From Niabella drilacis (lineage in GTDB: Bacteria > Bacteroidota > Bacteroidia > Chitinophagales > Chitinophagaceae), in contig NZ_FMZO01000003.1 in NCBI RefSeq assembly GCF_900101395.1, positions 392,074 through 456,073 on the forward strand: a stretch of 64,000 bases of DNA, written 5' to 3'. Below are positions 1 through 64,000 of this stretch, one piece after another. A model generated the notes under the pieces. It was given only the letters and a program-made list of their open reading frames with translations. It was not told the DNA's origin and made no database searches. The position numbers were made by a program, and so were the translations under genes. The number at the start of each line of letters is the position of its first letter. Positions within the stretch are counted from its first letter, which is position 1.

Positions 1-121
1 TTTGCGGCGCGCTGCGCCTGCTATCAAAAGATGAGGTCTTTTTTGGCCTCCAAAGGCTTATTCATACTACATTTTATGGCCATAGACCTGTTTTTATCTT
101 GACGCGCACGCGATGGTTCGG
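1..121 (+). repeat. Dispersed repeat, copy A (cut by window start)
   Basis: Bases 1 to about 117 match 31690-31806 at roughly nine positions in ten. The copy ends in a CTTGACGCGCACGCGA-like motif (from 98) that also forms the end of the MITE-like element at 2069-2414. The left end lies outside the window. From 122 to 304 I see no gene, only GC-rich spacer before the convergent end of batC. Confidence 0.8.
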
Positions 122-304
122 GAGTGGGAATGTGAAAATGAAAAACCGATACCGGGCATAAACCGGATCTGGCATTGTCAATGGGACTATCCGGCAGGAA
201 AAATCATCCTGCTCAAACAAAGCTGCCCCTCAGTCTCCCCGTCGCCCGAACCCGCCACTGCGGCCAGGCCCGGAACTTTAAACCCGGAACCTTAAACAAA
301 GTAG

Positions 305-913
305 TTACCAGTCTTTCTCCCTGCTGGTTCCATACTGGGATTTGTCTTCGGAGATCCGCTGCTGGGTGTTCTTTTCTTTGTTTTCCAGTTTGTCCAACTG
401 GTTCTGTGCCTGGTTCTGATTGAGCCTGGATTTTGAAGGTTTTGGTGATTCTTCTTTCTTGTTCTGTCCGCCGCCACCGCCGCCGCCTTGCTTTTTCTTT
501 TCAAGTAATGCCTTCTGAAGATTTTCGCGTGCTTTAACATCGTTGCTGTTCAGGCGCAGCGCATTTTTATAAGCTTCGATACTTTCCTCCAGCTTGTTCT
601 GACTGGAATAGACCACGCCGGTATTATAAAACGCAGCAGAGCGCAGCCCGGTATCCGTGTTGGCGGATGCTGCCGCCTGTTGATAGGTTTTTACCGCGTC
701 GTCGTATTTTTTTAAACGGTACAAAGCGTTGCCTTTATTCAGCAGTGCTATATATTGGTGCGGCCCTTGTATTGCCTTGTCGTAGGCTTTTACCGCATCA
801 TTCATTTTGCCCTCCCTGTAATAGTCGTTCCCTTTCTTTACAAGATCGCTTCCGTTCTGGGCCAGGAGGGGAAGCGTTATGAGGCTGAGCAGGAATAGGA
901 AATGATGTTTCAT
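305..913 (-). CDS. batC: BatC-like TPR protein, aerotolerance operon
   Basis: This 202-residue protein starts with a signal peptide (MKHHFLFLLSLITLPLLAQ) and continues with tetratricopeptide repeats over about residues 20-125. A low-complexity Gly/Lys/Gln linker and the ending EKDW typical of Bacteroidetes BatC proteins follow. BatC proteins are periplasmic partners of the VWA proteins BatA and BatB, in operons linked to aerotolerance and stress. Its ATG overlaps the batB stop (ATGA, 910-913), so the two are probably translationally coupled. No batD or batE follows; the DNA beyond the stop is repeat and spacer. Confidence 0.8.
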   Translation of the reverse strand: MKHHFLFLLSLITLPLLAQNGSDLVKKGNDYYREGKMNDAVKAYDKAIQGPHQYIALLNKGNALYRLKKYDDAVKTYQQAAASANTDTGLRSAAFYNTGVVYSSQNKLEESIEAYKNALRLNSNDVKARENLQKALLEKKKQGGGGGGGQNKKEESPKPSKSRLNQNQAQNQLDKLENKEKNTQQRISEDKSQYGTSREKDW

Positions 914-1914
914 GTTTTTGCTTTTTTACCTTCAGGGAGGAGTTGCTCAATGACCAGGAGTAAGACCATTGCAGCGGCAAATATCCAGAAATAATAGGAG
1001 AAGCTCATCAGGTTGGTGTCACCGGTTACTTTTTTATCGATCTGCGCCAGCTGTTGAGTGATCTTCTTAACGGCTGCGTCAATATCCGTTAAATGCACAT
1101 AAACACCATTGGTGTTGACCGCGATCTGCTCCAGCTCCTTCTGGTTGAGCTTCGACACAATGGGCCGGCCGGTCTGCGGATCCAGTTTATTGCCTCCGGT
1201 GGAATCGTCTGGTATGAATGTGCCCTCCGGAGAGCCAATGCCAACAGTGTTCACCATCAGGCCCCGTTTTTGCAGATCTTTTGAAAGCTCCAATGCTTTT
1301 TCATCATGATCCTCGCCATCCGAGATCAGGATGACTGCTTTATATTTTGCCTCTCTTTCTCCAAAAGACCGGAGGCTCTCTTCCAGGGCATCGCCGATAA
1401 CTGTACCCTTTACGGGAACCACGTCGGGCGAGGCATCATTCACATACATTTGTGCAGAGCTGTGATCGGCACTGATGGGCATCTGGATATAGGCTTTGCC
1501 GGCAAACCAAACCAATCCGACCCGGTTATTAGGCATCGCGTCCATCATTTTGCTGATGAACTGTTTGGCAAACAGCAGCCGGCTGGGCTTTACATCCTGC
1601 GCCAGCATGCTTTTGCTGAGATCCAGGGCAAAAACAACATCGATACCTTTCCGTTGAATGCCATCGTTTCCCCCGGGCTTGCGCAGGCTCATGGTACAAA
1701 GTACCCCCATTAAAAAGGCCAGGCATAACAAAAAAAACTTCAGGTTGAACCGGAATGGGCTGTAGCCGCGGATCATCGATTTTACAAGCGCGGGCTCACC
1801 GATCTTGCGGATGGTCCGTTTTTTCCATCGTTTTACAAGGGAAAACAGGAACAGGAACAGCAGCACACCCGCGCTCAGCCAGATAAAATAAATATATTGA
1901 AACTCAAAATTCAT
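910..1914 (-). CDS. batB: BatB-like VWA-domain membrane protein
   Basis: This 334-residue protein has two N-terminal membrane segments (about 8-26 and 58-76), a von Willebrand A domain and a C-terminal membrane helix (about 305-325). The metal-ion-dependent adhesion site is intact: DLSKS at 98-102, Thr171 in KGTVIG, and DGEDHD at 199-204. This arrangement is that of BatB in Bacteroidetes bat operons. Normally batA lies directly upstream and batD/batE downstream of batC; here only batB-batC are present, flanked by non-coding DNA and repeats. A weak -7-like TAACTTTA lies just upstream on the minus strand. Confidence 0.82.
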   Translation of the reverse strand: MNFEFQYIYFIWLSAGVLLFLFLFSLVKRWKKRTIRKIGEPALVKSMIRGYSPFRFNLKFFLLCLAFLMGVLCTMSLRKPGGNDGIQRKGIDVVFALDLSKSMLAQDVKPSRLLFAKQFISKMMDAMPNNRVGLVWFAGKAYIQMPISADHSSAQMYVNDASPDVVPVKGTVIGDALEESLRSFGEREAKYKAVILISDGEDHDEKALELSKDLQKRGLMVNTVGIGSPEGTFIPDDSTGGNKLDPQTGRPIVSKLNQKELEQIAVNTNGVYVHLTDIDAAVKKITQQLAQIDKKVTGDTNLMSFSYYFWIFAAAMVLLLVIEQLLPEGKKAKT

Positions 1915-1926
1915 TGACTTCGTAAA

Positions 1927-1975
1927 GTTAACAAGTTCGAGGGTTTTAAACGTTAACAGGTTGATAAGTTACTAC
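1927..1975 (+). repeat. Degenerate octamer tandem array
   Basis: Six consecutive units of 8 bp (one of 9), each beginning GTT, with the word GTTAACAA / GTTGATAA. The same word family recurs at 48927-48958 behind rpsM. The array lies 12 bp upstream of the batB start codon. The rest of 1976-2068 shows nothing recognisable. Confidence 0.7.
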
Positions 1976-2068
1976 GGGTCCGGAGGGAGGTTTCAGGTTA
2001 GATTCCTTTTTACACTCGATGCCATGTGTCAAATCTCCGATCACGGGCGCAATCGACTAAAGGCTGCC

Positions 2069-2414
2069 CCGAAGTTTCGTATGCGCGTCAAGCTAACTTT
2101 AACAGGATTCATAAAACCGGTTTAAGATTAAAGGGATAAAAGGGGTATATAGGCATCTGGGTGCCATGGGCACCGCGTGTTTATAGAACAGTGACCATAG
2201 AGCAACCGGCTCCGTAGGATGCCGCGTAACACGGGGCGTCCTATGGAGCCCGATCCGAATAAAGAAACATTGCTATAAACACGCTGCTCCATCCGGAGCA
2301 CCAATCCCAGGATATTCACCCGTTGACGGTAGAAATTTCTGCAGCCGTTCTTCATCTAACAGTATTGATCTTTAAGATTATGTTCCTTAACTTGACGCGC
2401 ATGCGAAGTTTCGG
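2069..2414. mobile_element. MITE-like element with 24-bp terminal inverted repeats
   Basis: The left end (2069-2092) and the reverse complement of the right end (2391-2414) agree at 21 of 24 bases; the shared core is ATGCGCGTCAAG. The interior (about 300 bp) has no convincing reading frame but is strongly self-complementary: 2160-2174, 2175-2186 pairing with 2273-2284, and 2208-2250. Small size, inverted ends and lack of a transposase fit a non-autonomous element. The end motif recurs at 98 and 31788. No clear target duplication is visible. Confidence 0.6.
2208..2250. other. Strong hairpin with nested outer stem
   Basis: A 16-bp stem (2208-2223 with 2235-2250, two G-T type mismatches) with an 11-nt loop. 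It is enclosed by a perfect 12-bp outer stem, GCGTGTTTATAG at 2175-2186 with its complement at 2273-2284. It lies inside the MITE-like element and could be a transcribed structured RNA or simply an element feature. Confidence 0.65.
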
Positions 2415-2435
2415 AGGCTGACAGCTCTCCAATGC

Positions 2436-3323
2436 CTACATTTTTCCTTCAAAAAAGCCCAGTTGTTTTAAAATATCCTTTAGCATTTTCAGTCTTACGG
2501 TAGTCATATCGTAGCGGGGATCCGCGGATTCAACGTTCAGCACAAAGAAATAGGGGTGCCGGTTCTCTTCGATCCAGCCAACGATCCAGCCCAGGGCATG
2601 CCCCTTTTCGGTAGCACCCCAGCCGGTTTTATAAGCCAGTTTGTAATTGGAATTATCCTCAAACAGCATGGCATGTTTTACTTTTTCCTGGTAGAGCTTA
2701 AAAAACGGCAATTCGTTAAAATACAGTTTCTTTACCAGCCCCAGGTTTTCATCGGGAGTAAGTTTCAGGGTGTTATCCAGCCAGAACGTATCAATTGCAG
2801 ACCGGATCTTAAAAAGGGTATCTTTTTTCCCGGAACCATAGTGGAGGGAATCCAGCCAGAACTGCATTTTTTCCCTGCCAATACGCCGGGCTACTTCCTG
2901 GTAGTAAGGAACCGCTGAAACACGGAAGGCCTGGTACATATTCAGGTCCCTGTTCCATTCGGGGATGGAACGCTGAATCCCATCCCAGGGAATGATCATG
3001 CTGTCGCTGGAAATGATCCCCGTCTGCAGCCCGATAAGGGAGTTCACAATTTTAAAAGTGCTGGCAGGCAGGTAAGCGCTATCCCGGTACCGCGCAAGAT
3101 TATAAACAGTAAAGTCGCCGGTGCCGTTATTGAGCAGGGCAAATGTGCCGGTAAGCTGGTGCTCCTCAAAATACTTCTTTAGCGAGTTGTCCTGTTTTAC
3201 ATTGTTTTGTGTACAGGAAACGGTCAATAAGAGCGCTAAACATCCTAAAAATCCGGATAGTCCATTCCCGGTGCTGTGCGATAGAGGCTTCCTGCTTATT
3301 TTCAGTACTTTAGTAAAAATCAT
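2436..3323 (-). CDS. Class D (OXA-type) beta-lactamase, lipoprotein
   Basis: This 295-residue protein is a serine beta-lactamase of class D. The active-site serine and carboxylatable lysine are in STFK (88-91). The second motif is SAV (136-138) and the third is KTG (232-234), followed by WGA. The usual YGN motif reads YGS (162-164). An N-terminal hydrophobic stretch ends in a lipobox-like TVSC with Cys37, so it is probably anchored to a membrane facing the periplasm. A -7-like TATTTTTG lies on the minus strand at 3356-3363. It stands alone, with no regulator beside it. The beta-lactamase family is clear; whether it gives resistance cannot be seen. Confidence 0.85.
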   Translation of the reverse strand: MIFTKVLKISRKPLSHSTGNGLSGFLGCLALLLTVSCTQNNVKQDNSLKKYFEEHQLTGTFALLNNGTGDFTVYNLARYRDSAYLPASTFKIVNSLIGLQTGIISSDSMIIPWDGIQRSIPEWNRDLNMYQAFRVSAVPYYQEVARRIGREKMQFWLDSLHYGSGKKDTLFKIRSAIDTFWLDNTLKLTPDENLGLVKKLYFNELPFFKLYQEKVKHAMLFEDNSNYKLAYKTGWGATEKGHALGWIVGWIEENRHPYFFVLNVESADPRYDMTTVRLKMLKDILKQLGFFEGKM

Positions 3324-3355
3324 AATAAATATTGAACAGAAGATTGAATTCGCCG

Positions 3356-3363
3356 CAAAAATA
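3356..3363 (-). promoter_or_regulatory. Bacteroidetes -7 element of the class D beta-lactamase gene
   Basis: TATTTTTG on the minus strand fits TAnnTTTG and lies 33 bp before the start codon. No clear -33 TTTG is seen. The divergent gene at 3544 shares this 220-bp spacer, in which I see nothing else. Confidence 0.45.
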
Positions 3364-3543
3364 CAATGTGTTTGCCTATGGTCCGGGTTTAATGTAAAAG
3401 GTATTTTAAAAACAGGGGGAGGAACCCCGGGGCCAATGCCGGCATAACACTGCCGGATGCCAATGAACGGGTTATTACAGTGATAGGGCTGCTTTGATAA
3501 TTTCTGGCACCCGAATTGCGACGGTTATGTATAATGCCCTATT

Positions 3544-4116
3544 ATGCAGGATATTATAACTTATACAAGGGATGTCCGGAACCGGTATCAGCTGATCCTG
3601 GATATTCCCGATGCTGCCAGACGTAAGGTAATTGACGCCCGGACGGGATTGGACGCTTTTTTCCGGGGAACACCGGTGCCGGGCGGCAGGCCCTTTATTT
3701 ACCTGGCGGAATTTTCCGCCTTTGAAACAGAGGAACAGGCTGTCATTGAGCCGCTGAGCCGGATCGCGTTGGGTGCAATGCCGTTTAAGATCCATTTAAA
3801 GGGCTATGGGCAGCTGAACCGGGCAGAGATCTATATACGCATCGCCGAAACCGGGTGGATCACTGCGCTGATCAGCCGGATCGCCGGGGCAAAAGTGCCC
3901 TGGAGCGACGAGCGGTTCAACCCGTTGCCCCGCATCTCGCTGGCCCGGAACCTGCAGCCCTGGCAGTTTGAGCAGGGGTGGGCCCTGTATGGGCACGAAC
4001 CATTTCAAAGCCGGTTTATCCTCAATGGAATGCTCTTATTAAAACAGTCGCCGGGGTACCGCTCCTGGCAGATCGTTCGGCGTTTTTTATTTGAGAACCA
4101 GCTGATAGCGGATTAA
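3544..4116 (+). CDS. Degenerate 2H phosphoesterase / 2'-5' RNA ligase-like protein
   Basis: This 190-residue protein follows the layout of Bacteroidetes '2'-5' RNA ligase family' proteins, including the late WQFEQGW and FILNGMLLLKQ segments. The two catalytic HxT/S motifs that define 2H phosphoesterases are altered. The first reads FIYL (51-54) where HITL is expected, and the second reads RISL (130-133) where HISL/HLTI is expected. Both histidines are therefore replaced, so hydrolysis or ligation by the usual mechanism is unlikely. It may bind RNA or a nucleotide without catalysis, or be a decaying gene. It stands alone, convergent with the next gene. Confidence 0.65.
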   Translation: MQDIITYTRDVRNRYQLILDIPDAARRKVIDARTGLDAFFRGTPVPGGRPFIYLAEFSAFETEEQAVIEPLSRIALGAMPFKIHLKGYGQLNRAEIYIRIAETGWITALISRIAGAKVPWSDERFNPLPRISLARNLQPWQFEQGWALYGHEPFQSRFILNGMLLLKQSPGYRSWQIVRRFLFENQLIAD

Positions 4117-4129
4117 CAGCGTTCACACA

Positions 4130-4162
4130 CCAGATATCAGACATCAGATGTCGGATATCAGC
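4130..4162 (-). repeat. Heptamer array forming a hairpin between convergent genes
   Basis: On the minus strand it consists of degenerate 7-bp units of the form TCTGRTR. Because arms 4133-4145 and 4147-4159 are complementary at 12 of 13 positions it also folds into a hairpin. It lies between the ends of the 2H-like gene and the acyltransferase gene and could act as a bidirectional stop, although it lacks a strong T-run. Related words occur at 10316 and 12834. Confidence 0.6.
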
Positions 4163-4211
4163 AATTTTAAGCCTGAGAGCCCGGGAAGTTCGCAGGCATC
4201 AAGGCAAAATG

Positions 4212-5393
4212 TCAAACTTTGATGTAGATCTTCTTCTTATCAAGCCAGTAGCAGATAGCCCACATAAAAATAATAACACAGATTGCGTATAAAAGTGACC
4301 CGTTCTCTTTGGCACCCGGTGTATGGATGAGTACCCTGGTATAGAGCCAGTTCCAGGGAGTGACCCCGTCTGTAGTTTTAAACAGGGCTGCCGTTTTGGG
4401 CAAAAATGCACTCAGTGCAAAAATAAACAGGGGGTTTTTACCAAAAACCTCAAAAAAACGACCCAGGAAGCCGGTCTTCCCTTTTATTTCGATGAAATAG
4501 ATCATGGTAGCAATTGTAACGGTTGCAAGTCCGGTGGTATACACCGTATAGGAACTGGTCCATATTTTCTTATTAATGGGAAACACCAGGTCCCAGCAAA
4601 AACCGGTAAGAAGCAATGCCATACCCGCAACAAAGAGACCTGTCAGCATTTTAAACATAGGATTGGAGGGGGCCTTCCGGTCCATACCGGCTGGAATCCC
4701 GGCACTGCTGTTCCGGATATACATGCCCACAAAATAGCCCAGTACTACCTGTACGATCGCCGGCAAGGTACTGGCGATGCCTTCCGGGTCAAAAGGCACT
4801 CCTTCTCCTTTATACATATGGGCAGTATGCAGGAGGATCTTATCGACCTGTTCCGTTCCAAACCAGCCGGCAAGGCTGTAGGGGTCGGCCGGATTACCAA
4901 TGATACAAAGGGCCCAGTAAAGGAGCAGTAATATTACGGAAAGCAGTCCGGCTGCCCGGGGCTTCAGGTAATAGGCGATAATAGAGGCAAAAAAGTAGCA
5001 GACAGCAATGCGCTGCAATACACCAAAGATCCGGACCCCTTTTTCCGGTCCGGAGGTCCAGGGGATCCCTTCCAGTGTTCCTGCATTCCAGCGTAAAAAG
5101 GGATACCAGTTCAGGAAAAGACCGATGCCGAAGATCATCAGGGTTCTTTTGATCACCTTTTTCCAGAATACACCGGGCCCTGCTTCCTGTAGGCGGGGAA
5201 TCACAAAGGACATGGCGTTGCCTACGGCAAACAAAAAGAAGGGGAAGACCAGGTCGGTAGGAGTAAGTCCATGCCAGGGAGCATGTTCCAGAGGGCCGTA
5301 AATATGGGCCCAGCTGCCCGGGTTGTTTACCAGGATCATCAGGCAAACAGTGGCGCCCCGGAAAACGTCAAGCGATCGGTATCGAATCTTCAT
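4212..5393 (-). CDS. DUF5009 / HGSNAT-like acyltransferase membrane protein
   Basis: This 393-residue protein has about ten hydrophobic segments. Its N-terminal motif, starting RSLDVFRG and continuing HAPWHGLTPTDLVFPFFLF (37-55), is that of heparan-alpha-glucosaminide N-acetyltransferase relatives. In that family His37 in HxxW corresponds to the acetyl-carrying histidine. The expected role is transfer of an acyl group from cytosolic acyl-CoA to a sugar on the far side of the inner membrane. It lies next to the exopolysaccharide locus but points away from it, so a role in modifying the polymer is only a guess. Confidence 0.75.
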   Translation of the reverse strand: MKIRYRSLDVFRGATVCLMILVNNPGSWAHIYGPLEHAPWHGLTPTDLVFPFFLFAVGNAMSFVIPRLQEAGPGVFWKKVIKRTLMIFGIGLFLNWYPFLRWNAGTLEGIPWTSGPEKGVRIFGVLQRIAVCYFFASIIAYYLKPRAAGLLSVILLLLYWALCIIGNPADPYSLAGWFGTEQVDKILLHTAHMYKGEGVPFDPEGIASTLPAIVQVVLGYFVGMYIRNSSAGIPAGMDRKAPSNPMFKMLTGLFVAGMALLLTGFCWDLVFPINKKIWTSSYTVYTTGLATVTIATMIYFIEIKGKTGFLGRFFEVFGKNPLFIFALSAFLPKTAALFKTTDGVTPWNWLYTRVLIHTPGAKENGSLLYAICVIIFMWAICYWLDKKKIYIKV

Positions 5394-5435
5394 TTTTTGA
5401 GGAATAAGATGTTAAAGTACGAATTTAACCCGAAT

Positions 5436-5467
5436 TTTCTCTATGAACGCTGTTACTGTTATATTTG
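5436..5467 (+). promoter_or_regulatory. Promoter of the exopolysaccharide operon
   Basis: TATATTTG at 5460-5467 fits the Bacteroidetes -7 consensus, with a TTTC about 20 bp upstream as a weak -33. Transcription would begin near 5474, leaving about 70 nt of leader before the UpxY-like start at 5544. The promoter lies downstream of the upstream in-frame ATG at 5409, so that start is unlikely. Confidence 0.55.
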
Positions 5468-5543
5468 CAGGGATGTTCCTGTCGCATTTGTGAAGGTCCC
5501 GTTTTATCCGGATGGGACTGAGGTGGCGAAGCCATGCAAAGCA

Positions 5544-6038
5544 ATGAAAGAGAAAAACTGGTATGCAATCTATACTAAGCCCCGCTGGGAGAAAAAAGTA
5601 TCAAAACTACTTACAGACAGGGATATTGTCACCTATTGCCCCCTGAACCAGGTAAGACGCAGATGGAGCGATCGTATTAAAATTGTACAGGTTCCCCTGC
5701 TGCCGTCGTATTTATTTGTTCATATTGACACAACGGAGCTGCAAAAAGTAAGAGAAACTCCGGGCGTCATTAATTTTGTGTATATAGAAGGAAAACCGGC
5801 CATTGTAAAAGAGTACGAGGTGGTCCGGATCCGGAAATTTTTAAGTGAGTTCGAAAATGTGGAGCTGGTACCCTTTAGCCTGCGGAAGAATCAGCGGGTA
5901 ATGATCAACCAGGGGGTATTGGTGGAAGAGGAGGGCCGGGTGATCGATTTAAAAAATAATAAGGTAGCGGTGGCGATCGAAAGCCTTAATTATCACCTGG
6001 TAGCCTTATTTGATAAATCGAAACTGATCAACAACTAA
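5544..6038 (+). CDS. UpxY/NusG-like transcription antitermination factor
   Basis: This 164-residue protein begins MKEKNWYAIYTKPRWEKKV, the usual start of the NusG N-terminal (NGN) domain. It ends in a KOW-like region (FSLRKNQRVMINQGVLV). Specialised NusG paralogues of the UpxY type are encoded first in Bacteroidetes capsule operons and help RNA polymerase read through the long operon. Longer in-frame starts exist (5271, 5409), but the domain start, the family length of 160-175 residues and the promoter at 5460 favour 5544. Wza follows after 9 bp. This gene probably controls the whole 5.5-24 kb operon. Confidence 0.85.
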   Translation: MKEKNWYAIYTKPRWEKKVSKLLTDRDIVTYCPLNQVRRRWSDRIKIVQVPLLPSYLFVHIDTTELQKVRETPGVINFVYIEGKPAIVKEYEVVRIRKFLSEFENVELVPFSLRKNQRVMINQGVLVEEEGRVIDLKNNKVAVAIESLNYHLVALFDKSKLINN

Positions 6039-6047
6039 ATCAACTTT

Positions 6048-6887
6048 ATGAAACTTTTTAATTATACATCGGCGCTTATGGCGGTGGTGTTAATGGTATC
6101 CTGTGTTACCCAGCAAAAAATGCCGAAATACCTGGAAGGTGCCGCCAATGAGGCCATTGATAAGCAGACCAGTTTTCCGGAGCTGATCATCCAGAAAAAC
6201 GACCAGCTGGCCATACAGGTGTACAGTGATTATTTACCGGATCCAAAGAGCGAGAAAACAGAATCCAACCCGGACCTGTTATACAATCAACCCATACCGC
6301 GCGGAGGTGGGGCAGTTAGCGCCAGTACCAGTGCCAATAACACGAGTACCAGTGGTTACCTTGTGGATGGGGAGGGGAATATTGATTTTCCCCGTTTGGG
6401 AAAGATCCATGCAGAAGGGCTTAGCAAGAAGCAGTTGGAAGCCGAGATCAAAAAACGGCTGACAACACCCGTGGAACTCTTGCATAATCCCACGGTGCTG
6501 ATCCGTTTTCAAACCTATAAGATCATCACCCTTGGGGAGTTCAATGCCCCGCAGGTATTGAACATTCCTACCGAGAAAGTGAATATTTTTGAAGCTATTT
6601 CCATGGCAGGGGGCATTACCGAATGGGGCCGGAAGGATGCCGTAAAAGTGATCCGGGAGCAGGATGGCAAACGCGAAATGGGAGTGGTGGACCTCTCATC
6701 AGCCAGTGTATTTACTTCACCTTATTATTACCTGCGGCAGAATGATATCCTGCTGATTGACCCGGTAAATGATAAGCAGCAGGTAAAAGATGAAACGCGA
6801 CGTTTGAGCCGCATTTCCTTTGCCACCTCCATTGCCTCTACGGCAGCTGTAATAGCATCCATCATCATTTCAATTACCAGGAAATAA
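6048..6887 (+). CDS. wza: Polysaccharide export outer-membrane lipoprotein, Wza family
   Basis: This 279-residue protein has a lipoprotein signal ending in LMVSC (Cys19). A polysaccharide-export domain (about 45-150, with QKNDQLAIQVYSD and YLVDGEGNIDFPRLGKI) and an SLBB domain (about 155-235) follow. A hydrophobic C-terminal helix (about 255-276) may span the outer membrane, as in Wza. Wza forms the channel through which polymer leaves the periplasm, working with the Wzc kinase encoded next. A Ser/Thr/Asn-rich loop (about 85-105) is inserted before the DGEGNI motif. Confidence 0.88.
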   Translation: MKLFNYTSALMAVVLMVSCVTQQKMPKYLEGAANEAIDKQTSFPELIIQKNDQLAIQVYSDYLPDPKSEKTESNPDLLYNQPIPRGGGAVSASTSANNTSTSGYLVDGEGNIDFPRLGKIHAEGLSKKQLEAEIKKRLTTPVELLHNPTVLIRFQTYKIITLGEFNAPQVLNIPTEKVNIFEAISMAGGITEWGRKDAVKVIREQDGKREMGVVDLSSASVFTSPYYYLRQNDILLIDPVNDKQQVKDETRRLSRISFATSIASTAAVIASIIISITRK

Positions 6888-6939
6888 TGCAGCAGGGTCC
6901 GGCTGTGATCCTGTATCATAAAATACCGTAATCTCATTT

Positions 6940-9294
6940 ATGCAATCCATCGAGAAAAGAGAAACTTCGGGCAACCTTAGTGCAAGAGAACTGCTTTTTA
7001 AATACATCCGCTTTCTTCCCCTCGTTATTTTTTGTGTGGCCCTGGCGTTGTTCCTGGCCTGGCTGTATCTGCGCTATACACAGGAGCAGTACAGCTCTAT
7101 CGGAAATATGCTCATCACCACGGAGGAATCCAAAGGGGATAAAGTGGAAGACCTGATTGCCGGCAAAAGCAAAACGACCAACCTGCTCAATGAGATTGAG
7201 GTGCTGAAGTCGCGCCCGCTGATGACGCGGGTGGTGCAGAAACTGGAATTGCAGATCGGGTACATCAAAAAGGGGAAGGTGAAGAACATGAATGCCTATA
7301 AACGGGCTTCGTTTGCCTTTGTTCCGGTACAGCTGGTGGACTCTGCCCTGTCTTTTTCGGTAGACATCGAGTTTGTAAACAGCAACCAGTTCCGGGTTAA
7401 TAAAAAAAGTACCCTTTACAGTTTGGACCAGCTGTTCCAAACGGGTAATGGCGTATTCAAACTGGTAAAGGATGGCGGGCAGCCGGAACCGGGAGCCGAA
7501 TTCACGGTCACTTATCATCACGAAGACGCAGTGGCGGCAGGTATGATCAGGGAGCTGAATGTGCAGCCCAAACAGGCTAATACCGGCATCCTGCTGGTGG
7601 AGTACCATTCCTCCAACCCCTACCTTTCGTCGGATGTGGTAAACACCCTGATGCAGGAATATACGATCTGGAAGGTAGAGCAGGGCAACACATCCATGGA
7701 TCTTACCATCGATTTTATCAATAACCGGCTGGGGATCGTGCAGCATGATATCGACAGCCTGCAGCGTAAACTGGTGGCCTATCAGAAAAATAATAACCTG
7801 GTAGACGCTTCACTGCAGATCACCGCGTTGTTGGAGCGGGCACAGGCACAGGATGTGGCCGGCCAGGAGCAGCGGATGGCCCTGGGGACCCTGGAGGTGC
7901 TGGAGCACAGCATCGCCGGCAGCGAAGCCGGCTCCCTTACCCCTTCGGTTGCGGGGATCAAAGACCCGGGCCTAAGCGAGGTGCTCACAAAACTGAATGA
8001 GGCTCAATTGCAGCGGAAGTCACTGGTAGACGGGAATGTACCGGTAAATAACCCACTGGTAAAACAACTGGATCAGAGCATCGAACTGCTCAAAAAAGGG
8101 GCACTGGAAAATGTAGCAACACTTAAAAACAGTTATAAAAAGAACCTGGGACTTGTTTCAGCGGAGAAGTCAAAAAGCACCGGCGGGGCGTTGCAGATGC
8201 CGGCAAAGATCACGGAACAGGCAGAAATTGAACGGGACCTGGCATCCAAACTGGCCCTGGCAAAAGTGCTGGGAGAAAAACGGGAGGAGGCCGCCATCAA
8301 ACGGGCCAGCACCATTTCCAATACAAAGATCATCGAAAAGGCCGAACCCAATATTACGCCTGTAAAACCCAGCCCCGGCACCGTAAAGCTGGTTGCATTG
8401 CTTTTTGGCCTGGCCATCCCGGGGTTGTTCCTGGTATTGAAAGAAGCGTTCAATGACCGGGTGAACACCCGTGCAGATATTGAGCGGGCCACTGCCGCAC
8501 CGATACTGGGGGAAATAGGGCATTCCAAATCGGATCATACCCTGGTGGTAAGCAAAACCCAGCGCACCCTTATTGCCGAACAGTTCCGCCTGCTGCGCTC
8601 CAACCTGCAATACATTACGGGCAAGCAGGATAAAGTGGTGATCATGGTGACCTCCTCTTTTGGCGGGGAAGGAAAATCTTTTATCAGCACCAATATGGCT
8701 GCGGTTTACGGGCTTACCGATAAAAGAACCATCGTGCTGGAATTTGACCTGAGAAAACCGAAGGTGCTAAGTGGCCTGGACATGCAGAGAAGGCAGGGGA
8801 TCAGTAATTATATGATCGGTGATGTGGATTTAGACAGCCTGATTATCCCGGTTGCGGGTGAAGAAAATATGTATGTATTACCCTGTGGGCCCATACCTCC
8901 CAATCCTGCAGAATTGCTGCTGAGCAGGAAGACCGAGCAGTTGTTTACACAGCTGAGAAATAAATTTGATTACGTTATTATCGATACGGCGCCCATCGGT
9001 ATGGTAAGTGATGCGCTTACCCTGGCTAAATACGCCGATTGTACTATATATGTTACCCGCCAGGCACACACTTTCAAAAAACAGCTGAACCTGGTCAATG
9101 ACATGTATGAGAATAAGAAAATGCCCAATCTTTCAATAGTGCTGAATGATACCAAAATGCCAACGGGTGGCGGGTATTATGGTAACTATGGTTACGGGTA
9201 CGGAGAAAAACATGGGTCAGATTATTACCAGGACGATGCAATTGCGGCGGGTGACCGGAAAAGGGGATTTTTGCATTGGTTTAAAAAACGTTAG
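6940..9294 (+). CDS. wzc: Wzc-type chain-length determinant and tyrosine kinase
   Basis: This 784-residue protein combines a Wzz domain with flanking membrane helices (about 25-47 and 475-495), a long coiled-coil periplasmic part and a cytoplasmic BY-kinase domain. The kinase shows Walker A (GGEGKS, near 572), Walker A' (LEFDLRKPK, near 600) and Walker B (VIIDTAP, near 676). The tail has a tyrosine cluster (GGGYYGNYGYGYG, near 745) that would be autophosphorylated. It regulates chain length and opens the Wza channel. The phosphatase partner is probably the CpsB-type gene at 33503. Confidence 0.92.
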   Translation: MQSIEKRETSGNLSARELLFKYIRFLPLVIFCVALALFLAWLYLRYTQEQYSSIGNMLITTEESKGDKVEDLIAGKSKTTNLLNEIEVLKSRPLMTRVVQKLELQIGYIKKGKVKNMNAYKRASFAFVPVQLVDSALSFSVDIEFVNSNQFRVNKKSTLYSLDQLFQTGNGVFKLVKDGGQPEPGAEFTVTYHHEDAVAAGMIRELNVQPKQANTGILLVEYHSSNPYLSSDVVNTLMQEYTIWKVEQGNTSMDLTIDFINNRLGIVQHDIDSLQRKLVAYQKNNNLVDASLQITALLERAQAQDVAGQEQRMALGTLEVLEHSIAGSEAGSLTPSVAGIKDPGLSEVLTKLNEAQLQRKSLVDGNVPVNNPLVKQLDQSIELLKKGALENVATLKNSYKKNLGLVSAEKSKSTGGALQMPAKITEQAEIERDLASKLALAKVLGEKREEAAIKRASTISNTKIIEKAEPNITPVKPSPGTVKLVALLFGLAIPGLFLVLKEAFNDRVNTRADIERATAAPILGEIGHSKSDHTLVVSKTQRTLIAEQFRLLRSNLQYITGKQDKVVIMVTSSFGGEGKSFISTNMAAVYGLTDKRTIVLEFDLRKPKVLSGLDMQRRQGISNYMIGDVDLDSLIIPVAGEENMYVLPCGPIPPNPAELLLSRKTEQLFTQLRNKFDYVIIDTAPIGMVSDALTLAKYADCTIYVTRQAHTFKKQLNLVNDMYENKKMPNLSIVLNDTKMPTGGGYYGNYGYGYGEKHGSDYYQDDAIAAGDRKRGFLHWFKKR

Positions 9295-9297
9295 TTT

Positions 9298-10263
9298 ATG
9301 ATGAGGATACTGGTTACAGGCGGAGCCGGGTTTATAGGATCAAACCTGGTGGCAGCCTTATTGAAGGACAGCAGGGTAGACAGGGTCCGGGTACTGGATA
9401 ACCTTTCCACGGGGACAAAGGACAACCTGGCTGATTTTTTTCCGGACGAACGGTTCGAATGGGTGGAGGGGGATATAAGGGACTATGAAACCTGCCTCAG
9501 GGCCTGCGAAGGCGTACGGGCCGTTTCACACCAGGCGGCGCTGGGTTCGGTGCCTCGCTCTGTTGCAGACCCGCTTACCACCAATGCCGTCAATATTACA
9601 GGTACATTAAATGTGTTTACAGCGGCTAAAGAGACGGGTATTAAAAGGATGGTATACGCCGCCAGTTCCTCAACCTATGGGGATCACCCGGTGCTGCCTA
9701 AGAAAGAGGAGAATATCGGGAAGCCGCTGTCGCCTTACGCGGTAACAAAATATGTAAACGAGCTGTACGCCGGGGTTTACGCCACGCTGTATGGGCTGGA
9801 GCCGATCGGGCTGCGATATTTTAATATTTTTGGCCCCCGGCAAAACCCGAAGGGCCCCTATGCCGCAGTGATCCCCCTGTTTGTGAAGGCCCTGCTCAAT
9901 AATGAAGCCCCGGTGATCAATGGTGACGGGCAACATAGCCGGGACTTTACATTTGTGGACAATGCCGTTGCTGCTAATATACAGGCATTGTTTACGGATA
10001 ATAAAGAGGCCGTGAACCAGGTATATAATATAGCCTGTGGTACACAAACCAGCCTCCTGGAATTATTTAACCTTCTTAAAGCAGAAGCCGGCACAATGTT
10101 GGTTCCGGATTTTGGTCCGGCCAGGGTAGGAGATGTTCAGCACAGCCTGGCAGATATTTCAAAAGCAAAGGCATTGCTGGGGTATCAGCCAGGGGTTTCC
10201 GTAAAAGAAGGATTGCGACAAACATTTGACTGGTATCGGTCCAACTCGGGGTTCCTGGGATAG
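9298..10263 (+). CDS. UDP-hexose / UDP-HexNAc C4 epimerase (WbpP/TviC-like SDR)
   Basis: This 321-residue extended short-chain dehydrogenase has an NAD-binding GGAGFIGS motif (residues 8-15). The catalytic serine stretch is ASSSTYGD and the YxxxK motif is YAVTK (near 149). The segment NIFGPRQNPKGPYAAVIP resembles WbpP-type enzymes, which interconvert UDP-GlcNAc and UDP-GalNAc or their uronic acids. It starts 3 bp after wzc; two adjacent ATGs (9298, 9301) are possible. Substrate cannot be fixed from sequence alone. Confidence 0.82.
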   Translation: MMRILVTGGAGFIGSNLVAALLKDSRVDRVRVLDNLSTGTKDNLADFFPDERFEWVEGDIRDYETCLRACEGVRAVSHQAALGSVPRSVADPLTTNAVNITGTLNVFTAAKETGIKRMVYAASSSTYGDHPVLPKKEENIGKPLSPYAVTKYVNELYAGVYATLYGLEPIGLRYFNIFGPRQNPKGPYAAVIPLFVKALLNNEAPVINGDGQHSRDFTFVDNAVAANIQALFTDNKEAVNQVYNIACGTQTSLLELFNLLKAEAGTMLVPDFGPARVGDVQHSLADISKAKALLGYQPGVSVKEGLRQTFDWYRSNSGFLG

Positions 10264-10315
10264 GAGCGGAGAAAATCTAATTAAGTATCCGATGTCTGAT
10301 CGCGGGCTTCTGTCG

Positions 10316-10353
10316 TCTGATATCTGACATCTGGTATCTAACATCTAACATCT
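10316..10353 (+). repeat. Heptamer array touching the rfbB start codon
   Basis: Five 7-bp units (TCTGATA, TCTGACA, TCTGGTA, then TCTAACA twice) end one base before the rfbB ATG at 10355. The related sequence just upstream (10285-10300) is partly the inverse. The array occupies the place where a ribosome-binding site would be. Confidence 0.75.
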
Positions 10354-10354
10354 C

Positions 10355-11431
10355 ATGTCTAAAACAATACTCATCACCGGTGGCGCGGGTTTTATAGGAT
10401 CGCATGTGGTACGCCTCTTTGTAAATAAATATCCCGGGTATACGATCGTAAACCTGGATGCGCTGACCTATGCCGGTAACCTGGAAAATCTTAAGGATAT
10501 CGAAGGCCGTTCCAACTATATTTTTGAAAAAGCCAATATTGTGGATGCGGCTGCCGTGCAGGCCCTGTTTCAAAAATACCGGCCGGATGGAGTGATCCAC
10601 CTGGCAGCAGAAAGCCATGTAGACCGGTCCATTACCTCACCGCTGGATTTTGTATATACGAATGTGGTAGGTACCGTAAACCTGTTAAATGCCGCTAAGG
10701 ATTTGTGGAGCCCTCTCCTGGCCTCTTCCGGGGAAGAAGGAGATCCCTTACCACGTTTTCACCATGTTTCAACGGATGAAGTGTATGGTGCGCTGGGAGA
10801 AACGGGTTTCTTTACCGAGGAGACCCGGTATGATCCGCATTCTCCGTATTCGGCCTCCAAAGCATCGTCGGACCATTTTGTATATGCCTATGCAGATACC
10901 TACGGGTTACCGGTGGTCTTAACCAACTGCTCCAACAACTACGGGCCCAATCATTTTCCGGAGAAACTGATCCCGCTCATGATCCATAATATCATCAATA
11001 AAAAGCCGCTGCCGGTATACGGTGATGGAAAATACACCCGCGACTGGCTTTATGTGATTGATCATGCCCGGGCCATTGACCTGGTATTTCACGAGGGCGC
11101 TGCCGGCGAAAAATACAATGTGGGGGGCTTTAATGAGTGGAAGAATATCGACCTGGTAAAACTGCTATGTAAACAGATGGATGAAAAACTGGCGCGCCCG
11201 GCGGGTACCAGTGAACAGCTCATCACCTATGTAAAGGACCGGCCGGGGCATGACCTCCGCTACGCCATTGATGCCACAAAGATCAATAAGGAACTGGGCT
11301 GGGCCCCTTCGGTTACTTTTGAAGAAGGACTTTCCAAAACTATCGATTGGTATTTAGAAAACCAGGAATGGCTGGAGCATGTTACCAGCGGGGATTATCA
11401 GCAGTACTATGAGCAGCAGTATACGAATTGA
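10355..11431 (+). CDS. rfbB: dTDP-glucose 4,6-dehydratase
   Basis: This 358-residue SDR enzyme turns dTDP-glucose into dTDP-4-keto-6-deoxyglucose in the cytosol, the common precursor of rhamnose and many amino-deoxy sugars. It has GGAGFIGSH at residues 8-16, the HVSTDEVYG substrate motif, and YSASK as YxxxK. The sequence NNYGPNHFPEKLIPL is characteristic of RfbB. RfbA (11878) makes its substrate. No rfbC or rfbD follows, so L-rhamnose would need genes elsewhere, or the intermediate feeds another deoxysugar. The stop codon lies inside the nonamer array at 11423. Confidence 0.93.
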   Translation: MSKTILITGGAGFIGSHVVRLFVNKYPGYTIVNLDALTYAGNLENLKDIEGRSNYIFEKANIVDAAAVQALFQKYRPDGVIHLAAESHVDRSITSPLDFVYTNVVGTVNLLNAAKDLWSPLLASSGEEGDPLPRFHHVSTDEVYGALGETGFFTEETRYDPHSPYSASKASSDHFVYAYADTYGLPVVLTNCSNNYGPNHFPEKLIPLMIHNIINKKPLPVYGDGKYTRDWLYVIDHARAIDLVFHEGAAGEKYNVGGFNEWKNIDLVKLLCKQMDEKLARPAGTSEQLITYVKDRPGHDLRYAIDATKINKELGWAPSVTFEEGLSKTIDWYLENQEWLEHVTSGDYQQYYEQQYTN

Positions 11432-11458
11432 ACGAAGGAAACGAATTGAGCGAATTTA
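11423..11458 (+). repeat. Nonamer array, left flank of the GxxExxY gene
   Basis: Four 9-bp units of the form ACGAATTGA. The first contains the rfbB stop codon and the last runs into the ATG of the next gene at 11458. An inverse array flanks the other end of that gene (11840-11876). Confidence 0.75.
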
Positions 11459-11847
11459 TGTCAACAGAGATTTTTTTTAAAGAAGAAAGTTATAAAATTG
11501 TTGGCGCCTGTATGAAAGTTCATTCCGTTCTGGGGCCGGGATTTTTAGAATCGGTATATTGTGAAGCCTTGACGAAAGAGTTTGAACGGCAGCACATACC
11601 ATTTGAAAAAGAAAAGAAGCTGAACGTATTGTATGAAGGCATATTACTGGATAAAACATTCAGGGTAGACTTTTTTTGTTATAATGAAATAATGGTTGAA
11701 ATAAAGGCGGTCGGTTTTTTGCTACCGATAACAGAGCTTCAAATACTTAACTATATAAAAGCAGCCAATAAAAAACTGGGAATTTTAGTAAACTTTGGAG
11801 AGGCTTCCCTCAGATACAGACGGGTACTTAATTCAATGCATTCGTAA
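11458..11847 (+). CDS. GxxExxY family PDDEXK-like protein
   Basis: This 129-residue protein carries the family signature GPGFLESVY, followed by a PD-(D/E)xK nuclease-like core (VDFFCYNEIMVEIKAV, with Asp and ExK) and LPITELQILNYIKA. GxxExxY proteins are predicted nuclease-fold proteins of unknown role that often sit between unrelated genes in Bacteroidetes. A TTG 30 bp upstream is a possible longer start, but ATG 11458 is preferred. It separates rfbB from rfbA, with both ends embedded in inverted nonamer arrays, which suggests it arrived as a cassette. Confidence 0.8.
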   Translation: MSTEIFFKEESYKIVGACMKVHSVLGPGFLESVYCEALTKEFERQHIPFEKEKKLNVLYEGILLDKTFRVDFFCYNEIMVEIKAVGFLLPITELQILNYIKAANKKLGILVNFGEASLRYRRVLNSMHS

Positions 11848-11876
11848 AATTCGTCAGCATTCGTAAAATTCGCATC
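11840..11876 (+). repeat. Nonamer array, right flank of the GxxExxY gene
   Basis: Four units (9, 10, 9, 9 bp) of the form ATTCGTAAA, the inverse of the left-flank word. The first unit includes the stop codon of the GxxExxY gene; the array ends 1 bp before the rfbA ATG at 11878. Confidence 0.75.
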
Positions 11877-11877
11877 T

Positions 11878-12735
11878 ATGAAAGGAATCATACTCGCCGG
11901 CGGCTCCGGCACCCGTTTATACCCCATTACAAAAGCGATCAGCAAGCAGCTGATGCCGATATATGATAAGCCCATGATCTATTACCCGCTTTCAGTGCTG
12001 ATGATGGCCGGCATCCGGGAGATCCTGATCATCACCACGCCCGAAGACCAGGCCGGTTTCAAACGCCTGTTGGGAGATGGACAGCGGATCGGCTGCCGGT
12101 TTGAGTTTGCCGTGCAGGAAGTGCCCAACGGGCTGGCACAGGCCTTTGTGATCGGGGCAGATTTTATCGGGGCCGATAAAGTAGCACTGGTATTGGGCGA
12201 TAATATTTTTCATGGAGTGGGCCTGGGCTCGCAGCTCAGGAAACTTACCGGTGTGGAGGGCGGCTATGTATTTGCCTACCAGGTATCGGATCCGGAGCGG
12301 TATGGGGTGGTGGAATTTGATGAAAACCGGGTAGCCCGGTCAATTGAAGAAAAGCCGGCGGAACCCAAGTCCAATTACGCGGTACCCGGACTTTATTTTT
12401 ATGATAACAGTGTGGTGGAGATCGCAAAGAAGCTGAAGCCTTCTCCCCGTGGAGAGTACGAGATCACGGATGTAAATAAGGAGTATTTAAAAAGAGGCCT
12501 GCTGCAGGTGGCCGTGCTAGACCGGGGAACGGCCTGGCTCGATACCGGCACCTTTGATTCGTTGACGGATGCTTCGGAATTTGTGCGGGTGATCGAAAAA
12601 CGGCAGGGATTGAAGATCGGTTGTATTGAAGAGATCGCCTACCGGAGCGGTTTTATTGATAAAGCACAGCTGCTCCTGCTGGCGGAAGAACTGGCAAAGA
12701 GCGGCTATGGCGAATATTTGAAGAAGATAAAGTAG
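11878..12735 (+). CDS. rfbA: Glucose-1-phosphate thymidylyltransferase
   Basis: This 285-residue nucleotidyltransferase makes dTDP-glucose from dTTP and glucose 1-phosphate, the substrate of RfbB. It has the N-terminal [11 protein letters not shown] signature, the KPMIYYPL segment and [19 protein letters not shown]. Length and motifs match the family along the whole sequence. It lies just downstream of rfbB, separated only by the GxxExxY cassette; the usual order in many operons is rfbB-rfbA or rfbA-rfbC-rfbD-rfbB. Confidence 0.94.
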
Positions 12736-12833
12736 TTGAAAATCGTTGAATGGTGGTTTAATGATGGATTTAAGTAGGTGCGGTTTTCAACCACCTTCTG
12801 TCACATTAAGCCTGAAATCTAAAGCGGATATTG

Positions 12834-12864
12834 TCTAACATCTAACATCTAACATCTAACATCT
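12834..12864 (+). repeat. Perfect TCTAACA heptamer array before the WlbB-like gene
   Basis: Four identical tandem TCTAACA units (12834-12861) plus TCT, ending 7 bp before the ATG at 12872. The same word is used at 10337-10350, making these two arrays close relatives. Confidence 0.85.
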
Positions 12865-12871
12865 GAAAATA

Positions 12872-13450
12872 ATGTCTGCAAATTTTTTCGCACATCCTAC
12901 CGCCATCATTGATGAAGGTTGTATGATTGGTGCCGGTACAAAGATCTGGCACTTTTCCCATATCATGGCGGGCTGTACTATTGGAGCCAACTGTAACCTG
13001 GGGCAAAATGTGGTGGTATCACCCAAAGTGATCCTGGGCAATAATGTGCGGGTGCAAAACAATGTGTCTATATATGAAGGGGTGATCTGCGAGGACGATG
13101 TATTTCTTGGTCCCAGCATGGTATTTACCAACGTCATCAACCCGCGCAGTGCCGTAAGCCGCAAAAATGAATACAAAGCAACTTTTGTAAAGCAGGGCGC
13201 TACCATCGGCGCCAATGCCACCATCGTGTGCGGAAATACGATCGGCAAATATGCATTTATCGGTGCCGGCGCAGTAGTTACCAAAAGTGTACCGGCCTAC
13301 GCATTACTGATAGGCAATCCGGCCCGGCAAACCGGCTGGATGAGCGAGTACGGGCACAAACTGAAGTTTGATGAAGCGGGAAGGGCGGTTTGCCCGGAGA
13401 GTGGTGCGGTATATGAGCAGGAAGGAAAGCAAGTGACTAAAGTAGGGTAA
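12872..13450 (+). CDS. WlbB/WbpD-like sugar-nucleotide N-acetyltransferase
   Basis: This 192-residue protein consists of hexapeptide repeats ([28 protein letters not shown] and following) that fold as a left-handed beta-helix. It ends in a PARQTGW segment typical of WlbB/WbpD. Those enzymes acetylate the 3-amino group of UDP-2-acetamido-3-amino-glucuronate using acetyl-CoA. The next gene, 4 bp downstream, resembles the dehydrogenase of that pathway. A role on a dTDP-3-amino-6-deoxysugar (FdtC/QdtC-like) is the alternative, since rfbA and rfbB are adjacent. Confidence 0.8.
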
Positions 13451-13454
13451 TCAA

Positions 13455-14459
13455 ATGGGCGAAAAGGTAAGATTTGCAGTTGTGGGATATGGGCATATGG
13501 GAAAACGGCATGCGAAAGTGATCCGTGAACATCCGGATTGTGAATTGATGGCGATTGTTGACATACAGGATCTATCGGGAGATCATATAGAGCCATTTTA
13601 TAATAGCTTGGATTGTTTTTTAGAATCGGCGATTGCTATGGGTACCGACGTGATGATCATCGCTTCTCCCAATGGATTACATGCGCAACACGCGTTGCGA
13701 TGCCTTGCAGCGAAGAAGCATGTATTGATCGAAAAACCGATGGCGCTAAATAAAACCGATGCGGAAGCTATAGTTACCAGGGCCGCCGAGGTACAGAAAC
13801 AGGTATTTGTGATGATGCAGAACCGGTTCAGTCCGGTAAGTGTTTGGTTAAAGGAATTAACGGATAGCGGTGTGCTGGGGAATATCTATCTGATACAGGT
13901 AAACTGTTTCTGGAACCGGGATGGGCGGTATTATAAAAAGGGAAACTGGCATGGAACAAGTGATTTGGATGGGGGTACGTTATTTACCCAGTTCAGTCAT
14001 TTTATAGACCTGATATATTGGTGCTTTGGTGATATCACCAATATTCGGTCAAACTTCCGGAATTTTAATCATGAAGGGATCATTGATTTTGAAGATACGG
14101 GCCTCGTGCATTTTGATTTAATAAAAGGAGGTGTGGGATCTTTGAGTTACACAACTGCGGTCTGGGATCAAAACCTGGAGAGCAGTATTACGGTGATCGC
14201 AGAAAAAGGATCTGTAAAGGTAAGTGGACAGTATATGGATAAAGTGGAATATTGTCATGTAGATAATTATCAAAAACCCGATATAAATACATCGAATTTA
14301 AAAGGCGGGAATGGTACAGAATTTACAGAAGCCGAAATCAATCATCAGAATTTTATACACCAGATGTTATGTAGTCTGAGAGGTGAAAGCCCTGAGATGA
14401 CGCTTGCAAATGAGGGGGAAAAAGTAGTGGGGATGATTGAACGGATTTACAATAATTAA
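13455..14459 (+). CDS. WlbA/WbpB-like Gfo/Idh/MocA oxidoreductase
   Basis: This 334-residue protein has an N-terminal Rossmann domain (AVVGYGHMGKRHA, residues 8-20). It also has the EKPMALN motif with the catalytic lysine region (near 95) and a C-terminal alpha/beta domain with HFIDLIYW (near 185). WlbA oxidises the C3 hydroxyl of UDP-GlcNAc-uronate, the first step to 2,3-diacetamido-uronates. The pathway also needs a UDP-GlcNAc 6-dehydrogenase and a 3-aminotransferase, and neither is in this window. Confidence 0.8.
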   Translation: MGEKVRFAVVGYGHMGKRHAKVIREHPDCELMAIVDIQDLSGDHIEPFYNSLDCFLESAIAMGTDVMIIASPNGLHAQHALRCLAAKKHVLIEKPMALNKTDAEAIVTRAAEVQKQVFVMMQNRFSPVSVWLKELTDSGVLGNIYLIQVNCFWNRDGRYYKKGNWHGTSDLDGGTLFTQFSHFIDLIYWCFGDITNIRSNFRNFNHEGIIDFEDTGLVHFDLIKGGVGSLSYTTAVWDQNLESSITVIAEKGSVKVSGQYMDKVEYCHVDNYQKPDINTSNLKGGNGTEFTEAEINHQNFIHQMLCSLRGESPEMTLANEGEKVVGMIERIYNN

Positions 14460-14599
14460 TGTTGCGCTGCCTGGCTAAGAGGTTTTGGAACTCCGCTTTC
14501 TTATAATCGACTTTGGAATTTAAGTAGTGAAAATGAATTTTGTGAATGTTCCTCTATTGCTGGGTGACTATATGATTACAACGCGTTGTATAAATTAAA

Positions 14600-16111
14600 T
14601 TGAAGTTGTTTAAGAAAGAATCCTTAATAAGGGGAAGCGCGCTCTCTGTTGTATTTAATGCAATTGCTAAGTTGTTGCAAGTTGTAAATATATTTTCTGT
14701 TTCAATATTTTTTGGAGCAAATAATAATACAGATCTGTTTTATTTTCTATTGAATCTTATTACGATAACTATAGCGGGATTTATTAGTGGAATGGATGCT
14801 ACTGTAATTATTCCGGAATTTATGAGGCGACGGGAGAACGTAGATCTTAAAAAAGCGATGGGGTTTATAAATAAATATGTCTTTATCTATTTGATAATTG
14901 GAGTTTTATTTTGTTGTCTCGGAAGCATAGAACCTCTAAAAATATATAGCACATTTTCGAAATTTGATGTAGACACCCTTACAGGGAATAAGGTCATTTT
15001 GATTTTATGTCTCCCTTTGTTAGGATTAATGCTGACTACAAATTTGCTATCCAATGTATTAATGTCACACAGGTATTTTACGCTCCCCAGTATAGTAAAT
15101 CTGATAAATAATTTTTTTTCTCTCTTTTTTCTCTTTTTATTCTTTAGGCAATTAAAACTGGTAAGCATATTAGTAGGGATGTTGTTGGGATATTTTATTA
15201 ATCTTTTAATTCTTTGCTATATACTGAAAGTTAAATTGAAGTGGAGGTTTGGGGTTGTTGATTGGAAATTTGAAAAGAGGATATTTAGATTTATTTCCAA
15301 TAGTCAAATAGTCGCTTTAATTGTGTCAGGGAGAACCTATTTGACACAATTTTTGCTTAGCGGATTATCGGGTGGAACATTGACGGCAATAAACTGGGGG
15401 GGACAAATTAGCTCGATACCGGAAACATTTATTAATTCTCAGGTGTATAATGTTATGGGAGTTAAATTCTCCGAAGATTTTGCAAGGAATGAAGTAAATA
15501 AGTCAATAGATCTTTTTCGGAGGGTTTTTTTTATTCTTTTGATTGTTACTGGAGCTTGTATTACATTTCTCTTTTTGTGTTCTACTCAAATTGCAAGCCT
15601 GTTGAATTTTAGGAACAAGGTTTCTGGCGAGACGATGGATATTTTAGTGAGAAGTATAAAATACCTCTCCTTGATTCCCTTCATAAATATAATAACATTC
15701 CTTGTAAGTAAATTACTGGCTGCAACACAAAAGATTAGCTTTAGGTTTGTGGTTTATTCCTTTATTGGACAGGTTGCTTTGCTTGCTCTTATTGTTTTAT
15801 TGGTGGGGACAAACGGATATCTTGGATATATTATGGCCACGGTTTTGGGTTTTAGCATAATTGCGCTGCTTAACTTTCTATTAATGGGACAATACTTCAA
15901 TTTTGCAATTGTAAAAAGAACTGCCTTAAGCTTTTTTTATGTGCTTTTTTCATTGGTCGTGCTTGTTATGATAGTACGATATATTGATAGTGTATTACAT
16001 ATGTCTTCAAGAAACACCTTTGCATACGTCTTTTTTGTTCTGGTAGTTGTTTTTATTTTTAGTTTTTTAAATCTTAAAAAACATGTATCCGCTTTTAGAA
16101 AGAGTTTATAA
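14600..16111 (+). CDS. wzx: Wzx-type lipid-linked oligosaccharide flippase
   Basis: This 503-residue, very hydrophobic protein has about 12-14 membrane helices in the MATE/MurJ/polysaccharide-biosynthesis superfamily. It starts with the typical KGSALSVVFNAIAKLLQ-like first helix and a GANNNTDLFYF loop. Flippases of this type move lipid-linked repeat units across the inner membrane. No in-frame ATG occurs near the beginning: TTG at 14600 (or 14606) must be the start. The gene is clearly more AT-rich than the genes before it, as are the next four. In the 140 bp upstream I see no feature. Confidence 0.8.
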   Translation: MKLFKKESLIRGSALSVVFNAIAKLLQVVNIFSVSIFFGANNNTDLFYFLLNLITITIAGFISGMDATVIIPEFMRRRENVDLKKAMGFINKYVFIYLIIGVLFCCLGSIEPLKIYSTFSKFDVDTLTGNKVILILCLPLLGLMLTTNLLSNVLMSHRYFTLPSIVNLINNFFSLFFLFLFFRQLKLVSILVGMLLGYFINLLILCYILKVKLKWRFGVVDWKFEKRIFRFISNSQIVALIVSGRTYLTQFLLSGLSGGTLTAINWGGQISSIPETFINSQVYNVMGVKFSEDFARNEVNKSIDLFRRVFFILLIVTGACITFLFLCSTQIASLLNFRNKVSGETMDILVRSIKYLSLIPFINIITFLVSKLLAATQKISFRFVVYSFIGQVALLALIVLLVGTNGYLGYIMATVLGFSIIALLNFLLMGQYFNFAIVKRTALSFFYVLFSLVVLVMIVRYIDSVLHMSSRNTFAYVFFVLVVVFIFSFLNLKKHVSAFRKSL

Positions 16112-16781
16112 CAAAATAGTTTGGGAGTTAAGAGGACGGCGAATTGAAAAAAAATATCGGGAACGCCTGAAGAATAATATCAGAAATGAAGATTTTTCAA
16201 TAATAAGTAATAACTGTTGGGGAGGAAATATTTATGGAGATCTGGGTATTGAATATAAAACACCGACGGCCGGATTGTTTTTTAATGCCCCATGCTTTGT
16301 GAAGTTTTTAAAAAACTTAAAAGAGAATTTGAATGCTGAAATTGTTGAGGTTAAATATTCCCGGTATGATAATGTTAATAAAATGCGGGAGGAAACGAAA
16401 AATTATTTCCCGATCGGTTTAATAAATAATGATATTGAAATAGACTTTCTGCATTATAGGACAATGGAGGAGGCGGTGGAAAAGTGGAAGAGACGTTCTG
16501 ATCGGGTGAATTTTGATAATCTGCTAATTGCGATGTCTGATACAGATAATTGCACATCAAAAGAGATTGAGGAATTTGATGAGCTCCATTTTGAGAAAAA
16601 GATTTTCTTTTCTTCAAAGCCCTACCCTCATTTGAAATCGGTTCTTTTTTTTGAAGAATGGGAGCACCGACCTACGATATTGCCTGCAGATAAGGCAAAA
16701 TATCTCATTGCTCAAAAAATCGATCTGCAACAGTGGATATCCGGCAAGGATAAAAGAGCTATTGAATATACGTCTGTTTGA
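16083..16781 (+). CDS. DUF1919 exopolysaccharide protein
   Basis: This 232-residue protein resembles the DUF1919 family, found in capsule clusters and sometimes called exopolysaccharide biosynthesis protein. Conserved-looking stretches are ISNNCWGGNIYGDLG (near 41), NYFPIGLI and FEEWEHRPTI. No membrane helix or signal peptide is seen. It overlaps the flippase gene by 29 bp, so the two are co-expressed. Its biochemical function is unknown; a glycosyl- or phosphoglycerol-transferase-like role has been suggested only by context. Confidence 0.7.
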   Translation: MYPLLERVYNKIVWELRGRRIEKKYRERLKNNIRNEDFSIISNNCWGGNIYGDLGIEYKTPTAGLFFNAPCFVKFLKNLKENLNAEIVEVKYSRYDNVNKMREETKNYFPIGLINNDIEIDFLHYRTMEEAVEKWKRRSDRVNFDNLLIAMSDTDNCTSKEIEEFDELHFEKKIFFSSKPYPHLKSVLFFEEWEHRPTILPADKAKYLIAQKIDLQQWISGKDKRAIEYTSV

Positions 16782-16828
16782 TTTTGTAAAATATTTGAAT
16801 ATTCGATAAAGAAATTGTTGCTTTTGTT

Positions 16829-17884
16829 ATGAAAATTCTGCATTTGGTCGATTCTCTATATAGAGGGGGAATTCAAAGAGTGGTAGTGGATACTATTCGG
16901 CTCTTGCCGGATCATCATCATATTATTGGTATATGGGCTCCTTGTAGTAATAGCTTTTCGGGGGAATTATCTACAATGGAAAATGTGAGGATTGTCGATT
17001 TTTCATTTAGGAATTTTTTCGCTATATACAAGTTGTACCGAGCGGTGGCGAGGTTGATTAAAGACGAGAATATAGACATCGTCCATTCTCATATGTTTGC
17101 TTTTAATGTTGCTTCAAGATTGGCTGCTGGTAAGGCAATAAAGGTATTTTGCACTTATCATGGGGAAGTGTTCCCATACAGAGGAGCAAAAAGGGTTGCG
17201 GCTTTATTTTTGGAGAGGTTATTATTTAATAAAAGTACGGGAAATGTTTTTGTCTCTGAACACGTTAGATATTATGTTCATAAGAAAATTGGTAGAAAAG
17301 TGCAGGGAGTTGTTATACACAACTATGTAGTCAAACCGGGATTCCGGAAAATTTATTCAGGATATCGACCCATTCTTAGATTAGTAGCGACAAGTAATAA
17401 TCAACCGTATAAAAATTACAAGCTTCTTCTGAATGTGGCAAAACGTATAAGAGAATTGCCAGTTCATATATACATATATGGTGATTTAATGGAGCCGCTT
17501 AAAACATTTGTTAATGATAATAAGATTGACGGTATTGTTTCGTTTATGGGTATTAGTAGCAAAGTGTTGCAGGATTTGATAAAATATGACGCCTTTATTA
17601 CTGTATCTAATGGAGGAGAGGGATTTTCTTTAGCTGTTCTCGAAGCAATGGCTGTTGGGATGGGCATTATTTGTAGTGATATCCCTCAGTTTGTAGAAGC
17701 AGTGGGAAGCGACTCAAAACTGTTGTTCAAGAGCGATAATGAAGAAGACTTAGTTCAGCTAATACATAAACTGGTGCGATTCCCTGAGATTGTTTCAGAG
17801 AATGGCAATGATATGTTTGATAGAGCGGAGCTTTTTTCAAGGCTTGAATATGGGGCAAAAATAAGAAAACTATATTTTGGATAG
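16829..17884 (+). CDS. GT4 family glycosyltransferase
   Basis: This 351-residue protein begins MKILHLVDSLYRGGIQRVVVDT, the glycine-rich acceptor loop of GT-B, GT4-type enzymes. It has HSHMFAFNVASRL, and the donor-site EX7E region is EGFSLAVLEAMAVG (near 270). Such enzymes retain donor anomeric configuration and add one sugar to the lipid-linked repeat. Donor and acceptor cannot be told from sequence. It belongs to the AT-rich middle of the operon. Confidence 0.85.
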   Translation: MKILHLVDSLYRGGIQRVVVDTIRLLPDHHHIIGIWAPCSNSFSGELSTMENVRIVDFSFRNFFAIYKLYRAVARLIKDENIDIVHSHMFAFNVASRLAAGKAIKVFCTYHGEVFPYRGAKRVAALFLERLLFNKSTGNVFVSEHVRYYVHKKIGRKVQGVVIHNYVVKPGFRKIYSGYRPILRLVATSNNQPYKNYKLLLNVAKRIRELPVHIYIYGDLMEPLKTFVNDNKIDGIVSFMGISSKVLQDLIKYDAFITVSNGGEGFSLAVLEAMAVGMGIICSDIPQFVEAVGSDSKLLFKSDNEEDLVQLIHKLVRFPEIVSENGNDMFDRAELFSRLEYGAKIRKLYFG

Positions 17885-17951
17885 GGTGACCATATCAGAA
17901 GAATTTGCTGATAGATGTTTTAATTTGTAACATTTAAGTATGTAAAAATTC

Positions 17952-18731
17952 ATGATGAAAGACAAAATAATTAAGATACTGCGGAAGAAGAAGTATTATA
18001 AAATTTGGGCAAAGCTTATGCATGTTTCCAAAATTGGAATGAACTATTGGGGCGGGGCAAGTTTTGTACATAGTGGAGAAATGCTTGTGATTGATAGGTT
18101 TTTGCCACGGTTAAGTCAACAGTCAGAAGTTGTCATTTTTGATGTGGGTGCTAATATTGGTGAGTGGTCATTGTATGCTGCCAAAATGGGGTATAGCGCA
18201 AGTATATATGCTTTTGAGCCGTCTAAAGCTACCTATGATACACTGGTCCAGAATACGAGGGCATACCCCAATATCAAATGCGTTAATTTGGGCTTAGGGG
18301 ACAAAATCGGTCAATATACGCTTTATTCATCCAGGCAGGAGTCTCCAATTGCCTCGCTATATAAGATTGATAATCCTGTTGAAGAATATTCGGAGAAATA
18401 TACGCAAACCATTAACATCTCTACAGTCGAGAATTTTTGTCAAAATAATAATGTAGAAGAAATTGCTTTTTTAAAAATTGATGTTGAGGGGCATGAATAT
18501 AAGGCTTTACTGGGTGCAGGTGAATTGATACAAAATGGGAAAATAAGATGCATTCAATTTGAATTTGGAGAAAGTCATATAGAAGCCCGTACTTTTTTTA
18601 AGGACTTCTGGACGTTGCTGAAGTGTTATGAGTTTTTTAGGATATTGCCGGACGGCTTAGTCCGAATACCTGCATATTCTGCCGATCTTGAAATTTTTAA
18701 TACTGCCAATTATCTTGCGGTTCTGAAATGA
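17952..18731 (+). CDS. FkbM family methyltransferase
   Basis: This 259-residue protein has an S-adenosylmethionine fold: motif I is VIFDVGANIGEWSLYAA (near 58-74), followed by YAFEPSKATYDTL, and ends with LKIDVEGHEYKALLGA, the FkbM signature. FkbM proteins O-methylate sugars, so it probably adds a methyl group to one residue of the polymer. Two adjacent ATGs (17952, 17955) are possible. Its stop overlaps the next start by 4 bp. Confidence 0.87.
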   Translation: MMKDKIIKILRKKKYYKIWAKLMHVSKIGMNYWGGASFVHSGEMLVIDRFLPRLSQQSEVVIFDVGANIGEWSLYAAKMGYSASIYAFEPSKATYDTLVQNTRAYPNIKCVNLGLGDKIGQYTLYSSRQESPIASLYKIDNPVEEYSEKYTQTINISTVENFCQNNNVEEIAFLKIDVEGHEYKALLGAGELIQNGKIRCIQFEFGESHIEARTFFKDFWTLLKCYEFFRILPDGLVRIPAYSADLEIFNTANYLAVLK

Positions 18732-19753
18732 GAAATGCTGTGAAAGTATCTGTTGTTATTACGGTTTATAATTTAGAAAAGTATATAGAAGAGGCCATCC
18801 GCTCTGCTTTATGTCAAACGTATCCTGCATATGAGGTTATCATCGTAGATGATTGCAGTACGGACAACTCAGCTTTTTGCATAAATAAATTTAAAGATGT
18901 TATTACTTATATAAAGATGGCTGAAAATTCGGGAGTGCTTATGGCAACTCTGGAGGGGATAAAGAGAAGTACCGGAGATATTGTCGCATTTCTTGATGGA
19001 GATGATATATGGATGCCTACCAAATTGGAGGAGACTGTAAGGGTATTTCAGGAGAATGAAAAGGTTATATTGGTGACACATAACTATGATATAATAGATG
19101 GAGAAGGATACCTTATAGAAAAGAGTGATCTTACTAAAAAGAACATAGCGTTGATTACAAAGGATCAGCCAGACATTGAATTGCTTTCTGCACGTGTGAA
19201 AAATTCAATTTTGGGTTATAGAGGTATGTGGTTAGGAAGCGCCTACTGTATTAGACGGACGGCATTTAATCAAATTGAATTTGATGTATTTATGGACTCC
19301 TTTGATATACCTAATTTTAGACGGATGTGCTATCAGGATCATTTGATTGCTCAGTATACGATCTTGACAAATCATTCACAAGCACAGGTATTCTTAATTG
19401 ATAAGCGGCTGTTTAAGTATCGCTTGTACGGAGCCAATAGCAGTGGTGTTTCAAATACAGTTGAGAGCGCCTTAAGTACTATAAAAAGAGGGAGCGCAAA
19501 TGTCTTGGCAACAAGTACGTTGGTCAGTCGATTTGATGTCTCCGATGACATAAAAAGGCGTCAGCGCTATATGCAATTGGAATATGAATATCTGAAGGCG
19601 TTGTATTCTAAAAAATATTTAGTGGCAATAAAACTGTTTAGGAAATTGATGAGAAGTACGTGGACTAAAGATCAGAAGGGGAAAGAGATAAAACGTCTTT
19701 CGGCCGTACTTTTGCTGGGCCCTTCAAAATTTCTTGCGTTAAAAAGCAAATAA
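18728..19753 (+). CDS. GT2 family glycosyltransferase
   Basis: This 341-residue protein has the GT-A fold of family 2: VSVVITVYNLEKYIEEAIRS at the start, VDDCSTDNS (nucleotide binding) and FLDGDDIW (DXD-like metal site). An inverting transfer of one sugar to the repeat unit is expected. It overlaps the FkbM gene by 4 bp and is followed after 6 bp by asnB. It is the last of the AT-rich genes. Confidence 0.87.
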   Translation: MRNAVKVSVVITVYNLEKYIEEAIRSALCQTYPAYEVIIVDDCSTDNSAFCINKFKDVITYIKMAENSGVLMATLEGIKRSTGDIVAFLDGDDIWMPTKLEETVRVFQENEKVILVTHNYDIIDGEGYLIEKSDLTKKNIALITKDQPDIELLSARVKNSILGYRGMWLGSAYCIRRTAFNQIEFDVFMDSFDIPNFRRMCYQDHLIAQYTILTNHSQAQVFLIDKRLFKYRLYGANSSGVSNTVESALSTIKRGSANVLATSTLVSRFDVSDDIKRRQRYMQLEYEYLKALYSKKYLVAIKLFRKLMRSTWTKDQKGKEIKRLSAVLLLGPSKFLALKSK

Positions 19754-19759
19754 TGGATT

Positions 19760-21676
19760 ATGTGTGGTATCACCGGTTTCGCAGATTTTAATCAGAAAAG
19801 TTCCAGGGAAGTTGTCTGCCAGATGGTGGCCTCCATGCCCCACCGAGGGCCGGATGGACAGTCAGAGTTTTTTGAGCAACAGGAGGTTTTTCAAATCGGC
19901 CTGGGCCATCGACGTCTTTCTATTATAGATCTCAGTCATGCGGCAGATCAGCCCATGTCCTATGAAGATCTGGTGGTTGTGTTCAATGGGGAGATTTACA
20001 ATTACCGGGAAATAAAAGATGAGCTGGAAGAGAAAGGGCACCGGTTCCGAACCTTATCGGATACCGAGGTGATCCTGCACAGCTGGAAGGAATGGGGAAA
20101 GGCGGCTATTCATAAATGGCATGGGATGTTTGCGCTGGTGATCTACGACCGGGGCCGGCAGGAGCTTATAGCTATCCGGGACCGGGCTGGAGTAAAGCCC
20201 TTTTACTATTCGTTCAGGGATGGCCTGTTTCTTTTTGGCTCGGAATTAAAGACGTTAATGGCCCACCCGGCTTACCGGAAAGAGATCAGTCCGGATGCGG
20301 CAGCTTCCTTCCTGCAGTATGGTGCAGTTCCTGCACCCTATTCCATTTTTAAAAGCACTTTCAAACTTCAGGCTGGACACCTGCTACATATCAACCTTCT
20401 CAAAAGGGAGCTGGTAACAGAGCAGTATTGGAATGTATACGACTATTACAATAAGCCCAAACTCAGAATCAGCTTGCCGGATGCTATCAGGGAAACGGAG
20501 CGAATCCTTGAAAAAGCCTTCCAGTACCGTATGGTAGCAGATGTACCGGTTGGGGTGTTCCTGAGTGGTGGGTTTGACAGTACCTGTGTAACGGCACTAC
20601 TTCAAAAAAACAGTACAGAGAAGATCAGGACTTTTACGATTGGTACTACTGATAACAAATTGGATGAAGCCCCTTTTGCTAAACAGATCGCTGCGCACCT
20701 GGGTACTGATCATACCGAATATTATTGTACGGCAAAGGAGGCTATGGATATCATCCCGGAGCTACCGTTTTATTACGACGAGCCCTTTGCGGACAGCAGT
20801 GCCATTCCGACCATCCTGGTAAGCCAGCTGGCCCGGCAAAAAGTGACCGTGGCGCTTTCTGCAGATGCAGGTGATGAGATCTTTGCCGGATATAACCGGT
20901 ATGACTATATCAGCCGCTATGGAAACAGGTTGCAAAAAATACCTGCACCAGCCAGAAAACTGGCAGCTGGTCTGATGAGTATGATTTCTTCTGAATCAAT
21001 CCCCATTTTGAAGAATAAAGCAAACTTCCATAGCCGTTACGACAAGCTAAAAAATCTGCTAAATGATCCCTCTCCTGCAGAACTGCTGAAAAACCTCAGC
21101 ATCGTTTTTCCGGATAGGGAAATAGGAAGATTGTTTGCTCCGGTACCAGGGGGGGAAGGGTCGGAGAGCCTTTCTGCCCTGTATTATAGCCGGGAGTTGA
21201 AGCCCGAGTATTATGATGCCCTTTCCTTTATGATGGCGGTGGACTACCAAACCTACCTCGCGGATGATATCTTGCAAAAGGTAGACCGGGCTACCATGAG
21301 TATCAGCCTGGAGGGAAGAGAGCCTTTTTTGGATCAGGATATTATTGAATGGGCGGCGCAGTTGCCTACAGATTATAAGTATCACAAGGGTATTAAAAAG
21401 TATATCCTGCGGGAGATCGTGTACCCCTATGTACCCAAGGAACTAATGGACCGCCCCAAGATGGGCTTTGGCATCCCGGTGGCCGATTGGCTGGCGGGTC
21501 CGTTAAAGCCCCTGGTGGAAGAATACCTGGGTGATGCAGCCCTGGCCCGTCATGGCCTGTTTCAGCGAGCGGAAGTACAGCGTTTAAAGAGTGATTTCCT
21601 TGCCGGAAGAAAGGAGAAACACCTTAAGATATGGCATCTATTAATGTTCCAGTTATGGCATGAAAAATGGATGTAA
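19760..21676 (+). CDS. asnB: Asparagine synthase (glutamine-hydrolysing) family protein
   Basis: This 638-residue protein has the class II glutaminase nucleophile Cys2 (MCGITGF), the RGPDG loop, and a synthetase domain with the ATP-binding SGGFDST loop (near 269). It has full AsnB length, so it could make asparagine. Because it lies 6 bp after a glycosyltransferase inside a capsule operon, amidation of a uronic acid in the polymer is as likely, as inferred for other capsule-linked AsnB homologues. Start ATG 19760 is fixed by the catalytic cysteine at position 2. Confidence 0.88.
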   Translation: MCGITGFADFNQKSSREVVCQMVASMPHRGPDGQSEFFEQQEVFQIGLGHRRLSIIDLSHAADQPMSYEDLVVVFNGEIYNYREIKDELEEKGHRFRTLSDTEVILHSWKEWGKAAIHKWHGMFALVIYDRGRQELIAIRDRAGVKPFYYSFRDGLFLFGSELKTLMAHPAYRKEISPDAAASFLQYGAVPAPYSIFKSTFKLQAGHLLHINLLKRELVTEQYWNVYDYYNKPKLRISLPDAIRETERILEKAFQYRMVADVPVGVFLSGGFDSTCVTALLQKNSTEKIRTFTIGTTDNKLDEAPFAKQIAAHLGTDHTEYYCTAKEAMDIIPELPFYYDEPFADSSAIPTILVSQLARQKVTVALSADAGDEIFAGYNRYDYISRYGNRLQKIPAPARKLAAGLMSMISSESIPILKNKANFHSRYDKLKNLLNDPSPAELLKNLSIVFPDREIGRLFAPVPGGEGSESLSALYYSRELKPEYYDALSFMMAVDYQTYLADDILQKVDRATMSISLEGREPFLDQDIIEWAAQLPTDYKYHKGIKKYILREIVYPYVPKELMDRPKMGFGIPVADWLAGPLKPLVEEYLGDAALARHGLFQRAEVQRLKSDFLAGRKEKHLKIWHLLMFQLWHEKWM

Positions 21677-21693
21677 ATTTTCAGAGGAGGGCT

Positions 21694-24075
21694 GTGAATA
21701 GGTTGCAGATCAAGGTAAAAATGCCTTGTGAGCGGAGTAGCCGCTGCGTAGTTTTGCTGTTGCTTTGTCTTGGCCTTTTACAGCCGGAAAGAGGCAGTGC
21801 GCAGGGAGGGGCGGGCAAAACCATTATCCGGTATACTGGCGAGGCCTGTGAAGCAGTCAAAGACTTAGTTGATGTATTGACGCCCTATGATGCGGGTATC
21901 ATTAACATAACAAAAGTTCCTTTAGAGAACAGGACGGGGCAGGAATTTTATCTTGCAGCTAATAAGGGCAGCACTACTATCAGATATACCACCCGGAGTA
22001 GCCTGGAAAATGCGGCTTATACCTACCTGGACCTGCTGGGTTTTCATTGGTATGGACCGGGTGATAACTGGTTTATAGCACCAAAGGTGCTGAGAAGTCT
22101 GTCCCTTGCCGGTGACTGGATAAAACCCTCTTTTCGGAATCGCTCTTTTTTTGGAACCGGTGGCCTGGATTTTGCAAAAATGCAGCCATATGATCCGCAA
22201 AATATATATAAAAAAAAGTGGTACGATTGGAAACGGAGAAATCGCTTTAATGTCGACTTTATTGATAACGGGCATGCTGGTTCTGGATTTTATATGGATA
22301 ACCAGCATTTGATTGAAGAGAATCCGGATTGGTTTAATAGCGAAAGCGGAAAAAGGGCGGGTCGGCTGAAAATTGAAAAGCCGGCCGCTGTGAGCGCCTT
22401 TAAAAAATGGGTTAAGAAAAGATATAACAATAACGCTTCTGATTTCATTGCATTGGGTGTTGAGCCGGAAGATGGCAGAGGAGGTATAGATGATCCCTTA
22501 CCTCCTAATGGTTTTAATGGAATGGCCAAGTGGAACAGTTCCGACAAATGGTGGTGGCTGGCAAATGAAGTGGCAAAAGATTATCCTGAAGAAGATAAAA
22601 ACATTGTTGTTGCAATGTATGCGTATGGAAATGGACCCTATAACGCATTAATTCCGTCCTTCCCTTTGAGAAAGAATGTTTATCCTATTATTATTCCCTA
22701 CTCCTTTCAAACAGCCTACTTACCCAGAGAAATGATAAAAAAGTGGTCCTCAAGAATCAATGGACGTATGGGTATCTATGATTATTGGAATATAACCCAA
22801 TGGAGCCAGGGGGTGCCGCAATTGGATATTTATAGCATTCCGGAAAAATTAGGTTTCTGGAAAAAAAATAAGGTCGATGGTGTTTATCTGGAAACAACAG
22901 ATGCAGCTGGTCCTATGGGGCATGCTTTGTGGCTTGCCGGACAACTGCAGTGGGATGTAGGCAATGATTTTGAAAAGCTGTACCAGCAATACCTCAATGA
23001 TTGTTTTGGAACGGCGGCTCCGGCGATGCGGAGAATGTACGACCGCTGGAGTAAGAATTACCAGGATGCGGGGGAAGTAGGATTGAGTCTTAATGATCTT
23101 AAAATGGCTTCAGATGTGGTTGCTGTCAATAGCGATGAGTGGAAGCGTATTGCCGATTTGAAAGCATATGTACATTTTATGAAAATGTATTATGAACATG
23201 ATGGCTCGCAGCAAAGTCGCGATAGGATTTTTTACTATTTATATAGCATTCATCATTTAATGCTGGTACAAACTGTTGCTTTTCAAGGTCAGGGCTATAT
23301 TGCTCCGGGAGGTGTAGCACCAGAGGGAAAGGATATAAGTCCTTTATCTTATAAAGACATTGAAATGCAGTTTAGACAAGATTTATATAAAAGCCCCATA
23401 CGCTATTCTATAGCCGCTTTTAAGTTCGATTATAACAAAGTAAAGTATACTGAACCGATACCTGCTATTTCCTGGCGATTTGGCGCATATCAATGCAACA
23501 CATACTTCACTGCTCCTTTCTCAGGCAGTTTTATATTCGATTTAGGAGGTGAGGAGAAACCTTCATTTCGGTTCTATACAGAGGATGAAATCTTATTATA
23601 CGATTCTGTAACAAAGCTTAATTCCGCATATATAGATGATTTGGGTGGTCGAAAGTGGTGGATGAAAACCTATAAGGTAAGTATAATGAAAGATAAAGTT
23701 TATCACTTGCAGATCAATGGCGGTAGTAGCAGGGTGAAAATAAAAACATCAGGGATTGTGTTATTCAAAAATCCAGGTATAGCAGATTTCGACAATTATC
23801 AGTACCCGGTACAGTACTTTTATGTACCCAAGAATACCAGAGAGATAGTGTTTTTTGATGCATATCCGGAAGGAACAAATGGAAGAGGATATTTGATTGA
23901 CGCGTCGGGGCATCGCTTAAAAAGGGAATATTTGGGCATAAAAAATATTTATAGGGTGCCCGTGCTTTCTGGCAATGATGGCAAAGTTTGGACTGCAGAC
24001 TTTGGCCATGCTGCATGGGGACTAAAGAATATTCCCAATATATCCAGCCTTCAGCGATTTGAATATAGAGAATAA
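21694..24075 (+). CDS. Secreted DUF4838 domain protein
   Basis: The protein of about 793 residues has a signal peptide (CVVLLLLCLGLLQPERGSAQ). A glycosidase-accessory N-terminal domain and a DUF4838 region with barrel-like motifs follow (FHWYGPGDNW, DYWNITQWS, VYLETTDAAGP, LAGQLQWDVG). DUF4838 proteins resemble GH20-type enzymes and are associated with glycan breakdown, but their activity is not settled. The start is chosen at GTG 21694 because AGAGGAGG lies 5-12 bp before it; an ATG at 21667 overlaps asnB. In this operon it might trim or cleave the exported polymer. Confidence 0.72.
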   Translation: MNRLQIKVKMPCERSSRCVVLLLLCLGLLQPERGSAQGGAGKTIIRYTGEACEAVKDLVDVLTPYDAGIINITKVPLENRTGQEFYLAANKGSTTIRYTTRSSLENAAYTYLDLLGFHWYGPGDNWFIAPKVLRSLSLAGDWIKPSFRNRSFFGTGGLDFAKMQPYDPQNIYKKKWYDWKRRNRFNVDFIDNGHAGSGFYMDNQHLIEENPDWFNSESGKRAGRLKIEKPAAVSAFKKWVKKRYNNNASDFIALGVEPEDGRGGIDDPLPPNGFNGMAKWNSSDKWWWLANEVAKDYPEEDKNIVVAMYAYGNGPYNALIPSFPLRKNVYPIIIPYSFQTAYLPREMIKKWSSRINGRMGIYDYWNITQWSQGVPQLDIYSIPEKLGFWKKNKVDGVYLETTDAAGPMGHALWLAGQLQWDVGNDFEKLYQQYLNDCFGTAAPAMRRMYDRWSKNYQDAGEVGLSLNDLKMASDVVAVNSDEWKRIADLKAYVHFMKMYYEHDGSQQSRDRIFYYLYSIHHLMLVQTVAFQGQGYIAPGGVAPEGKDISPLSYKDIEMQFRQDLYKSPIRYSIAAFKFDYNKVKYTEPIPAISWRFGAYQCNTYFTAPFSGSFIFDLGGEEKPSFRFYTEDEILLYDSVTKLNSAYIDDLGGRKWWMKTYKVSIMKDKVYHLQINGGSSRVKIKTSGIVLFKNPGIADFDNYQYPVQYFYVPKNTREIVFFDAYPEGTNGRGYLIDASGHRLKREYLGIKNIYRVPVLSGNDGKVWTADFGHAAWGLKNIPNISSLQRFEYRE

Positions 24076-24257
24076 AGCGTTTTCAATAAATGTTCCCGAG
24101 TTTATTTTTCAGCCGAGATGAAATGATACTTCTGATTTGATGAGGGATTTTTTGATGGCTGTTTTTTGTTATGGAATTTTGGATTTCTTGTAGAAATGCC
24201 AATGAAAGAATTCTAATAATTTATTATAGGTGCATTCAGCTTAATAGCAGCATTTGC

Positions 24258-25478
24258 TCATCCGGATAATGATCTTATTTCTTGATAAATATTCCTGTAT
24301 TGGTCAAGTGCGTGCTCCAGACTGTAGTAAGCAATTATGAAATCCCTGTTTATCGGTTCGATATCAGATATTTCCAATTTCGCTACGATTTCCTTTATCG
24401 TTGAAACATCAAGATTATTTAAGATAAACCCTCCATTGCTTTCTGATACTATCTTTTCGACGTCGCCTATTTTATTACAGATTACCGAAATTCCCATGGC
24501 AAGCAGTTCGCCCAGTTTGGTGGGTGAACTGGCAATTTTGGAATAGGCGGGCTTAATAAAACTGAGGCTGATGTCGCTGGCCTTTATTAATTTAGGAACG
24601 TCTTCCCGGTTGGCGAACTGTACGAGAATCTTTGCCTCATCCAGCCCTAATCTGGACGCGGCTTGGTATACTATTTCCCGATCGTCAGGAGTAAGTACCA
24701 GTAAGAAAACTTCATTCTTTTTTTCAAGCAGGATTTTGTAAAACAAAAGCATTTCATCCAGCATATACCAGGTTCCCAGCGATCCCAGGTAACTAACTAC
24801 AAAGGCCTGGTCCGGGATATTTAACAGTTGCCGGGCAATCCTGTTTTCTTCATTTGTTTTTAATGTAAAAAGCTGCATGTCTGCAGAGCAGGGGATCACT
24901 GTGATGGGGGTGCTTTTATTATAGGCAGTCCATGTTTCGATCTCCTGCTTTGCAGCCTCCGTAAGACTTACAATGTGATCCGATTGGCGAATGAACTGAG
25001 CTTCTTTCTTTTTCCAGTTCCGGTAGGCGATCTTATAGATCCATTTATCATGATCCCAGATAGCTCCGTCTATCCGTTCATCTACCCAGAAGCCCCGCAT
25101 ATCGAAGAGAAACGGAACTCCAAATCTTTTCTTTAATAGTACCCCGATTCCGGCAGCCAGATAACTGCGGCAATGGATGATGTCAAATGGGGCGGATTTG
25201 TGTAGCTTTATGGCGTAGCGTGTGAGCTGGTAAAGATCATAGTATTTGGCAAGAATTGGCGGAGAAGTATGAAAGATAAGGTAGTGCCATTTAATATTGG
25301 CCGCTTTGCAAATTTGCTCAATGGTGCTTTTCCGCAAAAGGAATCGCTCCTTTTTCTCGCAGCTCAGTATGGTGATGGAGTGGCCACTTTGCGCCAGGCC
25401 TGTAAGGTAGGGCAATATTTGTGATTGGCCCAGGGGGTCAGTAAGACCATCATACGTAATAAATAGAGATTTTGCCAT
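24258..25478 (-). CDS. GT4 family glycosyltransferase
   Basis: This 406-residue GT-B enzyme begins MAKSLFITYDGLTDPLGQSQ, a start typical of a Bacteroidetes capsule GT4 subgroup. It has CRSYLAAGIGVLLKKR, FDMRGFWVDERID and a C-terminal donor domain with SPTKLGELLAMG (near 325). It is the last gene of the minus-strand operon and starts 14 bp after the preceding stop. In 24076-24257, between convergent operons, I see no clear terminator. Confidence 0.85.
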   Translation of the reverse strand: MAKSLFITYDGLTDPLGQSQILPYLTGLAQSGHSITILSCEKKERFLLRKSTIEQICKAANIKWHYLIFHTSPPILAKYYDLYQLTRYAIKLHKSAPFDIIHCRSYLAAGIGVLLKKRFGVPFLFDMRGFWVDERIDGAIWDHDKWIYKIAYRNWKKKEAQFIRQSDHIVSLTEAAKQEIETWTAYNKSTPITVIPCSADMQLFTLKTNEENRIARQLLNIPDQAFVVSYLGSLGTWYMLDEMLLFYKILLEKKNEVFLLVLTPDDREIVYQAASRLGLDEAKILVQFANREDVPKLIKASDISLSFIKPAYSKIASSPTKLGELLAMGISVICNKIGDVEKIVSESNGGFILNNLDVSTIKEIVAKLEISDIEPINRDFIIAYYSLEHALDQYRNIYQEIRSLSG

Positions 25479-25492
25479 TCCTTGGAACTATA

Positions 25493-26254
25493 TTATTTGT
25501 TTTTTGATTGTAATAATAGCTTGACAAGTAACCAGAATACCAGGAAATATATATCCAGATACAGGGATAGCAAGCTGTTGGTAAACAGGTAAATAACGCT
25601 CGAATACGGAAGAAAGATCAGATAAAAATTGATTTTAAAAGGAGCGGTGTCTCTGTTTTTTAATTGGAGCAGCCCTTTGCTGTCCATATAGGTGAGTGTA
25701 CGAAAAAAAACATAAAAGATCAGTATCCCCGGGAGTGTTAGGCCAATCTGCTCTCTTGTTAAAAAGAAAAAGACCGGAGCATAGAACCGTATTACTGCAA
25801 GATTCACAAATGTAAAAACTTTAAATGCCTTTTGTTGCATCAGGTTGTGCAGCGCATAAGTGATAATGAGAACGGTGTAGAAGATCCACCAGGCAGGGCT
25901 TATCCATGCTTTTATGAGAAAAGACACGCCTGTAAAAATAGCAAGTCGCAATAATATAAACAATAATACGTCTCGGTCCTTTATCTGCCACTGTTCAAGC
26001 CGTTTCCGGGGATTGGCCTCAAAACGGACGGCTATATAGTCATTATAGATATACCCGATTTCGTATAGGGAAATAAAGGCAATATGTCCTAACGCGAAAT
26101 GTATTAGGGCCGTTTTCAGGGGTGTTTGAAAAAAGACAAGAAGCAATATTCCCAACAGAAACTCGTAGTAGGTATGAAAGATAAACGCAGCCTTTGTGTT
26201 TAAACGGGTTTTAAAAAAATACCCCATGGGGAGGGCCAATAGTATTTTTTGCAT
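25493..26254 (-). CDS. UbiA-like prenyltransferase-fold membrane protein
   Basis: With the start at 26254 this is a 253-residue membrane protein of about seven or eight helices. The stretch YIYNDYIAVRFEANPRKRL resembles the NDxxDxxxD prenyl-diphosphate site of UbiA enzymes, but only the first Asp and a Glu remain. In mycobacteria and many Bacteroidetes a UbiA protein next to a HAD phosphatase makes polyprenyl-phospho-pentose (DPPR synthase type); here a HAD gene is directly upstream. The chosen ATG overlaps the HAD stop by one base (TAATG). A longer start at 26332 lies inside the HAD gene. Confidence 0.55.
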   Translation of the reverse strand: MQKILLALPMGYFFKTRLNTKAAFIFHTYYEFLLGILLLVFFQTPLKTALIHFALGHIAFISLYEIGYIYNDYIAVRFEANPRKRLEQWQIKDRDVLLFILLRLAIFTGVSFLIKAWISPAWWIFYTVLIITYALHNLMQQKAFKVFTFVNLAVIRFYAPVFFFLTREQIGLTLPGILIFYVFFRTLTYMDSKGLLQLKNRDTAPFKINFYLIFLPYSSVIYLFTNSLLSLYLDIYFLVFWLLVKLLLQSKNK

Positions 26255-26955
26255 TAATGTTTTTTTGAAACCATTAAAATGGTGACGCCTGGCATTTTTT
26301 TCCAGAATTGTACATCGCTTTTCTTGTAGCAAATGGCAATCTTTTGTATTGCTTTTTCCAGTAACAACCTGTCCGTGTGGTTATCGCTCATTGCCACACT
26401 GATTATTTCTGAATGAGGAATTATTGCTTCTACAGCTTTTGTTTTTTCCCCGGTAAGATCGCACTGAATCCTGCCTGTGTATACATTGTCTTTTATTTCA
26501 AGACTGGTAGCTACATAGTGATTGGCACTAAGCTTTTTCGAAATGATTAAGGCTACCGGTTCAATAGTGGATGAAGCCAGAATGATTTTTTCATTATCAA
26601 ACCGGCTTAATAGTTCGTGCGTTTGTCTTATTTTTAAATTACTGAGGTCCTCTGCATAAAACTCCTCGGCCCACTGTTCCATCTCTTTTGTAGAAACTCC
26701 TTTGAATAGTTTCAGCGCTCTGGCTTTGAGGTGGTCTTTTCCACTGATCTTTTGCAAAAGCGCCAACGCATAAAAAAAGGGGCTTTTTCTTGACTGGAAT
26801 AACTGGTATATCCTTATTGTTTTTGCGGGGATCTTCTGTTTACGTATGCAAAATCTGATAAAATCAAAGGTGGTATTGGCATAGAAAAGCGTATCGCAGA
26901 TATCACTTACAATATAACCAGTGTATGCTGGAGACATAATTGCTAAAGAAATCAT
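26254..26955 (-). CDS. HAD-superfamily phosphatase-like protein
   Basis: This 233-residue protein fits the HAD-IB type: motif I is SDICDTLFYANTTFDF (near 17), a helical cap follows, motif II is ASST (near 127), and motif III/IV lies around SVAMSDNHTD. In motif I the second aspartate of DxDxT is Cys, with Asp one place later (DICDT), so the usual acid/base residue is changed. It overlaps the small gene upstream by 4 bp and the UbiA-like gene downstream by one base. The pair may make and dephosphorylate a polyprenyl-phospho-sugar; this is inferred from family context. Confidence 0.65.
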   Translation of the reverse strand: MISLAIMSPAYTGYIVSDICDTLFYANTTFDFIRFCIRKQKIPAKTIRIYQLFQSRKSPFFYALALLQKISGKDHLKARALKLFKGVSTKEMEQWAEEFYAEDLSNLKIRQTHELLSRFDNEKIILASSTIEPVALIISKKLSANHYVATSLEIKDNVYTGRIQCDLTGEKTKAVEAIIPHSEIISVAMSDNHTDRLLLEKAIQKIAICYKKSDVQFWKKMPGVTILMVSKKH

Positions 26956-27206
26956 GAACTCATAAGTTTTGTGACAGGGAGCTGGCTTTTATACTGCAGC
27001 TGGATATTTTTGTATATATAAAGGTTCATGCCTCTGGTTTGCTGATGAATAAATGAATTATGCTCAAAAATAACACAACTGTTTGATTTGAAAAAAACGG
27101 TGACCTTTCTGTTCCGGGGAGATGATCTGCTGACGACAGATTTTTCAGATATCGGGGGGGCATACTTATAATGGAAAATATCCCATTGGTGGTTTTCTAT
27201 ATTCAC
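26952..27206 (-). CDS. Small protein of unknown function, possible gene
   Basis: An 84-residue frame fills the gap between the formyltransferase stop (5 bp away) and the HAD gene, overlapping the latter by an ATGA-type junction. I recognise no domain, signal or membrane helix. The start is GTG with no clear ribosome-binding site. The tight fit in the operon argues for translation; the unremarkable composition argues for caution. A long untranslated gap of 255 bp would be odd in this otherwise compact operon. Confidence 0.35.
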   Translation of the reverse strand: MNIENHQWDIFHYKYAPPISEKSVVSRSSPRNRKVTVFFKSNSCVIFEHNSFIHQQTRGMNLYIYKNIQLQYKSQLPVTKLMSS

Positions 27207-27210
27207 TGGG

Positions 27211-27981
27211 TTATTTTATTCTTTTTAAAAAATAACTATAAAGATACTGAAAAAAGGAGGGATGATACCAAAGATAACTTGGGCCAGTTGTTCTTTGAGA
27301 CATTAAAGTTCCCTCAAAATATGCGGTTATACAGCGTTTTAATCCGCCGACTCCTTTTACTAATTGCAAGTAAGGATAGGTGGCAAAATTATCTTTTTTC
27401 TCAGGGGTGATCTGCTCCTGGTAGAGGACATCTCCTGTATCAATTCCGGGGTCAACAAAGTGTACCGTTACTCCACAGTGCATTGGGTCCTGGTTGGCCA
27501 GAGCCCAATAAGCGCCGTGCACGCCCCGGTATTTTGGGGTGATACCGGCATGGATATTAATAAACCTGCAGCCAACGGCAGTGAGCACTTTTTTTGAAAC
27601 AATACGGGTACCGCTCAACAGGACCAGGTCAGGTGCTGCTGCTTTCAAATATGCAATAACCTCATTACTATTTACAGAGATAACCTGTTTGATCCGTTCT
27701 TCGGGAATTGCCTGCGTGCTGAGCCCGTTATCATCAATAATGTTCCTGATCCGCTTTTTTGATAAAAAGGCAATGGGTTTTGCCAGTAAAATCATAAACC
27801 CGAGTTGTCCGGCTACCTTTAAAACCCCCAGTTTCTTTACCCTTCTTTTTAGAAAAAGTCTTATCCCCTCTTTTTGTTCAATAATAACCTTTTCAATACA
27901 ATAGTCATCTTTAAGATGGTTAAAGATGATGGTGGTGGAGTCGCAGGCAGTAGCCAGTAAAATGATTTTTTTAGTTTTCAT
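27211..27981 (-). CDS. Formyltransferase family protein (sugar N-formyltransferase candidate)
   Basis: This 256-residue protein has the formyltransferase core of Fmt/ArnA-type enzymes: NIHAGITPKYRG (Asn and His of the catalytic triad, near 137-148) and DPGIDTGDVL (the Asp, near 178). It lacks the C-terminal tRNA-binding domain of Fmt. In polysaccharide loci such enzymes use N10-formyl-tetrahydrofolate to formylate an amino group on a nucleotide-linked amino sugar. The start overlaps the end of the deacetylase gene by 11 bp. Confidence 0.8.
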   Translation of the reverse strand: MKTKKIILLATACDSTTIIFNHLKDDYCIEKVIIEQKEGIRLFLKRRVKKLGVLKVAGQLGFMILLAKPIAFLSKKRIRNIIDDNGLSTQAIPEERIKQVISVNSNEVIAYLKAAAPDLVLLSGTRIVSKKVLTAVGCRFINIHAGITPKYRGVHGAYWALANQDPMHCGVTVHFVDPGIDTGDVLYQEQITPEKKDNFATYPYLQLVKGVGGLKRCITAYFEGTLMSQRTTGPSYLWYHPSFFQYLYSYFLKRIK

Positions 27982-28960
27982 TTAAGATGCGAGATGTTAT
28001 ATGTGACATGGTTTCGCTGCAGAAGTGATATTTTTCTTTTAAAAAAGCGTAGTGTTGCAGCAATTGCTCTAGGGAGGCCATATTGTTTTTCAGGTTTGTT
28101 CCAAAATTATGCGGGTGCCACCAGAGATGAAAAACAAGGTTATTTTTTGCGGCATGCGTCATACTGTTTTTTATCCGGGTAATTTTTAGCGGCTCTAAAA
28201 AGCGCAGTTTTTTTGAGTAAGGTCTTAAGAAGCGACTGGCGGGAAGGTTTACAGGCACTGCCCGGGTGACGTCGCTGATGCTGTAACAATTATGCCCGGA
28301 AAGGTTGACATAGGAATCCAGTAATTTCAGTATTTTACGGGGATAATTGGTGTGATCGCTATTTTTAACCTGGTAGATCCAGCTTTTTTCATTGCCACGG
28401 ACACAAGTAAAGCCTAATGCTGTACATACAGACAAATAGGCATCATTAAACTGGTTACGAGGAAATACCAGGGATGTCAGGATTAAACCATCCGATTGTG
28501 CCACCGATTGTGCCATTTGCAGATCTTCCTGAAAGTCTTCAAGGGTTTGTCCGTCTTCGAGACAATAATAGTGTGAAAAAGTATGTGAGGCTATCTCTTG
28601 TTCAGGATGACGCCTGATAGTGTCAAGGAGACTGGCGCCATAATAGTATTCGTCGGTGTCAAAGGGCTCTGCTAAAAAGGTAAAGTGATCATGATAAGGG
28701 GAAAGCCTGCTATTGGTATAGTTTGGAACTTTCGCCGGAAGCATGCGGAGGAAATCCTCTTTTTCCCGGAGAAAAAGAAAACCAACGGTTGCAAAAGTGG
28801 CCCGGATATTATACTTTTTAAACAGGTTCAATAATGCAGGGATAACGTTTTTTACATTCTTTACATTGGTCCCATAGGTATCCTGTGTTTTTGAATCACG
28901 AACGCCCCACCATAATTCAAAGTCCAGTGAAATAATAAAAGATCCCCGTTGCGCTGTCAT
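27971..28960 (-). CDS. Polysaccharide deacetylase family protein (NodB-like)
   Basis: This 329-residue protein begins with SFIISLDFELWWG, the first CE4/NodB motif with Asp and Glu in place of the usual DD. It has HTFSH (near 125) as the zinc-binding HxxxH, and ends with LVFHLWWHPHNFG. No signal peptide or membrane helix is seen, so it would act in the cytoplasm on lipid-linked or nucleotide sugars. It starts 4 bp after the polymerase-like gene and overlaps the formyltransferase: removal of an N-acetyl group followed by N-formylation would be a coherent pair. Confidence 0.8.
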   Translation of the reverse strand: MTAQRGSFIISLDFELWWGVRDSKTQDTYGTNVKNVKNVIPALLNLFKKYNIRATFATVGFLFLREKEDFLRMLPAKVPNYTNSRLSPYHDHFTFLAEPFDTDEYYYGASLLDTIRRHPEQEIASHTFSHYYCLEDGQTLEDFQEDLQMAQSVAQSDGLILTSLVFPRNQFNDAYLSVCTALGFTCVRGNEKSWIYQVKNSDHTNYPRKILKLLDSYVNLSGHNCYSISDVTRAVPVNLPASRFLRPYSKKLRFLEPLKITRIKNSMTHAAKNNLVFHLWWHPHNFGTNLKNNMASLEQLLQHYAFLKEKYHFCSETMSHITSRILNEN

Positions 28961-28964
28961 ACCA

Positions 28965-30317
28965 TTAAATATTAAAAAATTTCAGGAGCGGTTTATTCAG
29001 TGGCCTGTTTTTATAATAGATCAGTAAAATACTCATCGCATAAAAAGGCAGGCAGGGGATCTTATATCGTGAAAGGGTTCCAAAATTGCCGGTACTGATG
29101 CCCACTGCAAACGCAAAAACGATGGCAAAGATCAGGCAGAACTGGATGGTGGGGTCGGTTGAAATAGTGTGCCAGCATCGTTTAACTCCTACTGTGACCA
29201 GAGCCCTGATAGTTAAAATAAGGAATAAAAAAGCCTCCAGCGCCGAAGCGAGGATAATCAGCTTTTTGGACTCCCATAAATAAGGTCTGAACAACGTAAC
29301 ATTTACAGCCATCGGGAATTTCAATAACATATCTTCAAGGCCATTTATTTTTCCTAAATCATAAGCAGAGCCTTCCTCCCCGGACGAATACTGGATCCAA
29401 TCGCGGGTTGTTTGGGCAGTCTGTTCAATATTCTCAAGAGAGTACCCTCCCAGAGAATTCTTCCCTAACGAGGTCATTATAAAGAGAGAACCGGCAACAG
29501 CCATCGATAGAGCAATAAGTTTTACAAGGAACCTACTGGCTGTATTCCCTATCCTGCTGGTATAAACGGAAAGCACCCAGATTATCAGGGCAGGTACAAA
29601 AGCAACCAATATATAGAGCTTTACCCGGGCTACCATTAGGAAACTAAGAATGGTCAACAGAATATTGCCTGTTTTAAAATTCTTTTGGATCAGCATCTGG
29701 AATATGCCATAGGTAAGCCAGCCCAGGCCAAAAAGACAGATGGTGTCCTTAAAGACCCCCGATCCCCATACCACCACGCTGGGAATAAAAAGAACGGCAA
29801 CGGCTACCGGCCTTACCAGGTCCGGATAGATCCGCGCAAACGTGCGGAACAGCGCCCACATGCCGGTGAAGGAAAGGGCCGCAAAGATTGCTGCAATGGG
29901 CAGGTAAGTGGTGCCGAGTGGAAGGCCTAAAAAGGCAGCCAGTGCGGCAACACTATAGCTGGAAGGGTCCTGGTACCAGTACATTCCATTGATATAGTCG
30001 TAGTAGCCAAGGGTGCTTTCATTCGGAATATGAAGTAAAAGGCTGAACCATTTCAACGGAGAATCCTCAAAGGCGCTGTTAATGATCCGGGCATCGTGAA
30101 AAAAGTTCATCGTATCGCCTCCCTTATAATAGTATTCATACACCATTCCGATAAACACAGCGCCTGCGATCTTTAGTGTTAGCCCGGTAATAAAATAAGG
30201 CCGGTAAGGATGGCCTGAGGGGTAATGCCGGTTGCGGTACCGGAAAGCGATGCCATAAATGGCGGCTAACACAAAGGGAAGGATCGCATAATCCAGGATC
30301 GTTATATTGGGAGCCAT
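28965..30317 (-). CDS. Polytopic membrane protein, candidate Wzy polymerase
   Basis: This 450-residue protein has about ten to twelve membrane helices and a long extramembrane loop (about 285-335). The C-terminal GTLSRYKIPCLPFYAMSILL is typical of the 'GTxxRYxxPxxPF' ending seen in capsule-locus membrane proteins of Bacteroidetes. No other polymerase candidate is in the locus, so Wzy is the best guess; a GT-C-type transferase is the alternative. It leads the minus-strand operon; the divergent gene's start is 91 bp away. Confidence 0.6.
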   Translation of the reverse strand: MAPNITILDYAILPFVLAAIYGIAFRYRNRHYPSGHPYRPYFITGLTLKIAGAVFIGMVYEYYYKGGDTMNFFHDARIINSAFEDSPLKWFSLLLHIPNESTLGYYDYINGMYWYQDPSSYSVAALAAFLGLPLGTTYLPIAAIFAALSFTGMWALFRTFARIYPDLVRPVAVAVLFIPSVVVWGSGVFKDTICLFGLGWLTYGIFQMLIQKNFKTGNILLTILSFLMVARVKLYILVAFVPALIIWVLSVYTSRIGNTASRFLVKLIALSMAVAGSLFIMTSLGKNSLGGYSLENIEQTAQTTRDWIQYSSGEEGSAYDLGKINGLEDMLLKFPMAVNVTLFRPYLWESKKLIILASALEAFLFLILTIRALVTVGVKRCWHTISTDPTIQFCLIFAIVFAFAVGISTGNFGTLSRYKIPCLPFYAMSILLIYYKNRPLNKPLLKFFNI

Positions 30318-30380
30318 CTGCAGCGGGTATTAAATAGGGGATAAAAATAAAGCATTCTCTCAAAAGTCCATCCAATGATT

Positions 30381-30388
30381 TAGTTTTG
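30381..30388 (+). promoter_or_regulatory. Bacteroidetes -7 element of the UXS-type gene
   Basis: TAGTTTTG fits TAnnTTTG and lies 20 bp before the ATG at 30409; the longer in-frame GTG at 30388 overlaps it and is rejected as a start. A minus-strand TATTTTTA at 30342-30349 may serve the divergent operon. Confidence 0.5.
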
Positions 30389-30408
30389 TGGCTCTTAGGA
30401 TTTTAAAT

Positions 30409-31389
30409 ATGAAAAAAAGCGTTTTAATTACCGGGGCGGCCGGTTTCCTGGGCTCGCATCTCTGTGATCAGTTTATTACAAAAGGATACCGGGTGGTAGC
30501 TATGGATAACCTGATCACCGGGGATCTGAAGAACCTGGAACATTTATTCCCCAACCCGGATTTTGAATTTTATCATCACGATATTACCAAATACATCCAC
30601 GTTCCGGGAACACTGGATTATATCCTGCACTTTGCCTCCCCGGCCAGCCCGATCGATTATCTGAAGATCCCGATACAGACGCTGAAAGTGGGCGCCATGG
30701 GCACCCATAACTGCCTGGGACTGGCAAAGGATAAAAAAGCGCGGATCCTGGTAGCCTCTACCAGTGAAGTATATGGAGACCCGCTGGTGCACCCGCAGCC
30801 GGAAACCTATTGGGGCAATGTGAACCCTATCGGGCCCCGCGGAGTTTATGATGAGGCCAAACGCTATATGGAGTCTATTACCATGGCCTATCATACCTTC
30901 CATAAGGTAGATACGCGGATCGTCCGCATCTTTAATACCTATGGCCCTCGGATGCGCCTCAATGATGGCCGGGCCCTGCCGGCTTTTATAGGGCAGGCTT
31001 TAAGAGGGGAGGATATTACCGTATTTGGTGAGGGCACGCAAACACGCAGCTTTTGCTACGTATCGGACCTGGTGGAAGGTATTTACCGGTTATTGCTGAG
31101 CGATTATACAGGGCCGGTGAATATCGGGAACCCCAACGAAGTTTCGCTGAGGAGCTTTGCAGAAGAAGTGCTGGCGCTGACCGGCAATAAAGTAAAGATC
31201 GTTAACAGGCCCCTGCCCGTGGATGACCCCAAACAGCGGCAGCCCGATATTACCCTGGCAAAAAAATTGCTGGACTGGGCCCCCGTTGTTTCAAGAAAGG
31301 AAGGGCTGGAGAAAACCTATAATTATTTCAGGAGCCTTCCGGAAGCGGAATGGCACCGGCAACCCAAAGAGTTTTTAAGCAGTAAATAG
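30409..31389 (+). CDS. UDP-glucuronate decarboxylase (UDP-xylose synthase) type SDR
   Basis: This 326-residue extended SDR has [14 protein letters not shown] (NAD site), [26 protein letters not shown] and [11 protein letters not shown], which provides the YxxxK motif. The motif set is that of UXS enzymes, which convert UDP-glucuronate to UDP-xylose. It would supply pentose for the polymer, or for a polyprenyl-phospho-pentose made by the HAD/UbiA pair. No UDP-glucose 6-dehydrogenase lies in the window. It stands as a single gene between the minus-strand operon and a repeat-rich spacer. Confidence 0.88.
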
Positions 31390-31689
31390 ATATTCCCGGT
31401 CTTGTCCGCCCCGGGTAAACCTGGCTACGACTCCTTTCCCTGAACGTTCGCAACGCTGGGAGCGTAACACTGTGGAAGAAAAACAGTAATGCCTCCGCAA
31501 ACGGGCCGCCTGCTTGTGAAAAGTCTTTATAGTGGTTAAAGGCCAAAGCTGCAGCGCAGCATCGCTTTTATTAGCAACGAACAGGCGATGGAACAGCGGT
31601 GCAGCGCACCGGTACTATAAGCCTCCCCCGAAAAGATTCCCGCCGCGCTGCGGCTACGGGTAAGTCCCTGGGTGTTCTTGTTGCCATTA

Positions 31690-31806
31690 TTTGCGGCGCA
31701 CTGCGCCTGCTATCAAAAGATCAGGTCCTTTTCGGCCTCCAAAGGCTTATTCATACTACATTTTATGGCAATAGACCTGCTTTTGATCTTGACGCACATG
31801 CGATCG
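31690..31806 (+). repeat. Dispersed repeat, copy B
   Basis: Matches copy A at the window start along about 117 bp and ends in the CTTGACGCACATGCGA motif. The preceding 31540-31689 (GC-rich, with several GCGCTGCG-like words) may belong to the same repeat, since copy A is cut there. The whole 31390-32117 spacer has no gene I can support; small inverted repeats occur at 31900-31980. Confidence 0.8.
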
Positions 31807-32030
31807 CTATCGGGATGGCAGGGCAAAATAAAGACTTTTGAACCTCCGTGAAATTGTCAGGACCTGGCAAACGCGCGGCTCCATTGAAGCCTGGTTGATC
31901 AAAACGCCCCCATTTGCCATAAACACAACACTCCTCAGGAGCTGATCAGTGTTGAAATCAGATGCGTTTGCCGGGGGCGCTATGTAATTTTTCATCATCT
32001 TTTCATAAAACTTTCTTACCTTGTGCATCA

Positions 32031-32068
32031 GGCCCTGTCAGTTCTGAGAAGAACAGGGCTATTTTTAT
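32031..32068 (+). terminator. Terminator-like hairpin before the GT4 gene
   Basis: GGCCCTGT pairs with ACAGGGCT around a 14-nt loop and is followed by ATTTTTATTT. The nearest upstream plus-strand gene is over 600 bp away and the next gene starts 50 bp downstream, so it may end an unseen transcript or act as an attenuator in the GT4 leader. Confidence 0.55.
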
Positions 32069-32117
32069 TTAATGAAACCTGATATTTTATTCCGTACCGG
32101 CGTAAATTTTTTTAAAA

Positions 32118-33380
32118 ATGCCCAAAATACTGCGTATTCACAACCGGCTGATCACGGGAGGGCCGGTTTATAATGTATTGAATCTTACCAAATTCCTGGA
32201 ACCTGACTTTGAAACACTGCTGGTGGTGGGGGAAAAGGAACATCATGAGCAGGATGCCGGCTTTATTGCAGAAAGAATGGGCATCCGGCCACTCCTGGTC
32301 CCGGAAATGGGACGTGCGGTTCATCCGCTAAAGGATTATAAAGCCTATCACAAGATTACTGAGATCATTAAATGGTTCAAGCCGGATATTGTGCACACGC
32401 ACGCTGCAAAGCCGGGTGCTGTAGGCCGGCTGGCCGCCTATCATATGAAGGTGCCTGTAGTGGTACATACCTATCACGGGCATGTCTTCCATTCCTATTT
32501 TAATAAGGCGAAAACACAGGTCTTTTTGAATATTGAACGCTACCTGGCAAAGAAGAGCACCGCATTGATCGCTATCAGCCCCGAACAGAAAACGGAGCTG
32601 AGCCATCAGTACCGCGTGGCAAAGGAAAACAAGTTTCGCATAGTTCCCCTGGGGTTTGAACTGGAGCGGTTTATGGAGAATCAGGAGGAAAAAAGAAAAG
32701 CTTTCCGCACTGAGTTTGGTTTGGCAGATGATGAGATTGCCATCGGCATTACCGGGCGGCTGGTTCCGGTAAAAAACCATGACCTGTTCCTGGAAGCACT
32801 GGCTTTTGTGCTGAAACACACTGCCAAAAAAGTAAAAGCATTCATTATAGGCGATGGAACATCCTGCCCGCATATCCAGGAAAAAGCCGCCGCTCTTCAT
32901 ATTCCTTTTGGCAGGAGCGGGGAAGCCTGCGGCGATCGGTCGCTGATCTTCACTTCCTGGAGATCGGATATGGATGTGGTTAATGCCGGACTCGATATTG
33001 TGTGCCTGACCTCGTTTAATGAGGGTACTCCCGTAAGCCTGATCGAAGCCCAGGCTGCCAACAAACCGATCGTGTCCACCAATGTAGGAGGCGTAAAGGA
33101 TGTGGTAAAGGAAGGAACTACCGCACTATTGGCCGGCATCCAGGATAAGCAAACCTTTTTTGATCACCTGCTGACCCTGGTAAATGATGACGAATGGCGA
33201 GCCGCTATGGGAAACAGCAGTACCGGTTTTATTACCGCTCGCTTTGGTGTAAAGAGACTGGCTTCCGATTTCAGGGACCTGTATTACTCCCTGCTGAGTG
33301 GTAAAACACAGCTGCAAAGGACTTACCCGGCCTTTCCGGAGCCACTCCGGGAGGTTCCCATGCATCATAACAGTGTATAA
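32118..33380 (+). CDS. GT4 family glycosyltransferase
   Basis: This 420-residue GT-B enzyme begins MPKILRIHNRLITGGPVYNV and has HTHAAKPGAVGRLAA. Its donor domain contains ITGRLVPVKNHDLFLEA, and the EX7E-type segment is FNEGTPVSLIEAQAAN (near 305). The overall look is that of WcaL/Pel-type GT4 enzymes that use UDP-sugars. It sits outside the compact operons, between the repeat-rich spacer and the CpsB-type phosphatase gene. Confidence 0.86.
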   Translation: MPKILRIHNRLITGGPVYNVLNLTKFLEPDFETLLVVGEKEHHEQDAGFIAERMGIRPLLVPEMGRAVHPLKDYKAYHKITEIIKWFKPDIVHTHAAKPGAVGRLAAYHMKVPVVVHTYHGHVFHSYFNKAKTQVFLNIERYLAKKSTALIAISPEQKTELSHQYRVAKENKFRIVPLGFELERFMENQEEKRKAFRTEFGLADDEIAIGITGRLVPVKNHDLFLEALAFVLKHTAKKVKAFIIGDGTSCPHIQEKAAALHIPFGRSGEACGDRSLIFTSWRSDMDVVNAGLDIVCLTSFNEGTPVSLIEAQAANKPIVSTNVGGVKDVVKEGTTALLAGIQDKQTFFDHLLTLVNDDEWRAAMGNSSTGFITARFGVKRLASDFRDLYYSLLSGKTQLQRTYPAFPEPLREVPMHHNSV

Positions 33381-33471
33381 AGCCCGCGGAGTTCAAAAGC
33401 GCCGGAAGCTGCCGGCACAGCCCGGGATCAGGCTTTTTCTGTTGAAGGGAGGCTGATTCGGGGTTAAAATT

Positions 33472-33479
33472 TATCTTTG
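33472..33479 (+). promoter_or_regulatory. -7 element before the CpsB-type phosphatase
   Basis: TATCTTTG matches TAnnTTTG exactly and lies 23 bp before the ATG at 33503. No good -33 TTTG is found at the usual distance. Confidence 0.45.
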
Positions 33480-33502
33480 TCTGCAATTTTCGTAAAAATT
33501 AT

Positions 33503-34243
33503 ATGTTCGGTCTTTTCTCCAGGAAAAACAGGAAGCTAAAAATGGATTACACCTTGATAGGGGCGGATATGCATTCCCACCTGCTACCGGGGATCGATGA
33601 CGGCTCCCCCGACCTGGAAACTTCCATTGCACTGGTCCGGCAGTTTAAAGAGCTGGGCTATACCAGGCTGATCACAACCCCGCATGTACTCTGGGACCTG
33701 TACAAAAATACACCGGATACGATCCGGTACCGCCTGGATGAGCTCCGGGAGGCGCTGACCGCCAACCAGGTTGATATAGAGATGGAGGCGGCAGCTGAGT
33801 ATTTCCTGGACGACCATGTGCTGGACCTGCTGCGGAAAAAGGAACGTCTGCTAACGCTTAAAGATGATCTTGTTTTAACGGAGTTCTCCACCATGTATCA
33901 GTCCATGTCTATGAAAAACATCCTGTTTGAGATGCAAATGGCGGGATACCGGCCCGTGCTGGCTCACCCGGAACGCTATGTATACTGGCATAAAAAATGG
34001 GATCTTTTTCATGAGATAAAAGAAAACGGCGTATTGTTCCAGCTGAACCTGCTTTCGGTAACAGGGGGCTACGGCTCCCGCGTGGAAGAGATTGCCCAAT
34101 ACCTGCTGGAGCACGATTTTTATTCCTTTGCAGGAACAGACCTGCATCATGAGGGACATATGGCCCGGTTACAAACACTGGAGATCCCGGAAAAGCTCCA
34201 GGAACTGCTTACCAGCGGAGCGCTTTTAAACCGGAGTCTGTAG
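33503..34243 (+). CDS. CpsB/CapC-type tyrosine-protein phosphatase (PHP domain)
   Basis: This 246-residue protein has the metal-binding start of the PHP fold (DMHSHLLPGIDDG, near 22-34), TTPHV (near 65), a central HPERY (near 155) and FAGTDLHH (near 215). CpsB-type phosphatases remove phosphate from the tyrosine tail of Wzc-like kinases, closing the cycle needed for polymer export. The kinase is 24 kb away at 6940, with its tyrosine-rich tail. A short basic N-terminal stretch precedes the domain; a second ATG at 33542 is possible. Confidence 0.86.
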   Translation: MFGLFSRKNRKLKMDYTLIGADMHSHLLPGIDDGSPDLETSIALVRQFKELGYTRLITTPHVLWDLYKNTPDTIRYRLDELREALTANQVDIEMEAAAEYFLDDHVLDLLRKKERLLTLKDDLVLTEFSTMYQSMSMKNILFEMQMAGYRPVLAHPERYVYWHKKWDLFHEIKENGVLFQLNLLSVTGGYGSRVEEIAQYLLEHDFYSFAGTDLHHEGHMARLQTLEIPEKLQELLTSGALLNRSL

Positions 34244-34424
34244 TTCCTGGCGGTTTGCTGTCCGCTACCAGACATCCTGCAACAATCTTCAACGATATCA
34301 AACCGGGAACCGGCCGTTGATGCTGTGAGAAATGAAACGGCGATCTGACTTAAACTTCGCAGCGGCGGGCAAAATGTCAGGCATTTTCAAACGGTAAACT
34401 TTTTGTTATAATTGGACGAATGGC

Positions 34425-34455
34425 TTTGCGTTTACCAGGTAAAGCTGTAATTTAG
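34425..34455 (+). promoter_or_regulatory. Promoter of the ECF sigma gene
   Basis: TTTG at 34425-34428, 19 bp, then TAATTTAG at 34448-34455: close to the Bacteroidetes -33/-7 pattern with one mismatch. The start would be near 34462, 17 nt before the ATG. Confidence 0.5.
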
Positions 34456-34478
34456 ACAAATTTCAAAAAAGGCGGGTT

Positions 34479-34979
34479 ATGGCAAATAAAGAATTTAATG
34501 AACTGTTGGTGGGCAATGCTGATTTCCTGAAACCCTTTGCTGTTAATCTTACAAAGAACTCAGAATCAGCCAATGATCTTTACCAGGAAACCTTGTACAA
34601 GGCACTGGCGAATTCGGAAAAATATAATTCCGGTACCAATATCAAAGCATGGCTGTTCACCATTATGCGGAATATCTTTATTAATGACTACCGCAGAAAT
34701 GTAAAACGCAAGACGATCCTGGACAGTACCCCGGAAGACTACCTGATCAATATGAGCCAGGTTTCTGTTGTCAATACGGCAGAAAGCTCCCTGAGAGAGA
34801 AAGAGATCAATGCAGCCATTGAGGGGCTTCCGGAAACATTCAAAATTCCCTTCCGTCTTTATTTTGAAGGATATAAATACCAGGAGATCGCCGAATACCT
34901 GCAGGAGCCCCTGGGTACCATCAAAAGCAGGATCCACTTTGCCCGTAAATTATTGAAGGAGCAGATCCGGAGGTATTGA
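34479..34979 (+). CDS. RNA polymerase ECF-type sigma factor
   Basis: This 166-residue protein has sigma region 2 (about 10-75, with DLYQETLYKAL and WLFTIMRNIFINDYR) and region 4 (about 110-165, with GYKYQEIAEYLQEPLGTIKSRIHFARKLL). It is the short soluble sigma of Bacteroidetes often described as SigR-like or as a group of ECF factors without a membrane anti-sigma. No anti-sigma or FecR-like gene follows, so control must be by expression or an unlinked partner. Confidence 0.88.
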   Translation: MANKEFNELLVGNADFLKPFAVNLTKNSESANDLYQETLYKALANSEKYNSGTNIKAWLFTIMRNIFINDYRRNVKRKTILDSTPEDYLINMSQVSVVNTAESSLREKEINAAIEGLPETFKIPFRLYFEGYKYQEIAEYLQEPLGTIKSRIHFARKLLKEQIRRY

Positions 34980-35022
34980 GCCGTTAGCGGTCAGTCTTCA
35001 GTTGTTACTTTCAGCCCTAAGT

Positions 35023-35667
35023 TTAATCCTCCTTTACAAACGGATTGTATTGTCGTTCGTGCCCGATGCTGGTTCCGGGGCCATGGCCGGAATAGACTTT
35101 GGTAGCGTCCGGAAGGGAATATAATTGGGTCCGGATAGAACGCTCCAGTGTCGTAAAGTCGCCTCCCGGCAGATCGGTGCGGCCGATGCTTCCGCTGAAG
35201 AGCGTATCCCCGCTGATCAGGATCCCGCTTTCTTTATGGTAAAACGACAGGCTGGCCGGTGAATGCCCCGGTGTAAAAAGAAGAGTAATAACATCACTGC
35301 CCAGCAAAATGGTATCCGTTACATCCAGAAAAACCAGCGGGCCGGTATACACTTCCAGGGGAAAACCATACATTTCGGCCACCCTGGGCCCGGATTGTAA
35401 CACGGCCTGCTCACCCTGGTGAATATGCAAGGGTAGCTTCCAGGTATCGTACACGAACTGGTTGCCCAGGATATGGTCAATATGGCAATGCGTGTTCAGT
35501 AAGTAAACCGGTTCCAGTTTTTTTTCGTCAATAAACCGGGTGAAGGTATCCCGCTCCGTTTCGTCGGAAAATCCCGGGTCAATGATCAGGCATTTCCCGG
35601 TTTCATTGTAAAGAATATAGGTGTTCTCCTGGAAGGGATTGAAGACAAAACGGTGAATTTGTAACAT
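35023..35667 (-). CDS. MBL-fold hydrolase, glyoxalase II-like
   Basis: This 214-residue metallo-beta-lactamase-fold protein has the metal motif THCHIDH (59-65), then TPGHSPASLSFY and a SGDTLFSGSIGRTDLPGG segment typical of YcbL-like/glyoxalase II-like hydrolases. Such enzymes hydrolyse thioesters, such as S-lactoylglutathione analogues; the substrate here is unknown. It is divergent from the DUF5686 gene over 69 bp. Confidence 0.85.
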   Translation of the reverse strand: MLQIHRFVFNPFQENTYILYNETGKCLIIDPGFSDETERDTFTRFIDEKKLEPVYLLNTHCHIDHILGNQFVYDTWKLPLHIHQGEQAVLQSGPRVAEMYGFPLEVYTGPLVFLDVTDTILLGSDVITLLFTPGHSPASLSFYHKESGILISGDTLFSGSIGRTDLPGGDFTTLERSIRTQLYSLPDATKVYSGHGPGTSIGHERQYNPFVKED

Positions 35668-35736
35668 AACAAATCTTTAGTTTACTTTTAGGTCCTGAAA
35701 TAAACGAGCAAATATACGGATGAAAGTTTTTGGGGT

Positions 35737-38196
35737 ATGATGAGATGGGTTTTAATGTGCTGGATTGTGTTACTGCAGGGGCCCTTATGGGCTCAGAGCG
35801 GTCTTTCCGGTGTTGTAAGGGATCAACATAGTGAAGAGCTGATTCCTTTTGTGTCTTTTCAGTTTAAAAACACCGGCTCGGGTTTCATTGCCGATTCGGC
35901 GGGCAATTTTCATTTTTCGGGAGATCAGTGGCCTTCGGACACGGTGGAAATATCTAATGTGGGGTATGAAACAAAGATATTTCCGGTCAGCATATTAAAA
36001 AAGATGGCGGTTATTTACCTGGAGCCAAAGACCTATGATAACGGGGTGGTAGTACGGGCAAAGGTCGACATGGGGCTTTGGCTCTGGAAAAATATCGTAA
36101 AGCATAAACCGGAGAATGACCGTTTCCGGCGGTTTGATAATTTCTATTACGAACTATATAATAAGCTGGAAATGGATCTGAAGAATATCAAAAGTATCCA
36201 GAAAATTGCCGGCATCAAACCCTTCAGGCCCATGAATGAGCTGATCAGCAAGAACCTGGACAGCTCTGAAGGGGTGAAGGTGTTACCCACTTATCTTACC
36301 GAGTCTATATCGGACTATTACTTTCAGAAAAAGCCCCTGCGCAGGCGGGAAGAAATAAAGGGGGTGAATACCAATGGCATCAGGAATGAAAGCATGGTGA
36401 AATTTTTGGGAGGTATGGACCAGGTTATTAATGTCTATAATGATTTCATCAATGTATTCAATAAGGAGTTTATCAGCCCCATAAGCAGCAATGGTGATTT
36501 TTATTATAAGTACAGCCTGAGCGATACCCAGCGCATCGGCGGAATAAAATATTATCACCTGGTATTTATACCGAGGCGTCAGGGGATGAATACCTTTGAG
36601 GGAGATTGCTGGGTAGAGGGCGGCAGTTTTGCCGTTCAGAAAATGAACCTTAGACTGGACAAAAAAGCGGATATCAATTTCCTGGAGCGCCTTAGCCTGA
36701 TACAGGAATATAAGAAGATCAACGACAGTACCTGGTTTATTGCCAAAGACAAACTGGTAGTTGATTTTTCCCCGTTTAACAACCGGGTACCGGGGATCAT
36801 TGGCCGTAAAACCAGCACTTACCAGCATGTGCTGGTAAACGATTCTGCAGTCAGCAACCGGTTACTGCAAAATAAGATACAGGAGGAGATCCTGGTGAAG
36901 GCAGGCTCCGGGCAAAAAGACCGGATGTACTGGGACAGTGCCCGGCATGAAGGGCTTTCTGCTACCGAAATGGGGATCATCCGGATGATGGACACGATTG
37001 TAAATGCGGCGCCATTTCAAAAAATAACCCGGCAGGTGGGTTTCCTGGCTACGGGTTATATCAATATCGGCAATGTCGAACTGGGCTCCGCCTATAACTG
37101 GTTTACAGGCAACGCCTGGGAAGGATTCCGCACGCGTTTTGATATTGCCAGCAATAAGCATTTTAATAAAAAATTCCGCTGGCATACCTATCTTGCTTAT
37201 GGCTTTGGTGATAAAAAGCTTAAGGGAGAAGGAGAGCTGTTTTATCTCCCTAAAAAGGACCCGAGGCAGTACTGGTACCTTGAGTACAAAAAGGATCTTG
37301 ATTTCGGACAGGTATACTTCGGAGAAATAACCTCCGATAATATTTTTGCGTTTGCCATCAGGAAGCCCAATATCCCGCTGAAATTTATCGGCCTGGAAAA
37401 ATGGCAATTTGAATTTTTTAATGAAACCCGCGGAGGTTTTTCGACCCTGCTGGGGCTGAACTCACGAACTTATACTCCTTTAAAGAACCTGGTGCCGGCA
37501 GATTCTTTTGGTACCGGCAGCCATGCGTTGAAGGCTGTGGAAGTTTCACTGCGTCTCCGGTATGCTTTCCAGGAAAAGTTTATCGAATCGCATTTTTACA
37601 GGACCAGCCTGGGCAGTCCCTATCCCATCGTGGAAGCCACGGTTTCCAAAGGCGTGGCGGGGCTGTTCGGGGGACGGTACAATTACACAAAGATCCAGGG
37701 AAGCGTATCCGATAACATCAAGACACCGCCGTTCGGGATCATCTCCTACCAGGCTTATGGTGGTAAAACATTTGGCGTGTTACCATATACGTTTCTGAAT
37801 GTGGCGCCGGGCAATGAATTGTATTATTATAATAAGTATGCCTTCAACATGATGAACCGGTATGAATTCATTCATGACCAGTTCCTGGGGATCAACTTCG
37901 AGCATAATATCGGCAACGGTATTTTTAAAGCCATACCGGCGCTGAAGTTCCGGCAGTTTTATACGGTCAAAGCCCTTTGGGGCTCCCTGTCAGAAGCCAA
38001 CAAAGTACTGAATTTTAAAGAAGGGCATAACTTTCAATCGCTGGATGGTAAAACCTATCTTGAGGTAGGAACAGGCATTGATAATATCCTTCATTTTCTC
38101 CGGGTGGATTTTATCTGGAGGCTGTTGCCGAAGGATGCGCTCCGCAGCTCAACAGAGAAGTTCGGCGTTTTCGGAAGCATCCGGTTAAACCTGTAA
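35737..38196 (+). CDS. DUF5686 outer-membrane protein with carboxypeptidase-regulatory-like domain
   Basis: This 819-residue protein has a signal peptide (ending LWAQ, residue 20). A CarboxypepD-regulatory-like domain follows (about 21-105, GVVRDQHSEELIPFVSFQF and VGYETKIFPVS). The long remainder is predicted beta-rich and ends in an aromatic/hydrophobic strand (FGVFGSIRLNL), consistent with an outer-membrane barrel. DUF5686 proteins are common in Bacteroidetes and have no established function. Two adjacent ATGs (35737, 35740) are possible. Confidence 0.78.
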   Translation: MMRWVLMCWIVLLQGPLWAQSGLSGVVRDQHSEELIPFVSFQFKNTGSGFIADSAGNFHFSGDQWPSDTVEISNVGYETKIFPVSILKKMAVIYLEPKTYDNGVVVRAKVDMGLWLWKNIVKHKPENDRFRRFDNFYYELYNKLEMDLKNIKSIQKIAGIKPFRPMNELISKNLDSSEGVKVLPTYLTESISDYYFQKKPLRRREEIKGVNTNGIRNESMVKFLGGMDQVINVYNDFINVFNKEFISPISSNGDFYYKYSLSDTQRIGGIKYYHLVFIPRRQGMNTFEGDCWVEGGSFAVQKMNLRLDKKADINFLERLSLIQEYKKINDSTWFIAKDKLVVDFSPFNNRVPGIIGRKTSTYQHVLVNDSAVSNRLLQNKIQEEILVKAGSGQKDRMYWDSARHEGLSATEMGIIRMMDTIVNAAPFQKITRQVGFLATGYINIGNVELGSAYNWFTGNAWEGFRTRFDIASNKHFNKKFRWHTYLAYGFGDKKLKGEGELFYLPKKDPRQYWYLEYKKDLDFGQVYFGEITSDNIFAFAIRKPNIPLKFIGLEKWQFEFFNETRGGFSTLLGLNSRTYTPLKNLVPADSFGTGSHALKAVEVSLRLRYAFQEKFIESHFYRTSLGSPYPIVEATVSKGVAGLFGGRYNYTKIQGSVSDNIKTPPFGIISYQAYGGKTFGVLPYTFLNVAPGNELYYYNKYAFNMMNRYEFIHDQFLGINFEHNIGNGIFKAIPALKFRQFYTVKALWGSLSEANKVLNFKEGHNFQSLDGKTYLEVGTGIDNILHFLRVDFIWRLLPKDALRSSTEKFGVFGSIRLNL

Positions 38197-38416
38197 AGCG
38201 GAACAGGAAAATGAGAACATAACGGAAAATGTGGAAAGTGAAGACCGGACGTTAAATATAAAACCGGGTCCGGTGGGCATTTTAAAATATGGCAGACGTC
38301 AGATCTTGGATAACAAACAGTAAACCGGCCCCGGGGTCACCAGTTGCTGCTTGGAACAATCGGCCATTGAATCTTGCTCGTTGACCTTTAATTATCGGGC
38401 AACGAAACATAAGACC

Positions 38417-39109
38417 TTAAGCTTTAAATGTTACATCCCCTGTCGTAATGACTTCAACCTGGTCCCCTCTTCCAACGATAATATAATCTGCCAGGTCGAT
38501 AAACAATCCGTGCTCTACAACACCGGTGATATGATCCAGTTCTTTTGCCAGGGATGCAGGGTCGTCAATCAGTCCGAAGCTTACATCCAGGATATAGTTA
38601 CCCTGGTCGGTTCTATAAGTGCTTCCGTTCTTAACCCGGAGTGTGGCCACGCCGTTCAGGATGTTTAACTTTCGGGCAACGGCATGGGCCGCAAAAGGAA
38701 CCACTTCAACCGGCACTTTAAAGGCGCCCAGCTTTTCTACCTGCTTGGATGCATCTGCAATGATGACCTGTTTTCTGGTAATGGATGCTACGATCTTTTC
38801 ACGCAGCAGCGCGCCGCCGCCGCCCTTGATCAGCTGGAGCTTTTTATTGAACTCGTCGGCCCCGTCGATCGTGATATCGATGGTCTCGATGTCGTTGATG
38901 TTGGCAAGAGGAATCTTCCATTCTTCTGCCAGCTGCCGGGTGGCCTCAGAAGTAGGAATGGCCCTGATCTGCAGTCCTTCGCGAACCATCCTGCCAATCT
39001 CCTTTATGGCAAAGTAAGCTGTGGACCCGGTTCCCAGTCCGATAGTTTGCCCGCTGCTGATAAAGGATACTGCCTTTAAAGCCGCGTTTATTTTTTCCTG
39101 TTCATTCAT
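38417..39109 (-). CDS. rpiA: Ribose-5-phosphate isomerase A
   Basis: This 230-residue enzyme interconverts ribose 5-phosphate and ribulose 5-phosphate in the pentose phosphate pathway. It has GLGTGSTAYFAIKEIG (phosphate loop, near 21-36), the catalytic DGADEFN (near 83) and KGGGGALLREKI (near 95). Length and motifs agree with RpiA. It starts 33 bp after the aminotransferase stop and may be co-transcribed with it. In 38197-38416, upstream of its end, I see nothing. Confidence 0.94.
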   Translation of the reverse strand: MNEQEKINAALKAVSFISSGQTIGLGTGSTAYFAIKEIGRMVREGLQIRAIPTSEATRQLAEEWKIPLANINDIETIDITIDGADEFNKKLQLIKGGGGALLREKIVASITRKQVIIADASKQVEKLGAFKVPVEVVPFAAHAVARKLNILNGVATLRVKNGSTYRTDQGNYILDVSFGLIDDPASLAKELDHITGVVEHGLFIDLADYIIVGRGDQVEVITTGDVTFKA

Positions 39110-39142
39110 AAATAGTTGATTTTTTTTAAGAGGCCCGGGAAC

Positions 39143-40324
39143 CTAACAGGTCTCCAAAACCTTACTGATCTGGCTGCAGGCTGTTTCTATTTCTTTTTCT
39201 GATATCGTCAGGGGCGGACAGATCCGGAAACAGGTGGATGCAAACAGGAACCAATCGGTAAACACCCCGGCTTCCAGCAAGCGGTCGATGATCTTTTTAT
39301 TGGTCTCAAAAGAATCGAACGCTACTGCCATCCATAGCCCAAAGGAACGGATCTCTTTTATTTTGGGGTGATGGAGCAGGGAGCGGAAAAGTTGTTCTTT
39401 TTGAGCAACCTGCTGTGTCAGGTCTTCATCCAGCAATACTTTCAGCGCGGCATGCCCGGCTGCGCAGGAAACCGGGTGTCCGCCAAACGTGGTGATATGT
39501 CCCAGTACCGGGTTTTCCGTCAGGGTCATCATGATCTTCCGGTTGCTGATAAAAGCACCCAGCGGCATACCGCCTCCCAGTGCTTTCCCCAGCAGCAGGA
39601 CGTCGGGCACCACATCAAAATGTTCAAAACCCCACAGCTTGCCGGTTCGTCCAAAACCCGCCTGTATTTCATCAAGGATCAGCAGGGCGCCGGTTTCTGT
39701 ACAGCGTTGCCGTACAGCCTGCAGCCAGGCTTTGTCGGGGGCAAGAATGCCGCCTTCTGCCTGTACGGTCTCAAGAAGTACACAGGCGGTTGTGGTATCG
39801 ATCTGATCCAGCCAGTCGTATTTGTTGTAATCAATATGGACAATGCCGGGCAGCAGCGGCCTGAACGCGTTGCGCCAGTATTCATCGCCTAAAATGCTCA
39901 GTGCACCCTGGGTAGAGCCGTGGTACGAATTTTTTGCGGCAATGATCCGGGTACGGCCGGTATACCTTTTGGCGAGTTTCATAGCGCCCTCTACCGCCTC
40001 TGCGCCCGAGTTGGTAAAATAGACCGAATGGAGCCCTGCAGGCAGATGATCAGCAAGGAGCCTGGCATACCGGACCTGCGGGCTTTGGACTATCTCTCCG
40101 TAAACCATTACATGGAGATAATCGTCCAGTTGTTTTTTAATAGCATCGATCACCGCCGGATGCCCGTGGCCGGTATTGGCAACGCTGATGCCGCCTATGA
40201 GGTCGATATATTCTTTACCGTTTACATCAAAAATACTGCAGCCCCTGGCCCTGGAAATCTCAAGTGCCAGCGGAGCGGCGGAGGTTTGCGCCACATGCCG
40301 TAGAAAAAGTTCCCGCTGATTCAT
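39143..40324 (-). CDS. Class III PLP-dependent aminotransferase
   Basis: This 393-residue enzyme (start at 40324; a 36-residue upstream extension looks untranslated) has the class III fold: YIDLIGGISVANTGHGHP, NSGAEAVEGAMKLA (phosphate binding), LILDEIQAGFGRTG and LGKALGGGMPLGA with the PLP lysine. It is close to acetylornithine/ornithine or 4-aminobutyrate aminotransferases and is usually annotated as an aspartate aminotransferase family protein. The exact substrate cannot be read from the sequence. It forms a likely operon with rpiA. Confidence 0.88.
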   Translation of the reverse strand: MNQRELFLRHVAQTSAAPLALEISRARGCSIFDVNGKEYIDLIGGISVANTGHGHPAVIDAIKKQLDDYLHVMVYGEIVQSPQVRYARLLADHLPAGLHSVYFTNSGAEAVEGAMKLAKRYTGRTRIIAAKNSYHGSTQGALSILGDEYWRNAFRPLLPGIVHIDYNKYDWLDQIDTTTACVLLETVQAEGGILAPDKAWLQAVRQRCTETGALLILDEIQAGFGRTGKLWGFEHFDVVPDVLLLGKALGGGMPLGAFISNRKIMMTLTENPVLGHITTFGGHPVSCAAGHAALKVLLDEDLTQQVAQKEQLFRSLLHHPKIKEIRSFGLWMAVAFDSFETNKKIIDRLLEAGVFTDWFLFASTCFRICPPLTISEKEIETACSQISKVLETC

Positions 40325-40532
40325 TGGGGCAAAATTACAGGGATTCTGATTTGAAAATCTGGGAATATGGAAATGGAGGGCTCTTTGGGAATGTAAGGAC
40401 TGCTTGGCAGCTTCAGGGGAAAACATCAACCCTTAAACGAGTTCCTTTCCTATTCAGCTAATTGAAACGCATTCATAGGGCCGGGCATCGGACTGAAAAC
40501 CGGAACCGGCGTTAAACATGCCCCCGAAACCG

Positions 40533-40540
40533 TACTTTTG
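40533..40540 (+). promoter_or_regulatory. -7 element of the split mutase operon
   Basis: TACTTTTG matches TAnnTTTG and lies 21 bp before the ATG at 40562. The -33 region is weak. Confidence 0.45.
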
Positions 40541-40561
40541 CTAACAATTGTTTGGTGAAAA

Positions 40562-41962
40562 ATGGAAAAGAACACACTACGTATGGTAACGGCTGCTTCG
40601 TTGTTCGACGGGCATGATGCCGCGATCAATATTATGCGGCGGATCTTACAGTCGAAGGGCGTGGAGATCATCCACCTGGGACATAACCGTGGGGTACAGG
40701 AGATCGTAGAATGCGCTATTGAAGAAGATGCACATGCCATTGCCATTACCAGCTACCAGGGCGGTCATATGGAGTTTTTCCGGTATATGAAGGACCTGCT
40801 GGACGAAGCGGGATGTGGTCATATAAAGATCTTTGGCGGTGGCGGCGGCACGATCCTGCCACAGGAGATCGAAGCGTTGCATGCCTATGGTATCGCAAAG
40901 ATCTACAGCCCGGATGATGGCCGGAAACTGGGACTGGAGGGAATGATCGAGGACCTGGTCCGCATCGCCTGTTCGGAAGTTTCAGTTGCGGCCTTTAACA
41001 ATGCACCGGAGAACTGGAAGGGGGCTCCACCCCTGGGTGAAAAGAAAGAGATCCGGTCAATAGCCCGCACCATTACACTTGCAGAGGCAGAAATCAGCGA
41101 AAACAGACAGGCTCCGGTTTCGCATGCGGATGCTAAAGTGCCGGTAGTAGGCATCACCGGTACCGGTGGCGCCGGAAAATCATCTGTGACGGATGAACTG
41201 GTCCGCCGTTTTTTGAACGGGTATCCGGAAAAAACGATCGCTGTTATTTCGGTTGATCCTTCCAGGAAAAAGACCGGCGGTGCCTTATTGGGCGACCGGA
41301 TCCGGATGAATGCTATTGCACATCCAAGAGCCTATATGCGTTCGATGGCTACCCGTGATGATCATGTAGCATTAAGCCGCTCCATTCAGAAGGCGCTGGA
41401 TGTTTGTAAGGCTGCTGCTTTTGACCTGATCATTTTGGAAAGTGCAGGCGTTGGACAAAGTGATGCTTCCATTGTTGATTATGTAGATGTGAGTATGTAT
41501 GTAATGACACCGGAGTATGGGGCAGCCTCCCAGCTGGAAAAGATCAATATGCTGGACTATGCGGATCTGGTCTGTATAAATAAGTTTGATAAAGCCGGTG
41601 CTGCAGATGCATTGATGGAGGTAAGAAAACAATACAAAAGAAACCACCAGTTGTGGACCGCGAACGATGAAGACCTGCCGGTCACCGGCACCATCGCAGC
41701 CAAATTTAATGACCCGGGGGTGAACACCTTGTTCTTACAGATGATCCGGATGCTGAACAAAAAATGTAAGGCGGCGTTTGATGAAACAGTTTCTTTCCGG
41801 GATACGGCGCCCATGGAGCGATCGATCATCCCGGGGAAGAGGATTCGTTACCTGTCTGATATTTCGGAATCGGTCCGCAACTACAATCGCTATGTAAAAG
41901 AGCAGGCAGACATCGCCACGAAGTTATACCAGTTAAATGGTGTAATTAAAATGTATGAATAA
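40562..41962 (+). CDS. N-terminal half of an IcmF-type acyl-CoA mutase (B12 + MeaI GTPase domains)
   Basis: This 466-residue protein has a cobalamin-binding domain (about 1-140, FDGHDAA at 15-21) and a MeaB/MeaI-type G-protein chaperone domain with P-loop GTGGAGKSS (200-208) and NKFD (340-343). Its last residues are the helix SESVRNYNRYVKEQADIATK plus a short tail. In IcmF (isobutyryl-CoA mutase fused) these domains continue in the same chain into the mutase domain. Here the chain stops at 41962 and the mutase part follows as a separate gene at 43175, after an inserted nuclease gene. All motifs of this half are intact, so a two-subunit enzyme is possible. Confidence 0.88.
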   Translation: MEKNTLRMVTAASLFDGHDAAINIMRRILQSKGVEIIHLGHNRGVQEIVECAIEEDAHAIAITSYQGGHMEFFRYMKDLLDEAGCGHIKIFGGGGGTILPQEIEALHAYGIAKIYSPDDGRKLGLEGMIEDLVRIACSEVSVAAFNNAPENWKGAPPLGEKKEIRSIARTITLAEAEISENRQAPVSHADAKVPVVGITGTGGAGKSSVTDELVRRFLNGYPEKTIAVISVDPSRKKTGGALLGDRIRMNAIAHPRAYMRSMATRDDHVALSRSIQKALDVCKAAAFDLIILESAGVGQSDASIVDYVDVSMYVMTPEYGAASQLEKINMLDYADLVCINKFDKAGAADALMEVRKQYKRNHQLWTANDEDLPVTGTIAAKFNDPGVNTLFLQMIRMLNKKCKAAFDETVSFRDTAPMERSIIPGKRIRYLSDISESVRNYNRYVKEQADIATKLYQLNGVIKMYE

Positions 41963-43169
41963 CCTAAAAATAGAATCTATGAAAGCAATTACGAGACCCT
42001 ACAAAAAATGGCTGGGCACTTTAAAAGAAGAGATAGCGCAAAGCCGGTTGCAAACTGCGCTTACAGTAAACAAGAACATGTTGTTACTATACTGGTTTCT
42101 TGGACGCCAGATCATTGAAAAAATTGACGGAGAGGATTGGGGGGCAAAAGTGATCGATCAATTGTCGGTCGATCTTCAGTCGGGGTTCCCCGATATGCGG
42201 GGTTTTTCTGTAAGGAACCTGCTTTATATGAAACAGTTTGCTGCAGTATACCCCGATCTGTTAATTACGCAACAGCCTGTTGCGCAATTACGAACCTCTC
42301 GTAGTTCTGGCAGAGCCGCAGCCAAAAAGACGGTAAAAAAAGAGAAAAAGTCTTTGATTCCTGAATTTACGCAACAGCCTGTTGCGCAATTTGATGGTGT
42401 AAGTTATTTCCTCTCAAACCCTTTGCTGATCGGTATTCCCTGGGGGCATCATACCTATTTGATCGATAAGATCAGTAATGAGCAGGAACGTTTATGGTAC
42501 ATTCAAAAAACAGTGGCACACAACTGGAGCAGGGCCTTGCTGCAATACCAATTGAGCACCGATCTGTATTTAAGACAGCATAAGAGAAAAAAGACCTCCA
42601 ACTTTCATTTAACGCTGCCCAAGCCCCAGGCAGACCTGGCCAACCAGATCCTTAAAGATCCTTACATTTTCCGGTTCCCTCAAATAAGTGAATTTGCTAC
42701 TGAACGACAATTGGAAGAGCACCTGCTGCTGCATATCCGGGATTTTCTCCTGGAACTGGGGGCAGGGTTTGCATTTGTGGGCAGACAGGTGATTTTAAAG
42801 GGGACGAAAAAAGATTATTTTGCAGACCTGCTCTTTTATCACTTGCTCCTGCGTTGTTTTGTGGTGATCGATCTGAAGATGGAGTCCTTTGAACTGGAAC
42901 ACACCGGAAAAATGAACGGCTATCTGAATATCGTAAATAAGCAATTTAAACAGGAGTCGGATCGGCCTTCAATAGGAATTATACTTTGCGGGTCTAAAGA
43001 CAATATGGAAGTTGATTTTGCATTGGCAGGGATCAATCAGCCGATCGGGGTATGTGAATATACATTCAGCAAGGCATTACCCAGGACGTTAAAGAACAGG
43101 TTGCCGACGGCTAAACAGTTACAGGATGAGGTAAAAGTATTTTATAAAAAATTAAATACCGGAAAATAA
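41955..43169 (+). CDS. DUF1016 / YhcG-type PDDEXK nuclease-domain protein
   Basis: This 404-residue protein has the YhcG N-terminal domain ([50 protein letters not shown]). The C-terminal PD-(D/E)xK core has [22 protein letters not shown] (Asp and DxK), then [25 protein letters not shown]1016 proteins are often found in mobile or restriction-linked settings. The segment TQQPVAQ occurs twice, 34 residues apart. The start overlaps the IcmF N-half stop by 8 bp (41979 is an alternative ATG), and the stop is 5 bp before the mutase start. It is foreign to the mutase in function and breaks the enzyme exactly at its linker. Confidence 0.88.
42268..42386 (+). repeat. Duplicated 17-bp palindrome inside the DUF1016 gene
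   Basis: CGCAACAGCCTGTTGCG (8-bp arms around one base) occurs at 42268-42284 and again at 42370-42386, 102 bp (34 codons) apart and in frame. Flanking bases also match (TTACGCAA and GCGCAATT). The intervening residues are Ser/Lys/Arg-rich. Confidence 0.8.
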
Positions 43170-43174
43170 ATCGG

Positions 43175-45148
43175 ATGGCACAAAAATTATCTGTTAAAGA
43201 AACACTGGAAGCAACATATCAGCTGCTGCAAAAACAGCAGGATCCCCGTTGCAGGGAACTGGTGGATGAATGGCCGGAACTGAAAAAGAAATATGAAAAA
43301 GATCTTTTTGAATTTACGGTCCGTGACCGTACGATCCGCCTGCCGCTTACGGTGACCTCATTGAGCGGAACAGGCATCCGGAAGATCGCATTACCTCAAT
43401 ACAAGGATTGGGGGGATTTGCTGAAGTGGCAGTTGCAGGAGAATGTGCCCGGTAAGTTTCCTTTTACAGCCGGTGTATTTGATCTGAAGCGGGAAGGGGA
43501 GGACCCCACCCGGATGTTTGCAGGGGAAGGCTGCCCGGAGCGGACCAATAAACGGTTCCACTATGTAAGCGCCGATGCCCCGGCCAAGCGGCTCAGCACC
43601 GCGTTTGACAGTGTAACGCTTTATGGTGAAGACCCGGGGCACCGGCCGGATATCTATGGAAAGATCGGTAACAGTGGGGTGAGCATTGCAACGGTGGATG
43701 ATGCAAAAAAATTGTACAGTGGTTTTGATCTCTGTGATCCTGCTACTTCGGTTTCGATGACCATTAACGGTCCGGCGCCGGTCCTGCTGGCTTTTTTCCT
43801 GAATGCAGCGATAGACCAGCAATGTGAAAAATATATTACAGCGCACCAGCTGTGGGATAAGGCAGACGCTGTACGCAGGGAAAAATTTGAGAACGGTCGG
43901 CCTCCGCAATATCGTAACCCGCTGGCCCCGCAGGGGCTGCCGGAAGGCCATAACGGCCTGGGACTCCGGTTGCTGGGGCTCAGTGGAAGGAAGGTGCTGG
44001 ACACCGAAGTATATACCGCCATCAGGGCCGATGCCTTAATGAAGGTAAGAGGTACTGTACAGGCAGATATACTAAAGGAAGATCAGGCGCAGAATACCTG
44101 TATTTTTTCTACAGAGTTTGCATTAAAACTGATGGGAGATGTACAGGAGTATTTTATTCAGAATAAAGTTAGAAATTTTTACAGTGTCAGCATCAGCGGG
44201 TATCATATTGCAGAAGCAGGCGCCAACCCGGTAACACAGTTGGCGTTCACACTGGCCAACGGGTTTACCTATGTGGAATATTACCTGAGCAGGGGAATGC
44301 ATATTGACGATTTTGCCCCCAGTTTGTCTTTCTTCTTCAGCAACGGGATGGACCCCGAGTATAGTGTAATTGGCCGGGTAGCGCGCCGCATCTGGGCTAA
44401 GGCGATCAAAAATATCTACAAAGGGAATGAACGCTCGCAGAAGCTGAAATACCATATACAAACATCGGGGCGCAGCCTGCATGCACAGGAGATCGATTTT
44501 AATGATATCCGCACTACTTTACAGGCTCTGTATGCTATTTATGATAATTGCAACTCCCTTCATACCAATGCCTATGATGAGGCCATCACCACACCTACGG
44601 AAGAGAGTGTACGGCGGGCCATGGCCATCCAGCTGATCATTAACCGCGAGCTGGGAACCGCCCGCTCGGAAAACTTTATACAGGGCAGCTTTGTGATTGA
44701 GGAGCTGACGGATCTTGTTGAAGAAGCTGTACTGGCGGAGTTTGACCGGATCAACGAACGGGGTGGTGTACTGGGCGCTATGGAACGCATGTACCAGCGT
44801 AACAAGATACAGGAGGAAAGCCTGTACTATGAAATGAAGAAGAACGACGGCAGTCTGCCGCTTATTGGAGTGAATACCTTTTTAAATAAGCAGGGGAGTC
44901 CAACGCTTCTTCCGGGTGAAGTGATCCGGAGTACGGAGCCGGAAAAAGAACAGCAAATCGCAAATTTAAACGACTTTCAAAAACGTAATGAAGCTCAGAG
45001 CACCCGGGCATTGTTGAAACTGAAGGACGCTGCGGTTGCGGGGGATAATCTTTTTGAAGTGCTGATGGACTGTGTGGAGACCTGCTCGCTGGGGCAGATA
45101 ACCCATGCTTTATATGAAGTGGGGGGGCAATACAGGCGCAGTATGTAA
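43175..45148 (+). CDS. C-terminal half of an IcmF-type acyl-CoA mutase (mutase domain)
   Basis: This 657-residue protein is the substrate-binding TIM-barrel mutase part of IcmF. It carries [10 protein letters not shown] at its start, [71 protein letters not shown] and [16 protein letters not shown]. It radically interconverts branched acyl-CoA and linear acyl-CoA with adenosylcobalamin bound by the other half. Its N-terminal 25 residues look like part of the inter-domain linker. It has its own ATG; upstream codons stay open in the same frame back to the nuclease stop region (43157). Confidence 0.9.
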
Positions 45149-45191
45149 TATTTTCTTAATTTCGCTGGATTCACTATCTAAAAAATTAAAT

Positions 45192-45650
45192 ATGGAAACG
45201 GGTTTGCTGCATCTTCACAGTTTCTTACGTTGGGTTATTTTATTATTATTGCTGGTGGCTATTTTTAAAAGTATTGGTGTGGGCAGCAGGCCGTTTACCA
45301 ATGGCCACCGCAAAGCCGGTCTGTTCCTGATGATCGCAGTGGATATTGAATTCCTGATCGGGGTCATTCAATGGATAACAGGGGCGCACGGGTTGAAAGT
45401 GATACAGGACCAGGGGATGTCGGCAGTAATGCAGAATGCTACCCTGCGCTTTTTTGCAGTAGAACATATTACAATGATGCTGATCGCCGTTGTACTGGTT
45501 CATGTGGGCAAATCAGTTGCAAAGAAAAACATCTCCGACCGCAAGAAGCATCGTAAAACCGCGTTATTTTATATACTGGCCCTGATCATTATCCTGGCTG
45601 CCATTCCCTGGCCTTTCCGTGAAGTAGGATTGGGAAGAGGCTGGTTTTAG
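45192..45650 (+). CDS. Small four-helix membrane protein (cytochrome b-like annotation)
   Basis: This 152-residue protein has four predicted membrane helices with histidines in HLHSFLRW, EHITMM and VHVGK, and ends IPWPFREVGLGRGWF. Close Bacteroidetes homologues are commonly labelled cytochrome B, but I see no classical heme-ligand pattern. The start is set at 45192; upstream in-frame codons overlap the mutase gene. The 235 bp downstream (45651-45885) hold nothing I recognise. Confidence 0.7.
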   Translation: METGLLHLHSFLRWVILLLLLVAIFKSIGVGSRPFTNGHRKAGLFLMIAVDIEFLIGVIQWITGAHGLKVIQDQGMSAVMQNATLRFFAVEHITMMLIAVVLVHVGKSVAKKNISDRKKHRKTALFYILALIIILAAIPWPFREVGLGRGWF

Positions 45651-45885
45651 GCAGGAGTTGTCTTATCCCCCCGCTTTTCTCGGGTTTCACGGTTGAAGCG
45701 AGAGCCGCTTTTAAACGGATGTCCTTAATATGTTTCGATTGGTTTAATATGACTGAAGGTGGTTGAATGGCTGAGTGTTGACGGCTCATTACTGTTCCAA
45801 GCTTAACGTTAGATCCGCCCTGTACTCAAAGACCTATTGACCAATTAGCTGTTCCAAATGCTCACATTTCCGCAGTTTTATATTT

Positions 45886-46380
45886 TCAGGTTGCTCCCAG
45901 TTCAATGACCTCGCAGTTGCGGATGTTTTTGCCATCGATCACAAACCGGATCAGTGTGCGCACCTGGTGCCATCCCTGTTTTCCTGCAGCCCCGGGATTC
46001 ATATGCAGGCATTGCAGCTGATCATCGTACATAATCTTGAGAATATGGGAGTGGCCGCTGATAAAAAGCTGCGGACGCTCCTGCAGGAGCAGTGCTTTTG
46101 TTTCTTTATTATATTTGGGAGGATAGCCGCCAATATGACGGATCATTACCTTTACATCTTCGCAGGAAAATACCAGTGTTTCCGGGAATGCTCCGCGGAT
46201 CTCCTGTCCATCAATATTGCCATAAACACCGCGAAGCGGTTTAAAGCTTTTAAGTTGATCCGCCAGCCCGGCATTACCAAAGTCGCCGGCGTGCCATAGT
46301 TCATCACACTCTTTGAAGTAGCCGAATATGGCATCGTCTAAATAGCCATGGGTATCTGATAGTAAACCGATCCGCTGCAC
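45886..46380 (-). CDS. YfcE-type metallophosphoesterase
   Basis: This 164-residue protein has the metallophosphoesterase signature blocks LLSDTHG (residues 5-11), HAGDFGN, GNIDG and SGHSHI, each with expected metal ligands. The YfcE/MJ0936 family hydrolyses phosphodiesters; the physiological substrate is unknown. The product is cytosolic (no signal). It is separated from the outer-membrane protein gene by that gene's terminator, so it may be transcribed on its own. Confidence 0.88.
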   Translation of the reverse strand: MQRIGLLSDTHGYLDDAIFGYFKECDELWHAGDFGNAGLADQLKSFKPLRGVYGNIDGQEIRGAFPETLVFSCEDVKVMIRHIGGYPPKYNKETKALLLQERPQLFISGHSHILKIMYDDQLQCLHMNPGAAGKQGWHQVRTLIRFVIDGKNIRNCEVIELGAT

Positions 46381-46410
46381 TGTCTTTTTGATAAAAGTAG
46401 GAATAAAAAA

Positions 46411-46436
46411 GAGTCCCGCTAAAAAGACGGGACTCC
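46411..46436 (-). terminator. Terminator of the outer-membrane protein gene
   Basis: GAGTCCCG pairs with CGGGACTC around a 9-nt loop; read on the minus strand it is followed by TTTTTTATTC. It lies 29 bp after the stop of the outer-membrane protein gene. A shorter T-run on the plus side gives weak bidirectionality. Confidence 0.8.
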
Positions 46437-46464
46437 TTTCTTAAGGATTGAATCCGTTCCGTTT

Positions 46465-47157
46465 TTAGAATACAAAACCGATGCGGACACCTGTAATTAC
46501 ATTGGGGGCTAATTCAAAGCCACTGCCTGCCGATTTTTGAGTAACGGTAGGTTCGTCATTTACTTTGATAGTAGTTTTACCCTTTTTAGTGTTCAGGAAA
46601 CCAAAGCCGGCTTCAGCGCCGAGGAAAACACGTTTTGCAATGTAGTAATCTGCACCCACTACAGCCCTTACGCCAAATCCAAGGCTTCCGGGGCCTTTAA
46701 CACTGCCGGAATTGTTTTCCTGGTAAGCAGTTCCGCCCATGGTAGCATCGCTGAATTCTTTTTTCTCGTTGGCCACGCTCAGTAAAAGATCACCGCCAAC
46801 ATAGGGAGACAGGCGCTCGGTTCCTGTAAAGTGCTTTTCCACACCCAGGTTTAGCAAAAAGTCTGTTTCGCTCGTTTTGTAGGTCCCTTTATGCGAATCA
46901 TCATCAATGTCATAAAGGTTCTTGGTGTTCTTGTAACTGCTGAGACCAAAACCCAGCCGGAAAGCCAGCGTTTCTTTGGCAAAATAGCGGAAACGCAACA
47001 GGTTCCCTTGCTCGTTTAACTCAAAGTTGGAGTTTAATACACCACCAGACAGTCCGAACTCAGTGGTTACATCACCTTGATTGGGTTTGATTTCGCTTTG
47101 CGCGTTTGCTCCTGCCACGAGGGCCAGGGAGAAGATACTCAATAGGATTTTTTTCAT
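46465..47157 (-). CDS. Outer-membrane beta-barrel protein
   Basis: This 230-residue protein has a signal peptide (MKKILLSIFSLALVAGANAQ). A repeated strand pattern follows, with glycine and aromatic residues (FRLGFGLSSYK, LSPYVGGDLLLS, VFLGAEAGFGFLN), and it ends GVRIGFVF, as expected for an 8-stranded barrel inserted by BamA. The start is set at 47157 because the signal peptide begins there. A good sigma-54-type promoter lies 30 bp upstream. Function unknown. Confidence 0.82.
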   Translation of the reverse strand: MKKILLSIFSLALVAGANAQSEIKPNQGDVTTEFGLSGGVLNSNFELNEQGNLLRFRYFAKETLAFRLGFGLSSYKNTKNLYDIDDDSHKGTYKTSETDFLLNLGVEKHFTGTERLSPYVGGDLLLSVANEKKEFSDATMGGTAYQENNSGSVKGPGSLGFGVRAVVGADYYIAKRVFLGAEAGFGFLNTKKGKTTIKVNDEPTVTQKSAGSGFELAPNVITGVRIGFVF

Positions 47158-47186
47158 TTGATCGAAATTTACATTTGCCGCCCCTT

Positions 47187-47203
47187 GCGCAAGAAACATG
47201 CCA
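47187..47203 (-). promoter_or_regulatory. Candidate sigma-54 (-24/-12) promoter
   Basis: On the minus strand the sequence TGGCATGTTTCTTGCGC gives GG and GC separated by exactly 10 bases and matches TGGCACG-N4-TTGC at all but one core base. The start point would be near 47177, 20 nt before the outer-membrane protein ATG. The rest of 47204-47578 shows no gene; a 101-codon frame there is not convincing. Confidence 0.5.
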
Positions 47204-47578
47204 GATGATAACAAAAAATTAAGAAATCCTTGGTGATTTATTAACATTAAAAAGGAATATTATTTATAACAAACGTGTGTTTTATGGCCGCAAACCCAGG
47301 CGGGAAGAGGCATACAGCGACAGGGCCCCGGCAAAAGCGCGGTTACATTCCCGGAAGGGGTTGCAGGAGCACCGTATTCCCGGGACACTGACAGGTATGC
47401 CGGCTCCGGGGGAAAAACTGGCATACCGCCCGTTTGACAGGTTTCCGGGATACTGGCGGGAGCGGGTAGCAACCCTGCTCTCCGGACTAATAAAAATATT
47501 GGAGGGCCATGGCATTTGCAATTATTTTGTCTATCTTAGAAAAGTAAAAGTTCCTTGTTTGCATAAATCCAAATTCAT

Positions 47579-47974
47579 ATGAAATTAAACGAACTAAAAC
47601 CAGGCGACTGGGTTGTTGTAACAGATAATGGGGTTTCCCGCGAAGGAGCTGTTGTAAGGGTCAGCAATGAAGAACGGGAGGTTTGCGTGGATAATGGTAT
47701 CCAGGAATTCTGGTATCCGCTGGACCAGGTGCAGGGTATTCCTGTAGATGAGGCCCAGCTGATGCGTCTTGGATTTGAAAAAATGGACCATGGCGCCGAA
47801 AACGGGGTCAAATACGGCAAGGGACCTTTCCGCGTACTGGTGCCGGCGGCGGATAATTTTTCAAGCAGCGAGGTCTGGTACCGCGAGGACCGGCGTCTTT
47901 TTGACCGCCCGATCACAGTAAGCGAGCTGCAAAATATTCATTTACAAATGACTAAAGTTCCGTTGCTCCACTAA
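47579..47974 (+). CDS. Conserved small protein of unknown function
   Basis: This 131-residue, soluble, acidic protein has an N-terminal beta-rich half (LKPGDWVVVTDNGVSREGAVVRV) with a GDxVxxxxGxxGxV rhythm like small barrel (KOW/SH3-type) domains. It ends with TVSELQNIHLQMTKVPLL. Proteins with a similar ending (LQNLYFALTGEEL) are frequent in Bacteroidetes without a named function. Directly upstream of the alpha ribosomal operon but 116 bp from infA, which has its own promoter. Confidence 0.6.
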   Translation: MKLNELKPGDWVVVTDNGVSREGAVVRVSNEEREVCVDNGIQEFWYPLDQVQGIPVDEAQLMRLGFEKMDHGAENGVKYGKGPFRVLVPAADNFSSSEVWYREDRRLFDRPITVSELQNIHLQMTKVPLLH

Positions 47975-48043
47975 TTCCTGTTATTTTTGTGGCCCCGGGG
48001 CCAAACAATACAGCTTTATTCTGAAATTTAGGCAGGATAAGGC

Positions 48044-48074
48044 TTTTTTTATTATAAAATATTACCTATCTTTG
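48044..48074 (+). promoter_or_regulatory. Promoter of the alpha ribosomal operon
   Basis: A T-run at 48044-48050 stands 19 bp before TATCTTTG (48067-48074), an exact -7 match. The infA ATG is 16 bp downstream, so the leader is very short. Confidence 0.6.
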
Positions 48075-48090
48075 CAGCCCTAAAATTTGT

Positions 48091-48312
48091 ATGTCAAAAC
48101 AACCTTTAATAAAACAAGACGGAGTCATCCTGGAAGCCTTGTCTAATGCGATGTTCAGGGTAAAGCTGGAAAACGGCCATGAGGTTTTGGCAACAATTTC
48201 CGGAAAGATGCGTATGCACTACATTCGTATTTTGCCCGGAGATAAAGTGGGGTTGGAAATGTCTCCTTATGATTTGACCAGGGGCAGGATAAATTTCCGC
48301 TATAAAAATTAA
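48091..48312 (+). CDS. infA: Translation initiation factor IF-1
   Basis: This 73-residue protein has the S1/OB-fold of IF-1: [38 protein letters not shown] and [17 protein letters not shown]-1 blocks the ribosomal A site during initiation. First gene of the alpha operon here; secY and map, which precede it in many bacteria, are not upstream. Confidence 0.97.
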
Positions 48313-48339
48313 GCTGAAAACCTTAAATTAAAAAAAAAG

Positions 48340-48456
48340 ATGAGAGTAAGAGCATCCATTAAGAAACGCAGCGCCGACTGTAAGATTGTACGTCGCAAAG
48401 GGAAGCTTTATGTTATTAACAAAAAGAATCCCCGTTTTAAACAAAGACAAGGATAA
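48340..48456 (+). CDS. rpmJ: 50S ribosomal protein L36
   Basis: A 38-residue protein, [11 protein letters not shown] followed by a basic stretch ending NPRFKQRQG, starting 27 bp after infA and too short for most gene callers. Of the four zinc ligands in the usual L36 (three Cys and one His) only one Cys remains, and the histidine is Phe. This is the zinc-free form common in this bacterial group. An A-tract (48328-48338) precedes the ATG. Confidence 0.95.
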
Positions 48457-48462
48457 TTCATA

Positions 48463-48535
48463 TTTATAGTTTATGGTTTATGGTTTATAGTTGAGGCCGT
48501 TAACCAGGAACTAAAAACTAAAAACAATAAATTTA
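48463..48535 (+). repeat. Heptamer arrays in inverted orientation, rpmJ-rpsM spacer
   Basis: Left arm 48463-48490 is four 7-bp units TTTATAG/TTTATGG; the right arm (about 48509-48535) is the inverse, CTAAAAA-like, with the same period. They could pair in the transcript. The word is not used in other spacers. Confidence 0.75.
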
Positions 48536-48539
48536 AGAT

Positions 48540-48920
48540 ATGGCACGTATTGCCGGTGTAGACTTACCAAAGAACAAAAGGGGCGAAATTGGCCTGACCT
48601 ATATTTATGGGATCGGTCCTTCTACAGCAAAATATATTCTGGATAAGAATAGCATTGATCGCAGCAAAAAAGTAAACGAGTGGAATGATGAGGATCTGAA
48701 TGCGATCCGTTCTACGATCACCGAAGAATTAAAGGTAGAAGGTCAGCTGAGAAGCGAGGTGCAAATGAATATTAAGCGCCTGCTGGATATCGCCTGCTAC
48801 CGCGGCCTTCGTCACAGGAAAGGACTTCCTGTACGTGGTCAGCGTACAAAAACCAACAGCCGTACCCGTAAAGGAAAACGTAAGACGGTTGCCGGTAAGA
48901 AAAAAGCCGCTAAGAAATAG
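48540..48920 (+). CDS. rpsM: 30S ribosomal protein S13
   Basis: This 126-residue protein begins [26 protein letters not shown] and has [25 protein letters not shown], the rRNA-binding signature of S13. It ends in a lysine-rich tail. Second ribosomal protein of the operon, 83 bp after rpmJ. Confidence 0.98.
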
Positions 48921-48926
48921 TATTTA

Positions 48927-49003
48927 GTTGACAGGTTGATAAGTTAATAAGTTGACAGGTGTTATTCATCCTTGTTAACCTCTTAACTTATCAATTTGTC
49001 AAC
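48927..49003 (+). repeat. Octamer arrays in inverted orientation, rpsM-rpsK spacer
   Basis: Four 8-bp units (GTTGACAG/GTTGATAA/GTTAATAA/GTTGACAG) at 48927-48958 face an inverse array at 48975-49003 with the same period, giving a long imperfect hairpin. The word family is shared with 1927-1975. The remaining spacer to 49121 shows nothing else. Confidence 0.78.
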
Positions 49004-49121
49004 TTTATCATATGCACCTGTTACTACCAGATCAATTCCGGACACCCGGTGCAGGAATAGGGTTGACTGGGCGTTTTGTTCTACAGAGCGTTTTTATTTT
49101 TAAAGATCACCTTTAAGTACA

Positions 49122-49523
49122 ATGGCAAAATCACAGAACAGCGGAAAAGCCGCTGCAAAAAAAAGGATTGTAAAAGTGGATGCGTACGGAGATGCGCACA
49201 TTTCTGCAACGTTTAACAACATCATCATCAGTTTAACCAACAAGACCGGGCAGGTTATTTCCTGGAGCAGTGCTGGTAAAATGGGCTTCCGCGGTTCTAA
49301 AAAGAACACCCCTTATGCCGCTCAAATGGCTTCCGCAGATGCTGCTAAAGTAGCACTGGATGCTGGTTTAAAAAGAGTGGATGTATATGTAAAAGGCCCC
49401 GGAGCCGGTCGTGAAGGAGCGATCCGCTCACTTTCCCAGTCTGGTATTGAGATCGTAATGATCAAAGACGTAACGCCTTTACCGCACAACGGATGCCGTC
49501 CTCCCAAAAAGAGAAGAGTATAA
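49122..49523 (+). CDS. rpsK: 30S ribosomal protein S11
   Basis: This 133-residue protein has [45 protein letters not shown] and the ending [13 protein letters not shown], all diagnostic of S11. It is a small-subunit platform protein. A poly-Ala/Lys start precedes the domain. Confidence 0.98.
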
Positions 49524-49638
49524 TTGTTCATGGCCATTAGGTGTGGAGTAGTGTTACCAGGCGATGAAGTGTGCGACGCAAGAGCGCTGCCAGTAGTACA
49601 AAAGCTGGTAACAAAATAATAAGTTCTTTAAAATTTTT

Positions 49639-49673
49639 GCTGAAAGCTAAAGGCTTAATGCTGAAAGCTGAAG
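49639..49673 (+). repeat. Heptamer array, rpsK-rpsD spacer
   Basis: Five 7-bp units of GCTGAAA type (GCTGAAA, GCTAAAG, GCTTAAT, GCTGAAA, GCTGAAG). A partial inverse (AGCCAATTGGCTTTTCA) follows at 49684-49700. The 267-bp spacer holds no gene. Confidence 0.75.
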
Positions 49674-49790
49674 CATGATTGATAGCCAATTGGCTTTTCA
49701 TTTTTAAAAAGGGTACGCAATTAATTTTTTCCAAAGCTTTTTACTGATTGCTGTACCGGTTTCTAAAAAAGCTTAAATGAAAGTATAATT

Positions 49791-50396
49791 ATGGCACGTT
49801 ACAATGGTCCAAAGACCAAGATCTCCCGTATTTTCGGGGAGCCTATTTTAGGTAATGGTAAATGGTTGGGTAAAAACAGTAACCCTCCCGGTATGCATGG
49901 CGAAAAACGCAAGCGTAAAACCTTAGGGGAATATGCATTGCAGCTGCGCGAAAAGCAAAAAGCAAAATACACTTACGGTGTGCTGGAAAAACAATTCCGC
50001 AAAACGTTTGAAGAAGCCAACCGTCGTAAAGGTATTACCGGTGAAAACCTTATTAAATTACTTGAAGCCCGTTTAGACAACACGGTATTCCGTATGGGTA
50101 TTGCACCCAGCCGTCCTGCTGCACGCCAGCTGGTGAGCCACAAGCACATTGAAGTAAATGGCGAAGTGGTAAATATTCCTTCTTACCAGTTGAAAGCAGG
50201 TGATATCATCACCCTGAAAGAAAGCAGCAAGAACCGTTCTTCTATTACGAGCGTGATCCGTCCTAAAAATCCAAAATTTGGCTGGATCGATTTCAATGAA
50301 ACTGAAATCAAAGGTACTTTCATAACCTATCCCGAAAGGGAAAGTGTTCCTGAGAACATTAAGGAGCAACTGATTGTTGAATTGTACAGTAAGTAA
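49791..50396 (+). CDS. rpsD: 30S ribosomal protein S4
   Basis: This 201-residue protein has MARYNGPKTKISRIFGEPI, EKQFRKTFEEANRRKGITGENLI, and an S4 RNA-binding domain (about 95-155, LEARLDNTVFRMG and ARQLVSHKHIEVNG). S4 starts small-subunit assembly and in many bacteria represses its own operon. Confidence 0.98.
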   Translation: MARYNGPKTKISRIFGEPILGNGKWLGKNSNPPGMHGEKRKRKTLGEYALQLREKQKAKYTYGVLEKQFRKTFEEANRRKGITGENLIKLLEARLDNTVFRMGIAPSRPAARQLVSHKHIEVNGEVVNIPSYQLKAGDIITLKESSKNRSSITSVIRPKNPKFGWIDFNETEIKGTFITYPERESVPENIKEQLIVELYSK

Positions 50397-50401
50397 TTTT
50401 A

Positions 50402-50476
50402 GTGAATAGTCAATAGCGGATAGTGAACCGTCAATTCACCATTTACTATTCACCATTCATTTATTCACCATTCACT
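50402..50476 (+). repeat. Heptamer arrays in inverted orientation, rpsD-rpoA spacer
   Basis: Left array 50402-50429 of 7-bp GTGAATA-type units; right array 50434-50476 of ATTCACC-type units (one unit of 8). Together they fill nearly the whole 94-bp spacer and are mutually complementary. Confidence 0.8.
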
Positions 50477-50490
50477 TAATAAAGGCAAAA

Positions 50491-51492
50491 ATGGCAATTT
50501 TAAATTTCCACCAACCGGACAAAATCATTTTGCAGAAAGCTTCGGATTTTGAAGCTCAATTTGAATTTCGTCCATTAGAGCCGGGGTATGGTGTTACCAT
50601 TGGTAACGCACTGCGCCGTGTTTTATTGAACTCTCTTGAGGGATATGCTATTGTAGGCATTAAGATAGAAGGAGTAGATCATGAATTTGCTACCATGAAA
50701 GGGGTTAGTGAAGATGTGGTTGAGATCATCCTGAACTTAAAACAGGTACGCTTCAAAAGGATCGTGGATCATGAAGTGGCCAATGAAAAAATTTCCATTT
50801 CAGTAAAAAATCAGACAGAATTCACCGCAGGTATGATTGCCGAAGGAACACAGTCCTTCCAGATCATGAACCCGGAACTGCTGATCTGCACCATGGATTC
50901 TTCTTCAAAGCTGGATATTGAACTGACCATCGGCAAGGGCCGTGGTTATGTGCCTGCTGAAGACAACAAGGTAAAAGATGCCCCTGTTGGTTATATCGCC
51001 ATCGATTCGATCTTTACGCCTATCAAGAACGTAAAGTACAGCATCGAAAATACCCGTGTGGAACAACGTACGGACTATGAAAAGCTGCTGATGGAGGTAA
51101 ATACAGATGGTACCATCCACCCGGAAGAGGCCGTAAAACAAGCCAGCCGTATCCTGATCCAGCACCTGATGATCATCACAGATGAAAACATCACGTTTGA
51201 TAATAAGGAAGAGAAGAAGGAAGATATGGTAGATGAGCAGACATTGCAACTGCGCAAGGTACTGAAGACCCCGTTGGAAGACCTGGATCTTTCTGTACGC
51301 GCGTTCAACTGCCTGAAAGCTGCCAAGATCAACTCCCTGAGTGAGCTGGTTCAGTACGAGCAGGAAGACCTGATGAAGTTCCGGAACTTTGGTCAGAAAT
51401 CCCTGTCTGAAATTGAGCAGGTGCTGATCGAAAGAGGTCTGGGCTTTGGCATGGATCTTCAGAAGCTGGGAATCGACAAAGACGATTATTAA
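50491..51492 (+). CDS. rpoA: DNA-directed RNA polymerase subunit alpha
   Basis: This 333-residue protein has the alpha N-terminal domain (FEFRPLEPGYGVTIGNALRRVLLNSLEG, dimerisation) and the C-terminal domain (about 255-325, LDLSVRAFNCLKAAKINSLSELV, RNFGQKSLSEIEQVLIERGL). The linker region carries an acidic stretch (NKEEKKEDMVDEQ). Confidence 0.98.
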   Translation: MAILNFHQPDKIILQKASDFEAQFEFRPLEPGYGVTIGNALRRVLLNSLEGYAIVGIKIEGVDHEFATMKGVSEDVVEIILNLKQVRFKRIVDHEVANEKISISVKNQTEFTAGMIAEGTQSFQIMNPELLICTMDSSSKLDIELTIGKGRGYVPAEDNKVKDAPVGYIAIDSIFTPIKNVKYSIENTRVEQRTDYEKLLMEVNTDGTIHPEEAVKQASRILIQHLMIITDENITFDNKEEKKEDMVDEQTLQLRKVLKTPLEDLDLSVRAFNCLKAAKINSLSELVQYEQEDLMKFRNFGQKSLSEIEQVLIERGLGFGMDLQKLGIDKDDY

Positions 51493-51500
51493 TTTTTTTA

Positions 51501-51524
51501 GGGGACGGGTAGTTTTACCCGCCC
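51501..51524 (+). terminator. Terminator-like hairpin between rpoA and rplQ
   Basis: GGGGACGGGTA pairs with TACCCGCCC around a TTTT-containing loop, followed by TTTTATTTTTTATTATTTC. It lies 8 bp after rpoA inside the operon, so rplQ is either partly attenuated or has its own start site. No clear promoter is seen in the 70 bp before rplQ. Confidence 0.65.
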
Positions 51525-51593
51525 TTTTATTTTTTATTATTTCATGTAGGCTGCAATTCCTGACACGGTGCAGCTGAATAAAATCTAAATGTC

Positions 51594-52163
51594 ATGCGTC
51601 ACGGAGACAAAATCAAAAATTTAAGCCGTACCAAAGCGCACAGAGATGCGCTGTTACGTAATCTTTCCTGCCAGCTGATAGAGCATAAGCGTATTGTAAC
51701 AACTCTTGCAAAAGCAAAAGCGTTACGGGTATACGTAGAGCCCCTGATCACAAAAAGCAAGGAAAATACCACGCATCAGCGTCGTATCGTATTCAGTCAT
51801 TTACAGGACAAAGAAGCCATTAAGGAATTATTTGGCGCTGTTGCTGCAAAAGTTGGTGGTCGTCCCGGTGGTTATACCCGTATCATTAAATTAGGGATCC
51901 GTCCCGGTGATGCTGCTGAAAAAGCGATGATCGAACTGGTAGACTTTAATGAGATCTACGGTAAGGGCTCCGACGAAAAAGCTGCCGGTAAACGTACCCG
52001 CCGTCGCGGAGGAAGCGGAAAGAAGAAAACGGATGAAGCTGCTCCTGCTGCAGAAGTTGCTGTTGAAGCAACAGCACCGGTTGAAGAAGTAAAAGAAGCT
52101 GCTGCACCCGTTGCAGAAGCAACTTCTGAAACTGAAGCGAAAGAAGAAAACAAAGGAGCTTAA
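51594..52163 (+). CDS. rplQ: 50S ribosomal protein L17, extended C-terminus
   Basis: The first 120 or so residues are standard L17 ([56 protein letters not shown]). A tail of about 65 residues follows: a basic stretch ([13 protein letters not shown]), then an Ala/Glu-rich region. Such tails are usual in Bacteroidetes L17 and probably disordered. Confidence 0.96.
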
Positions 52164-52181
52164 TTCTTTTTTGAACGTATA

Positions 52182-52220
52182 AAATGCCCCGCTCCGGTAT
52201 AACCCGGGCGGGGCATTTTT
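52182..52220 (+). terminator. Terminator of the alpha ribosomal operon
   Basis: AATGCCCCGC pairs with a G-rich arm ending GGGGCATT around a 14-nt loop, followed by TTTT. It lies 18 bp after the rplQ stop. The remaining spacer to 52454 contains no gene. Confidence 0.85.
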
Positions 52221-52454
52221 ATGGATGGTAATTTGAGATTTGATCCCCGACCGGAATGGGTGTTTGATAAAATGCAATGAACTTTATTTGTTGTTAGATG
52301 ATATATAAAGAAATGATTAAATGCTTAAACTTTGCAAATGGTATAGCGGAAAAATAGTATCTTCAACGCTGTTTAATGGGTGCCGGGTGCTGGCTTTCAT
52401 GCCTTGAATGCAAATAAAGGCCCGGTGTAATTCTAAAAGTCAAACAGGAAATAT

Positions 52455-55037
52455 ATGGATGTGGTAAGCAACCAATCGGTTCAGCACTTCAAAAATGATG
52501 TAGGGATAAGATTTCAATTGTATAACAGTTTATTTACTTCTTTGCCCTTTCATAAAATTGAGAAGACGGGGATCTTATTATCACTGTTGTCCAGCATGTG
52601 CGAAGAAGGGTATGAAAAAGGTTCGAGTCCTGTGGAGATCATCGAAGATTTTTTTAGCCGGCATACTTCCTTTACCACGCGCAAAGAACGGCTGGATCTT
52701 ATGTTCCGCCTGGTGCAGTATGTAGAGCGCCAGGTAGTATTGTTTGACGCGCTGGAAGATGCCTCCTATAAAAAGATCAATGACTTTAGTGGTCCGGGCA
52801 CATTGAAGCAGCTGATGTCTGCAGTGGCCCAGAATAATAAGGAAGCGCAGTTTGATAAAGTGCTGGAAGATTTTTGTGTACGGCTGGTGCTAACAGCGCA
52901 TCCTACCCAATTTTACCCCGGCTCTGTGCTGGGAATCATCCGGGACCTGAGCAACGCATTGCTGAAGAATGATGCCAGCGAAATCAACGTCCTGCTGCAG
53001 CAGCTGGGAAAAACGCCCTTTTTTAAGAAGAACAAGCCGACCCCTTTCGATGAGGCCGTTAGTCTTATCTGGTATCTCGAAAATGTTTTTTACCCTGCGG
53101 CGGGCCGTATCCTTAGCGAGCTGAAGAACCAGTTCCCGGGGATTGCCACCAATAAACATTCGGTGATTAAGATGGGCTTCTGGCCGGGCGGTGACCGGGA
53201 TGGTAACCCCTTTGTAACCAAGGATACCACGCTGCAGGTAGCCGCAGCGCTGCGCGGCGCTATTTTAAAATGTTATTATTTTGATGTGCGCCGGTTGAAG
53301 CGCCGGTTAACTTTTCATGATGTGGAGGAGATCATGAGCGACCTGGAGCGCCGCTTATATGAAGAGGTCTTTATCCCGGGAAAGGGAAGCCAAATTACCG
53401 ACAAGGAAATTATATCCATACTGGAAGGTGTAAAGCAGATTGTGAACGAAAAGGCCAATGGCTTATTTGTATCCCGGATACAGGACCTGATCAGCAAGAT
53501 CGAGATCTTCGGGTTACACTTTGCGTCACTGGATATCCGGCAGGACAGCTCCGTGCACGAAAAAGTATTTTCACGGGTTGCCGCTTCGCAGGCAGGCATA
53601 TTACCGGCAGACTATGATACCCTGGAGGAAAAAGAGAAGGTGAAACTGCTGCTGAATCTTAAACCACTGAACGATGCATCCCTATTTGAAGATACAGTGG
53701 TAAAGGATACGGTTGAAGTAGTGAATGCTATTCGTTCTATACAGGAATCGAACGGGGAACTGGGTTGCAACCGGTATATTATCAGCCATGCCACCAGCGT
53801 GCTGAGCATTATTGAGGTCATTGGCCTGTTTAAACTAAACGGTATCGGTTGCGAGGAGATGAACGTGGATATTGTTCCGCTTTTTGAAACGATCGAGGAT
53901 CTGCAAAATGCAGGAGATGTAATGAAAACGCTCTACTCCCTTCCGGAATATAAGGCCTACCTGGATCGCCGCGGCAGAACACAAACCATTATGCTGGGCT
54001 TCTCGGATGGAACCAAGGATGGCGGTTACCTGATGGCCAACTGGAGCATCTACCGTGCCAAGGAAGAGCTGACGCGGATCACAAGGCAATATGGCTTTGA
54101 TGTGATCTTCTTTGACGGAAGGGGAGGCCCTCCTTCCCGTGGTGGCGGAAAAACACATAAGTTCTATGCATCTATGGGACGCAATATCTCCAACCGGGAA
54201 ATCCAGCTGACCATACAGGGCCAAACGGTCAGCGCCAATTTTGGTATTATTGACTCTGCGCAGTTCAACATCGAACAGTTAATTAATGCGGGTGTGTCGA
54301 GTTCGCTTTTTGCGGATCGTTATCCACCGTTAAACGGCAAGCAGGAGCAGCTGCTGCAGGAACTTTCTTCTTATGGTTTTGATGCCTATATAAAGCTGAA
54401 GAATCATCCGCAGCTGGCCAATTATCTTTATGAAATGAGCCCGCTGCGTTTTTACAGTGAAACCAATATCGGCAGCAGGCCGGCCAAAAGAGGGCAGCAA
54501 CAGGCTTCTATTTCACTGGGCGATCTCCGGGCGATCCCGTTCTCCGGCGCCTGGAGCCAGCTGAAGCAAAATGTACCGGGCTTTTTTGGCGTGGGCACTG
54601 CGTTAAAGCAGATGGAGTATATCGGGCGTTTTGAAGAACTGAAGCAATTATACAATGAATCGCTGTACTTTAAAACCCTGCTGGATAACTGCGAAATGGC
54701 GATGAGCAAATCCTATTTCCCGATAACGGCTTACATCGCAAAAGATGAGCAATTCGGTGCCATCTGGCAAATGATCTATGATGAGTTTGTTTTAACCAAA
54801 CAGTATATTTATAAATTAACGGGGCACGATACATTAATGGGTTCCTACCCGGTAGATAAATTGTCGATTCGCATGCGGGAACGGATCGTTATGCCGCTGG
54901 TAACGATTCAGCAGTATGCCTTGGTTCAGTTGCGTGAGGGCAATGATGATAAAGAAGATTCCCTGCAGGAGGTATTGGGAAAACTGGTAATGCGCTGCTC
55001 TTTCGGAATCATTAATGCCGGGCGGAATTCTGCTTAA
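52455..55037 (+). CDS. ppc: Phosphoenolpyruvate carboxylase
   Basis: This 860-residue enzyme carboxylates phosphoenolpyruvate to oxaloacetate with bicarbonate, refilling the citric acid cycle. It has the catalytic histidine in LTAHPTQ (near 149), FWPGGDRDGNPFVT (near 235), GFSDGTKDGGYL (near 515) and FFDGRGGPPSRGGG (near 555), where many homologues have GRGGSVGRGG. It ends with IINAGRNSA. Divergence at the glycine-rich loop is the form found in Bacteroidetes. Transcribed alone. Confidence 0.94.
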   Translation: MDVVSNQSVQHFKNDVGIRFQLYNSLFTSLPFHKIEKTGILLSLLSSMCEEGYEKGSSPVEIIEDFFSRHTSFTTRKERLDLMFRLVQYVERQVVLFDALEDASYKKINDFSGPGTLKQLMSAVAQNNKEAQFDKVLEDFCVRLVLTAHPTQFYPGSVLGIIRDLSNALLKNDASEINVLLQQLGKTPFFKKNKPTPFDEAVSLIWYLENVFYPAAGRILSELKNQFPGIATNKHSVIKMGFWPGGDRDGNPFVTKDTTLQVAAALRGAILKCYYFDVRRLKRRLTFHDVEEIMSDLERRLYEEVFIPGKGSQITDKEIISILEGVKQIVNEKANGLFVSRIQDLISKIEIFGLHFASLDIRQDSSVHEKVFSRVAASQAGILPADYDTLEEKEKVKLLLNLKPLNDASLFEDTVVKDTVEVVNAIRSIQESNGELGCNRYIISHATSVLSIIEVIGLFKLNGIGCEEMNVDIVPLFETIEDLQNAGDVMKTLYSLPEYKAYLDRRGRTQTIMLGFSDGTKDGGYLMANWSIYRAKEELTRITRQYGFDVIFFDGRGGPPSRGGGKTHKFYASMGRNISNREIQLTIQGQTVSANFGIIDSAQFNIEQLINAGVSSSLFADRYPPLNGKQEQLLQELSSYGFDAYIKLKNHPQLANYLYEMSPLRFYSETNIGSRPAKRGQQQASISLGDLRAIPFSGAWSQLKQNVPGFFGVGTALKQMEYIGRFEELKQLYNESLYFKTLLDNCEMAMSKSYFPITAYIAKDEQFGAIWQMIYDEFVLTKQYIYKLTGHDTLMGSYPVDKLSIRMRERIVMPLVTIQQYALVQLREGNDDKEDSLQEVLGKLVMRCSFGIINAGRNSA

Positions 55038-55178
55038 TACCCTTTGGGGAATGTAAAATATTCCCCAAAAGCTCCAAGGCGAAATAGTAAATGTAAAAGA
55101 GAAGGAGCTGCTATGGTGCTCCGGGAACCATGATCATAAAAAATGATCCGGTTTCTCTTTACAGGTATCGTTCCATAT

Positions 55179-57839
55179 TCAATATTTCTTATTCAGCAAG
55201 ATCGTATAGGTACCTGAGGGCAATGTATAGCTGCCGTCTTTATTTGGAGTGCCGGGCATCCGGTAGCCTTTACGGGGTTGCCAGGGTGCGGGTGTGAAAA
55301 AAGTTGCGGTACTGTTTGCCGGGATCCGGCAGGTATAACGGAGCTGATCTCCCTGCTTTTCCCATGATGAAAGAATGGGGCCTCTTGCGCTGTTGTAAGT
55401 GGCCTTAAATGCATTAAGCCCGGTTACAAAATTGGGCTTGAGAAGAATGTTGCTGAAGCCCGGCTGCTTTGGATCCGGGAAGATGCCGCCCAGGGCCTTA
55501 TAGAACCAGGCGCCGATATCTCCAAACATAATGTGGTTGAGCGAAGCATCATTCTTTGCATCCACTTTCCAGTTCTCATAAAGTGTTGTGGCTCCGTTTT
55601 CGATCCACCAGCCCCAGGAGGGGTAAGTGTTGCGGGCCGCCAGCTGGTAAGCCAGGTCGGCATAACCGTTCTCACTAAGCACATTCAGCACGGCTTTGGC
55701 GCCCAGGATACCCACATCGAGCTGAACACCGTCTTCCTGTACTTTTTTTGCCAGGTTGGCTACTACCCGGGCTTTCACAGCCTCGGGAACCACCCCCCAG
55801 TAAACCGGCGTACTTTGCTCTGTTTGTAAACCGCTTCCGTAGATGCCGGTTGCAGAGTTGAGGTATTTACCATTAATGGCATTTTTTATTTTTTCTGCCA
55901 GCGCCTGGTAGCGGGCGGCATCTTCTTTCCTGTTAAAAAGCGCTGCCGTTTTTGCCAGTATCGTTACATCTTTATAATAGTAAAGAGAGGATGTGAGCTC
56001 AACGGGGGATTGGGATTTTACCGGTACCCAGTCGCCCAACCCCCAGGTGGTAAGTCCACCGGGGTACAGCGCGGCAATATGGTTTACATAGCTTTTTATG
56101 TTTTCATAATTATCTGCCAGAGGTTTGCTATCGCCATAAAACTGGTACAGTGTCCAGGGAATAATGGCAATAGTACTCGTCCAGTCGGGCCCGTTGGCCC
56201 ACTGATAGCCCCAGCCGCTGGTAGGGATGATGGCAGGCAATACCCCGTTGGGTTGCTGTTCATCGCGGTGGTCGGCCAGCCATTTTTCATATACGGTAAT
56301 GCCATCAAAATTATAAAGCCCTGTTTCCAGTGCAATGACAGCATCCCCCGTCCAGCCGTTCTTTTCCCGCTGCGGGCAATCGGTCGGGTAACCAAAAAGG
56401 TTCGAAAGGTAGGCGTTGTTTGTAGCCTGCCAGATCTTGTTGATAAGGGGCGATCCGGTTTCGATAGTGCCGGCCTGCGGCACATCACTGTGCATGAACC
56501 AGGCCTGGAGGCTGGATTTACTAAGCGTTACCGGTTTGCTGCTGATGACCTCCACGTACTGGAATCCCTTATAGTTGAACCGGGGTTTAAAGGTCTCCGT
56601 TCCTTTCCCCTTCAGGATAAAAATATCGGTCTGAAAGGGATCGCTGTCATCCGTAGGCCGGTAGTGCACGTTGATATTGGAAAGGTCTGTATGGCCCGAG
56701 GTATGAACGCGCTCGGAGTGGATCAGCCGGATAACAGTTCCGGCGGTTCCGGAAACCCGGATCTCGCTGACACCGGAGATATTCCTGCCCAGGTTGAAGA
56801 CATAGTTGGTGTCATTGAATTTTTTCAGATCCACCGGGATTATCGTTTCAACATCCCGTATCGGGTACAGTGCCTGCGCAGCGATCAGTTGTGATGGTGC
56901 TGCGCGGTCGGTAGCTGTGGCCCACTTGGAATCATCAAAACCTGGCAGATCCCAGCCGGGTATTTCCAGCTGCGCATCATAGTGCTCTCCGGTGTAAATG
57001 CTGTTAAAGATGACCGGGCTCAGGGCTGTTCTCCAGCTCCTGTCGGTGTATATGGTTTCTTCAGAGCCATCTGTATAAGTGACCCGGAGGTCGAGGCAAA
57101 AGGCCGGACGGTTGCGCCAGGGTGCTTTGTCGAAATACCATACAGCTGTAGACTGGTGATTGTACCAGCCGTTGCCGAGCAGTACACCGATCACATTTTG
57201 CCCCTGCTGCAGTTGTTTGCTGACATCGTAAGTGGTATACAGGTTCCTGCGGTCGAAGCGGGTGTACATGGGGTCCAGCCGGTGGTTGCCGACTTTTGCA
57301 GCATTCAGCGAGAGCTCGTAGAGGCCCGCTGCAGCTATATAAACCCTTGCGGTTTTGACCGGCTTCTTCAACTGGAATGCCTTCCGGAAATAGGGGGCGG
57401 GCTTCCGCTGAATATCGCTGCCGTCGCTGATCCACCCTCCCTGCCAGTTGGTTTGCTGCATCATGCCGGTTTCAAAAAAAGCGGTAGGCGACAGGTCATA
57501 AGGGCGGTTATTTTTACCGGTAAGGAGCACTTTCCACGTGTATCTTGTAAAGGGCTGCAGGGGGCTGCCTTTATACGTGACCAGGTTATCCGCGGATGTA
57601 ATGATGCCCGAGTTCCATACCTCTCCGCCTGCATCCCGGGAAACAACGATCCGGTAACTGGTTTGTGCGGCGCCCGCCTGCGGATCATCAATGGCCCAGC
57701 TGAAGCGGGGTGTTTTATTGTCGATGCCCAGCGGGTTGATCAAATGTTCACACTGGAGGTTGATGACTTTTTGTGCGGGGAGCAACCGGGGCATCCCGGT
57801 TAAAACCAATAATAGCAGAACGGCCTGTTTGCAAATCAT
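55179..57839 (-). CDS. GH78 alpha-L-rhamnosidase
   Basis: About 886 residues. A signal peptide (VLLLLVLTGMPRLLPAQ) is followed by the N-terminal beta domains of bacterial rhamnosidases (LQCEHLINPLGIDNKTPRFSW, WISDGSDIQRKPAPYFRKAF) and the (alpha/alpha)6 barrel with DCPQREKNGWTGDA (near 490), which holds the catalytic acid. A C-terminal beta domain closes the protein. It removes terminal alpha-L-rhamnose from glycans in the periplasm or outside. The start is set at 57839; an ATG at 57881 would precede the signal. It is divergent from the GH106 gene across about 160 bp with TATTTTG-like elements on both strands. Confidence 0.9.
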   Translation of the reverse strand: MICKQAVLLLLVLTGMPRLLPAQKVINLQCEHLINPLGIDNKTPRFSWAIDDPQAGAAQTSYRIVVSRDAGGEVWNSGIITSADNLVTYKGSPLQPFTRYTWKVLLTGKNNRPYDLSPTAFFETGMMQQTNWQGGWISDGSDIQRKPAPYFRKAFQLKKPVKTARVYIAAAGLYELSLNAAKVGNHRLDPMYTRFDRRNLYTTYDVSKQLQQGQNVIGVLLGNGWYNHQSTAVWYFDKAPWRNRPAFCLDLRVTYTDGSEETIYTDRSWRTALSPVIFNSIYTGEHYDAQLEIPGWDLPGFDDSKWATATDRAAPSQLIAAQALYPIRDVETIIPVDLKKFNDTNYVFNLGRNISGVSEIRVSGTAGTVIRLIHSERVHTSGHTDLSNINVHYRPTDDSDPFQTDIFILKGKGTETFKPRFNYKGFQYVEVISSKPVTLSKSSLQAWFMHSDVPQAGTIETGSPLINKIWQATNNAYLSNLFGYPTDCPQREKNGWTGDAVIALETGLYNFDGITVYEKWLADHRDEQQPNGVLPAIIPTSGWGYQWANGPDWTSTIAIIPWTLYQFYGDSKPLADNYENIKSYVNHIAALYPGGLTTWGLGDWVPVKSQSPVELTSSLYYYKDVTILAKTAALFNRKEDAARYQALAEKIKNAINGKYLNSATGIYGSGLQTEQSTPVYWGVVPEAVKARVVANLAKKVQEDGVQLDVGILGAKAVLNVLSENGYADLAYQLAARNTYPSWGWWIENGATTLYENWKVDAKNDASLNHIMFGDIGAWFYKALGGIFPDPKQPGFSNILLKPNFVTGLNAFKATYNSARGPILSSWEKQGDQLRYTCRIPANSTATFFTPAPWQPRKGYRMPGTPNKDGSYTLPSGTYTILLNKKY

Positions 57840-58001
57840 ATGCGCAATATTATCAGGATAAAATAGCATTGTGTGCTGCAAAATAGCAGGAAAAGTTACA
57901 TAAAATTATTTTCAGGATAGTACAGGATGGTTCTGTTAAAAACCCGGCCTATATTTAATAGCGGCCTTGTTTAGCCCCATAACAGTAGTATATTTTGAAT
58001 A

Positions 58002-61000
58002 ATGCAGATGTTAATAAGAAGATTGCTTTTGAAAGTATGGATTATTGCGAACGCCATATCGGCAACCGCTCAGGTGGCTCCTGTTGTGCCGCGGTTACAG
58101 GAGTTGAACGGCCGCTTTGACGTCCATGACAGGAAGCTGTTTGAGAACCCGTCACAAGGTTATCACCCGGAGACCTGGTTTCATTTTATCGGAGGAAATA
58201 TTTCAAAGGAAGGGATCACTGCCGATCTTGAAGCGATTGCCAGGGCAGGCATTTCGGGTATCCAGCTTTTTCATGGCCAGTTTGGCGGGAAATGGCCGGG
58301 TGTGGGCCCGGAGATCATCTGCCTGAGCCCTGCCTGGGAAGATGCCTTAAACTTTACGGCTCAGGAGTGTAAGCGGTTAGGGCTCCGGTTTACCCTGCAA
58401 AACTGTCCCGGCTGGGCCATGGCCGGCGGTCCCTGGATCAGGCCGGAGAACGCCATGCGTCACCTGGTGTGGAAGCGCCAGGATATAGAGGGAGCAGGTG
58501 GAGGACCCGCAAATATCCGTTTGGTGAAACCGGATGCTGTTACTGAGTCCTGGCGCGATTACCGGGAGGTTGCCGTACTGGCGTTCCCGACTCCTAAGGA
58601 TGATACCGGAGAGCCGCTGGTACCGGTATCGGTAAGAGGCAATACCAATATATTATGGAATGATCTTTTTTCAGGAAAGGGAAATAAACCCGTTCAGCTG
58701 GCTCCCGCCCCTCCTTCCGATCCTTATAAGATAACGGTTGATTTTAGTACCAGCGTTACCATCCGCTCCATTACGCTCCCCAGCATCAATAGTTTCAATC
58801 ATGGCTGGTGCTATGAGCCCGGTGTAACCATCAGGGGGTATGCTCTTTCTGAAAATGGTCAGCAAAAAGAGATCCTGAACACGGTACTGCCCCAGAGCAA
58901 CTGGCAGGATCAATCGCCGGTAACCCTGGCCTGCAGGGAAACACAGGGCGTCAAAAAATACCGGTTTGAGATCGTGAACCGGCACGATATGCGGCTTGGG
59001 TTTATCAAATTGTTTTCAGCTGCCCGGAAAAATAACTGGGAATCGGAGGCGGGCTGGACCCTAAGGACGATCGAACGATCGGGGGATGCTTATACCCGCC
59101 CGCCGGATGCTTATGTAGACCCGGGCAAAATACTTGACCTCACTTCATTGATGGATAGCAACGGGTTGCTGAACTGGAAAGCACCCGCAGGCCGTTGGAC
59201 GATCCTGCGCATCGGGCATGTAAATACCGGCCGCAAGAACGGGCCGGCTCCACCCGCAGGTACCGGATGGGAGTGCAACAAATTATCGGTGAAGGGGGCG
59301 CAGGCGCATTTCCAGGGGTATATAGGCCGGCTGGCCGGTAATAGCGGGCCTGTAAACGGGTTGCTGAACGGGATGCTTTTAGACAGCTGGGAGTGTGAAA
59401 CGCAAACCTGGACAGAGGATATGGAGCCGGAATTTGAGCGGGTGGCTTCCTACCCCCTCCGCAAATGGCTCCCTGCTGTTTTTGGTTATGTAATCAAGGA
59501 TGAAGAGACCACATTCCGTTTTCTCAGGGATTGGAGGGCTACGATCAATGACCTTTTTACCCATCAGTTTTATGGTCAGATGTCGAAGCTGGCTAAGGCC
59601 CGTAATTTATCCATTACCTATGAAACAGCCGCGGGGGATGTGTTTCCCGCGGATATTATGGAATATTATAAATATGCAGATGTACCTATGTGCGAGTTCT
59701 GGCAGCCCTTTACCGATGGCTATGTGGGGTCGCTGAATTTTAAGCCGGTGAAGCCAACCGTTTCGGCAGCCCGGCTGTACGGGAAGCCCCGCGTTTCGGC
59801 GGAGGCGTTTACATCATTTGCACTTACCTGGAACGAGCAATGGCAGATGCTGAAAGAAGTGGCCAATGTGAATATGATTGAAGGGGTTACCCACCTGGTA
59901 TTTCATACCTATACCCATAATCCGCAAACAAACTTTCGGCAGCCCGGCACATCTTTTGGCGCAGGCATTGGCACCCCGTTTTTGAGGGGACAAACCTGGT
60001 GGAAGGAGATGCCTGCATTTACGGAATATTTTGCCCGCTGCAATTATTTACTAGAGCGGGGTAAACCGGTATCGGATGTACTTTGGTATCTTGGAGATGA
60101 GATCGATCACAAACCGGATCAGAATGCACCGTTCCCCGAAGGGTTTAAATATGACTATTGCAATACGGATGTTTTATGGAACCGGCTAACTGTAAAGGAT
60201 GGTTGTATTACAACCCCCGAAGGTATCCGCTACCGGGTCTTATGGCTCCCGGCCAGCATCCGGATGCTGCCGAAAACGGCAGAAAAGATCGCCGCGTTAA
60301 TAAGGGCGGGGGCCACAGTGGTTGGTGATGCGCCCTCCGGGATCGCAACACTTAGCGGCGGCAGTGTTGCGCAGGAGCAGTTCAATACCATTGTAAACGC
60401 TATCTGGAGCAGAGAGGCTAAACGGGGTGTTCGTAAAATCGGGAAAGGACAAATTGTTTCGGGTATGAGCCTTTCAGATGCACTCAAACAGCTGCAGATG
60501 ACACCCGGCGTACTGGGCGGGCCGGTTCAATGGGTACACCGCAGTGCAGAAGATGCCGACTGGTATTTTGTTTGTGCACCCAGGGGAGGAACGTTTGCGG
60601 GTACGCTAAGCTTCCGGAATACGGGCTCTGTTGAGTTTTGGGATCCTGTTTCGGGCGGGGTGTTGCCGCTGGCTGCAAAAAAGGAAGGCGGCCGGACCGT
60701 TCTTACATTGGACCTGCCCGAAGCAGGTGCGGGTTTTGTTGTTTTTCATCATAAGGCGGCTGTAAAGGAAAATAAACTCCCGGTACCCCGGCAATACCCG
60801 GTATCGGTTACATTTACAAAACCCTGGACCATTCATTTTCCTGAAGGCTGGGGCGCGCCGGCCGCTGTTGAAGTGCAGGAGCTGAAACCCTGGAAGGAAC
60901 TGAATCTTTCCAATGAAGGGAAAACCTTTTCGGGCACCGCGGTTTACACAACAGCTTTCCGGGTGGATACCGTTGAGCGGAATGCGAAATATACCCTGGA

Positions 61001-61280
61001 CCTGGGCCAGGTGAACATGATCGCTTCGGTATCTTTAAACGGAGTACGGTTTCATACCCTGTGGACCACACCCTACAAGCTGGATATAACAAAGGCCATC
61101 CGCCCGGGAGTCAATACATTGAACGTGGAAGTAACCAGCACCTGGTTTAACCGCCTGGTATATGATGCCGGTTTGCCGGAGGACCAGAGAAAAACGTGGA
61201 CGATCAACGGCCCTTCTGCAACGGCGGCATTAACAAACAGCGGACTGTCAGGACCCGTTCGCATTCAAATAGAAAAATAA
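58002..61280 (+). CDS. GH106 family alpha-L-rhamnosidase
   Basis: This 1092-residue protein has a signal peptide (ending ATAQ, near residue 24), the GH106 start NPSQGYHPETWFHFIGGNISKEGI, and GLRFTLQNCPGWAMAGGPWI. The barrel region has GMLLDSWECETQTWTEDME and ITYETAAGDVFPADIMEYYKYADVPMCEFW. A C-terminal beta-sandwich carries a jelly-roll-like ending (VEVTSTWFNRLVYDAGL). GH106 enzymes cleave alpha-L-rhamnose from rhamnogalacturonan-type and other glycans. It is 5 bp upstream of GH127, likely co-transcribed. Confidence 0.88.
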   Translation: MQMLIRRLLLKVWIIANAISATAQVAPVVPRLQELNGRFDVHDRKLFENPSQGYHPETWFHFIGGNISKEGITADLEAIARAGISGIQLFHGQFGGKWPGVGPEIICLSPAWEDALNFTAQECKRLGLRFTLQNCPGWAMAGGPWIRPENAMRHLVWKRQDIEGAGGGPANIRLVKPDAVTESWRDYREVAVLAFPTPKDDTGEPLVPVSVRGNTNILWNDLFSGKGNKPVQLAPAPPSDPYKITVDFSTSVTIRSITLPSINSFNHGWCYEPGVTIRGYALSENGQQKEILNTVLPQSNWQDQSPVTLACRETQGVKKYRFEIVNRHDMRLGFIKLFSAARKNNWESEAGWTLRTIERSGDAYTRPPDAYVDPGKILDLTSLMDSNGLLNWKAPAGRWTILRIGHVNTGRKNGPAPPAGTGWECNKLSVKGAQAHFQGYIGRLAGNSGPVNGLLNGMLLDSWECETQTWTEDMEPEFERVASYPLRKWLPAVFGYVIKDEETTFRFLRDWRATINDLFTHQFYGQMSKLAKARNLSITYETAAGDVFPADIMEYYKYADVPMCEFWQPFTDGYVGSLNFKPVKPTVSAARLYGKPRVSAEAFTSFALTWNEQWQMLKEVANVNMIEGVTHLVFHTYTHNPQTNFRQPGTSFGAGIGTPFLRGQTWWKEMPAFTEYFARCNYLLERGKPVSDVLWYLGDEIDHKPDQNAPFPEGFKYDYCNTDVLWNRLTVKDGCITTPEGIRYRVLWLPASIRMLPKTAEKIAALIRAGATVVGDAPSGIATLSGGSVAQEQFNTIVNAIWSREAKRGVRKIGKGQIVSGMSLSDALKQLQMTPGVLGGPVQWVHRSAEDADWYFVCAPRGGTFAGTLSFRNTGSVEFWDPVSGGVLPLAAKKEGGRTVLTLDLPEAGAGFVVFHHKAAVKENKLPVPRQYPVSVTFTKPWTIHFPEGWGAPAAVEVQELKPWKELNLSNEGKTFSGTAVYTTAFRVDTVERNAKYTLDLGQVNMIASVSLNGVRFHTLWTTPYKLDITKAIRPGVNTLNVEVTSTWFNRLVYDAGLPEDQRKTWTINGPSATAALTNSGLSGPVRIQIEK

Positions 61281-61285
61281 AACGG

Positions 61286-63217
61286 ATGAGTAAAAAAGAA
61301 CCGACCCGGCTGCACCCGCTTTCAAGAAGGGCATTTGTAAAACAAACCGGTATTGCCGCGGCTGCCGGCCTGCTGGCACCCTCCCTGTTTGCCCAACAGG
61401 CCGCTGGCGCCGGCACCTATCTTATTGCCAACCGGCTGGAAACAGCAGGACCTGCTGTCCTGAGCGGGTATATTGGCAGCAGGCTGGAGCAGTGCTTTCA
61501 GGCAGACATCCTTACAAAAAATTTTGATCATCTTATTGAACCATTCCGGCGCAGAACAGAAACTCATCTATGGCAGTCGGAGTTTTGGGGAAAATGCATG
61601 ATGGCGTCCCTGTTGGCCTATCAATACAAACCCGATCCGCAGTTAAAGGCTAAAATAGATGCTGCTGTAACCGGTCTTATCGCCACCCAAACGCCGGATG
61701 GGTATATCGGAAATTACAGCGCACAAAGCAGGTTAAAGCAATGGGATATCTGGGGAATGAAATATTGCCTGCTGGGTCTGCTGGAATATTATGACCTCAC
61801 AAATGATAAAAAAAGCCTGGATGCAGCGGTAAAGTTGTGCGATTACCTGATCGGGGAAATCAACAGGCAGGGCGGTACAATCGTTGATAAAGGAAATTAC
61901 AGGGGTATGGCGGCGTCTTCTGTATTATTACCGCTGGTGCGGTTAAGCGTGGCAACGGGTAATAAAAAGTACCTCGATTTTGCAGAGGCCATTGTAAAGC
62001 AGTGGGAAACGCCCGGAGGTCCGCAGCTCATCAGCAAGGCGGCTGTAAATGTAAGCGAACGCTTTCCCCGGCCCAAAGAGTGGTACAGCCCCGAGCAGGG
62101 CCAAAAGGCCTATGAAATGATGTCTTGCTATGAGGGCCTTCTGGCATTGTATCGTTTAACGGGCAAGGAGGCGTATAAACAGGCCGTGTTGGATGTTTTT
62201 AAGAATATACAGGATACGGAGATCAATATTGCAGGTTCCGGGGCCTCGGCAGAGATGTGGTTTGGTGGTAAGGAACGGCAAACCACCCCGGTATATCACT
62301 ACCAGGAGACCTGCGTGACCGTAACCTGGATGCAGCTTTGCCTGGCTTTGTTAAAACTGACCGGTGAAGCAAAATATGCTCATGCCATCGAAACCACTTA
62401 TTATAATGCTTTGATGGCTGCATTAAAAAGCGACGGCTCCACATGGGCAAAGTATACCCCGCTGAACGGCGGACGGCTGCCCGGCAGCGGCCAGTGCGGC
62501 ATGGACTTGAACTGCTGCAGCGCCAATGGCCCCAGGGGCCTGTTTGCCATGCCCGGTCTTGTAGCAATGCACGGCAGGGAGGGCATTGCTGTTAATTTTT
62601 TTATTGAAGGATCAACGGAAACAACGACTCCGCAAGGAAAGCGGATCAGACTGGTACAAACCACCGACTACCCTGCATCAGGCAATATCCTGATCCGGCT
62701 TGAGATGAGTGCCTCCGAGGATATGACATTGCTGGTACGCATACCGGAATGGAGCAGACAAACGGTGCTGCAGGTAAATGAGGCAGCCCACCCGGACGTA
62801 ACGCCGGGTGCTTATGTGAAGCTGAAAAGAAAATGGAATACCGGCGATACGATCCGTCTGGAGCTGGATATGCGTGGCCGAGTAAAAGTGATGGGGGACC
62901 GGCACCGGTATTTTGCATTGCTTTCCGGCCCGCTGGTATTGTCGCGGGATACCCGTTTTACCGGCACCAACCTGGGTATGGTGATCTCTCCTCTGAAGGG
63001 AGAGGAATCCTATATTGAGTTAAAAAAAAGCAGGGCAGCTGCCCGTGATAGCTGGCTGCAGTTTGAAGCAAAATTTCAGGCCGAGAATTATAAGGAGCAA
63101 ACAGACCCGCCGGTTTGGGCCAGCTTTTGCGACTATGCTTCTGCCGGTAATGGTGCAGAGGCCTCTACGTTTCAGACATGGATGCCGCTCATTTTTAATG
63201 CGGCCAAAATGGAGTGA
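61286..63217 (+). CDS. GH127 family beta-L-arabinofuranosidase (DUF1680), Tat-exported
   Basis: This 643-residue protein has a twin-arginine signal (SRRAFVKQTGIAAAAGLLA). The zinc-thiolate active site of GH127 is present: Glu341 and Cys343 in QETCVTV and Cys410-Cys411 in NCCSANGPRG, matching Glu338, Cys340, Cys417 and Cys418 of the characterised HypBA1. It would remove beta-L-arabinofuranose. The Tat signal fits an enzyme that must fold with its metal before export. The start is chosen at 61286 by the signal; it follows GH106 by 5 bp. Confidence 0.86.
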   Translation: MSKKEPTRLHPLSRRAFVKQTGIAAAAGLLAPSLFAQQAAGAGTYLIANRLETAGPAVLSGYIGSRLEQCFQADILTKNFDHLIEPFRRRTETHLWQSEFWGKCMMASLLAYQYKPDPQLKAKIDAAVTGLIATQTPDGYIGNYSAQSRLKQWDIWGMKYCLLGLLEYYDLTNDKKSLDAAVKLCDYLIGEINRQGGTIVDKGNYRGMAASSVLLPLVRLSVATGNKKYLDFAEAIVKQWETPGGPQLISKAAVNVSERFPRPKEWYSPEQGQKAYEMMSCYEGLLALYRLTGKEAYKQAVLDVFKNIQDTEINIAGSGASAEMWFGGKERQTTPVYHYQETCVTVTWMQLCLALLKLTGEAKYAHAIETTYYNALMAALKSDGSTWAKYTPLNGGRLPGSGQCGMDLNCCSANGPRGLFAMPGLVAMHGREGIAVNFFIEGSTETTTPQGKRIRLVQTTDYPASGNILIRLEMSASEDMTLLVRIPEWSRQTVLQVNEAAHPDVTPGAYVKLKRKWNTGDTIRLELDMRGRVKVMGDRHRYFALLSGPLVLSRDTRFTGTNLGMVISPLKGEESYIELKKSRAAARDSWLQFEAKFQAENYKEQTDPPVWASFCDYASAGNGAEASTFQTWMPLIFNAAKME

Positions 63218-63297
63218 CGGCTGTATTGATGCAGGTGTGCATCCGGTACCGGGTTGCTGCTGTTTAGCCATTCTTGCTGCAACGGGTTTATTTCTTC

Positions 63298-63305
63298 TAA
63301 TTTTG
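63298..63305 (+). promoter_or_regulatory. -7 element of the final MBL gene
   Basis: TAATTTTG matches TAnnTTTG and stands 18 bp before the ATG at 63324; CTTG about 21 bp upstream is a weak -33. Confidence 0.5.
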
Positions 63306-63323
63306 CAGCCAGAAATTGTAAAC

Positions 63324-64000
63324 ATGAAAATAATCCCGCTATCAGAAGGCAGCTTTACCGTGGATGCCACTAAAAAATTTATCCCGTTCCGGTTATCAGA
63401 AGATGAAATGAGCGCCCGCCCGCAGGGAAGCCTGCTGGTGGAGATACAGCCCTTTTTGATTCTCACCTCAAAAGATATATTGCTGCTGGATACAGGCCTT
63501 GGTTTTAACCACCGGTCCGGGGACCAGATGCAGCTTTTGGCCCATCTTGCGGAGCATGGCATCCAGTCCGGCGATGTTACAAAAGTGCTGATGAGCCACC
63601 TGCATAAAGATCATACCGGGGGAATGGTGCATCCCGCCACGGGGAAGCCCACTTTTGAAAATGCCACTTATTGTATCCAGGAAAGAGAAGTGGCATTTGC
63701 CCGCGAAAAAGACGGGGCCTCGTACGATTTTTCAAAAGTACAGCCGGTGCTGGCGGGGAAGGTGGAGCTGTTGAAAGCGGATGAAGGATCTATTGACGGT
63801 TATATCCAATACCAGGTTACCGGCGCGCATTCAAAATTTCACCAGGTATTCTGGATCCGGGAAGACGGGGAAACCCTGTTCTTTGGGGCCGATGATGCAC
63901 CACAATATCAACAGATGAAACACCGGTTTGCCGCCAAATATGACTATGATGGCAAAAAAGCGATGGAATTACGATCCGGCTGGTGGGAGAAAGGGAAGAA
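63324..64000 (+). CDS. MBL-fold metallohydrolase, cut by window end
   Basis: At least 225 residues, with no stop before the window end. It starts MKIIPLSEGSFTVDATKKF, has LLLDTGLG, and the metal motif SHLHKDHTGG (91-100, with His92, His94, Asp96, His97). The layout is that of soluble metallo-beta-lactamase-fold hydrolases such as lactonase-like or RNase Z-like relatives; no signal peptide is seen. Function beyond the fold cannot be assigned. Confidence 0.82.
   Translation, partial: MKIIPLSEGSFTVDATKKFIPFRLSEDEMSARPQGSLLVEIQPFLILTSKDILLLDTGLGFNHRSGDQMQLLAHLAEHGIQSGDVTKVLMSHLHKDHTGGMVHPATGKPTFENATYCIQEREVAFAREKDGASYDFSKVQPVLAGKVELLKADEGSIDGYIQYQVTGAHSKFHQVFWIREDGETLFFGADDAPQYQQMKHRFAAKYDYDGKKAMELRSGWWEKGK

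Follow-up and report, generated by a model that had tools for sequence, protein, structure and literature searches.

Origin of a two-gene IcmF locus

How does an enzyme known as a single chain come to be encoded by two genes, with a predicted nuclease gene lodged between them? The question is raised by a 64-kb stretch of Niabella drilacis DNA (the window, meaning the whole stretch analysed), in which the following features were identified:

40562-41962, + strand: N-terminal half of IcmF (P1), 466 aa; open reading frame, Pfam domains, NCBIfam, alignment to 4xc6
about 40580-40891, + strand: B12-binding domain of P1 (Pfam stretch)
about 41063-41659, + strand: MeaB-type GTPase of P1 (Pfam stretch)
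41936-41959, + strand: what is left of the interdomain linker on the P1 side (NGVIKMYE, following YQL)
41944-41950, + strand: left AATTAAA, judged a chance match
41955-43169, + strand: DUF1016/YhcG gene for a predicted nuclease of PD-(D/E)XK type, 404 aa; open reading frame, Pfam, E-D-DLK pattern
about 42021-42575, + strand: DUF1016_N domain of the nuclease (Pfam)
about 42645-43106, + strand: YhcG_C domain of the nuclease (Pfam)
43150-43156, + strand: right AATTAAA, in the C-terminal codons of the nuclease, judged a chance match
43175-45148, + strand: C-terminal half of IcmF (P2) with the MM_CoA_mutase domain, 657 aa; open reading frame, Pfam, NCBIfam, alignment to 8ssl/4xc6
P2 residues ahead of the first conserved W (residue 33), + strand: right remainder of the linker

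The initial annotation had described three open reading frames with these domains, an 8-bp overlap between the P1 and nuclease frames and a 5-bp gap between nuclease and P2, all of which the open reading frame list and Pfam bear out. IcmF is the best NCBIfam match of both halves, at 640 bits for P1 and 1092 bits for P2, either of which alone falls below the cut-off of 1500 bits. P1 matches residues 45-500 of Cupriavidus metallidurans IcmF in the 4xc6 alignment, and P2 aligns with 8ssl/4xc6 IcmF starting at residue 530. The order of B12-binding domain, MeaB GTPase and mutase is that of isobutyryl-CoA mutase fused (4xc6; PMC10481361, in the part available), but there it forms one chain, whereas in the window it is spread over two genes, with the break falling between C. 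metallidurans residues 500 and 530. Because a stop, the nuclease gene and a new start interrupt the chain, this is a split IcmF-type enzyme; the locus is predicted to encode two chains of a putative isobutyryl-CoA mutase/GTPase.

The gene between the halves carries DUF1016_N and YhcG_C together with the E-D-(E/D)xK pattern, the domain content and catalytic pattern of the YhcG/DUF1016 family (as given in the part of PMC1189080 consulted). Where it starts is not certain: homologues have their first Met at the equivalent of 41979, suggesting a start there, and in one relative (G011) a stop follows the upstream ATG after four codons. The 8-bp overlap may for these reasons concern the open frame only.

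Split and fused icmF among relatives

A one-chain IcmF had been taken as the usual state, and this was confirmed: among the best 80 of 592 genome-contig loci, 79 showed no interruption over the stretch that the locus covers, and in the window's genus (g1) seven of the 16 icmF loci have no gene splitting them. The other nine are split and form one clade, with the nuclease intact in two, shortened in three, reduced to a scar in two and traceless in two. The order P1-nuclease-P2 exceeds chance, being conserved in G008 and found again in two other genera. It is seen in G000 and G008 of g1, both with an intact nuclease, in G274, G424 and G425 of genus g50, and in G376 of genus g102, a draft assembly of 540 contigs whose nuclease has a C-terminal frameshift. 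Each of the three genera also has fused members, and in the split genomes both halves retain part of the linker. One locus (G046) was excluded for N bases in its gap, and the apparently shortened loci of G114, G331, G324 and G405 were rejected, their appearance being due to contig ends.

Across species, icmF loci were seen with the nuclease intact, shortened or scarred, and unsplit. In-frame deletions reaching the nuclease stop were found in G010, G016 and G390, and in G011 the gene is shortened out of frame. G005 keeps both nuclease ends and G006 only the 3' end; the 5' scar test of G006 gives 0.003 against g50 references and 0.5 against its own genus. In 36 such tests, convincing scars were absent from G012 and G015 (2 of the 9 split loci of g1), G368, G343, G410 and G426 (4 of the 8 in g50) and G141 (genus g4), the lowest p values being 0.04 for the G343 3' and G141 5' ends, 0.07 for G426 3' and 0.08 for G410 5'.

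With a probability of about one half, we propose that the nuclease gene is mobile, behaves like a homing gene and prefers the icmF linker; it would split the enzyme without destroying its halves and then decay while the split stays. A nuclease gene of one narrow DUF1016 lineage would have entered the interdomain linker separately in at least three Chitinophagaceae genera. It would supply its own start and stop, overlapping or almost touching the ends of the half-genes, so that one operon could yield a B12-binding and GTPase chain and a mutase chain, probably by translational coupling; the two chains presumably reassemble. Like a free-standing homing endonuclease, it may spread by cutting icmF alleles that lack it and being copied in during repair. 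Decay after entry would often take the form of internal deletions in frame, with the catalytic core lost but the reading frame kept up to the mutase start, the split persisting throughout.

More tentatively, this DUF1016 PD-(D/E)XK lineage may represent chromosomal intron-less homing genes targeting the icmF linker, with at least three invasions, an enzyme made two-chain, a mutase start tied to the inserted frame and a permanent split. If the mutase start needs the inserted frame to be translated, inactivation of the nuclease would be open mainly to deletions that are in frame or nearly complete, and the split would for that reason be permanent.

It is fairly unlikely, though far from negligible, that ordinary gene fission came first and that the nuclease later settled in the operon gap, its recurrence reflecting a preference for such gaps. 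The existence of traceless split loci means that some splits may predate the nuclease, and G012 diverges close to the root of the g1 split clade, at an unresolved trichotomy. The space between argF and argB is occupied by another DUF1016 lineage, and at locus L065 icmF has undergone fission with a different gene, and no nuclease, in the gap. Against this, the only split g102 genome seen carries the nuclease while four others are fused, and the presence of the same narrow lineage in the same linker across three genera is left unexplained. Insertion into the linker draws support from the retained linker shares and from one nuclease lineage in three genera. The claim that the nuclease caused the split is weakened by the nuclease-free split relatives (G012, G015, G141 and the four in g50), a kind of finding that the initial annotation had listed as refuting; these do not refute insertion, because the nuclease has demonstrably been lost in other split relatives, G005 and G006.

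A narrow nuclease lineage

Judged from sequence, the icmF-resident nucleases are one narrow DUF1016 lineage: the nuclease tree contains a nine-row clade (100/100), with seven members in icmF and two elsewhere. Across 394 Chitinophagaceae genomes, seven matches reach E<=1e-95 and 56% identity, five of them inside icmF; close nucleases outside icmF occur in G093 and G313. DUF1016/YhcG matches as such are common: of the 17 genomes in the window's genus, 16 carry one. The E-D-(E/D)LK pattern is kept in intact icmF residents, with D replacing E before LK in several, and purifying selection acts on intact copies (omega 0.04 for G000/G008, where dS is near saturation, and 0.08 for G274/G425).

Plasmids with a match (466) and phage records with a match (15) all stay under 60% identity, and of three stretches of viral contigs that fit a pattern none is a relative. 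Homing endonuclease families comprise LAGLIDADG, GIY-YIG, HNH, His-Cys and the known PD-(D/E)XK ones; at E<=0.001, Pfam finds in the nuclease only DUF1016_N and YhcG_C, with no domain of a known homing family. The sole match among solved structures searched by sequence (E 0.15) was judged to be chance, and a structure predicted from the single sequence was uninformative (pLDDT 33.5). The initial annotation had called for a search for other DUF1016 genes inside split genes: a scripted reading of the flanks of 32 DUF1016 loci gave four with neighbours called on both sides, one of them icmF itself, and revealed no further split gene among these.

The nuclease could instead be a defence gene kept against phage, its place in icmF being incidental and its exchange a matter of ordinary flank recombination. 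The PADLOC model PDC-S02, in which we take PDC to denote a candidate phage-defence system, matches the DUF1016 nuclease with up to 425 bits, some relatives lie in restriction-modification loci as judged by eye, and purifying selection on the nuclease is also compatible with this explanation. We consider it unlikely, as loss and shortening are repeated and one lineage occupies one site in three genera. A scan of P1 and P2 for defence genes returned only a weak mad8 match, in the GTPase.

Number of origins

In icmF trees, each split group is joined with fused genes: split and fused g1 members group with G160 (99/97), split g50 members with G066 (100/99) and G376 with the fused g102 members (85/97). 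AU tests, run on sets smaller than the 59-row tree, reject a single clade of all 18 split icmF genes (p 1.8e-5) and of the 17 from g1 and g50 (p 0.0004 and 0.0002); within g50, a single split was not rejected (p 0.137). As would be expected of a free-standing homing endonuclease, the same icmF site is filled in diverged hosts, and nuclease and host-gene trees conflict, a conflict that lies between genera and is old.

Contrary to rpoB/rpoC, whose tree separates g1 from g50, icmF groups the two genera (98/97), which hints that the gene as a whole was exchanged at an older date. Between the two genera the nucleases differ about as much as the P1 halves do, so any transfer is old. Of six g1-g50 comparisons, four show lower similarity for the nuclease than for P1; the two with higher similarity both involve G425, whose P1 is cut by a contig end. 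Within g50, the nucleases are closer to each other than their P1 halves.

This grouping of icmF, the close kinship of the resident nucleases and the similar divergence of nuclease and P1 would also fit a single ancient insertion, followed by transfer of the split operon and by re-fusion or replacement in the lineages now fused. Such a history is contradicted by the AU tests and needs several re-fusions, each restoring a linker of 34-36 residues, and appears quite unlikely.

At the arg site of the second DUF1016 lineage, the nuclease of G012 is no more distant from that of G000 (83.9%) than the one of G010 is (84.1%), in contrast to argB (76.4 against 89.9%), which is suggestive of exchange, with few sites compared.

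The junction and its 7-bp repeat

The initial annotation had proposed a cassette inserted between the two domains, with AATTAAA as its trace. The repeat is present in both copies and removal of 41951-43156 (1206 bp) does yield an open frame of 1126 aa, although, as had been pointed out, a frame match has a one in three chance. Entry of the nuclease into the linker holds up; the exact junction and scar do not. When the two 60-nt junction windows were compared with 400 shuffled pairs, 78% of the pairs shared a 7-mer, and the left copy is missing from the nuclease-bearing junctions of G008, G010, G011 and G016 in the same genus. The predicted join, with YRKINRM, places 43 residues between YQL and the first W, versus 34-36 in the fused genus members measured, whose linkers also differ. 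A cassette with a 7-bp target duplication, the removal of which restores the ancestral frame, is therefore rejected as highly improbable.

Relation to known split enzymes

Among the literature matches listed, none reports a YhcG/DUF1016 gene splitting another gene. According to the part of PMC2988022 available, mobE in phage Aeh1 nrdA is likewise a free-standing nuclease gene within an enzyme gene that yields two polypeptides; it is an HNH gene of a phage, with reported activity of the split enzyme, whereas the icmF case involves a PD-(D/E)XK DUF1016 gene in bacterial chromosomes of several genera and a putatively active split enzyme. The same source ties fission to a nuclease gene in phage T4 mobA/gene 60 and phage 25 gene 43, the latter with the same uncertainty as to whether nuclease or split came first; unlike icmF, these are phage replication genes. 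In Campsomeris mitochondria, an insertion has split cox2 next to qnu, a putative nuclease of homing type (PMC5374615, in part), but in an animal mitochondrion and with a 3-kb insert of several frames.

Splitting of this kind beside a mobile gene has so far been described in phages (PMC2988022, in that part), and icmF offers a natural series in bacterial chromosomes of a fused enzyme turning multi-subunit beside a mobile gene. A single site at which one DUF1016 lineage is intact, shortened, scarred or absent allows a direct test between selfish homing, defence or both, and a two-chain IcmF provides separable chaperone and mutase.

A nuclease gene lies between the two halves of a split icmF

The icmF of the window is split over the outer two of three consecutive genes on the same strand:
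40562-41962, + strand: ORF 1 (P1), B12-binding and GTPase half of icmF (466 aa; Pfam B12-binding and MeaB)
41955-43169, + strand: ORF 2, DUF1016/YhcG nuclease (404 aa; Pfam DUF1016_N and YhcG_C)
43175-45148, + strand: ORF 3 (P2), mutase half of icmF (657 aa; Pfam MM_CoA_mutase)

The fused IcmF model was the top NCBIfam match for both outer proteins, with a match over 2-463 in P1 and the strongest stretch in P2 at 692-1076, while each half alone fell under the cut-off of that model. When aligned with C. metallidurans IcmF (4xc6), P1 spanned residues 45-500 and P2 began at residue 530, which places the break between the G-protein and mutase domains; in the available text of PMC10481361, these are joined in IcmF by a named linker. 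The intervening protein matches the PADLOC models PDC-S02, and the available text of two papers treats DUF1016 as a predicted PD-(D/E)XK nuclease of unassigned function (PMC1189080; PMC1913061).

A fused IcmF is indeed the usual state, as the initial annotation had assumed: in 79 of the best 80 of 592 genome_contigs loci, the gene had no interruption over the length that the locus covers (six run up to its end, and P1 is fragmented in L048). The sole split among these 80, L065, carries an unrelated gene in the gap (L065:3455-4873, on a contig labelled Candidatus Kapaibacterium). Within the family Chitinophagaceae, a mutase match was found in 340 of 394 genomes scanned, and among the matches listed (150 of 340), 136 of 150 mutase places had an open frame of >1000 aa. 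The remaining 14 comprised four cut by contig ends (G114, G324, G331, G405; G numbers denote genomes) and ten splits, in the window's genus (g1) and in genera g50 and g4. Further splits may lie among the other 190 matches, to which G274, G376 and G390 belong. The icmF row of G018 is the same as that of Pseudoflavitalea rhizosphaerae (Chitinophagaceae). Other ways of splitting icmF were also seen: locus L202 (G042) has a mutase gene with no B12/GTPase half within the fetched stretch, and L203 (G038) and L204 (G058) have a mutase gene with only about 38 residues of the end of that half.

The nuclease decays within the window's genus

An icmF match was present in 16 of 17 g1 genomes examined. The gene is split in nine (G000, the window's genome, G005, G006, G008, G010, G011, G012, G015 and G016) and free of a splitting gene in seven (G002, G003, G004, G007, G009, G013 and G014), although the mutase region is disrupted by stops or frame breaks in the assemblies of G002, G003, G013 and G014, with a frame shift inside the linker in G013. 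G000 and G008 carry intact nucleases (75% identity). Those of G010 (93 aa) and G016 (141 aa) have been shortened with the frame kept, whereas the shortened copy of G011 is out of frame. Scars remain in G005, where the first and last nuclease codons are recognisable (0/300 shuffles at each end), and in G006, where the 3' end is kept (0/300 shuffles). A shuffle-based comparison found no nuclease trace between the halves of G012 and G015. Split relatives without a nuclease, which the initial annotation had held to speak against an insertion, thus exist, yet remnants persist in other splits of the genus.

Both the icmF tree (100/100) and the rpoB/rpoC trees (100/100 and 100) unite the nine splits in a single clade. 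rpoB/rpoC does not resolve how G012, G008/G016 and the other six branched, although icmF trees join G012 to G008/G016 (84/83, 93/85, 88/83). Since a single split clade contains intact, shortened and scarred copies, it probably had the nuclease from about the time of its origin, a statement about presence rather than priority over the split.

The initial annotation had also proposed that the 7-bp repeat AATTAAA marks the insertion. The repeat is present at both 41944-41950 and 43150-43156, and with 41951-43156 removed the frame stays open for 1126 aa. However, a shared 7-mer arose in 78% of 400 shuffles of both 60-nt windows, the left copy is missing from the junctions of G008, G010, G011 and G016, and the right copy lies within the last codons of the nuclease. 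In addition, the stretch from YQL to the first W, measured by script in fused g1 linkers (G004, G007, G009, G014), is 34-36 residues long, compared with 43 in the predicted join. The ancestral gene was therefore not joined as predicted and the repeat is a chance match, while the idea of an insertion survives in broader form.

One nuclease lineage in the icmF linker of three genera

The arrangement of a nuclease gene between icmF halves is genuine and occurs repeatedly. Searching 244 family genomes for the nuclease led to G274 of genus g50, which has the same gene order as the window. An icmF was found in 10 of 12 g50 genomes examined: a full-length nuclease lies between the halves in G274, G424 and G425; G390 has an in-frame nuclease deletion with loss of the LK motif; G343, G368, G410 and G426 are split without a nuclease; and the gene is fused in G066 and G160. 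A second round, over 394 family genomes, led to G376 of genus g102, whose split icmF holds a nuclease with a C-terminal frameshift. Four genus mates (G118, G246, G290, G418) are fused, as judged by open frames and the tree; of the other three g102 genomes, G324 stops at a contig end, and G194 and G352 lie outside the matches listed. In g4, G141 is split without a nuclease and its genus mate G019 is fused.

In icmF trees, the split groups join fused genes rather than other split groups: g1 splits with g1 fused genes and G160 (99/97), g50 splits with G066 (100/99), and G376 with g102 fused genes (85/97). A single clade of all 18 splits was rejected (AU p 1.8e-5), as were one of the 17 splits of g1 and g50 (p 0.0004 and 0.0002) and the placing of G376 with g50 (p 0.0037); the eight g50 splits as a single clade were not rejected (p 0.137).

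The nucleases, by comparison, fall into a 100/100 clade of the seven icmF residents used together with G093 and G313, both outside icmF; the residents alone as a clade were not rejected (p 0.54). This tree omits the short G016 and G010 and distant or long-branched rows. In an earlier 34-row tree, with G016 but without G376 and G313, its seven residents formed one clade (98/91). Across the 394 genomes, seven nuclease matches reach E<=1e-95 and 56% identity, five of them in icmF (G000, G008, G274, G376, G390) and the other two outside it (G093, G313). The G313 gene (L307:7589-8770) is closely related to the icmF nuclease (61%) and may have moved, its g50 host genome having no icmF match.

One complication is that icmF groups g1 with g50 (98/97 and 91/89), genera that lie apart in a quick rpoB/rpoC tree with five rows less than half filled. 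As nuclease divergence between the two is about that of P1, any exchange between them dates far back and may have involved transfer of the whole gene. In contrast to rpoB/rpoC, the fused icmF of G160 (g50; L227) nests among the fused genes of g1 and was probably transferred as a whole.

One nuclease lineage in one linker of three genera, the tree conflict and the decay series are the traces expected of a homing gene, consistent with separate entries into the icmF linker. The foremost phage precedent for a nuclease in an enzyme gene, in the available text of PMC2988022, is mobE in nrdA of phage Aeh1; there, for phage 25, the same question of whether nuclease or split came first is raised. Listings of openly licensed papers showed no report that describes DUF1016 as a homing gene or a nuclease that splits icmF.

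Selection and gene joints

Purifying selection acts on the intact nucleases: omega was 0.04 for the pair G000/G008, with dS near saturation, and 0.08 for G274/G425. The E-D-(E/D)LK pattern is kept, as DLK in G000, G274, G424, G425 and G376 and as ELK in G008.

The start of the nuclease lies near the P1 stop or overlaps it. At the other end, in the intact copies read, the nuclease stop either overlaps the beginning of the mutase gene or precedes it by no more than 9 nt. The nuclease frame up to its stop is kept in three of the four shortened copies (G010, G016, G390) despite loss of the catalytic core, the exception being G011; G376, with its frameshift near the end, is a fifth damaged copy. 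Together with the close spacing, this frame retention fits a need for ribosome delivery: the inserted frame, judging from these few cases, may deliver ribosomes to the mutase start. In loci without a nuclease, the distance from P1 stop to mutase start is 25-51 nt.

Other DUF1016 sites

A DUF1016 gene of a different lineage lies between argF and argB in g1:
G000:C21:77454-78593 (L214), outside the window: argF-argB DUF1016 gene, overlapping argB by 4 bp

It has a full-length match in 6 of 17 g1 genomes (G000, G004, G008, G010, G012, G014), is broken in G013 and a stub in G011, and is unmatched in the other nine, so icmF is not the only fixed operon position with a patchily distributed DUF1016 gene. 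A search for DUF1016 genes inside other split genes covered 32 loci read by script, with neighbours called on both sides in only four; among these four, icmF was the only case flanked by two halves of one gene. By eye, the DUF1016 genes of L208, L209 and L210 lie in apparent restriction-modification operons, and those of L174, L179 and L183 directly 3' of apparent tyrosine recombinase genes, as judged from the C-termini.
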